Source: Saprospiraceae bacterium (lineage in GTDB: Bacteria; Bacteroidota; Bacteroidia; Chitinophagales; Saprospiraceae). Taken from it: DNA of 33,548 bases. The DNA is taken from NCBI GenBank assembly GCA_013140975.1, contig JABFRV010000131.1, positions 1-33,548 of the forward strand, given 5' to 3'. The position numbers were made by a program, and so were the translations under genes. Positions 1-33,548 of this stretch are shown here, in pieces. The notes under the pieces are model-generated. The model was not told the DNA's origin and searched no databases. It saw nothing but the letters and a program-made list of their open reading frames with translations. Positions within the stretch are counted from its first letter, which is position 1, and each line of letters opens with the position of its first letter.

Positions 1-45
1 GTTTATGCCATTATTCTTTTATCATATAAAAATAAAATAAGTGTA

Positions 46-1248
46 ATGTCAATCCTAGATAATGAGCTAAAAAATAGACATTATGAGAATGTTATCATTA
101 TGGGTTTACAACTTAGTAATGTTATGTTCAATACAAATCAAAATGCTAATAGAATTAGAATAGGTAAAAAAGTTGAGGAAGCAATCTTAAGTTGTGATAG
201 AGAATTAGGGGAGATTATTATCGATGGGAAAGAATTATCAAAAGATTTCATAAGCGTTAAGTTAAACATAGATGATTTAGGTTGGTCATTGTATCAGTTA
301 GACAAAAAAAAGTGGGCAGAGGCCGTTGAAGTTATACTCAAAGGAGTTTACTCGGCTGAAAAAATGGCAATTGACTTAAATGCAATTAATGATTCGATGA
401 GTAGTGATTTCCTTAATATGGCATTAAAGGGTTATCGTCACCTAGTAGGAATATTTTTAGATAGTGATATTAAAAAAATAAAGGACGGCATTCTTATTGA
501 GAAAATAATTAAAACAATAATCTCATCAGGTAACATACTCAGAAATCATAACCTAACTGATTTTTTAAGTGACGCCACAATAGTTGAACATGATGACTTA
601 ACACTAAAAACTTACTTGTTAAATGGTATAGATGATGATTTGTATTTGAAAGATTTTATAGACAATGAGTTTTTGAGTAGAATGAAAAATATTATTAAAA
701 TTTACAACAAAATAGAGATTCAAGTCAAATCAAAGGCAGTAAGCGATTTGTATTACTCTTTTTCAAGAAACAATGTTAAGTTAATAAAATCTGAACCTGA
801 CCCACAAGCTAAAAGTAATTTGATTCAAGAAGCAAAAATATTTGCAGATTTATATAAAGGGTCCGAAAAGAATCATAAGAGTAAAAGATGGATAAGATAT
901 AGAAGCCTTATCAATGAACTAAATTTCGCCAATGTTAATAAAAATAATATATCAAATTTAATACATGAAATCACAGACACAATAATGCAATGTACAACAA
1001 GAACCGATTTACTCTATCGAAATTCTACATTATTAGTACACACTTTGGCAAAACAATTTGAACTTTCTGTTAAATCTAATTCTACGCTAACAGTTGGACA
1101 AAAGAAAGAAAAAATTCAATTATCCTTGACTAAAATAAACAAAATCAAAGAAGATTTAAAAAGGGTTGATGTTATTATTGATAGCGATTTTTTACAATCA
1201 CACAAAAGTGCTAAAAGTTATTTTAAAAAAGAAATGAACTCGTTATGA
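46..1248 (+). CDS. Unknown 400-residue protein, first gene of the small-molecule operon
   Basis: No family is recognised. The protein is soluble-looking, Lys/Asp/Asn-rich and probably mostly helical, with no signal peptide or membrane segment. The C-terminal part (about residues 345-400) is strongly charged and could form a coiled coil. The ATG at 46 is the first in the frame and has only AT-rich DNA before it, so it may open the operon, although the window edge hides anything further upstream. Its stop overlaps the next start by four bases (ATGA), which implies translational coupling. From position alone it is inferred to belong to the kinase/phosphatase/NIS-synthetase pathway that follows; no catalytic motif is visible. 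Confidence 0.75.
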   Translation: MSILDNELKNRHYENVIIMGLQLSNVMFNTNQNANRIRIGKKVEEAILSCDRELGEIIIDGKELSKDFISVKLNIDDLGWSLYQLDKKKWAEAVEVILKGVYSAEKMAIDLNAINDSMSSDFLNMALKGYRHLVGIFLDSDIKKIKDGILIEKIIKTIISSGNILRNHNLTDFLSDATIVEHDDLTLKTYLLNGIDDDLYLKDFIDNEFLSRMKNIIKIYNKIEIQVKSKAVSDLYYSFSRNNVKLIKSEPDPQAKSNLIQEAKIFADLYKGSEKNHKSKRWIRYRSLINELNFANVNKNNISNLIHEITDTIMQCTTRTDLLYRNSTLLVHTLAKQFELSVKSNSTLTVGQKKEKIQLSLTKINKIKEDLKRVDVIIDSDFLQSHKSAKSYFKKEMNSL

Positions 1249-1433
1249 AAGATTTAGAAATATTTGAAAACAGTAACTACATTGACCAATTTATTAATTT
1301 GATTAATGAGCTGGGTACAAATGAATTTAAACCACATGAAATTTTATTTAATAATATGAAAAAATTCATTCAAGACACTGATGAATTTAATAATAAGGTT
1401 ATAGAATTGCAAAAAAATGACTTGGAAGAATGA
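1245..1433 (+). CDS. Unknown 62-residue acidic small protein
   Basis: A short, acidic, helix-prone reading frame sits between two coding genes and overlaps both by four bases (ATGA at 1245-1248 and again at 1430-1433). Double coupling with no spare bases is the main evidence that it is real. The composition (many Asn, Glu, Asp, Phe and Leu, no Cys) suggests a small soluble protein that could act as a partner, carrier or adaptor of a neighbour. There is no Ser in a DSL-type context, so an acyl-carrier role is not supported. Function unknown. Confidence 0.6.
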   Translation: MKDLEIFENSNYIDQFINLINELGTNEFKPHEILFNNMKKFIQDTDEFNNKVIELQKNDLEE

Positions 1434-1999
1434 AAACAATATATCTAATATTAGGGGCAATAGGGTCGGGTAAAAGCACCCTAGCAGAATCATTAGGCTT
1501 AAAGTTGAATGTGGACTTTGTTAGTTCAGATTTATATAAAAAGGTTTATTTTAATAATTATGCAACCTTATCAACAGGCTATAGGAAAGCTGATTTACTT
1601 GTAAAGTTTAAATTAAGTATGAATTGCCAAAATGCTGTAAGCTTTATTTATGAACTTTGTCCCACAAACTTGGAGAAAATATTGACTATAACTGAATTGA
1701 AAAAAAAATATTCGTATCGTATAATCTCTTTCATAATTGGCACAGACAGTTCTCAAGTCAACATCAATAGAACAAAAAAGAGGATTCAGGTAGAGAACGC
1801 AGATTTTGTAGCAGTTGATAAAGTCGTTTCTAGATACGATTTGACTTTTGAGAATTTACCTCAATTAATTAGTATATCAGATGAGAATTATTTTATTGAC
1901 AATACAGATTTCTTTAAAGTAGTTGGATATATGAAAAACACAAAACTTCACCTGTTTAATAAGTCAAATTGGTTAAGTAATTTATTAATAAAAAAATAA
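1430..1999 (+). CDS. P-loop kinase, zeta-toxin/COG4185-like
   Basis: A 189-residue P-loop NTPase. The Walker A motif GAIGSGKST lies at residues 9-17 right behind the first beta strand. An SSD motif (residues 32-34) stands where zeta-toxin-like kinases carry substrate and base contacts. A segment NRTKKR...VDKVVSRYD (about 113-137) followed by FIDNTD (155-160) matches the lid and C-terminal pattern of the zeta-toxin/COG4185 predicted kinases. These enzymes phosphorylate sugars, sugar nucleotides or other small molecules. Here the operon context (second kinase, HAD phosphatase, isomerase, NIS synthetase) favours a metabolic kinase over a toxin, and no epsilon-type antitoxin is evident. The start overlaps the upstream stop by four bases. 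Substrate unknown. Confidence 0.75.
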   Translation: MKTIYLILGAIGSGKSTLAESLGLKLNVDFVSSDLYKKVYFNNYATLSTGYRKADLLVKFKLSMNCQNAVSFIYELCPTNLEKILTITELKKKYSYRIISFIIGTDSSQVNINRTKKRIQVENADFVAVDKVVSRYDLTFENLPQLISISDENYFIDNTDFFKVVGYMKNTKLHLFNKSNWLSNLLIKK

Positions 2000-2009
2000 A
2001 TAATTAGAA

Positions 2010-2693
2010 ATGAAATTAATATATCAAAATGAAGAGTTAGCAGAATTGCTTGTAAAGTTTGTCCTCAATAAATATAAATTCATTTATATTTCTGGGAATG
2101 GCGGTTCAGGAAAAACCACTTTTAGTAAAATTTTAGTGGACAAACTTGAATCAATGCAAATTGGTGTCAATTGCATTGATATGGATGAATTTGTTTTAGA
2201 TACAAAAATGCGTAAATCAGCTCAAAAACAATGGTTAGATGAATTTGGCAACAATAGAGTTAGTGAGTACACAACTTCATTTAAAGAGTCGTATTACCTT
2301 TCTGCAGCAGAGGTTATTATTCATTCCATAAAAAATGGATTGAATTGTTTCTATAAACCAAAGAAAAGCAAAACATTCGTTCAGGTATTTGCAAATTATC
2401 CAATAACAATTATTGAAGGTGTCGGCTCAGCATTTTTGGAAAAAAATAATGATGCTATTGGCTTATTTTTTATGTGTGATGAAGAGATAGAAGTGGCAAG
2501 ACGAATTCAAAGAGCAAGGGATGGCGAAAGCCAATTGGAGTATGTGGATGTAAAAAGGAAAGCAGTAGAACGAAATGAACAGTTTAGGATTAATATCTTA
2601 CCTAATAAATCAAAGTTTGATATAGAGCTGTCTAGTTTAGAAAATTATGATTTACAAATTACAAAAGATGCCCAAAAAATTTTTATTAAATGA
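2010..2693 (+). CDS. Uridine-kinase-like P-loop kinase
   Basis: A 227-residue P-loop kinase of the uridine/phosphoribulokinase type. It has Walker A GNGGSGKTT (residues 29-37), an acidic DMDEF motif (about 57-61) where this family places the substrate-binding Asp, the strand ITIIEG (about 132-137) corresponding to the family's hhhhEG motif, and an Arg-rich lid EVARRIQRARDGE (about 161-173). The reaction would be ATP-dependent phosphorylation of a hydroxyl on a nucleoside, sugar or similar molecule; the actual substrate cannot be read from the sequence. It follows the first kinase after ten bases and overlaps the HAD phosphatase by four bases. Two unrelated kinases side by side suggest two phosphorylations or two substrates in one pathway. 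Confidence 0.8.
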   Translation: MKLIYQNEELAELLVKFVLNKYKFIYISGNGGSGKTTFSKILVDKLESMQIGVNCIDMDEFVLDTKMRKSAQKQWLDEFGNNRVSEYTTSFKESYYLSAAEVIIHSIKNGLNCFYKPKKSKTFVQVFANYPITIIEGVGSAFLEKNNDAIGLFFMCDEEIEVARRIQRARDGESQLEYVDVKRKAVERNEQFRINILPNKSKFDIELSSLENYDLQITKDAQKIFIK

Positions 2694-3391
2694 AGTTGTT
2701 TTACAAGTATAAATATATAATTTTTGATTTAGATGATACCCTTTTTGATTATCAGGCTACAGAAATTGAATCTTTAAAACAAACCTGCAAAGATTTTGGA
2801 ATCCCTTTTAAAGAACAGGTTTCATACTATAACTATAAAGTAGCAAACAACATTGCTAAAAAATCAATTAATGCTTTAAATAGTCCTTCTGATTTTAAGT
2901 TGTTTCGCAATCAGAGAGCAAAACTTTTTTTGGAAAATGATAATAATAAAACTGTCAATGTCGAAGACTTTGTTGCCCTACAATTAAAGCATTCAGAAAG
3001 AGGAATTCTTATTGATGGTGTTTATGAAACTATAAAAGAAATTCACAATTTTGTTAAAGTTATTGTTGGCACAAATGGGTCAACACATCCCCGTTTAAAC
3101 AAAATTAGAAACTCTAAAATATCGTCTTTCATAAATCATTTTTACTCCTCTGAGATGTTAGGCTTACAAAAACCAAATCCAGAATTTTATTTGAAAATAA
3201 TAGACAATATGTCAATAGATAATATATCAGAAGTATTGGTTGTTGGAAATGATTTTAATAAAGATATTGTTGGAGCAATAAATGCAAAAATAGATTGTTG
3301 CCATTTCCCTTTTAATGAACCTATGAATTTAAATGAAAATGTCTTTACTATAGAAAGTTTTTCAGACCTTTTAAACATAATAAAACCTTAA
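2690..3391 (+). CDS. HAD-superfamily hydrolase, YjjG/noncanonical 5'-nucleotidase-like
   Basis: A 233-residue HAD phosphatase with all four motifs: motif I DLDDT (nucleophile Asp13, acid/base Asp15), motif II in VGTNG (Thr128-Asn129), motif III Lys161 in LQKPNP, and motif IV VVGNDFNKD (Asp188 and Asp192). A helical C1 cap lies between motifs I and II. Layout and length resemble YjjG, which removes phosphate from pyrimidine nucleotides, but HAD specificity is set by the cap and is uncertain. It overlaps the upstream kinase (ATGA) and abuts the TIM-barrel gene without a gap. It may release a phosphorylated intermediate made by the two kinases. Confidence 0.85.
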   Translation: MKLFYKYKYIIFDLDDTLFDYQATEIESLKQTCKDFGIPFKEQVSYYNYKVANNIAKKSINALNSPSDFKLFRNQRAKLFLENDNNKTVNVEDFVALQLKHSERGILIDGVYETIKEIHNFVKVIVGTNGSTHPRLNKIRNSKISSFINHFYSSEMLGLQKPNPEFYLKIIDNMSIDNISEVLVVGNDFNKDIVGAINAKIDCCHFPFNEPMNLNENVFTIESFSDLLNIIKP

Positions 3392-4201
3392 GTGATGCAA
3401 AAGAATATAAATTTTAACTTTAAGATGAATTCAACCCCAACTGAGCGTATAGCCTTTTTGGAGTCAGTTGGTTTCAATGGTGTTTTTTTGTACACTCAAT
3501 ATTCTCCAATAGATTACATTGAAGAAATAAGTAAGTCAAAATTAAATATAGAGACATTACATCTACCTTATAAAGAGATTGCTAATGGCACGGTTATCGA
3601 TTCTAAGTTTGTTAATTCTTTATGGTTTAATAATGATAGAAGCAATCAGTTTACTAAATGGTTGATTGAAGAGGTAAGATTTGCCCAAAAGTATGGAATA
3701 AAGAAAGTTGTTGCACATATTACAGGCGGCGAAAATCCTCCAGATTGGAATCAATATGGTTTGGATAATATTTCTAGAATCTTAGAAGAGTGCGAAAAAT
3801 GTGGTATTGATTTTTGCATAGAGAATACTCGTAGAATTGATTATATTCAATACGTTTTAGAGAATATTAAATCAGATAAATTAAAATTTTGCTTTGATAG
3901 TGGTCATGCAAATGCACTTACTAAAAATCTCGAAGATTTCCCATGGCAATCCTTCTCAAATAAATTAAGTTGCTTGCATCTTCACGATAATAACGGTTTA
4001 AAGGATGAGCATTTGCCTCCTTTTTTTGGAAATATTGACTGGAAATCACTAATAAATAAATTATTTGCATTTAATCCTAATTTGGAGTTAACGTTAGAGG
4101 TAAGGGCAAACGATGAACAAAGAGCCACACTCACTGATTTTGAATATTTGCAACTTTGTTTTCAAAGTGTTTCTAAACTCGAAACCATTTTAGATATTTA
4201 A
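3392..4201 (+). CDS. Sugar phosphate isomerase/epimerase (AP-endonuclease-2 TIM barrel)
   Basis: A 269-residue TIM barrel of the xylose-isomerase-like family. The expected divalent-metal ligands are visible: Glu144 in CIENT, Asp169 and His172 in FDSGHAN, His198 in LHLHDN and Glu236 in LTLEVR. Members isomerise or epimerise sugars and related polyols such as inosose or hydroxypyruvate. The start is a GTG at 3392 directly after the upstream stop, and an ATG at 3395 in the same frame is an equally good start. The gene ends four bases before the NIS-synthetase-like gene. In this operon it probably makes a sugar- or polyol-derived building block. Substrate unknown. Confidence 0.85.
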   Translation: MMQKNINFNFKMNSTPTERIAFLESVGFNGVFLYTQYSPIDYIEEISKSKLNIETLHLPYKEIANGTVIDSKFVNSLWFNNDRSNQFTKWLIEEVRFAQKYGIKKVVAHITGGENPPDWNQYGLDNISRILEECEKCGIDFCIENTRRIDYIQYVLENIKSDKLKFCFDSGHANALTKNLEDFPWQSFSNKLSCLHLHDNNGLKDEHLPPFFGNIDWKSLINKLFAFNPNLELTLEVRANDEQRATLTDFEYLQLCFQSVSKLETILDI

Positions 4202-4205
4202 AAAT

Positions 4206-5468
4206 ATGAAATTAGAAGAGTTTTGGAATAATCCAATTGAAGCATACTTAAAAGCAGAAAGATATGTTAATAATGGTTCTCGAAGTGGAATCAAAAATAC
4301 AACGTCCTTAGAAACATCTCCGTTATCTTCAATTGATGAGTTTGAGTTATATTCAATAGAGTCAGATGATTTAATTTGTATTGGTCAAGATGAAGAGTTT
4401 GTTTTCCCATCAAAATATGTATTAATACACCCTGATTTAGTTGAATCAGAGTTATTGCTTTCATACAAAGGATGTATATCAAGAACTAATATTAAAGTAA
4501 GTCCAACTGCAAGTGGAAGAACTACTTATTGTAGTGCATATGGTTGTTTTATAAAACTTGCGTATTTTGAAATTTTAGGAAGAATCCCAAGACATTTAGG
4601 ACTGGAAATATTGCAGTCAGCATTTGAGGTCACAAACAATTTGAAATCATTGATTGATGCAGGGGTTTGCAATAGTAGCTTTGCTATTCTCAGAGAAGAT
4701 AAAGGCTTATTAACTAAACTAAACCTTTCAGATTCAGAAACCTACGAATTGGGAGTAATATTTCGTGAAGGCAAACCATATCCTAGCATTCAAGAATATT
4801 TTGCTATGGTGCCTTTTTTCTCTTTATTTAGTAAGGAATTAAAGCCTGATTCTAATTGGGAATTATGTGAATATCAAGATGAGCCTTTAATTGTTCAATT
4901 ATTTTTACAGCAGAGCGAATTTTCAACTATTTCAGATTTTACTTTAAATAAAATTCTAAAACCTCTTTTTCATACTTATTTTGATTCTCTTTTATTAGGG
5001 GGTATTGAGCTTGAGGCTCATGCCCAAAATATGCTAATTTCAATAAGTAGAAATTTTGAAGTTAAGCAAATTGTATGTAGAGACTTGGAATCAGCAGGAA
5101 GAGATATTTCTTTAATGCAGGAAAGAAATATTTTCTTTAATGATATTGCAAAATCATACAAATACATAAAAAAAACTATTCCTGAAAGTGGTGAAAAATA
5201 TTCAACATATCAAAGAACACATAGTTTTATGTTTGATTTTAAACTTGGCGAATACATTGTAACTCCTTTAATCGATTGTATTTGTAATTTTGACCCAACC
5301 GTAAATAGAGATTTTCTTGTTTCTGAAATTAAATTATTTAACAGGGACTTTATAGAGCAGTTTCCAAGCGATTATTTTCCAGTTCAATGGTGCGATTATG
5401 ATGATGTTGTATGGGGCAATAGTGTGAAAAAAAAATATAACTGGTATGACAATCCAAAGTATAGATGA
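4206..5468 (+). CDS. IucA/IucC-family (NIS synthetase-like) protein
   Basis: A 420-residue protein with the hallmarks of NRPS-independent siderophore synthetases. IHP (residues 74-76) corresponds to the vHPWQ region, SPTASGRT (99-106) to the ATP-binding T-S-x-R-T loop, and ELEAHAQN (268-275) followed by CRDLE (about 291-295) to the C-terminal EaHgQN...RD motif. Such enzymes adenylate a carboxylate, classically citrate, and condense it with an amine or alcohol. This one is clearly shorter than the usual 580-620 residues, and no hydroxylase, acetyltransferase, TonB receptor or siderophore exporter is near. A different amide or ester product is therefore possible. It overlaps the serine hydrolase gene by 23 bases. 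Confidence 0.8.
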   Translation: MKLEEFWNNPIEAYLKAERYVNNGSRSGIKNTTSLETSPLSSIDEFELYSIESDDLICIGQDEEFVFPSKYVLIHPDLVESELLLSYKGCISRTNIKVSPTASGRTTYCSAYGCFIKLAYFEILGRIPRHLGLEILQSAFEVTNNLKSLIDAGVCNSSFAILREDKGLLTKLNLSDSETYELGVIFREGKPYPSIQEYFAMVPFFSLFSKELKPDSNWELCEYQDEPLIVQLFLQQSEFSTISDFTLNKILKPLFHTYFDSLLLGGIELEAHAQNMLISISRNFEVKQIVCRDLESAGRDISLMQERNIFFNDIAKSYKYIKKTIPESGEKYSTYQRTHSFMFDFKLGEYIVTPLIDCICNFDPTVNRDFLVSEIKLFNRDFIEQFPSDYFPVQWCDYDDVVWGNSVKKKYNWYDNPKYR

Positions 5469-6378
5469 TTTCAAGAGTAAGTTCAACGAGCTTGTTGAAA
5501 TAATTAAAACAAATCCAGAATTAAATGTCATTAACCTTAAAGCATCACTAGCAGACATTCACTTGTCTCATGATTTTGGTAGTATTGTTGCTCCTCATAA
5601 CACTAGGTCAATCTCCAAGTTAATACTTGCTTATTGTTATGGTATATTCTTAGAAAAGTATAATCAGGGTTTTATTTCTTTAGACAGTGAAATATCAACT
5701 CTTAACCTGTCAAGCCAATACCTAAAAGAAAAATTAGCTAATGTTACTATAAAGCATTTGCTCACTAATACTATTGGATATGACAGAGAATTACTGTTTA
5801 GTAAAGATATTAAAGCTTGTGGAGAGCATGATTTGATACAAATATTATTAGACGAAGAATTAAAGTATCCACCAGGTAATCATTTTGTATACTCCAATGC
5901 TTCCAGCTATGTTTTGTCAATAATTTTTCAAGATATAACAGGCATGAATATTTCTGTGTTTGCTAATCAGTTTATTTTTAAAAAGATTGGTATAGATGAA
6001 TTTGAATGGGGCAACTATGGTTCTTATTGTAAAGGAGGAACAGGATTGTATTTAAACATAAACAATCTTCATAGTATTGGAACACTATTGCTTAATGATG
6101 GCCGATTTAATAGTATACAAATAGTGCCAAAAGGATGGATTAAAACGATGTGTAAGCCACATGTACATAAACTGAACAAAGATTATACCAATGACCCATT
6201 AGGTCGAAAAGCTTATGGTTTTTGTTTATGGATTATTGATGAGAATGTAGTGTTTTCGAATGGGAATCAGGGGCAGTTTTTAATTGTAAACAAAGAAAAG
6301 AAAATTGTTGTTTCTGTAATGTCCGATAGCAGAAAACCTATTGAAATTGCAACATATTTAAAAAAAATAGTTTTTTAA
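5446..6378 (+). CDS. Serine hydrolase, class C beta-lactamase/transpeptidase fold
   Basis: A 310-residue beta-lactamase-related hydrolase. The SxxK catalytic motif is SISK (Ser55-Lys58), the YxN motif is YSN (149-151) followed by the family-typical S-Y-x-L helix, and a glycine-rich NGNQGQF stretch near the C terminus takes the place of the HxG/KTG strand. No signal peptide is visible, so it appears cytoplasmic, unlike true beta-lactamases. Members hydrolyse or transfer esters and amides, for example EstB-like esterases. As last gene, overlapping the NIS-synthetase-like gene by 23 bases, it may process, trans-esterify or detoxify the product. No clear terminator follows. Confidence 0.85.
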   Translation: MTIQSIDDFKSKFNELVEIIKTNPELNVINLKASLADIHLSHDFGSIVAPHNTRSISKLILAYCYGIFLEKYNQGFISLDSEISTLNLSSQYLKEKLANVTIKHLLTNTIGYDRELLFSKDIKACGEHDLIQILLDEELKYPPGNHFVYSNASSYVLSIIFQDITGMNISVFANQFIFKKIGIDEFEWGNYGSYCKGGTGLYLNINNLHSIGTLLLNDGRFNSIQIVPKGWIKTMCKPHVHKLNKDYTNDPLGRKAYGFCLWIIDENVVFSNGNQGQFLIVNKEKKIVVSVMSDSRKPIEIATYLKKIVF

Positions 6379-7200
6379 CCTTCTTTTTTAAACATTACCC
6401 TTAGCTGCCACCGCACAGAAAAGACGGCTTAGTGCTTTGCCACCGCACAAGCAAACGCTTCAAAGCACTCTATGGTATTGCAGTCAGTTTTTAACTGTCG
6501 TATTTTTTGTGGCTATGCTTCCCAAGCATTTGGCACATTGCCTGTTCCGCTTTACTCCACAGTCAAAGAGCCAAGCCAAGCCAGAGCATAGCAACAAAAA
6601 AACGCTACACTCCAACCACCACCACCGTTTCGCTTATGCCAGTATAAAAACTGCCTGAAGCTAAATTACATAATGTTGCATTATAGCACAGCCTTTTTCC
6701 CAGCTTGTGCAAGCACCCAAACGCACAGTCTGTCCTATAATAACATTATGTAAAATAGCCAATACCATAGGCATTAAAAAAAGCAATTTGTTAGTTTACT
6801 TATTTTATCGGTATTGCTTTTTTTAATGCAAGCCGTCTTTTCTACCCACCGCACACAGCATCAGTAAACCATCCCTACGCCCCACCCACCCATTTTCAGC
6901 GGTATCAGAAAAAATAAAGCATTTGTTTTTTGCTGGCTATGTGCTGCATAAAGTGTTCATTTATTCCATTCCACTTCGTTTCAGAACGCCACTTCGTGGC
7001 ACTACTTTCACTTTGCTACATTTCATAAATTTCTCACATTATTTCAGCACCGCACAGCACGAGTATTTCGTGCCTCATACACTTGCTTCTTAGCCACCGC
7101 ACATTTTTCATCGGTATGCTTTATTTTTTCTGAGATTTATTGCCCCATGCCTACGCTTCTGATGGTCATTGAAAATTTATAAAGAAAAGGATATTTAATT
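6379..7200. repeat. Hairpin-rich noncoding island with ACCGCAC words
   Basis: No convincing gene. The stretch is richer in GC than the operon before it and carries several perfect inverted repeats: 6419-6430 with 6830-6841 (AAAAGACGGCTT / AAGCCGTCTTTT), 6666-6677 with 6742-6753 (TTACATAATGTT), 6771-6787 with 6813-6829 (GCATTAAAAAAAGCAAT), and 6905-6922 with 7116-7133 (18 bases). Small hairpins occur at 6988-7000 (GCCAC-TTC-GTGGC) and 7057-7073 (GCACGA-GTATT-TCGTGC). The word CACCGCAC occurs five times (near 6409, 6441, 6847, 7048, 7095). The 6771/6813 and 6419/6830 repeats are nested, with their right arms directly adjacent, so the block 6419-6841 can fold as one large structure. Function unknown. 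Confidence 0.7.
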
Positions 7201-7253
7201 GATAATTCTTTTCCAAAGAAAAAAACAACAGGAACAAAAAGGAAAGCAAAGTT

Positions 7254-7385
7254 AGGTGGCGGGCTGATAAAAAAGCAAAAAGACTACGGCATAATAAAAA
7301 GAGAAAAAAGCTACGCTTTATTTTTTTCTCTTTTTAGCCTTCGGCACTTATTCCGTTTCCTTTTGGCTTTTTTGCCTCGCCACCT
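7254..7385 (+). repeat. Structured element, copy 1
   Basis: Outer stem AGGTGGCG (7254-7261) with CGCCACCT (7378-7385), helped further out by GAAAGC/GCTTTC and AAAG/CTTT pairs. The conserved left core AGACTACGGCATAAT lies at 7281-7295, and the right core with ACTTATTCCGTTTCC at 7346-7360. Inner stem AAAGAGAAAAAA with TTTTTTCTCTTT, and a mini-hairpin GCC-TTC-GGC at 7337-7345. The cores pair imperfectly with each other (ATAA/TTAT, ACGG/CCGT). The outer and inner stems and the mini-hairpin differ in sequence from copies 2 and 3 but keep pairing. It ends about 95 bases before the gene at 7481. Confidence 0.75.
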
Positions 7386-7480
7386 CTTTGAATGCTTTCT
7401 TTTTTTTCTGTTTTTTTCTTTGTAAAAATATTTGTTGGTTTTAGCCACAGCAAGGAACAAAGCAGCTCACAATTAAAGCG

Positions 7481-7912
7481 ATGTTCAAAATGCAAAAAGT
7501 AAACATTTACACCTACAATCCAAAAAATCAAAGTAATGAATTTGATATTTACGCCTTATGTAAGGGCTTAAATAGTGGCAAACCACTTGAAAAACCTTGT
7601 CCTAACTCTTTTGTATTAGCTTGTAAGAATCAAGCTGAAAAAGACTTTTATACAACATTGCTTTTTGGTCTATGGAAAGCAAAGCATTTTTACCCATATC
7701 ATACAGGGTCAGTAATTCCATTTATAAGAATTTCAGATTTTAGGCAAGTTGTTAAAGAGCAAGCCCAAATAGTTAATGCCGAAGCTTTTGCAAAAGATGT
7801 ACAGAAAGTAAAACTTATAGAAGCAAAGCAAAAACAGATCTACGAACAAATGGCACTACTAAACGATGTCAAAAGAGCCCTTATTTACAGGCATTTCAAG
7901 AGCAAATCTTGA
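7481..7912 (+). CDS. DUF6943-like conserved Bacteroidota protein
   Basis: A 143-residue soluble protein. The core (LCKGLNSGKPLEKPCPNSF at about residues 27-45, then KDFYTTLLFGLWKAKHFYPYHTGSVIPFI) resembles, from memory, the DUF6943 family found in Bacteroidota mobile and accessory regions; this naming is not verified. The C-terminal half is a charged helix. Two starts are possible: ATG 7481 (MFKMQKVN) and ATG 7490 (MQKVN); the second fits the usual family start better. Structured element copy 1 lies upstream and copy 2 follows 54 bases after the stop. Function unknown. Confidence 0.75.
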   Translation: MFKMQKVNIYTYNPKNQSNEFDIYALCKGLNSGKPLEKPCPNSFVLACKNQAEKDFYTTLLFGLWKAKHFYPYHTGSVIPFIRISDFRQVVKEQAQIVNAEAFAKDVQKVKLIEAKQKQIYEQMALLNDVKRALIYRHFKSKS

Positions 7913-7965
7913 TGGTGACTGTAAGTGCCGACTACTGCCATAAAAAAAATATAAATATGCAAAAG

Positions 7966-8123
7966 TAGCAAGGGTGGCAACGCACAAAGCCAACCAAAAA
8001 AAACCAAAAGACTACGGCATAATGCAAAAAAAAAGTTGCAAGGCAAAACCAAATTTGCATCTATTTTTTTGCACCCTTCGGGACTTATTCCGTTTCCTTT
8101 TGGTTTTTTTATCCCCCTTGCTA
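7966..8123 (+). repeat. Structured element, copy 2
   Basis: Outer stem TAGCAAGGG (7966-7974) with CCCTTGCTA (8115-8123). The conserved left core AGACTACGGCATAAT is at 8009-8023, preceded by an A-rich CCAAA arm. Inner stem GCAAAAAAAA with TTTTTTTTGC, mini-hairpin CCC-TTC-GGG at 8074-8082, then the right core ACTTATTCCGTTTCC and CTTTTGGTTTTTTT. The A-rich arm pairs with the final T-run. It ends 27 bases before the ATG of the small gene at 8151. Bases in the stems are replaced relative to copy 1 on both sides, so pairing is preserved. Confidence 0.8.
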
Positions 8124-8150
8124 TGAAAAGCATATTAAATTTTTTTTATT

Positions 8151-8384
8151 ATGTCAGTACAGCACATTTCACAGTCAGCCACCATTCCAGCAGTTTGCTC
8201 TTGTGGTGCATCTTATTCAGGTTCTTTTGTTCCTGTTAGTCGTTTTGCCTTCCAGCGTAGGGTTCGTAGGCGTTTTTTCTCTTGGTGTCCTTCTATGGGT
8301 TGCCGTGTCTATTCATTGGCTTGTGGTTGCTCCCTTTGGGTTTATTCCACTGGCCAGCGTTTTGTTTCGTCTTTGCCCTTTTAG
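8151..8384 (+). CDS. 77-residue Cys/Arg-rich small protein, paralogue A
   Basis: Supported by homology to the protein at 8694-8927, which has the same length. The two align over the C-terminal 50 residues: PVSRFAFQRRVRR with PLSPFAYQRYIRR, then a VY-L-CGC-x-WVY segment and a shared SxLPF end. The start contexts also match (AAATTTTTTTTATT before the ATG here, AAATTTATTTATT in the other). A perfect palindrome GCCCTTTTAGGGC (8375-8387) spans the stop codon in both. The protein is basic, with several Cys (CSCG, CGC) that could bind a metal, though no standard zinc finger is recognised. Alternative frames across this stretch are open but show no paralogue. Function unknown. Confidence 0.6.
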   Translation: MSVQHISQSATIPAVCSCGASYSGSFVPVSRFAFQRRVRRRFFSWCPSMGCRVYSLACGCSLWVYSTGQRFVSSLPF

Positions 8385-8529
8385 GGCATTGGCGTTACAA
8401 TAATTTTTTTGTACAACCTAATGCAAAATAGTAGCAATTATTATTTACGAAAATTGGATAAAAATAGTATCACCAAATGCCAACTGAAGTAGCTGTTTGT
8501 ACATAAATAATTTTTATACACAAAGGTAA

Positions 8530-8664
8530 CAAGTCGGATTTTTAAAAAACAAAAAGACTACGGCATAATGGCAAGGCAAATAGGATGCTTCGCAAATTGA
8601 TTTTTGTTGCCTTGCCACCCTTCGGGACTTATTCCGTTTCCTTTTGGTTTTTTAATCCGCCTTG
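8530..8664 (+). repeat. Structured element, copy 3
   Basis: Outer stem CAAGTCGGATT (8530-8540) with AATCCGCCTTG (8654-8664), one internal mismatch. Left core AGACTACGGCATAAT (8555-8569), a perfect ten-base-pair inner stem GGCAAGGCAA (8570-8579) with TTGCCTTGCC (8607-8616), mini-hairpin CCC-TTC-GGG (8618-8626), then the right core ACTTATTCCGTTTCC and CTTTTGGTTTTTT. It ends 29 bases before the ATG at 8694, nearly the same distance as copy 2 to its gene. The best formed of the three copies, it shows the three-way-junction layout clearly. Confidence 0.8.
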
Positions 8665-8693
8665 CAAAAAGAAGTGTATAAAATTTATTTATT

Positions 8694-8927
8694 ATGCACA
8701 ATCATCCACGTATTTCAGCAGGCACCCAGTTAGGTAGTTGCCATTTTACCCAGCAGGTTCTACATCAGCACTTGCCTTTATCACCTTTTGCTTATCAGCG
8801 TTATATCCGCAGGGCATCATTAGCACATCAGCCAGTTTTTGGCATCAAGGTTTATCAGTTGCCTTGTGGTTGTTATGTTTGGTGTTATCCATCAGGTGTT
8901 CGTGAGCTTTCAGCATTGCCCTTTTAG
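8694..8927 (+). CDS. 77-residue small protein, paralogue B
   Basis: Same length as the protein at 8151-8384, with clear similarity in the C-terminal 50 residues (SPFAYQRYIRR, KVYQLPCGCYVW, SALPF). It is richer in His and Gln and less in Cys than paralogue A, yet keeps the CGC motif and the LPF end. The stop codon again lies inside the palindrome GCCCTTTTAGGGC (8928-8940). Structured element copy 3 is 29 bases upstream. Divergence at the N terminus with conservation at the C terminus suggests an old duplication or separate acquisition of two cassettes. No known family is recognised and no function is assigned. Confidence 0.65.
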   Translation: MHNHPRISAGTQLGSCHFTQQVLHQHLPLSPFAYQRYIRRASLAHQPVFGIKVYQLPCGCYVWCYPSGVRELSALPF

Positions 8928-9006
8928 GGCTTTGCTATGGCTGTAAAACAGAAAACCCCACCACAAGGGCAGGGTTTCTATTTAACCGATAAGAAAGAAA
9001 TTCTAA

Positions 9007-9762
9007 TTACACACCTTCAACTTTCACAATGGCTAATGGGTTGAAAACACCATTTTTCAATGGGTACATTTGACCGTTTACCTCTTGGTAAAATTCAATT
9101 CCCATCACCAAAAACAATGGACTTGTACTATTCGCAGTTACGGTGTTAGTCAAAGTAATTGCAGCCGTTGCAGTGTTATCCCAGGCGATGATTGCAGTAT
9201 CATTTGCATCTATCACAAAAGTTTCATTTTCAAAATCAACTTCTGCTCCTGCACTTTCAATTTTAAAGTGAGTAGTACCACTTGGAGCCGCAATCATATT
9301 AGCAGGAATAAATGGAGCCAATGAAACTTCCAAAGTTCCAGCCACTCTATTAATAGCACTTGTAAAAGGTGCATAAAGGGCATTCCCAAGCTTTCCTTTG
9401 ATGTTAAATTCAAAGCCTGTCAAAAGCTCCGTTTCGCCATCTAATACGTTTCTAAGCCCCCTTACACTTGTCAAATCAGCTTGAATTACTTTAACCATTT
9501 CAGAAGTCAATCTGCCAACCATTCGGTTGTCAGCTGAATTTTGAAGAATGTTTCTAAAAGCAGTTCTTAAAAGCTTGCCAGCTTTTCCAGCTGCACCAAA
9601 TTCAGCACCGTTTTCACGAGTACGTTGAAAGTTTGGATCATTTGCAATTCTTGAAGCATCTACACCACCTTTTTCTCTTGCAAGGTGACCGTCTTGTGTT
9701 TTGTAAAATGTGATACCACCAAGTGTACCATTCAATTTTATTAATCCTGATTGTCTAGCCAT
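9007..9762 (-). CDS. Conserved Bacteroidota protein of unknown function (MARQSG...GGITFYKT)
   Basis: A 251-residue protein starting MARQSGLIKLNGTLGGITFYKT, then a KGGVDASRIANDPNFQRTREN segment and an Ala/Gly-rich part (GAEFGAAGKAGKLLRTAFR). The C-terminal half is beta-rich with many Thr, Ala and Val. Proteins with this opening are common in Bacteroidota genomes as far as recalled, but no function is established to my knowledge. There is no signal peptide. It is convergent with the small genes to its left and stands alone on its strand. A structural or assembly role is conceivable from the repetitive beta-rich composition but is not shown. Confidence 0.85.
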   Translation of the reverse strand: MARQSGLIKLNGTLGGITFYKTQDGHLAREKGGVDASRIANDPNFQRTRENGAEFGAAGKAGKLLRTAFRNILQNSADNRMVGRLTSEMVKVIQADLTSVRGLRNVLDGETELLTGFEFNIKGKLGNALYAPFTSAINRVAGTLEVSLAPFIPANMIAAPSGTTHFKIESAGAEVDFENETFVIDANDTAIIAWDNTATAAITLTNTVTANSTSPLFLVMGIEFYQEVNGQMYPLKNGVFNPLAIVKVEGV

Positions 9763-9941
9763 TTTATTACTTTTTTAAATGTTTAGCACAAAAATATATT
9801 GCTTTGCAAGCATTATCAAACCACAGCTTCCGACATTTCCGATATTGCAACATTATTCCAACAAACACACTTTTACCTTTAAAATATTATCAATATCTTT
9901 GCCTTAGAAAATCTATACCAGAAGCATAGATAAAGTATAAA

Positions 9942-10130
9942 ATGAATAGATTGTGTATTTACCCTAAGGATATTATGGTAATCACAGGCAAAAGCGACAG
10001 ATATGGTAGATACCTTATTAAAAGGATTAAAGAGTACTTCAACAAAGAGCAACATCAAGTTGTTACAGTCGAAGAGTTCTGCCAATATATGGGCTTACAA
10101 TTGGATTCAGTTGTTAGTCAATTAAGATAG
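9942..10130 (+). CDS. Small basic protein, HTH-like Bacteroidota family
   Basis: A 62-residue protein with the pattern IYPKDIMVITGKSDRYGRYL...KEYFNKEQHQVVTVEEFCQYMGL. This resembles a small family often found in Bacteroidota accessory regions, in which a helical TGKS-x-RYARxLL segment is followed by a VTVEEFC-Y-GL end. The helix-turn-helix look and the basic first half suggest nucleic-acid binding, but this is inference. TGKS here is not a Walker A motif, because the upstream Gly residues and the strand are missing. The ATG at 9942 is the only good start. Confidence 0.65.
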   Translation: MNRLCIYPKDIMVITGKSDRYGRYLIKRIKEYFNKEQHQVVTVEEFCQYMGLQLDSVVSQLR

Positions 10131-10599
10131 TTCCCTATCTTCGCATTAGCCTTTGGTTAGGGCAAACACTCTCTAAACTAAAATTTATATCTTCTCTTAT
10201 TTGTGATGTGGTTTCACTTGTTTTGGCACTCTTTGTTGCCCAGTTGTTGCCCAAAAAATCACAAACCAATCAAAGTCCTTTGCTATCAATAGTTTACAAC
10301 TTAGCTTTACAATTTGTATCGGAAAGTAAGCTCGATCGCGCTATTTTTTATAATGAACTTATAAAAAACAAGTTCTTAAAATTTTATAAATATCCTCTTA
10401 ATAGCATCATTCTGAAAATTAATTAAAGATTCTAGCCTCAAGTATTCTACTTCATTAGTATATTAGCTTTATAAATGTAAAATACGCGTATTTTAATTGG
10501 GGTATAACCATCAATTATTGAAATATTATTTTAAAAAAATATGAATTACGAATAAATACTTCTTTTTTATTTTAAGCTTTTAAAAAAACCAAATAGCGT
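10131..10599. other. Intergenic stretch with a 16-base palindrome
   Basis: No convincing gene. There is a tandem GTTGCCCA pair around 10234-10252 and a perfect palindrome AAAATACGCGTATTTT at 10479-10494, about 105 bases before the start of the next gene, which could be an operator. A weak 72-codon frame at 10208-10426 is not supported by anything else. This stretch also separates the hairpin-rich, accessory-looking part from the more ordinary chromosome to the right, so it may contain an old element junction, but no attachment site could be defined. Confidence 0.4.
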
Positions 10600-10797
10600 A
10601 TGGAAAACAAGAAAAATGAAATCAGGGCCTCAAAAGGATTTATTTTCTTAGGTTTGGGCGGGTTCCTTGGCTTTCTTAGCTGCGTTTTTACGATGCTGGA
10701 TTTTTCACCATCCCTTAATGGTTTTTTCTTATATGGCTTGACTTCAATTGCAATTGCCATTTGTTTATATGGCTGCTATCTCCTTTTTGAGAATTAA
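10600..10797 (+). CDS. Small two-helix membrane protein
   Basis: A 65-residue protein with a charged N terminus (MENKKNEIRASK) and two hydrophobic segments (about residues 13-34 and 43-63) joined by a short loop with Asp, Ser and Pro. The pattern fits a hairpin-like inner-membrane protein with both ends in the cytoplasm. It is convergent with the large gene on the other strand and ends only three bases before that gene's stop. The opposite-strand frame over the same bases has Lys/Pro-rich, implausible composition. No family recognised. Confidence 0.6.
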   Translation: MENKKNEIRASKGFIFLGLGGFLGFLSCVFTMLDFSPSLNGFFLYGLTSIAIAICLYGCYLLFEN

Positions 10798-10799
10798 TC

Positions 10800-12401
10800 T
10801 TAATTACAAAATAATTTTCGCCAATTCTGCTGATAAGCATAAACATCTGAGAGTCTTGATTCCAATAAATGAGTCATCAGTTCCTTGTGCAATTTTAAAT
10901 CTATATTGAATGCGAGTGCCAGAAGTCCAAGCTCTGTGTATAATTTAATTTGTTGCTCAGTAAGCGGTTCTATATAATTCAAGTGCTTGAGAATATGTTG
11001 CAATGCAAATTTTTCGGCTAACATATAGTTGCTTGATTTAGTACAATTCACTTTTCTCGTGTACTGAAGAACTTTATCCGTAACTTGACTTATTCTCATC
11101 ACTTTCGTCTGATCCAGTTGTAGAATTATATTGGATTCTGTAAATTTCTTTAAAGTTGATAATTTTGTCTTGTACTTTTTATCTTTTGTCATTTTATCGA
11201 ACTCGGCTTTTGCAATTTTTGCAAGAAAATTACTTACCGGCTTAAATCCCAATCTGTAATAAAACCAGAACGCACCAGATTCTATTCCTTCAGGGTTATC
11301 TTTTCCATATTGATATGGCTCAACTTCAAAAGAGCGTATGTCAAATATCTGATGATACACGCGCAATAAGCTTACAAAAAATAATGCACTTTCTCCGCCC
11401 CTACACCATTCAAATATATTGAGCCCAATTAATGCGTGCAGTCCAGAAACCCACGCCCCTCCGTATGCAGCTGGATACCCATTTTTAAATAATGTATATC
11501 CTACATATGATTCATAAGGCAATTGATTGTCTTGTTTCATTGTAAACAAAACAATTTGAATGCCTCTTTCTAAATTTATAACTCGTAAACTACCCGGTTC
11601 CATGTAAGTTACAGGTTCAGTTTCACGTTGCAATACAACTAGACTCATTTTTATTACCGCTTCCAGGTTCTTTCTTTGATTTTCATCAACTGTAACCATC
11701 TTCACCTCTTTGGCCAATAAAGATTGAACATCCAATTTTTTTAGCCAATCAGAATGGTAGAACTCTTGATCAATTACATGCCTGTTCCAACAAATGCTTT
11801 CTCGATCGCTTTGTAATTCTAATTCGATAGTGAAGTTTTGCTTCTCGAATAATTCGTTTGCAATAAGAGAATTTGAAGAAAGCTTACTAAAATGATAAAG
11901 AATGAATGCATCAATATTCTTTTCATCAACTCCAAAATAATCTAACAATTCATCATTTGTATATTCAAGCTGTAACACTTCCATCTGATGAGGCAACAAG
12001 CTCAATTTTAAAAATTCATGAAAGGAATTATCAGTACCATTATAATCGCTGATTTTACATTTGTATCCCTTTTGATGTAACCACTCATACATTGTCCAGG
12101 AAAAATAAGAATAGACATTTGTATACGGTAAGCCGGTGTTGTAGTGTTTCTCCAAAAGAGTACTTTTGTTTCTTTTACACCATTGTGTTAGCCGAATAAG
12201 TTCACCGGCAGCCCAGTCTTTTATGTTTATATCTTTCGGATGGTTTTGAACAAACAGCAGTGAATCATGCAAATCAATAACCAAATTCTTAGTTATTGCC
12301 TGAGGAATCTGCTTTTTCAACAGAAGAATTAATTCCTTAGATTCAAGCCCAAAACTTTTTAGATAAATTGACTTAATCGATTGAGTAAAATTTTTGCTCA
12401 T
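10800..12401 (-). CDS. Unknown 533-residue protein with GNAT-like C-terminal region
   Basis: A large soluble protein with an all-helical first part (about residues 1-250) and a central region (about 290-390) carrying YVGYTLFKNGYPAAYGGAWV, RGGES, LLRVY and PYQYGKDNPEGIESGAFWFYYRLGF. The order strand, AYGGAW, Gly-rich turn, and a final WFYYRLGFKP resembles an acetyltransferase (GNAT) core, where the last motif would be the acceptor-side YxxxGF. This is inference from pattern only. The rest of the C terminus is helical. It stands alone; the promoter would be in the 285 AT-rich bases to its right, in which nothing distinct was seen. Function unknown. Confidence 0.8.
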   Translation of the reverse strand: MSKNFTQSIKSIYLKSFGLESKELILLLKKQIPQAITKNLVIDLHDSLLFVQNHPKDINIKDWAAGELIRLTQWCKRNKSTLLEKHYNTGLPYTNVYSYFSWTMYEWLHQKGYKCKISDYNGTDNSFHEFLKLSLLPHQMEVLQLEYTNDELLDYFGVDEKNIDAFILYHFSKLSSNSLIANELFEKQNFTIELELQSDRESICWNRHVIDQEFYHSDWLKKLDVQSLLAKEVKMVTVDENQRKNLEAVIKMSLVVLQRETEPVTYMEPGSLRVINLERGIQIVLFTMKQDNQLPYESYVGYTLFKNGYPAAYGGAWVSGLHALIGLNIFEWCRGGESALFFVSLLRVYHQIFDIRSFEVEPYQYGKDNPEGIESGAFWFYYRLGFKPVSNFLAKIAKAEFDKMTKDKKYKTKLSTLKKFTESNIILQLDQTKVMRISQVTDKVLQYTRKVNCTKSSNYMLAEKFALQHILKHLNYIEPLTEQQIKLYTELGLLALAFNIDLKLHKELMTHLLESRLSDVYAYQQNWRKLFCN

Positions 12402-12686
12402 AAAATAATTTGAAGTTTTTTTTTGATCTAAGATTATAATTCCTCAAACAGTTCCATTATATTTCTTAGAATACAAATTAATGTAAAAATAAGACTTGGT
12501 TTTGTCATTTTATGATCTAATATGCCGGATAACTATATGTTTCATTATAAGGATTAATACGATACGAATTCAGAGTTCATCCCCCGAAAATAAAATATAT
12601 CTGAATCATTATGTTAACAATTACTAATTTAGTACTCAGCTTATTTCTATATTCCATAAATTGCTAGATTTACCAAAATTTGAAAA

Positions 12687-13331
12687 ATGTCTAAAATTCG
12701 TAAAGTTTGTTCTAAAGGACATGTATTCTTTAAGTCTTCAGAATGTCCTACTTGTCCTCAATGTGAAAAAATTAAAAAAGTGAGTGTAGGTTTTTTTGCA
12801 CTCATCTCAGCTCCTGCAAGAAGGGCACTAGAATTGAAGAAAATTTCAACTTTAAAAAAATTAAGTACATTTTCAGAGAAAGAAATATCTGAATTACATG
12901 GAATTGGACCCACAGTAATTAAAACTCTTAAGGATTCTCTTAAAAAAGAAAAACTCACTTTCAAGCCAGATAAAATAAAGATTCAGAAAATAACATCCGT
13001 CGATACTTACATTTCTCAATTTCCGAAATCTACACAAAAAATTCTTCTCACGATTAGAAAAATCATTCTCGACAATTCAGAAAATGCTGAAGAAGCTATG
13101 GCTTACGGTATTGCAGCTTATAAATTAAATAAAAAGCCACTTATCTATTACGCAGCATATGAAAATCATATTGGACTCTACGCAACCCCTTCAGGACATA
13201 AGGAATTTGAAAAAGAACTTTCTACATACAAACAAGGAAAAGGCTCAGTACAGTTTCCCCTGAATAGAGAGATTCCTTATGATCTGATTAAAAGAATCGT
13301 TGTATTTAGGAATAAATCTCTACTTAAATAA
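12687..13331 (+). CDS. Zinc-ribbon / HhH / DUF1801 protein
   Basis: A 214-residue protein of three parts. The N terminus has Cys8, Cys20, Cys23 and Cys26 in a zinc-ribbon-like arrangement. Residues about 39-90 form a helix-hairpin-helix like that of the RNA polymerase alpha C-terminal domain (RRALELKKISTLKKLSTFS, then HGIGPTVIKTL). Residues about 100-214 are a DUF1801 (YdhG/frataxin-like fold) domain with VDTYISQFP, AMAYGIAAYKLNKKPLIYYAAYENHIGLY and a KGSVQFP segment. DUF1801 proteins are small proteins of uncertain function. The HhH suggests DNA or RNA contact. A single-gene unit; a bulged hairpin follows. Confidence 0.85.
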   Translation: MSKIRKVCSKGHVFFKSSECPTCPQCEKIKKVSVGFFALISAPARRALELKKISTLKKLSTFSEKEISELHGIGPTVIKTLKDSLKKEKLTFKPDKIKIQKITSVDTYISQFPKSTQKILLTIRKIILDNSENAEEAMAYGIAAYKLNKKPLIYYAAYENHIGLYATPSGHKEFEKELSTYKQGKGSVQFPLNREIPYDLIKRIVVFRNKSLLK

Positions 13332-13344
13332 GTACTATTATTAT

Positions 13345-13376
13345 ACTACTCTGATTGCCAGATCAGTAGTGCGTTT
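13345..13376 (+). terminator. Possible weak terminator
   Basis: CTGAT (13351-13355) pairs with ATCAG (13362-13366), extended after a two-base bulge by ACTA/TAGT, and followed by GCGTTTT. The T-run is short, so this is a weak candidate. Confidence 0.3.
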
Positions 13377-13492
13377 TCTACATATTATAGAAAAATATAT
13401 GTGTTCTTAGCTGAATGAGGTTGTTACAGGCTTTTACACACCAATACTTTTGTACTGTCAATTATTTGTATAACGAATAAAAAAATTAAATT

Positions 13493-14602
13493 ATGAAAAC
13501 AAATTATGTAAATGCAGTACTAACAACACTAACAATCGTAATGCTGAACTTCCCTTTGATCGGACAAAAACTACCATCTATAGTCATCGCAGGTTGTGAA
13601 GCAAAAAACACTGAGCTCACGAATGAAAATGTCGCCGACATCTTTATTATTGAATTTAAAAAACTAAATTTATTTGATGTGTATGACAAACATGATGCAC
13701 AACAAATTGCTACACAGAGCCAAATCGAACTTTACAAATGTTTTAGTAAGCCATGTTTAACATCGCTTGGTAAAACATTGAAAGTTGATAAATCGGTATC
13801 CTGCCAACTTGAGAAATTCAATGACAAGATTTATATCAGCGTTCGACAGATTGATGCAATTAGTGGTGAGGTTGATAAAAATTTCAGTATTGAATATCTT
13901 TCCAATACTCTTGAAATTCAAAGAATGTGTGAAATGACACTTCGAAAAATGTATGGATTACCAATTGATGAACAGAAATTTCTACAATTAACAAGTATTC
14001 AAACACAAGAATCAAAAGTAAATAACCCTGGTATTAGCCGATTAAATCTTAGTGGTCCTAGATTTGGATTTGGATATATATCAGGAAGAGACGGAAAGTC
14101 TTTTCAAAGATTAGAATCTGAAGGAGGCTACGATGCTTTTCCAATGATCAGTCAATTTGGATATCAATTTGAAGTTGCTTATTTAAATCAAGGTAACATT
14201 CAGGGATTATTTGAATTTGTTCCTTCATTGAGTGGTATAGAACATGGAATATTTATTCCCAGCATTGCCATCTTACATGGAGTAAGATCAAATAAGTCAG
14301 GACTGGAATTTGCAGTAGGACCATTGTTTGTTGGGACAAAAAGATCAGAAGGATTTTATAATGATGAAAAGAGATGGATTCGTAAAGAAGACTATAAAGA
14401 AAAATTAACTCCTGAACAACAAAACAGCATCACCAATGAACTTGACAGAAGAGGAGAATTTCATATTGATGGTGGCCTCGTTATAGCTGTCGGAAAATCT
14501 ATTCGTTCAGGAAATGTGAATTTTCCAATCAATTTATACGTAGTTCTAAAAAAAGATAGTCCACGAATTGGTTTTTCAATGGGCTTTAATACAAAAAAGT
14601 AA
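13493..14602 (+). CDS. Secreted CsgG/TolB-like outer-membrane-associated protein
   Basis: A 369-residue protein with an N-terminal signal peptide (about residues 1-25, ending near LIGQK). Residues about 28-165 resemble a CsgG/TolB-type alpha-beta domain that senses or assembles at the outer membrane: IVIAGCEAKN, VADIFIIEFKKLNLFDVYDKHDAQQI, LGKTLKVDKSVSCQLEKFNDKIYISVRQIDAISGEV. The rest (about 185-369) is beta-rich with aromatic Gly turns (RFGFGYISGRDG, FGYQFEVAYL, FPINLYVVLKK, IGFSMGF), like an outer-membrane or periplasmic beta domain. It is a single-gene unit followed by a hairpin terminator. Role unknown; the CsgG-like assignment is by pattern. Confidence 0.7.
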   Translation: MKTNYVNAVLTTLTIVMLNFPLIGQKLPSIVIAGCEAKNTELTNENVADIFIIEFKKLNLFDVYDKHDAQQIATQSQIELYKCFSKPCLTSLGKTLKVDKSVSCQLEKFNDKIYISVRQIDAISGEVDKNFSIEYLSNTLEIQRMCEMTLRKMYGLPIDEQKFLQLTSIQTQESKVNNPGISRLNLSGPRFGFGYISGRDGKSFQRLESEGGYDAFPMISQFGYQFEVAYLNQGNIQGLFEFVPSLSGIEHGIFIPSIAILHGVRSNKSGLEFAVGPLFVGTKRSEGFYNDEKRWIRKEDYKEKLTPEQQNSITNELDRRGEFHIDGGLVIAVGKSIRSGNVNFPINLYVVLKKDSPRIGFSMGFNTKK

Positions 14603-14977
14603 AAAAGAACAGATTGTGAAAACTTGGAATGCAGCATGATAACACCCTAATTATCAATTCAAATTAAGCTGACATCCTAAAGTTTTTTGGTACGGTCTCA
14701 GATCTTTTCAGGTCTGAGATTTTTTTTTGGAATCCACTCAATTGAAGTGTCACTGACCAGATTTTTTATTTCAAAAGGTACTCCTGAACCAACGTTTTAA
14801 CCAAAAGCTGAGTCTTTATATTACTAGCGTTAATCTCGCTTTATTATATATATTTTAGTTTAATATATTAGTTGCTGATAATATAATGTTTACAGAGAAT
14901 CTATCTTCTTCAACATCATGTTCGAATAAAAAATATTAACTTAGCGCATTCAATTACTTTATAAAAAAGAATAATAA
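14603..14977. other. Intergenic stretch between two secreted-protein genes
   Basis: It holds the terminator at 14696-14729 and otherwise AT-rich DNA that must contain the promoter of the T9SS cargo gene. No gene, repeat or clear promoter box was recognised. Confidence 0.5.
14696..14729 (+). terminator. Rho-independent terminator
   Basis: TCTCAGATC (14696-14704) pairs with GGTCTGAGA (with one G-T pair), loop TTTTCA, followed by a run of nine T. It terminates the gene ending at 14602. Confidence 0.7.
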
Positions 14978-16855
14978 ATGAAACAAATTTTTACGCTTTC
15001 TATTCTTGTGTGCTTTTTAGTTCAGCTTAACTCGCAGACTTTAATATGGGGAGGCTCAAATGACCCTAATTCTACTTTTGCAAATGGGCTTGGAGCTTGG
15101 ACAACAATAGGAATATTTTCTTCTAAACCTGAAGCAACAGTGAATGCAATTTGGAGCCATACAGCTGATGGAAAATCCAAAGGAGCTTACTCTGATCTGG
15201 CTGGTGCAATTAATTCTCCATCTAAAGCAGATGGGGCGGCTATTTTTGATTCGGATTTTTTGGACAATGGTGGTGTTGAAGGAAATGAAGGATTAGGCAT
15301 TGCACCTTCTCCACACAGCGGAGCGTTAATCAGTCCTGAAATTAACTGTGGCAATGCTGCTACCGTTTCAGTCTCCTTTTATCAATATTATCAGAATTAC
15401 CTTTCTTCATGTACATTAGAAGTGAGTTCTGACAATGGCACTACCTGGACAAGTTACCCAATAAACGAAAATGTTAAACCTGGAACCGGAACCTTACGCG
15501 GCAACAGACAGGTTATTGATATTTCAAATTCAGCTGCGAATAAATCAAAAGTTATTATTCGATTTGTTTTCTCGGGAGATTATTATTTCTGGATCATTGA
15601 TGACGTAGCTTTGTATACTTTACCGGAAAATGATCTGGGAATTAATTCTGTTTACTATGCTCCTTCCAACTATGCAACTCCTAAATCTCAGATTTGCAAA
15701 GAAACATGGAACTTCAAAGGAACGATTAGCAATCTAGGAGCAAATCCACAATCAGGTGTTCAATACAAAGTTGAAATCATTGGCTCAGACAGAAAGTCCA
15801 GAGTGTATGCAGATAGTATTTACCTTAGTAATAACCTGAATTCTAATGATGATAATGTTCCTGTTGCTACTCCAAAAACTTTTGATCCGGGAACATTAAT
15901 GGATGGAAAATATTATATTCGTACATCTCTTAATTACAATAACACTGATTATAATCCTGCAGATAATTCAAGATTGGATTCATTTGAAGTTACTGGATTT
16001 TTATTTGTCAAGGAGCCTCGTTCCAGAATTGGAATCAGAGCAAATGGTGGAACGCCATATGCTGTTGCTGCGCAATACAGAACTTCAGACTGTTGGGGAG
16101 CCAACGATAAATTTGTGGCAAAAACAGTTAACGTAGGAATGAATTCAGGTTTAAAAAGTGCAGGACAGGATTATTCTGTAAAGGTGTACTTAACTGAAGT
16201 TCGATCTGAAGTAGCCGCTGACTTTAGCAATTTTGATAGTCTTAAAGGAATAAATAGTAGTTCGTTGATCATTCTTTCAGATCAGGAGTTAAAAGCTAAA
16301 GTTGATCAATCTTTAAAAGCATATTCATTAGACATTTTAAATCAAGCGAATGAACGTGTGGAGCTGAAAAAAAATACACGCTACATATTGATTTGTTCAC
16401 ATCCAGCTGAAGCAGATGCTGAAGATCTTGACACATGGAGATATCATGTATCCAGCAATGAGAAGAATTATGATGGTCATCCATACTCAGTTCCTGTTTT
16501 TGATAATGATGGAAATTGGTTTAATTCATGGCCTGATGGAGAATCTCCATTGCTACGTCTTGAAATAAGTGTTATTACCAAAACAGATGAGAAGCCATTG
16601 CAAGAAAATGTATTATCTGTTCAACCCAATCCAATTCAAAATAATATTCTTCAGTTGAATCTAAATTTCAACACGATCACAGATGCGAATATTACAATAT
16701 TTGATATGACCGGAAAAGTATTAGATTTTCAATCTTATAAAAATTTAACATCTAATCAACTTTCAATTCCAGTTAGTGAACTTAACTCAGGAGAATATTT
16801 TGTCAGAGTATCAACTAATGAAGGTACAAAAACGAAAAAGTTTATTAAACTATAA
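14978..16855 (+). CDS. Secreted T9SS cargo protein with MAM-like/choice-of-anchor domain
   Basis: A 625-residue secreted protein. A signal peptide (about 1-20, LVQLNSQT) precedes a jelly-roll-like region (about 30-215) with SPEINCGNAATVSVSFYQYY, a W-SY-NE segment and FWIIDDVALY, resembling MAM or choice-of-anchor J domains that bind glycans or proteins. A beta-sandwich middle part with CARDB-like NDLGINSVYYAP and NLGANPQSGVQYKV follows (about 218-345). The final roughly 80 residues are a type A Por secretion (type IX) sorting domain: VQPNPIQNN, ITIFDMTGKVL, LNSGEYFVRVSTNEG, TKKFIKL. It is exported by T9SS and anchored at or released from the cell surface. Ends at a UUCG-loop terminator shared with the convergent gene. 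Confidence 0.9.
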   Translation: MKQIFTLSILVCFLVQLNSQTLIWGGSNDPNSTFANGLGAWTTIGIFSSKPEATVNAIWSHTADGKSKGAYSDLAGAINSPSKADGAAIFDSDFLDNGGVEGNEGLGIAPSPHSGALISPEINCGNAATVSVSFYQYYQNYLSSCTLEVSSDNGTTWTSYPINENVKPGTGTLRGNRQVIDISNSAANKSKVIIRFVFSGDYYFWIIDDVALYTLPENDLGINSVYYAPSNYATPKSQICKETWNFKGTISNLGANPQSGVQYKVEIIGSDRKSRVYADSIYLSNNLNSNDDNVPVATPKTFDPGTLMDGKYYIRTSLNYNNTDYNPADNSRLDSFEVTGFLFVKEPRSRIGIRANGGTPYAVAAQYRTSDCWGANDKFVAKTVNVGMNSGLKSAGQDYSVKVYLTEVRSEVAADFSNFDSLKGINSSSLIILSDQELKAKVDQSLKAYSLDILNQANERVELKKNTRYILICSHPAEADAEDLDTWRYHVSSNEKNYDGHPYSVPVFDNDGNWFNSWPDGESPLLRLEISVITKTDEKPLQENVLSVQPNPIQNNILQLNLNFNTITDANITIFDMTGKVLDFQSYKNLTSNQLSIPVSELNSGEYFVRVSTNEGTKTKKFIKL

Positions 16856-16876
16856 AATAAATTATTTCTTAGAAGT

Positions 16877-16910
16877 AAAAGGCTCATCTTCGGATGGGCC
16901 TTTTTTATTT
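16877..16910. terminator. Bidirectional terminator with UUCG tetraloop
   Basis: AAAAGGCTCATC (16877-16888), loop TTCG, GATGGGCCTTTT (16893-16904), one G-T wobble. There is an A-run on one side and a T-run on the other, so it can stop transcription from both of the convergent genes. Confidence 0.85.
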
Positions 16911-17588
16911 TTTAACTTCTGCAATGATAATATATTGATATTGCAATTTTGTATCATCCGATAAAACGATTTCAAAGCCCGCATCAATTAAATCCGTTTC
17001 AACATCACCCTGTGCCAATCTGGCTTTAAGATCTGGTCCTATGGGAGTGATTTTTTTCTTAAAATCAACAATCATAATTTTACCATGTTCTTTTAGTTTG
17101 CTTTTTAAGTTCTTTAAGTATTGAACCCTATTAGAAATGTAGCAATATGTATTTGATAAAAATATGACATCTACTTCATTATTGTTTAACATAGGATCAT
17201 TCGTTTTAGCTAATCTTGCTTCAAACTTTGATCTCAACTCCGGTTTATAATAATTGAGCTCATCTTTCATGAGCTCTACCAATTCCTTTTCTATGTCTAT
17301 AGCGATTACTTTTTGCGCTACATGAATAAATTTAAAACTAAAATAACCACTACCTGCACCAATATCTGCGACTGTTTTATTTTCTAAAGGTCCTAATAAA
17401 TTGATGATTTCGTAAGGTTTTTGCCAGATCGTTCTTTCATGGAAATCTGTTTTATCATCATTCAACGTATCACGAATAGACTTCTCATTGGTTGTTGATT
17501 CTTTTATTGTTTCAACTTCCTTAGTGCCACTTTGATTTCCGCAACTTACAATAAAAATTCCAAGACAAAATAATAAAATGTAATTCAT
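16905..17588 (-). CDS. Lipoprotein with class I SAM-methyltransferase domain
   Basis: A 227-residue protein with a lipoprotein signal (IFIVSC, Cys16) and a Ser/Thr/Glu-rich linker (about 17-50). The methyltransferase fold begins about residue 55: motif I VADIGAGSGYF (73-83), acidic end of strand 2 AIDIEKE (about 95-101), VDVIFLSNTYCYI as motif IV and an IMIVDFKKK strand. SAM-dependent methyltransferases are cytosolic as a rule, and a lipidated, presumably periplasmic copy is odd because SAM is not expected there. Similar exported methyltransferase-like proteins do occur in Bacteroidota and Proteobacteria. It follows the PBP4-like gene after two bases and is probably co-transcribed with it. 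Confidence 0.85.
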   Translation of the reverse strand: MNYILLFCLGIFIVSCGNQSGTKEVETIKESTTNEKSIRDTLNDDKTDFHERTIWQKPYEIINLLGPLENKTVADIGAGSGYFSFKFIHVAQKVIAIDIEKELVELMKDELNYYKPELRSKFEARLAKTNDPMLNNNEVDVIFLSNTYCYISNRVQYLKNLKSKLKEHGKIMIVDFKKKITPIGPDLKARLAQGDVETDLIDAGFEIVLSDDTKLQYQYIIIAEVKK

Positions 17589-17590
17589 AA

Positions 17591-19060
17591 TTACCCACGA
17601 GGTTTAAAAGAATTGTCAATATTGATGAAGACCTTTGCAATTTTTGAAGTCAATAACTTTGAATTACACTCATGAAAATTGATGAACAAACAGAAGGACA
17701 ATAATGGAGCGTTGGGATATCTCAGATATCCTGCATAAGCTCTAATGCCTTCCATGCTTCCAGATTTTAAAAGAAGCTCTCCTTTCAAAGTATTGCTTCC
17801 GGAAAATTGGGAAGCTAAAGATCCTTCTGTTGAAGAATCTGAAATTAGATTTAGAATAACGGGTGCTCCATCAATTGATTGTATCGAGTTTAATAATTTG
17901 CACATAGATTCAGCGCTGATACGGTTCTTGCGTGACAATCCAGACCCATCAACAAGTTTAATCTGTTGATCACTATCAAGCTTTTCATTCCATATATTCA
18001 TTAATGTCTGAATTGCTTTATCTCTTTCAGTACTCCCAAACCATTGCTGGCCTAAAATATGTATAAAACTTTCGCAATAAAGATTATTACTAGTCTTCAA
18101 TGCATATCTGATCATCTCAGATAAAGGTGGCGAGTAATTTCTGAACCATTCATACTTATAATTTGATTTTCTGTTATTTTTCTGAGAAACTACTTTTATT
18201 CCTCTTCTCTCAAGTTGATTTTTTAACATCAATTCATATGTACTACCGGGATCTGGTATTGCAGACTTAATTTGCGTTTTAAATGGTACACTTGAAGATA
18301 CAACTCCACAAAGCTTGAGGTTACTGCAATTCGAACTTCCAATTACAAATAGCTCATCATTATCATTACTGTTTGATTGAACTTTAATTTTGTTGGAAAA
18401 TTGAGATCTCAATTCAGATGGATATACTTCGGTTATTTCAGCATATTCTGAATTTGATCCTTTTTCTATAGTTAGGTAAGCAGAATTATCAAGCACATTA
18501 AAACCGTATATGCCTGCTCCATAATAATTTCCGATATCATAAAATAACCATTCAGGGTTCTCCGGTATATCATTAATAAAATCTGATCTTACAATTATTT
18601 TTCCATGTATTTCAGTGATGCATTCATTCTTTAATATTGAATAGATTGTATCAGCGATAAATGAAACTGTATTGGCTTCTTTAAAATTTCCAGATCCAAA
18701 GCTTGGATCTCCAACTCCTTGTATAATTAGATCACCGGAAAATATAGAATCCTGAATGATTCTACCGATGAATTGAAAGGGAGTACTGAAGATATAATTT
18801 TCTCCCAGGTATTTTAAGGCCGTAGCACATGTTATAAGTTTTTGTGTTGAAGCAGGAATTAATTTTCTCTGTTTATCATATGAAGCAATGATTGCACCTG
18901 TTGACGCATTCATCAGGCAAATACTCATACTCGAACCTGACAAGTCCTTATCTTCTGCAAATTTATCTATGCTACTCTGTATTGCGTTTCTATTGAACTG
19001 ACCAAAAATTTGCAATTGCAAGCAGAGTAAAAGTAGAAACAGGATATGAATCTTATTCAT
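17591..19060 (-). CDS. dacB: PBP4-like D-alanyl-D-alanine carboxypeptidase/endopeptidase
   Basis: Family S13 penicillin-binding protein. Chosen start is MNKIHILF at 19060, because it places a normal signal peptide (about 1-20, IFGQ) at the N terminus and lies just after the upstream stop. An ATG at 19072 or a longer frame from 19102 is also possible but adds residues before the signal. Motifs: SxxK as STQK (Ser71), SxN as SNN in ALKTSNNLYCE, and KTG replaced by KSG in LLLKSGSMEG. The family inserts (GDLIIQGVGDPSFGSG) are present. It trims or cleaves peptidoglycan cross-links in the periplasm. It is inside a four-gene leftward unit with rimK, an aspartoacylase-like gene and a lipoprotein. Confidence 0.9.
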   Translation of the reverse strand: MNKIHILFLLLLCLQLQIFGQFNRNAIQSSIDKFAEDKDLSGSSMSICLMNASTGAIIASYDKQRKLIPASTQKLITCATALKYLGENYIFSTPFQFIGRIIQDSIFSGDLIIQGVGDPSFGSGNFKEANTVSFIADTIYSILKNECITEIHGKIIVRSDFINDIPENPEWLFYDIGNYYGAGIYGFNVLDNSAYLTIEKGSNSEYAEITEVYPSELRSQFSNKIKVQSNSNDNDELFVIGSSNCSNLKLCGVVSSSVPFKTQIKSAIPDPGSTYELMLKNQLERRGIKVVSQKNNRKSNYKYEWFRNYSPPLSEMIRYALKTSNNLYCESFIHILGQQWFGSTERDKAIQTLMNIWNEKLDSDQQIKLVDGSGLSRKNRISAESMCKLLNSIQSIDGAPVILNLISDSSTEGSLASQFSGSNTLKGELLLKSGSMEGIRAYAGYLRYPNAPLLSFCLFINFHECNSKLLTSKIAKVFINIDNSFKPRG

Positions 19061-19061
19061 T

Positions 19062-20012
19062 TTATTTATCATTGACCAAATGAAACATTCCATCACCGAC
19101 ATTTACAACCGGGGCATTATTATGACTTAGCATAAATGCATCCTTTGATGCATGCATTCTGGTTTCTCGTTGCGCAAACGGATCGCTTATAATAGCCAAG
19201 AGTTCCCCTTTCTTGACAAAATGTCCGGATTTTCGTAAGTACGTAACTATTCCTGCATCAGGACTTCTTTCCCAAATTAATTTAGTATAATTAGCAATGC
19301 TTGGTTGTTGAATTAATGAACCATCAAGCATTCCGTGTGCTATTAAAATATTTTTAATAAGTTGTATTCCTTTATCTACAATATAATTTTCCAACCGAAG
19401 TGCTTCTCCTCCTTCAAATACCAGAATAACTTTTTTATTATCACGAGCAACTCTTCTAAAAGATTTTGAAAGTGCTGGTTTGGAAACAATAATTGGAAAC
19501 TGACATTTTCTTGCCAACTCTTCTGCTTCTTCAGACTTAGAAGAGTAACGGATATGTGGATAATTCCATAAGTTATTACCTCCTGTATGGAAATCAATTC
19601 CGAAATCTATAAGAGGCAATATCTTTTTTGTAACAATTCTTGCAACTCTTGATGCTAATGATCCAACATTTGTGCCTGGAAAACTTCTATTGACATCTTT
19701 TCCATCTGGCACATCACGGGAGAAATTAATAAAACCATAGATGTTTAATAATGGAATACAAATAACTGTTCCGCACGTAAGATTTGAAAAATACTTATTC
19801 TGAATCGATCTTCGAACAATTTCAGTTCCATTTATTTCATCACCATGCATTCCGCCCATAAACAAAACAGTGGGTCCCGGATTTTTTGAACGAAAGACAT
19901 AGGCGAAAATTGAAATTCTGTTTCCTGACGGCAATGTTCCTGCATTAATTCTTACCATCCCGTAACTACCCGGAATAAAATTCTGTCCCTGCAAAATAAA
20001 GTCTTCCGTCAT
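19062..20012 (-). CDS. Succinylglutamate desuccinylase/aspartoacylase-family zinc enzyme
   Basis: A 316-residue M14-like zinc amidohydrolase. Zinc ligands are visible in GGMHGDEINGTE (His56, Glu59) and the later DFHTGG histidine, and the substrate-binding DVNRSFPG motif stands between them. A C-terminal beta domain (about residues 235-316) carries a lipoyl-like FVKKGELLAIISDPF stretch. The AstE/AspA family removes acyl groups from amino acids or hydrolyses peptide-like bonds. Its start overlaps the stop of rimK by four bases. Pairing of such genes with rimK is recurrent in bacteria, which suggests that it processes or counteracts the glutamate tails that RimK adds, though this is inference. 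No signal peptide. Confidence 0.88.
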   Translation of the reverse strand: MTEDFILQGQNFIPGSYGMVRINAGTLPSGNRISIFAYVFRSKNPGPTVLFMGGMHGDEINGTEIVRRSIQNKYFSNLTCGTVICIPLLNIYGFINFSRDVPDGKDVNRSFPGTNVGSLASRVARIVTKKILPLIDFGIDFHTGGNNLWNYPHIRYSSKSEEAEELARKCQFPIIVSKPALSKSFRRVARDNKKVILVFEGGEALRLENYIVDKGIQLIKNILIAHGMLDGSLIQQPSIANYTKLIWERSPDAGIVTYLRKSGHFVKKGELLAIISDPFAQRETRMHASKDAFMLSHNNAPVVNVGDGMFHLVNDK

Positions 20013-20884
20013 TTCAATTTTTTTTCAATAAACTCAATTATTTTACCCGCAATATCTACACGTGTCGTTCCTTCAATTCCTTCCAAACCGGGTGAAGCAT
20101 TTACTTCTAATACAAGAGGTCCTCTTTCTGATCGAAGTATATCAACCCCGGCAATATGTAATCCAAGTATCCTGGTAGATTGTATAGCAATATTTTTTTC
20201 TTCTTTTGTCAATTCAATTATTTCTGAACTCGCGCCTCTGTGAATATTAGATCTGAACTCCCCTTCTACTGCCTGTCTTTTCATTGCACCTACTATCTCT
20301 CCATCAACAACAAAAGCTCTTATATCTGAACCTTTAGCATCGTGAATAAATTCTTGAATCAAGACATCCTGACCTACACGATGAAATCCTTCGACAATAG
20401 ATACTCCTTGATTCTTAGATTGAGACAAGATAACACCAAGACCTTGTGTACTTGCAATTAACTTAATTACTGATCTGTCTTTGGTAATATAATCCTGAAC
20501 TGAGGCAATATTTTGATCTCCGGCAGTTATTCCTGTTTTTGGAACATCTATTCCATTCGCAGAAAGAATTTGAAGGCAATGTAACTTATCTCTGGCTTTT
20601 AGAAGTGAATCTGATGTTACACTTACAAACGTTCCCATAAATTCAAATTGCCTTACAATCGAAGCCCCATATTGCGTAGCGGAGGCTCCAATTCTGGGAA
20701 TTACAGCATCGAATTTTTCCATAATATCCATTCCAATCATCAATCTGGGATTATTCTTCTCAATTAAAATATTGCACATCAGATGATCAAACACCGCTAC
20801 GCTGTGTCCACGTATTTCTGCTGCTCTTATCAAACTTTGTGTACTGTAGAGCTGCCTGTTTCTGGAAAGAATTAATAGCTTCAT
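20009..20884 (-). CDS. rimK: Ribosomal protein S6--L-glutamate ligase-like ATP-grasp enzyme
   Basis: A 291-residue ATP-grasp protein that matches RimK along its length: the opening MKLLILSRNRQLYSTQSLIRAA, PRIGASATQYGASIVRQFE, SLLKARDKLHCLQIL, PKTGI, then the ATP-grasp core with STQGLGVIL, QEFI, DIRAFVVDGEIVGAMKRQA, EGEFRSNIHRGA, and the metal-binding GVDILRSERGPLVLEVNASPGLEGIEG. RimK adds glutamate to the C terminus of ribosomal protein S6 and can make poly-glutamate. It is the first gene of the leftward unit. The divergent MFS gene starts 109 bases away on the other strand, so the promoters of both lie in that gap. Confidence 0.93.
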   Translation of the reverse strand: MKLLILSRNRQLYSTQSLIRAAEIRGHSVAVFDHLMCNILIEKNNPRLMIGMDIMEKFDAVIPRIGASATQYGASIVRQFEFMGTFVSVTSDSLLKARDKLHCLQILSANGIDVPKTGITAGDQNIASVQDYITKDRSVIKLIASTQGLGVILSQSKNQGVSIVEGFHRVGQDVLIQEFIHDAKGSDIRAFVVDGEIVGAMKRQAVEGEFRSNIHRGASSEIIELTKEEKNIAIQSTRILGLHIAGVDILRSERGPLVLEVNASPGLEGIEGTTRVDIAGKIIEFIEKKLK

Positions 20885-20993
20885 TAAATGACAGTTATAG
20901 AATTGAACAAAGATGTATAAAAAAAGTCGTTTTGAGTAATTCTTTTTTATACTCTACCTGAATTTAGCTATTCTTGTAGTTGAATTCCAATTC

Positions 20994-22307
20994 ATGTCAG
21001 AAAGCAACAAAAAAGCAGAGTTTGGTTGGGTTATGTTTGACTGGGCCAATTCCTCTTATAATTTAGTTATTTCTACCGCTATTTTTCCTACTTTTTTTGT
21101 GGCTGTTACAGACCCATTTATAAATGTTGCAGGGTTTTCACTAGCCAATTCGACTTTATATGCATTTACAGTATCATTTGCATATTTAATTATTTGCTTC
21201 ATATCACCAATTCTATCCGGAATAGCTGATTATGGCGGCAGTCGTAAAAAATACATGAGATTTTTTACAACGATGGGAAGTCTTGCATGTATGTCTTTAT
21301 TTTTTTTTAATGGCAGGGCCGGTTTATTAGGAATGAGTGCAAGCACAAGTTTGTGGATTGGGCTTTCTGGTTTTCTGATCGCCACTTTATCTCATGCAGG
21401 TTCCTTGGTATTTTACGATTCATATCTTGCAGATCTTGTTCCACCCAGAAGATCAGATAAGCTAAGTGCCAGAGGTTATGCTTTTGGTTATATCGGAAGT
21501 GTAATCTTATTGATCTTTAATATTTGCATGATCAAATTTCCGCACGCATTTTTTATGACTGAAGAACAAGTAAGTCAGAATTTGCCGATTCGAATTTCAT
21601 TACTAAGTGTTGGTTTATGGTGGTTGGGATTTTCTCAATTCTCCTTCGCATATCTGCCAAAGGATAAAAAAGGTCAAATACTTGGAAATGTATTAACACA
21701 TGGTATTGATGAACTTAAGAAAGCGTGGATTAGAATCAGGTCAAACTACGATTTAAAAAATTATCTTTTTGCATTCTTTTGTTATAGTGCAGGAGTGCAA
21801 TCAGTCGTGTATCTAGCAGCTCCATTTGCGCAAAAAGAATTGAAATTTGAATCAGCCAATCTCATCATGGTTATTCTCTTATTGCAGATTGTCGCAATAG
21901 TCGGTGCATACTTATTTGCTTTCGTTTCCAGAAAGACGAATAACTTTTTTAGCATGAAGATTATGCTTTTCATCTGGGTAGTTATCTGCATTTGTGCTTA
22001 CTATGTACAGACACATTTTCAATTTTACTTTTTAGCAGCTGCAGTAGGAATGGTCATTGGAGGAATTCAGGCATTATCACGATCCACATTCGCCAAACTC
22101 ATTCCTAAAGATCGCAATGATATTACCTGCTTTTTTAGCTTTTATGATGTAGTTTATTATTTATCCGTAATTGGTGGAACGTTTTTATTTGGATTGATTG
22201 AGCAGATTACCGGCAGCATGAGATATAGTGTGATTAGTGTGATTATATTCTTTGTCTTTGGATTTTTATTTCTACAAAAAGTGAAGATTAAGAATTTGGA
22301 AGGGTAG
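20994..22307 (+). CDS. UMF1-family MFS transporter
   Basis: A 437-residue integral membrane protein with about 12 transmembrane segments. The opening GWVMFDWANSSYNLVISTAIFPTFF is the signature of the UMF1/Atg22-like MFS family, and the loop DYGGSRKKYMRFF corresponds to MFS motif A between helices 2 and 3. A long hydrophilic middle segment (about residues 225-250) splits the two halves, and GMVIGGIQALSRSTFAKLIPKD is the conserved second-half motif. Bacterial members are presumed to export or import small solutes; the yeast relative moves amino acids out of the vacuole. Substrate unknown. It has no coding neighbour on its strand, and no strong terminator is seen after it. Confidence 0.9.
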   Translation: MSESNKKAEFGWVMFDWANSSYNLVISTAIFPTFFVAVTDPFINVAGFSLANSTLYAFTVSFAYLIICFISPILSGIADYGGSRKKYMRFFTTMGSLACMSLFFFNGRAGLLGMSASTSLWIGLSGFLIATLSHAGSLVFYDSYLADLVPPRRSDKLSARGYAFGYIGSVILLIFNICMIKFPHAFFMTEEQVSQNLPIRISLLSVGLWWLGFSQFSFAYLPKDKKGQILGNVLTHGIDELKKAWIRIRSNYDLKNYLFAFFCYSAGVQSVVYLAAPFAQKELKFESANLIMVILLLQIVAIVGAYLFAFVSRKTNNFFSMKIMLFIWVVICICAYYVQTHFQFYFLAAAVGMVIGGIQALSRSTFAKLIPKDRNDITCFFSFYDVVYYLSVIGGTFLFGLIEQITGSMRYSVISVIIFFVFGFLFLQKVKIKNLEG

Positions 22308-22622
22308 TTATAAATTATGAGTGATAAATTATGAAATGCTCATTGGATACTTGTAAATTATTTGGATTGTAATAAATAAATTTAGAGGTTAATTTCAAAT
22401 ACTTTTCACTTCAATTATCTATAACATCGTATAAATGTGAATATAGTGTAAGTGTTCAATTCGATTCCAACAAGCATGAATCGAATTTATATTACAAAGA
22501 AATTATATCAGTTAAATATCATTTTAAAAAATACTTAGTTGAAGCTATGTCTCGATTTCTAAATACATCGTTACCTTTGTTTCGAACATTTAATTTTATT
22601 ATACACATAAAAACCCTTTTCT
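22308..22622. promoter_or_regulatory. Intergenic stretch with TAnnTTTG box upstream of the toxin gene
   Basis: AT-rich DNA without a gene. TACCTTTG at 22572-22579 matches the Bacteroidota -7 consensus TAnnTTTG and stands 43 bases before the toxin ATG at 22623. No -33 element at the standard spacing was found, so this is a half-supported promoter. Near 22312-22334 the words ATAAATTATGAGTG and ATAAATTATGAAATG form a short direct repeat. Confidence 0.4.
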
Positions 22623-24419
22623 ATGAAATCGCAATTCAATTCAATTCAATTACTACAGTTTACATTACTAATATTTTTATCTCTCTTTTCAACTTTATCT
22701 TGCAAGAAAAACGAATTAATTGATCTTGCAATTAAGCCTACCAAACTTGATATCAACAGAGTAAAGGACTATTACTTAAGAAATAAAAGTCTTGACTCGA
22801 GAACTAATAATGATATGTTTGTAAACAATAATTCTATCCCACAGTTTAACTTGGCATGGGAGTTAGCTTATTATCCTTCAGCTTATAATGGGCTAACTGT
22901 CTTTATACCAATAAAAGATAAAGAATTAATAACTAATAAGTATCTAGATGCCACGATGGTCTTCCTTTTAGATTCCTTGAATAATATTGAACAACGGCTC
23001 TTGGTATTAGCCATGGATAATATTTATTATGAATCAAATCAATTGTAGCCTACTGTTGATAATTTTACAGGATATTCATTCCAGATTAATAAAGACTTAT
23101 ATTATGGATTAGTATGTAAGTTTATGAATGGAACTTTTGTAGAGTATTTAGATACAGTACTCGTTGATTCAACTCAAAGTATTTATAATCACCTGAAAAG
23201 CAGAACCGAGGATCCCAAATGTCCAAAATGGGGTAGAAGTTGGTGGGATGAAACTTTTGGAAGTGGAGGAACTTTCTGGTCTTCGATAGGTAATTTTTTC
23301 AAATCAGTATTTGGAGGCTCTGGAGGAAGTAATGGTAATGGAAATGGAAAAAATGGATATGGAGGACAATTCTTTGGTTCTGGGGGTGGCTACTCTGGAG
23401 GTAGCGACGGAGGTGGCTATGGAACTGGTGGCGGCGGACCCAACAACAATGGTGAACCAAAATTTAGAGATATATTCTCAGAATATCAGTTAAAACTATT
23501 TACTAAAGCAATTAAAAAGTTAAATGATTACTTTGACTCCGAAGAAGAAATGGCTTATTGGCTTTTAATACTTGGACCTGATTGCTTAGAAAAAATCGCT
23601 AATCTTCCTCCAGTCTCTATCGATGGACTTGAAGAACTAGAATGCTTGCAAGAATTCTTAAGGTTTAAGGCTTCGGGACTTACGGATGAGGAGTGTGAGG
23701 ATTATAAAGAAGATAAAGAGTGCAAGAATAGCGCAGAGAATAAAGCTAAAGTTGAAAAGTTTAAATCTGACATCTCTAAAGCAATTGAAAATGAATTAAA
23801 GCAATTAGCACTAGATCTTCCAGGAGTACCTTTCGATGCAGATCTTCTAAAATCAATAATGTCTAAAGTTATCCTTAAGAAAACAGGGAAGTTGATACCT
23901 CTTGTTGGCGTTGGATTAGACATTGTTGAATTAAAAGCAGCATATGCAGCTGGAGATTACGTTGCAATGGGGCTTTCTATAGGCTCAATACTTACAGAGG
24001 TTATTCCTTGTGCTATGATTATTGACCTTGGATTAGATGCAGCTTCAATTGGTAATACAATTTTTAAAGCTTATAAATCGTTAAGTGAATTAAAAACTTA
24101 CTTAGGAAGTAATAGCCATGTATTTAAAGCAATATCCGAGACAATAGATGATCTAGATTTAACAGATGCATTAGACTGGTCAAAAAACAAAGGCGCACTA
24201 GACGGACAATTTAAAGTTCTTTTCGGAAATAAATCATTTGAAGAATTCTGTTCAAAGCTTGCTGCAAAGTTAGGCGCATCATGGATTCCTCCTTCAGGAT
24301 TCCCAAGAACAATGTCTATTCCAGGCATCTCATTTGCCTTATATATTGACTCTTCATATGGTGCCCCTACTATTCAGATTGATATTTCTGGAGTTAAATT
24401 TAAAATTAGATTACAATAA
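22623..24419 (+). pseudogene. Polymorphic-toxin-like lipoprotein interrupted by an in-frame TAG
   Basis: A 598-codon frame broken only by TAG at 23046-23048 (codon 142); reading continues in the same frame to 24419. Layout: lipoprotein signal (FSTLSC, Cys27), N-terminal domain to about residue 205, Gly/Ser/Asn-rich linker (about 213-277), helical domain with a hydrophobic pretoxin-like segment (KLIPLVGVGLDIVELKAAYAAGDYVAMG, about 422-448), then a toxin-like C-terminal domain of about 110 residues from LKTYLG (base 24090) to the end FKIRLQ. The C-terminal domain reappears without start codons further right, each time beside an immunity-like gene. Without suppression of the TAG only a 141-residue fragment, or an internally started 431-residue protein from 23124 lacking the lipid signal, would be made. 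Toxin activity is inferred from architecture. Confidence 0.8.
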
Positions 24420-24432
24420 ATAATATGATAAT

Positions 24433-24987
24433 ATGCGATTAGATAATAAAGAATTAAAATTACTTAAAAGTATTGTTGGCAGCGTTATTATCGGATTTAC
24501 TCAAAAAATAATTGATCAAGTAGAAAATGACAATAGACCTATAAATAATTTCAGTCCAGAACAAATTCAATTCGAATTTTGCAATCCAGGAGCAATGATT
24601 CTATACTATTTTAACAATAGTAAATCATTTAAAGGTTTAGAATTTATTTCACAAAATTATTTAGATGTAAATGATAATCAATATTCACAATTTTCTATTA
24701 GTTGTATCAATAATAAAGTCGATTATTTTAATTCATACTTAATCAACAAAGTAGTAATTAAGATTGATGTCTATACTATTATTATTGGTGATATTAAACT
24801 TGATAATTTATTACTTTTTTCTTTTAATGATAATTCCAATATACTTATTGAAAGTAGCACGTCAATCAATGGATCCATTTTATTACATTTTAATAATAAT
24901 AATATAATTAAAATATTATCTTCTGACAATAAATTAAAGAATAATTATGAAATCATTAAATGTAGTTCATTCACTCTAAAAGAATAA
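24433..24987 (+). CDS. Immunity-like protein, family member 1
   Basis: A 184-residue protein starting 13 bases after the toxin stop. It shares the frame of the proteins at 25119 and 30044: an opening LKSIVGSVIIGF corresponding to their LIGVTxTxFDF, and an end IESSTSINGSILLHFNNNNIIKIL corresponding to their ESINGTIIMHFNEEHIVRIL. The middle is diverged, as expected if each binds a different toxin variant. It is very rich in Asn, Ile and Lys and has no signal peptide, so it is cytoplasmic. Role as the cognate immunity protein of the preceding toxin is inferred from position and the paralogous pairs. An ATG at 24425 is out of frame. Confidence 0.75.
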   Translation: MRLDNKELKLLKSIVGSVIIGFTQKIIDQVENDNRPINNFSPEQIQFEFCNPGAMILYYFNNSKSFKGLEFISQNYLDVNDNQYSQFSISCINNKVDYFNSYLINKVVIKIDVYTIIIGDIKLDNLLLFSFNDNSNILIESSTSINGSILLHFNNNNIIKILSSDNKLKNNYEIIKCSSFTLKE

Positions 24988-25014
24988 ATATATATTATAA
25001 AACCGAACCTCTGA

Positions 25015-25122
25015 ACTATTGATGGAATAACTTTAAATAGCTATATTGATACTTCATCTAATTTGTCAGCTATTCAAATACTTTTACCTGGTGGGTTGAA
25101 ATTTAAAATAAGACTTCAATGA
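25015..25122 (+). pseudogene. Orphan toxin C-terminal tail, remnant 1
   Basis: An open stretch without a start codon encodes DGITLNSYIDTSS, AIQILLPGG and LKFKIRLQ. It aligns with the last 35 residues of the toxin-like lipoprotein (PGISFALYIDSS, APTIQIDIS, VKFKIRLQ). An in-frame TGA at 25012-25014 bounds it. Its own stop TGA (25120-25122) overlaps the ATG of the next gene (25119), exactly as a toxin/immunity junction would. It is a leftover of a displaced toxin module and cannot be translated by itself. Confidence 0.8.
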
Positions 25123-25760
25123 AAATTATAAATAACTACAAATATTTTACACAAGAAAATATCTTACAATTAAAAAAGTTAATAGGGGTAACTATAACTG
25201 CTTTTGATTTTGATATTTTATCAAGTAATGTATTATTCAATCATGATTACAATTATTTTGAAATTGCCTGGCCAAATTGGCTTACATTAATCTCCCATTC
25301 AGGGATGAAAAATATTGTTAATATAAAATTTGGAGGAGAAATAGAGTTAAATGAACTAAAGCAAGAATGTGTCAATTTCAAATTGAAAACGAGTACTAAA
25401 AACTATTCTAAAGGAGGGGGAATATCCATGAATTGGTTTGAAATTTGTAAAGTTGACATTTTTTCGAATAATTCCTCTGAAGTAATAGATAACAAATTTT
25501 ACGGGGACTTATATAATAATCAAAGAATAAATTTTGTAGAATCCCATAATTGTAATAAACTTGAATACAATGAAGTATCGGATGAAATTCTATTGCTGAC
25601 TAGCAACAATAAGAAAAAAATAATGCTACAAGTAACTGAAAGTATAAATGGGACAATAATAATGCACTTCAATGAAGAACACATTGTGCGAATTTTACAA
25701 AATAAATATCATACTGAATCTCCTTTGAAAAATTATAATAAAAGACTGACAATAGAGTAA
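25119..25760 (+). CDS. Immunity-like protein, family member 2
   Basis: A 213-residue protein, clearly paralogous to the one at 30044-30673: LKKLIGVTITAFDFDIL with LHSLIGVTLTNFDFEMV, YFEIAWPNWLTLISHSGMKNIVNIKFGGEIEL with SFEVAWPGTITLVSHSSMEHIIDIEFGGQVSL, and the shared NYSKGGGI/DYSKGRGI, HNCNKLEYN/QNCTELEYK and ESINGTIIMHFNEEHI/ESMNGAVTLHFNEVHI segments. It overlaps the preceding toxin tail (ATGA). It presumably neutralised the toxin whose tail remains upstream, and may still protect against siblings carrying it. Cytoplasmic, no signal. Immunity function is inferred. Confidence 0.75.
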   Translation: MKIINNYKYFTQENILQLKKLIGVTITAFDFDILSSNVLFNHDYNYFEIAWPNWLTLISHSGMKNIVNIKFGGEIELNELKQECVNFKLKTSTKNYSKGGGISMNWFEICKVDIFSNNSSEVIDNKFYGDLYNNQRINFVESHNCNKLEYNEVSDEILLLTSNNKKKIMLQVTESINGTIIMHFNEEHIVRILQNKYHTESPLKNYNKRLTIE

Positions 25761-25800
25761 TACACTTCGACTTCATAAAATAAATACTTCAGCTAGTTCC

Positions 25801-25830
25801 TGTTGGCGCAAGTTTGCCTTGTGCATGTAC
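25801..25830. repeat. REP-like palindrome, copy 1
   Basis: TGTTGGCGCAAGTTTGCCTT followed by GTGCATGTAC. A member of the TGCTGGCGCAAGTTTGCAAC repeat that recurs near 26091, 26268, 27136 and 27205, all within intergenic DNA. Confidence 0.6.
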
Positions 25831-25874
25831 TGTTTCTCAAATCTTGCTAGAAATAAAAATAACTCTACAATAAA

Positions 25875-26058
25875 TTAACCCAGATTTTTCAGTTGACTTT
25901 CTATTACGAGCCAAAATTTCTTCAAAATCATGCACTTACTCATATTTTTATCCTCAACATAATGGTAACTATGCTTGCGGTAAAAATACTCCGTGAGCAC
26001 TTGATTTTATTGAACTTTTGACTCTCACTACGAAACTCAACTGAAAAATCTGGGTTAA
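25875..26058. mobile_element. MITE-like element with 22-base terminal inverted repeats
   Basis: A perfect 22-base inverted repeat (25875-25896 against 26037-26058, starting TTAACCCAG and ending CTGGGTTAA) encloses 140 bases without a gene. Size and structure fit a miniature inverted-repeat transposable element or the two ends of an insertion sequence after internal deletion. The ends begin with TTAA, which may be part of the target. No transposase is encoded in it; its mobilising enzyme is not in the window. Confidence 0.7.
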
Positions 26059-26090
26059 GATAATTTATCTTTGCAATATGAGTACCCCTC

Positions 26091-26121
26091 TGCTGGCGCA
26101 AGTTTGCAACTTGTTCATGTA
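26091..26121. repeat. REP-like palindrome, copy 2
   Basis: TGCTGGCGCAAGTTTGCAAC then TTGTTCATGTA. It follows a TAnnTTTG box TATCTTTG (26066-26073) and the words GCAATATGAGT, a combination that recurs at 26232-26250. It shares an extended tail (GTACTAATAT) with copy 5. Confidence 0.65.
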
Positions 26122-26267
26122 CTAATATCGTTATAGGCTATAGAACCTATTTAAAAACATAAATGCAACATACCGAGGCTTAAATAAATTGATTGTTGCT
26201 TAAAAATTATTCTAGAGTAATTCAAGTTATTTATTTTTGCAATATGAGTAACAGATATAAATTACAT

Positions 26268-26295
26268 CAGCACAAGTTGCAAACTTGTGCCAGCA
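26268..26295. repeat. REP-like palindrome, copy 3 (most symmetrical)
   Basis: GCACAAGT (26270-26277) and ACTTGTGC (26283-26290) are perfect inverted arms around TGCAA. It lies 54 bases before the gene at 26345. Confidence 0.65.
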
Positions 26296-26344
26296 TGGGC
26301 AATGGGAACTGTTTATAATTAATTAAAAAGTCATGAACTAAATA

Positions 26345-27127
26345 ATGATCGATTCAGCTCCTTTCTTGATTCAAGTAATTTTAAAAAATTCATTGATCTT
26401 TGGATTATTAAATGATTCAAATATTGTTCATCTTTTAGAAAATAACTTTATTAAAGATTATGAATTTGTATTTAACAATCAAAAATTTATTCTTGATTCT
26501 TCATTCTGTCCTGGACTAAAGTTTATTGACAATATAGAAACTAGAGAAATTGAATTAGAATTCTCTAATAAAATTAGTCAACAAAGTATTGATTCATTGT
26601 TTTATAATAAAAGTTTTCCAAAAGATAAATGCTGGATTAAAAGTAAAAATAAATTAGTTGAATCTGTAAGAATTGTCTACAATATTAATGATAAATATTA
26701 TTGGTTTACCATAATCTGGCAAAACTCAAAATGTTCACTACATATAACTAGTGAATATTCCAAAGATATGCCAATTATACCAGATAATAAATTATGCGAA
26801 AATTCAAATAAAGTATCATTAATAGGAAGAGTTATAAATTATTCTTTAGTAGAAAAATACAATGAAGAAAATTTAAGAAATCTAACAAATCTAGAATTAT
26901 TTTATAAACTTGAAACGTATAAACAAAAATATAGTTACTTAAATAATAGTTTCAATTACCGCAATTTTAGCACAGATACAATTATTCATGTTTACTCTCA
27001 TTTAAATCTATTAAAAAATAAGGAAATTTATATACCAAACACAAGGGGAACATCTGAAATAATCAAATTAAATGGTGTCTTTCTTGATAAGAATATTTTT
27101 TATTGTTGTAGTTTTGAAAATAACTAA
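26345..27127 (+). CDS. Unknown 260-residue protein in the toxin/immunity array
   Basis: A soluble, Asn/Ile/Lys-rich protein with no signal peptide and no recognised family. The composition and the two-layer pattern of short hydrophobic strands resemble the other immunity-like proteins of the array, but no motif shared with the family at 24433, 25119 and 30044 was seen. No toxin tail precedes it; upstream is REP-like and MITE-like DNA that may have replaced one. It is followed by two more REP-like palindromes and the IS21 element. An orphan immunity gene or other accessory gene is possible. Confidence 0.65.
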   Translation: MIDSAPFLIQVILKNSLIFGLLNDSNIVHLLENNFIKDYEFVFNNQKFILDSSFCPGLKFIDNIETREIELEFSNKISQQSIDSLFYNKSFPKDKCWIKSKNKLVESVRIVYNINDKYYWFTIIWQNSKCSLHITSEYSKDMPIIPDNKLCENSNKVSLIGRVINYSLVEKYNEENLRNLTNLELFYKLETYKQKYSYLNNSFNYRNFSTDTIIHVYSHLNLLKNKEIYIPNTRGTSEIIKLNGVFLDKNIFYCCSFENN

Positions 27128-27135
27128 ATTACCAC

Positions 27136-27160
27136 TGCTGGCACAAGTTTGCTACTAGTT
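27136..27160. repeat. REP-like palindrome, copy 4
   Basis: TGCTGGCACAAGTTTGCTAC followed by TAGTT, directly after the stop of the gene ending at 27127. A degenerate member of the same repeat. Confidence 0.55.
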
Positions 27161-27204
27161 CTTACACCTGCTTGTTACGTCGATGCAGTTCAAGTAATCT
27201 CACT

Positions 27205-27243
27205 TGCTGGCGCAAGTTAGCAACTTGTCCAAGTACTAATATT
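27205..27243. repeat. REP-like palindrome, copy 5
   Basis: TGCTGGCGCAAGTTAGCAAC, then TTGTCCAAGTACTAATATT. The tail matches copy 2 almost base for base, so the repeat unit is longer than the palindrome itself. Confidence 0.6.
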
Positions 27244-27370
27244 GCTCAAGTTATATCTAGATGTTATTGCATATTTACAACAGAGAGGCCATGCCTATTC
27301 TTACTTGATTTAAATTTAATTTTACATTAATTCAACTGAATTACCGTTGCATTATGAGTGGAGGGAACGG

Positions 27371-27480
27371 TTAAATTGACCACTCCAGATCGTTTTAAGC
27401 TGACCACCTGAGATCGGAGCAAATTGACCACTTCAAATCGCTCCAAATTGACCACTCCAGATCGCTCCAAATTGACCATC
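27371..27480. repeat. Left-end tandem transposase-binding repeats of the IS21 element
   Basis: Copies of A-A-A-T-T-GACCAC (or GCTGACCAC) occur near 27373, 27398, 27421, 27445 and 27470, most followed by a GATCG or AATCG word. The right end has two in inverted order. Confidence 0.7.
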
Positions 27481-27577
27481 TGGATATAGGGTTTCTTTAT
27501 CGAAGACTTCAAGTAGAATTGTTGGTACAAAGTTGTCATTTAAGGTTAAGCTTTGAGAAATCAAACTTAGTTAAAAA

Positions 27578-29137
27578 ATGGCGAATAAACGTATTGACAT
27601 GAGTAAATTAAAATACATACTACGACTTTACTTTCAGGGGAGGAATAAACTTCAAATATCCCTAAATGGTGGAATTTCAAGAAATACGCTTAAAAGTTAT
27701 TTAAAGACCTTAAATGAACTTCAATTAAGTGCATTGGATATTGAAGAATTATCTGATAAAGAATTGGAAGAATTGTTTGCAAAGTCCTCTATTAAGCCTT
27801 TGAATGTAAAAGCTCAGGCGCTTCATGAGTTATTTATTAAAAATGAAAAACGGATGAAGAAGATTGGAATGACCAGATCAATATTATGGGAAGAATATAT
27901 AAAGGCCGATCCGACAGGATATCAAAAAACACAATTTAATGAGTATTTCAATAAATGGTTAATGCAGCAACGCCCAAGTATGAGAATTGAACATAAAGCT
28001 GGGGATAAAATGTATATTGATTTTACTGGAGATAAATTAAAATATATTGATAGACAAAGTGGGGAGGTAGTATATGTTGAGGTGTTTGTAGCGATCTTGG
28101 GAGCAAGCCAATTAGCCTATGTTGAAGCTGTAGGTAGTCAACAAAAAGAGGACTTTGTAACAGCTTGTGAATCCGCATTGCATTATTATGGAGGAGTGCC
28201 AGCTGCTCTAGTTCCGGATAATTTAAAATCAGCGGTAAAGAAAAGCAGTAAATATGAACCAAGCATCAATGAAACATTTAGCGAATTTGCTGAACATTAT
28301 GGATTTACTGTACTTCCAACAAGAGCATATAAGCCAAAAGATAAAGCACATGTAGAAAACATGGTAAAGATTACATATAGCCAGATAATTACCAGAATAC
28401 AGGAAAAATAATTGTTTAGTTTAGAAGAAATTAATAGAGAAATCAGAATGGCTTTAGAAGATCTAAATAATAAGAACTTCAAAGGAAGAGATTATAGTAG
28501 ACGCATGCAATTTGAGGAAATAGAAAGAAAAGAACTAAGAGCACTACCGGCTTTAAAATTTGAATTTAAAAAGCATTTATTCAAAACAATAGCTAAGAAT
28601 GGACATGTCTTATTAAGTGAAGATCACCATTCATATAGTGTTCCATACCAGTATATTGGGAAAAAAGTAAAAATTCAGTATTCCCGTCAAACAGTTGAGA
28701 TCTATTACAATTACGAACGTATTGCCATACATAATCGATCAAGATCAGCCTATCATTATACTACTGAAAAGGACCACATGGCTTCGGCACATAAGTTTGT
28801 TAGTGATTGGAATCCTGAGCGGTTTATGAAATGGGGACATTCTATACATGAAGACGTAGGATTATTTATTGAAAGAATACTTCAAAATAAATCACATCCG
28901 GAGCAAGCCTACAAGTCATGTGTTGGTGTATTAAGCTTTGAAAAGAAATACAACAAAGAGAGGCTAATAAAAGCATGTCAGCGCGCTTTGGGTTATGGCA
29001 TTTGCAATTACAGGATCATCCAAACTATCTTAGAGAAAAAACTAGATTCCTACAATGAATCGGATAATACTCTCTTATTTATGCCTGAACATGAAAATAT
29101 TCGAGGTAGTGATTATTACAAAAAAATTATTTCATAA
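27578..29137 (+). pseudogene. istA: IS21 transposase IstA, interrupted by an in-frame TAA
   Basis: A 519-codon frame typical of IstA, broken by TAA at 28409-28411 (codon 278) with no shift of frame. The first part has an N-terminal helix-turn-helix (ISRNTLKSYL, about residues 33-42) and the whole DDE catalytic triad: Asp148 in YIDFTGD, Asp214 in VPDNLKSAV and Glu260 in KAHVENMV. The second part (28412-29137) holds the C-terminal beta and DNA/IstB-contact region. A product ending at 277 residues would keep the catalytic residues but lose the C-terminal domain, so the element is probably not autonomous unless the stop is suppressed. Confidence 0.85.
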
Positions 29138-29154
29138 CTTTAAAACAAATACAA

Positions 29155-29910
29155 ATGAATCAAAACACATTAGACCTGATGAGAAAAATGAAATTTAATG
29201 GCATGCTGAATGCATTTAAATCAAACCTAGAATCGGAGTCATTGGATCAATTCACTAGTGATGAACTTGTGGAGTATCTCATTCAATCTGAATGGGATGA
29301 AAGGCATAATCGTACGATCTCTAAGAAAATTCAAAATGCTAAGTTCCGATACAGGGCATCACTTGAAGACATAATCTATATGAAAGAAAGGAATCTAGAT
29401 AAAAATCAAATTAAGCGATTTGCTGAATGCACATTTCTTGAAAAATGCGAAAATATATTGATTACTGGCAGTACTGGAATAGGAAAAAGCTATGTAGCCT
29501 CTGCAATAGGATATCATGCTTGCAGTCTAGGATATAAGGTTGCCTATTTTAATGCTCCTAAATTGTTTGCAAAGTTAAAAATGGCTAAAGGAGATGGTTC
29601 ATATCAAAAAGAAATGGTCAAAATTGATAAATTCCATTTACTCATTTTAGATGACTTTGGTTTGCAACCTCTAGATCCTATGAACAGAGCAGTGTTAATG
29701 GAAATAGCTGAAGATAGATATGAAAAAAGTTCGATAATAATTACCTCTCAAATTCCTATAAATAAATGGCACGATATAATTGGTGAACAAACCGTAGCCG
29801 ATGCAATCTTAGACAGAATTTTGCACGGATCACATCGATTAGAATTGCAAGGTGAGTCTCTTAGAAAAAAAGAAAATAAAGTTCAAAATATGGTTACTGA
29901 ACTAGACTAA
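29155..29910 (+). CDS. istB: IS21 helper ATPase IstB
   Basis: A 251-residue AAA+ ATPase of full family length. An N-terminal helical DNA-binding part (residues about 1-60) precedes Walker A GSTGIGKS (105-112), Walker B LLILDDFG (about 156-163), sensor-I-like IIITSQIP and the IstB end LDRILHGSHRLELQGESLR. IstB oligomerises on target DNA and activates IstA. The gene starts 17 bases after istA and is intact, so it could act in trans with another IS21 transposase. Confidence 0.92.
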   Translation: MNQNTLDLMRKMKFNGMLNAFKSNLESESLDQFTSDELVEYLIQSEWDERHNRTISKKIQNAKFRYRASLEDIIYMKERNLDKNQIKRFAECTFLEKCENILITGSTGIGKSYVASAIGYHACSLGYKVAYFNAPKLFAKLKMAKGDGSYQKEMVKIDKFHLLILDDFGLQPLDPMNRAVLMEIAEDRYEKSSIIITSQIPINKWHDIIGEQTVADAILDRILHGSHRLELQGESLRKKENKVQNMVTELD

Positions 29911-30011
29911 AATACTATCTTTGTTAAATGACTTTCGCCAGCATTTTTCGGAAATCTTCGCCAGCTTTTTTGGTGGTCAATTTGCTCCGATCTCAGGTGG
30001 TCAATTTAAGC

Positions 30012-30047
30012 GGTTTTTCCAAGAAGTTTAAAATTCGATTGAAATGA
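30012..30047 (+). pseudogene. Orphan toxin C-terminal tail, remnant 2, at the IS21 border
   Basis: Right after the IS21 right end the frame reads GFSKKFKIRLK and stops at TGA 30045-30047, overlapping the ATG of the next gene (30044). FKIRL-K is the conserved last motif of the toxin domain. The IS therefore seems to have inserted into, or recombined within, a toxin C-terminal cassette and removed all but its last dozen codons. Confidence 0.7.
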
Positions 30048-30673
30048 AATCAATTTATTTAGATAATTTTATTGCAGGTTATGAGTTAGAACTATTGCAT
30101 TCATTAATAGGAGTTACACTAACAAATTTTGATTTTGAAATGGTACACTGCGTACAATATAATCCAAATCTTAATAGCTTTGAAGTTGCTTGGCCAGGAA
30201 CAATAACCTTGGTTTCCCATAGTAGCATGGAGCATATTATAGACATAGAATTTGGAGGACAAGTAAGCTTAGATCAAATAGAGTCCGAGCGTGTTAATTT
30301 TAAAATAAAAAAAAGTAAAACCGATTATTCTAAGGGTCGTGGAATAATGTTTAGTTGGTTTAAAGTTAAAAAAGTTGAGTTATTTAGCAATAATATTATT
30401 GATTTATTAGATGATACAACTTTTGATATTTCGATTATTAATTTTGTAAAAGCACAAAATTGCACAGAATTGGAATACAAATACAATGGAGATGAACTAA
30501 TAGTATTAAGTAGTACTGATAATAGAAGGATCATGGTCCAGATCTTTGAGTCTATGAATGGAGCAGTTACTTTGCATTTCAATGAAGTACATATAGACTT
30601 AATATTATCAAATAATTATCATACTCAATCGCCAACTAAGAAATATGTTAAGCGACTTGAGTTGGTGAAGTAA
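30044..30673 (+). CDS. Immunity-like protein, family member 3
   Basis: A 209-residue paralogue of the protein at 25119-25760, with conserved LIGVTLTNFDF, EVAWPGTITLVSHSSM, EFGGQVSL, DYSKGRGIMFSWF, FVKAQNCTELEY, ESMNGAVTLHFNEVHI and HTQSPTKKYVKRLE segments. Cytoplasmic-looking, no signal peptide. It starts inside the stop codon of the toxin tail. Since the two proteins flank the IS21 element and each has a toxin tail in front, they are likely two different immunity alleles rather than a product of IS-linked duplication. Function is inferred. Confidence 0.75.
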   Translation: MKSIYLDNFIAGYELELLHSLIGVTLTNFDFEMVHCVQYNPNLNSFEVAWPGTITLVSHSSMEHIIDIEFGGQVSLDQIESERVNFKIKKSKTDYSKGRGIMFSWFKVKKVELFSNNIIDLLDDTTFDISIINFVKAQNCTELEYKYNGDELIVLSSTDNRRIMVQIFESMNGAVTLHFNEVHIDLILSNNYHTQSPTKKYVKRLELVK

Positions 30674-30697
30674 AAAAGGAAATCAATTAGTTGTTAG

Positions 30698-31027
30698 AAA
30701 AAAACTTTTCTGGGTACGAATTCCTCAATATATGATGCGATATTTAAGACGATTGATGATATGGGTTTGACTGATGCGTTAGAGTTTGTAGAAAAATGGA
30801 CAAATAACTCAGCAGATCAATTTAAGGTTCTCTTAGGAAATAAATCTATGGATGATTTTTTGGAGGCTCTTGCAAAGAATTTAAATTCGACTTGGGTACC
30901 TGTATCTGATAAAATTAAGACTATTACCTCAGGTGGAATTACGATAACATTTAATAAGTTAAGCAATTCTGGATATCCCACTTTAGATATTTTTATTAAT
31001 GGCCTTCACTTTAAAATAAGGTTTTAA
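30698..31027 (+). pseudogene. Orphan toxin C-terminal cassette, nearly complete
   Basis: An open frame from 30698 (after TAG 30695-30697) encodes KTFLGTNSSIYDAIFKTIDDMGLTDALEF and continues to FKIRF at 31027. It aligns over its whole length with the C-terminal 110 residues of the lipoprotein toxin (KTYLGSNSHVFKAISETIDDLDLTDALDW, QFKVLFGNKSFEEF with QFKVLLGNKSMDDF, ASWIPP with STWVPV). Homology starts right at KT-Y/F-LG, marking the cassette border. An internal ATG at 30761 could start an 88-residue fragment. There is no signal peptide or delivery domain, so it is a silent cassette that would need recombination with a full-length gene. Its stop TAA shares a base with the next ATG. Confidence 0.8.
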
Positions 31028-31623
31028 TGATAATCAAAATAGATCAGCTATTGGATGAGAAAGAAGAATTGATCCTCAAGGATTTTCTAAATTGCAAGGA
31101 AGTAGAAGTATATACATCTAAAGTGATTTATGAAGAAGAAGATTGTTTTCATTTATTTTCGCCATCAGAAATTGTTATTAAAATTAATAACAGGATAGTA
31201 AAAATTAGTGATTTCTCACTTTGGCAAAGTGTGGAATTTAGTTCTCACCACATTAATATATTATATATAGATAAAATTCCTTTGGATTTTACGCTCCACT
31301 CCAAAATCATCCATTCAATAGATCAGGTGAATATATACAAGTTAGAAGATTTTGAAGTATATAATAGTCCTGAAGTCATACAGAAATTTTTACCTTTGCC
31401 AGGAATGATTGATGCTTCAAAAGAGTGCATATTAAATTACAGTACTATTGCTTTCTTAGAATTTAAATCAAATTCACAATTTGTATTTGGGATAGAGGTT
31501 AATGATGGTTGGGATGATTCTTCTATTGCATTTCATAAAAGCGAGCCAACTGTTCAAAGGTTTAAAAAAATAATGAACAAAGATTTTTTAGCCATATCTA
31601 TTTATAAAACATTGCAGTCTTAA
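31027..31623 (+). CDS. Immunity-like protein paired with the orphan cassette
   Basis: A 198-residue acidic protein (calculated by eye: many Glu and Asp, few Arg) whose ATG shares one base with the stop of the toxin cassette (TAATG). It has the alternating strand pattern of small alpha-beta immunity proteins (IVIKINNRIVKISDFSLW, INILYIDKIPLDF) and an end FLEFKSNSQFVFGIEVNDGWDDSSIAF. It is not clearly of the same family as the proteins at 24433, 25119 and 30044, so a different toxin surface or immunity fold may be used. Function inferred from coupling. Confidence 0.7.
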   Translation: MIIKIDQLLDEKEELILKDFLNCKEVEVYTSKVIYEEEDCFHLFSPSEIVIKINNRIVKISDFSLWQSVEFSSHHINILYIDKIPLDFTLHSKIIHSIDQVNIYKLEDFEVYNSPEVIQKFLPLPGMIDASKECILNYSTIAFLEFKSNSQFVFGIEVNDGWDDSSIAFHKSEPTVQRFKKIMNKDFLAISIYKTLQS

Positions 31624-31853
31624 TATTTTCCAGTTAGCTGTATCTTTAGGTGAAAAATCAAAAGAGTAATTTATTCTGACAGAAGTCTCAACTGATCATT
31701 AATTTGTCTACCAATGTAGGTAGACTTCCTCAATAAAGTAGATCTAAAGATAAGTTAGGAATATTATTTGATCATTTGATGTTTGTTTTTAAATTTATTT
31801 TATAATTAAACTTTTGGATATTGACTTATATTTGAATTCAAAATTAATCAATC
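31624..31853. promoter_or_regulatory. Intergenic stretch with hairpin and TAnnTTTG box
   Basis: A 7-base-pair hairpin GTCTACC-AATGTA-GGTAGAC lies at 31706-31725 without a T-run. TATATTTG at 31827-31834 matches the Bacteroidota -7 box and stands 20 bases before the ATG at 31854; no -33 element at normal spacing was seen. Confidence 0.4.
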
Positions 31854-32273
31854 ATGGGAAAATTTGTTATTTCAACTTGTAAAAATGGTGAATACCAATT
31901 TAATTTAAAGGCATACTATATCAAATTACTTGATTTTCAATACATATTTAAACCAATTTTTCAACCATTCAAATCTTATAAAGTTAAAATTTCTGATATT
32001 TGTTTTCAAGTTCCTGACGAATTAAACATTCACTTAATAGACGAGGGAATACATTATGCAACTGAAAAAGGCATTTTTTTAACTATTGTAGAATTAACAG
32101 CTAAGCATAGTAGAGCTAATCCTCCACTTCAATCACAAATCGTTCAATATTTGAAGGAAAACATTGAAGATGCATTCAAAAACTATTTTATTCTTGGCAA
32201 TAGGTGTTCAATTTCTATGGGAGCTGGAGTTTGCCCTGGTATTAGTGGGAGAAAAACAACTTGGTGTTTATAA
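31854..32273 (+). CDS. Chimeric protein: DUF1508-like N terminus joined to an unknown C-terminal part
   Basis: The first 20 residues (GKFVISTCKNGEYQFNLKA) match the opening of DUF1508/YegP-type proteins, in which a repeat of about 50 residues (GKF-I-NGE-FNLKA-NGQ) would continue. Here the similarity stops abruptly and the next 119 residues are unlike DUF1508: ICFQVPDELNIHLIDEGIHYATEKG, SQIVQYLKENIEDAF, RCSISMGAGVCPGISGRKTTWCL. The second part could be a toxin-like domain captured behind a foreign start, which would fit the array, but it is not recognised. The stop lies two bases before the next possible start. A break by deletion or recombination is likely. Confidence 0.55.
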   Translation: MGKFVISTCKNGEYQFNLKAYYIKLLDFQYIFKPIFQPFKSYKVKISDICFQVPDELNIHLIDEGIHYATEKGIFLTIVELTAKHSRANPPLQSQIVQYLKENIEDAFKNYFILGNRCSISMGAGVCPGISGRKTTWCL

Positions 32274-32275
32274 AT

Positions 32276-32860
32276 ATGGATATATTTACCATGAAAATAT
32301 TAAAAATAATTTTGCTTGTATCTAAGTTGAAGATTACATTCTATTGTACTGAAAATCTAATTATTAAAGAAATAAGAGAAAACAATAAATTGACAATTAC
32401 ATATAAATATTATCAAAAAAAAGATAGCCTGTTGTTTATAGATCATAATAATAATAATATCGAAAAATTCTGCAAACTGTCAGAAGTAGATTTTAATGAA
32501 GTGAAATTTAATGTAGAAGGATTAGAAATACTTGATGAATTTATAATAAATAATGAATTTAAATATTTAAATCTAAATTCAATTATTGTAAAAAGAAGAT
32601 ATTCTATTCCATATCAAGAAAATATGAATTCGAAACTAGTTTTTTGTGAATTACCCAATTTAAATAAATATATACTTGATATAAAGTATTTAAAAGCATT
32701 GAACTTAACTAATAATTCAGAAAAATATTATCCTTATATTATTTTAGGAGAATTAAAGACTACTTCCAATTATGGTCCAGAAAATACTGTTTATAAAATA
32801 GTAAATATTGAAGAGATTGAAGTTTCGGAGAAATTTTTTGTTTCGCTATTTGGTCTTTAA
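32276..32860 (+). CDS. Unknown protein, possible immunity partner
   Basis: About 195 residues from the ATG at 32276 (MDIFTMKILK); a start at 32261 overlaps the previous gene and is less likely. Rich in Lys, Asn and Ile, with a first hydrophobic stretch LKIILLVSKLKITFYC that is too short and charged to be a sure signal peptide. The later part has KYLNLNSIIVKRRYSIPYQENMNSKLVFCELPNLNKYI and ends FFVSLFGL. Position directly after the chimeric gene mimics the toxin-immunity order seen to the left, but similarity to the other immunity-like proteins was not found. Confidence 0.6.
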   Translation: MDIFTMKILKIILLVSKLKITFYCTENLIIKEIRENNKLTITYKYYQKKDSLLFIDHNNNNIEKFCKLSEVDFNEVKFNVEGLEILDEFIINNEFKYLNLNSIIVKRRYSIPYQENMNSKLVFCELPNLNKYILDIKYLKALNLTNNSEKYYPYIILGELKTTSNYGPENTVYKIVNIEEIEVSEKFFVSLFGL

Positions 32861-33246
32861 AATAAGGCTGCATATTTGTAAATCACTTATTATTTACTAA
32901 AATTTTCGGTCTCGAAGATTCTTTCTAACCTAAACAATCAAATCGTTTAAAATTAATAAATTCACGACTGACAAATTACAATTTGAATAAGAATAATTTG
33001 ACAATCAATAAAAAACCCTTATTGAATTTGGAAATAACTCGTATTTAAATTAATAAATTTGTGGCTATTTCAAACTGCAACAGTCAAGTTTGCAATTATC
33101 CTTATTTTTGCACTATATTTACCATAATTCTAATTGGCAATATTAAAACTTTTAATGGCATTAAATAAATTTAAGAATTTGGAGAGTTAAGATTTTAAAC
33201 GGATTAATAGGGTCAAACTCCAATCTGATTTTGTAATTAAAATTTC
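32861..33246. other. AT-rich intergenic stretch
   Basis: No gene. AAATTAATAAATT occurs twice (near 32952 and 33049), and TATTTTTG at 33103-33110 matches the TAnnTTTG box. A short segment at 33119-33166 (TIILIGNIKTFNGIK in one frame) faintly recalls the middle of the immunity-like protein at 24433, too little to call. Confidence 0.4.
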
Positions 33247-33548
33247 ATGAAAGTATTATTAATTCAGTTAAATTTATTGGATTCGACTTACAAGATTGAA
33301 ATATCTTCTAATTTTATACTAATTGACGTTAGTAAGAGACCCTTATTTGTGTTTCCAAACACAAGTTACATTTTATATGATAGAAATAAAGGCATAAATT
33401 ATCTAATTAATAATAATAAGTCATTGTACACTGAGACAAGCTTGATTCCACAGAAATAGGCTTAAATAATGATGAAATAATAAATAACTTCGAAAATGGA
33501 AAAGAAATTCTAACAAAAGATAAAGTTCAATTATTAGAGATCGAATAC
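33247..33548 (+). pseudogene. Unknown gene, probably frameshifted and cut by the window end
   Basis: A 70-codon frame (MKVLLIQLNLLDSTYKIEIS ... TETSLIPQK) stops at 33457-33459, while a different frame is open from about 33435 to the end of the window and reads LDSTEIGLNNDEIINNFENGKEIL. Both have the same Asn/Ile/Lys-rich character, so a single gene with a frame change between 33435 and 33457 is likely. The start at 33247 is the first in frame. Family unknown; it may be another array gene. Confidence 0.4.

Follow-up and report, generated by a model that had tools for sequence, protein, structure and literature searches.

What would a bacterial genome need the same foldable element for, three times over, with each copy standing ahead of a gene? 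This is the question raised by the window (i.e., the whole 33,548-nt stretch of DNA analyzed, contig JABFRV010000131.1 of the Saprospiraceae bacterium assembly GCA_013140975.1), for which an earlier note, made from the letters alone, had described copies at 7254..7385, 7966..8123 and 8530..8664, and their places, plus strand and cores were all verified. The cores around GACTACGGCATAAT and ACTTATTCCGTTTCCTTTTGG are invariant among the three copies and the stems differ, and every copy folds distinctly better than its dinucleotide shuffles (z of −6.9, −6.3 and −5.1 for copies 1, 2 and 3, respectively, with 0/200 shuffles folding as well in each case). Coordinates are given on the plus strand; the strand proposed to act is the minus one in all three copies, as a single-stranded DNA (ssDNA) hairpin, and in copy 1 the predicted fold pairs past the outer stem. 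No match at the Rfam gathering score was obtained in the window, and the sub-threshold matches within 6400–9000 were two implausible microRNA precursors (E 0.28 and 0.94).

Copy 2 ends 27 nt before the ATG at 8151 and copy 3 ends 29 nt before the ATG at 8694, just as noted earlier, and these ATGs open two 77-aa genes that are paralogues of each other by sequence (8151..8384 and 8694..8927, both on the plus strand), for the former of which neither Pfam nor PHROG gives a match up to an E of 0.1. Copy 1 is followed at 95 nt by a 143-codon DUF6943 gene (7481..7912, plus strand; PF22105, E 1.6e-44; ATG at 7481, second ATG at 7490), so the description of each copy as preceding a small gene suits copies 2 and 3, but not copy 1.

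A covarying and widespread element

The element is real, covarying and widespread. A degenerate two-core search (one genome per species) returned at least 120 stretches with the exact core; among the 80 matches listed, the titles of three point to other phyla (all of them metagenome bins), one to none and the rest to Bacteroidota, going by the phylum to which we take each name to belong, and six stretches with the core are found on viral contigs. In an even draw of the phylum (395 genomes, own genome included), the exact core pattern is present in 18 genomes and the reversed pattern in 0, with the rows labelled only “same phylum” contributing none of the 18. A covariance model built from the three window copies, which is a check that the earlier note had proposed, matches 23 of the 298 genomes of the order (own genome included) at an E of 1e-4. 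Because the search pattern itself dictated the core, leaving the flanks and stems as the parts that could vary, the invariance of the core across the family is no finding.

Covariation was evaluated in an alignment (A5) of 132 model matches from 100 sources, amounting to 128 distinct rows. In this alignment, which is a flattering one in that it was fitted to model R1 and includes related rows along with some in which the same element is matched on its reverse strand, 92.4% of the cells pair, versus 76.7% in shuffles and 47–54% when the partners are slid by 1–3 columns (controls drawn from the same A5 rows); changes on both sides are seen in 583 cells, versus 181 ± 11 in shuffles, and in 12/12 pairs of the outer stem, although these changes do not equal independent events, since the rows are related. 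The covariation first claimed for three copies is thus strong over further ones, and the suggestion of a selected structure set before genes, perhaps acting as single-stranded DNA, was right. The three-way junction, by which the element had originally been described, turns out to be a local form: the inner stem and the mini-hairpin are filled in no more than about a quarter of the A5 rows (33 or 34 of 128 for helix 9), and so the junction does not define the family. Its members usually combine the core with a variable outer stem and, just outside that stem, a −7 box on the minus strand.

The minus-strand box and the folded geometry

Removal of elements with similar flanks reduced 153 distinct elements to a non-redundant set of 88. 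Just outside the outer stem, on its 5′ side, the motif CAAAnnTA recurs, i.e., TAnnTTTG when read on the minus strand, and it is found there in its exact form in 38 of the 88 elements, versus 4.1 in letter shuffles; an exact plus-strand TAnnTTTG occurs once across the same 88 left flanks (120 nt). The 38 exact boxes read TAnCTTTGC, G being absent from both free positions, and T and G are enriched 23–25 nt ahead of them. The Bacteroidota housekeeping promoter is reported as TTTG/TANNTTTG (PMC6847099, PMC9723704), its −7 consensus having been revised to TAHHTTTG, with G lacking at the free positions, and its −33 element being far less evident in real promoters (PMC6847099), for which reason a weak −33 signal in the elements is no objection. 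Going by its letters, the box of the elements is this Bacteroidota housekeeping −7 box TAHHTTTG. A box matrix score of at least 8 is reached by 54/88 elements on the box arm and by 3/88 on the opposite arm, where only the contrast between the arms counts, because the matrix was built from the 38 exact boxes. Counting against a promoter reading are the 21/88 elements that score below 5 and the 11/88 that have no box within one mismatch.

In the window, the −7 boxes lie on the minus strand at 7247..7254 (TAACTTTG), 7960..7967 (TACTTTTG) and 8521..8528 (TACCTTTG) for copies 1, 2 and 3, respectively. The proposed −33 elements, also on the minus strand and putative as to their role, are located at 7276..7282 (CTTTTTG, letters verified), 8005..8010 (CTTTTG) and 8550..8556 (CTTTTTG, letters verified); in copy 2, the −33 element and the box are far apart linearly, and a side hairpin of the fold shortens the distance.

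When the minus strands of the 38 box-bearing elements are folded using DNA energies, each becomes a long hairpin in which positions 1–4 of the box are mostly open (mean pairing 0.29–0.34), with the five preceding bases paired at 0.75–0.82, the next base at 0.82 and those after it at 0.61–0.79; two of the 38 have no clear outer pairing, and one more is far off the common spacing. Core and box are separated by 23–25 nt in 29/36 elements and by 19–26 nt in 35/36 when counted along the template arm, which is the shorter one, whereas looped-out stretches make the linear distance along the other arm vary between 24 and 57 nt. Subtraction of a five-base −33 block leaves, by arithmetic, a duplex of ~18–19 bp between the −33 and −7 boxes. 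The minus hairpin is stabler than the plus one in 36/38 of these folds and has the lower energy in 77/88 elements, the latter in part owing to the fixed core; the asymmetry between G.T and A.C, used as a test for the folded strand, showed no strand preference in the arms (84/3400 vs. 77/3270).

In duplex DNA, the box is directed away from the gene that follows the element. Folding of the single minus strand is predicted to place the same box between duplexes, in a bubble that is largely unpaired, and the box would then be directed into the gene. With the box numbered T−12..G−5 (PMC6847099), plus-strand RNA starts on an ssDNA template are predicted, by eye from the fold, at 7399 for copy 1 (about ±2 nt, giving a leader of ~82–91 nt), at 8135 for copy 2 (a ~16-nt leader to the ATG at 8151) and at 8679 for copy 3 (a ~15-nt leader to the ATG at 8694).

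Downstream genes, relaxase polarity and the island

A mechanical rule, by which the first gene downstream with 50 or more codons was taken, yielded a gene for 78/88 elements, or 77 after one duplicate was dropped, with the remaining 10/88 having no downstream gene in the stretch or by the rule; the rule can skip short genes, and both L148 elements were given one farther ORF, counted once. By Pfam (n = 77), this first gene encodes SSB in 15 cases, DUF6943 in 10, RadC in nine, DUF932 in eight and DUF6266 in two, with ArdC-N, ParB and others among the single cases. Since SSB, DUF6943, RadC and DUF932 together account for 42/77, precedence to a small gene does not hold family-wide either. The SSB of locus L190 was verified. 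Up to 2 kb to the right, 62 elements have a labelled gene, the first of which shares the strand of the element in 59 cases, and 26 elements have none. The elements stand in tandem ahead of successive genes, and two layouts can be told apart: type A, element–ssb–DUF932–RadC or element–ParB–element–gene, and type B, that of the window, element–DUF6943–element–77-aa gene, accompanied by the genes “MARQ” and c21.

A PF03432 relaxase is encoded in 29/40 genomes chosen among those with elements, and the window's own genome has none. In 29 element–relaxase pairs from these genomes, the two lie within 70 kb of each other on one contig; the relaxase is on the same strand in 28 of them and both on the same strand and downstream in 24. 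The five departing pairs come from G320, G322 (one of two), G327 (two of three) and G324, and in two of the five the relaxase is found 5 kb upstream. Among 10 short loci with a relaxase detected using our own profiles, four of which are also among the 29 pairs, it is downstream on the same strand in six (L025, L055, L096, L125, L187 and L190), upstream in L043 and L120, and to the left on the opposite strand in L048 and L083.

The window copies are parts of a shared module (6405..10328, left edge approximate) that comprises a non-coding conserved block, the elements, the DUF6943 and 77-aa genes, MARQ and c21, and is common in pieces (> 100 nt, ~63–89% identity) to genomes with different neighbouring DNA. 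MARQ, a 251-aa gene recurring in such islands (9007..9762, minus strand), is convergent and outside the service of the elements; its product was modelled at a mean pLDDT of 73 with a beta-rich C-terminal half, for which a structural search gave no informative match. The 62-aa gene c21 (9942..10130, plus strand) recurs near the right end of the island, which is TTTGTATCGGAAAGTA or near variants at several loci, and a tRNA gene follows just past c21 in L183, L184 and L117. To the left of the module, the genes are variable, e.g., a UvrD-like helicase and an AAA-McrBC pair in L173 and a metabolic-looking run in the window; a left end of the island and an integrase were looked for there and not found. 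Of the eight other genomes of the genus, five hold the right flank in pieces and none the left flank, which is why no empty site is readable, and a distant blastn search with 6400–9800 was uninformative (three partial plasmid matches, none in phages).

The DUF6943 protein was modelled with a mean pLDDT of 92.6, and the nearest structures are the target-recognition parts of restriction-modification specificity subunits, at Foldseek E values of 0.011–0.083 for the three best rows and a Z of at most 7.6, values that are common for models without a clear match. A resemblance to half of such a specificity subunit may accordingly be taken as a weak lead, and an anti-restriction role, a lead only, would fit an early gene.

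The single-strand promoter reading, its rivals and known systems

We consider it likely that each copy is an Frpo-like ssDNA promoter with boxes for the Bacteroidota housekeeping sigma factor, a reading that draws on several computed features: the structure and its covariation, the box with its strand and bubble, the spacing in the fold, the genes present and the polarity relative to the relaxase. A much less probable alternative is a single-strand initiation site, at which RNA polymerase/primase would mainly prime the second strand and the genes would be served incidentally: the structure would be identical, ssb is a frequent neighbour, and Frpo is reportedly named for transcription and primer RNA synthesis alike in a 1997 title by Masai and Arai. 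Priming need not track genes, however, whereas the elements stand in tandem before successive ones, share the strand of the first labelled gene nearly throughout (59/62, as above), and have predicted starts 15–16 nt from two of the window's ATGs.

Lower still do we rank an ordinary duplex promoter that would read leftward, the palindrome being incidental. In linear DNA, the box and its spacing would be enough in 18/36 elements, where the box is 24–27 nt from the core, and 13/79 elements have, within 250 nt on their left, the start of a left-reading ORF of at least 100 codons, so that a duplex role of the box is possible at some elements; yet the other 18/36 are at 30–57 nt linearly but at 19–25 nt when folded, the arms covary, right-reading ORFs of at least 100 codons start within 250 nt to the right far more often (46/81), and at tandem loci the left gene (ParB) reads toward the element. 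A structured RNA leader of the downstream mRNA, whether riboswitch-like or protein-binding, is very unlikely in our view: a covarying structure upstream of same-strand genes is what such a leader would look like, and a cis-regulatory RNA had been among the earlier suggestions, but the recurrent promoter box is on the minus strand and directed away from the genes, its exact plus-strand form occurring in one of the 88 left flanks of 120 nt, Rfam gives no gathering-score match, and the bubble coincides with the minus-strand box, which an RNA would not need. Least credible of all is a recombination hairpin bounding gene cassettes in the manner of integron attC sites, also raised earlier; the window does hold tandem element–gene units and the folded strand is imperfect, but a single core heads multi-gene runs such as ssb–DUF932–RadC, an order that recurs, with a second core between the genes not seen where integrons would have one gene per recombination site, and the flanking box is a promoter signature. 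Integron attC sites, REP sequences and insertion-sequence ends, all of them imperfect palindromes, were ruled out as identities by the gene arrangement and the promoter box.

Under the favoured ssDNA promoter reading, the minus strand would be the transferred one and, when alone, e.g., upon conjugative entry into a recipient, would form a long imperfect hairpin whose 3′ arm would act as the non-template strand: the −33 element, TTTG-like, would lie at the core, and the −7 box TAHHTTTG ~18–19 bp toward the base, held open by the bubble and followed by more duplex. RNA polymerase would use this hairpin, taking the 5′ arm and the flank as template, and would make the mRNA of the downstream genes from the predicted start sites, such that SSB, RadC, DUF932, DUF6943 and the small proteins would be transcribed ahead of second-strand synthesis; once the DNA is duplex, the same box would be directed away from the genes. 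The promoter reading would also imply that islands without a relaxase travel as single strands with outside help.

A comparable layout is seen on two named plasmids typed MOBB (Arenibacter pSMS7 and a Flagellimonas plasmid), which carry a ParB relative and a one-strand run of JAB, N-6 methylase, ssb, DUF6876 and ParB genes. A core search allowing up to three errors gave weak matches alone on these MOBB plasmids, which we did not count, and a core scan of a Bacteroides uniformis plasmid stretch gave no convincing match. On the Flagellimonas plasmid, to which the close look and the folding were devoted, the JAB–ParB run and the mobilisation genes share a strand, with the run reading toward the latter, and a single minus-strand TAnnTTTG, against 0 on the plus strand, stands in the stretch before each of JAB, methylase, ssb and ParB. 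Ahead of JAB and methylase, a hairpin extends past the box and holds it in an internal loop of 6 nt (−25.0 and −23.1 kcal/mol, respectively, vs. −16.0 ± 2.9 and −16.3 ± 3.1 kcal/mol in letter shuffles), with TTG, by eye, 18 nt ahead of the box, which is the same layout as that of the elements, without the core; the boxes of ssb and ParB are > 330 nt from the ATG, and their folds are less clear. Other Flagellimonas genes (1814, ParA, 7877, 11949 and BfmA) have a minus-strand box within 300 nt as well, so the box alone is not diagnostic. A bolder generalization, to which we would give somewhat less than an even chance, is that the hairpin class consists of phylum-specific strand-switching promoters shared by Bacteroidota mobile elements, in which several hairpins unrelated in sequence (the GACTACGG core family as well as others on MOBB plasmids) would have converged on a stem, an open −7 box and a downstream duplex, that it marks relaxase-less cargo islands as single-stranded passengers, and that the genes behind it, DUF6943 included, are early anti-defence genes.

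ssDNA promoters were discovered in enterobacterial plasmids (PMC11541004), and a trick known from there, that of switching on genes on mobile DNA during its single-strand entry, is now probably seen in a very different bacterial group. A search for ssDNA promoters by sigma-70 boxes, as described in PMC11541004, would miss these elements. If the reading is true, a recognisable Bacteroidota class would provide a list of the genes first expressed in a new host by conjugative/hitch-hiking elements, where anti-defence genes are to be expected, it would become testable when and where DUF6943 and the 77-aa proteins act, and the transferred strand would become predictable for mobile elements lacking a known oriT.

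Among known systems, the single-strand origins and RNA-polymerase-primed origins of rolling-circle and filamentous replicons have a folded single strand on which RNA polymerase acts, as is proposed for the elements, but those origins prime replication, whereas the elements precede genes. With the Bacteroidota housekeeping promoter, the elements share the −7 box and the absence of G at its two free positions (PMC6847099, PMC9723704), and differ from it in that their box is opposite to the gene strand and reads into the gene only if folded. On the F plasmid, Frpo1 and Frpo2 single strands fold into stem-loops with −10 and −35 boxes, Frpo2 precedes ssb, and both are required for early expression in the recipient (PMC9849209); the leading regions of many plasmids are described as holding ssDNA promoters and genes for SSB, methylases and anti-restriction, the lagging region being the typical place of the relaxase, and new ssDNA promoter candidates were searched there with TTGACA/TATAAT (PMC11541004). 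The main text of that paper has no word starting with “Bacteroid”, and in the open-licence literature, at the level of titles and abstract openings, no report of ssDNA promoters in Bacteroidota was found.

The likeness of our elements to the Frpo/ssi sequences of F, ColIb-P9 and relatives is one of layout on paper rather than of sequence comparison: in both, a folded single strand rebuilds promoter boxes (in prediction for the elements, 21/88 of which lack a good box) before ssb or early genes, there is more than one copy per mobile element, and the genes keep (mostly so for the elements) to one strand relative to the relaxase (PMC9849209, PMC11541004), with the elements here standing before, and being oriented into, the leading-region type of genes counted above (SSB, RadC, DUF932 and, once, ArdC-N). 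The boxes themselves differ, being TTGACA/TATAAT in Frpo/ssi and the Bacteroidota −33/−7 pair (TTTG/TAHHTTTG) in the elements, which are further set apart by the core GACTACGGCATAA/TTATTCCGTTTCC, by the open −7 box and, among the matches listed, by their occurrence almost only under Bacteroidota titles.

The conserved non-coding block and its left flank

At the left of the island, positions 6419-6770 form a block devoid of coding that is kept across ten sequences, the alignment of which gives a mean column identity of 71% over 6400-6870; within the block, CACTCCAACCACCACCACCGTTTCGCTTATGCCAGTATAAAA is strongly kept and an inverted repeat, TTACATAATGTT/AACATTATGTAA, is found, making the block a candidate oriT or some other site. 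The gene content immediately to its left differs between loci, with metabolic-looking genes in the window (46-6378), whereas locus L173 carries a UvrD-like helicase and an AAA-McrBC pair there (128-5914).

Hairpins elsewhere and further repeats

An identical element loop, ACGGTTTCCTCCCTAAAGGTACCCTCCAA, recurs in several Chryseobacterium and Sphingobacterium loci (L020, L029, L053, L070 and similar ones) despite their differing outer arms. A second hairpin family, CATTTTTC..GAAAAATG, is seen on a MOBB plasmid (L207, 44255-45482), where the hairpins precede the plasmid's JAB and N-6 methylase genes and their bubble contains an outward-pointing TAnnTTTG.

The window also holds AAATTGACCACTCCAGATCG-like 24-nt direct repeats and, 2.5 kb off, an inverted copy (27373-27492 and 29973-30021), which are perhaps the ends of a different element, as well as repeated palindromic units, TGCTGGCGCAAGTTTGCAACTTGT (26091-26303 and 27128-27242).

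The DUF6943 protein

In its predicted structure the DUF6943 protein (7481-7912), encoded downstream of the first element copy, is similar to one half of a specificity subunit from restriction-modification systems, with Z no higher than 7.6, and it may be an anti-restriction protein.
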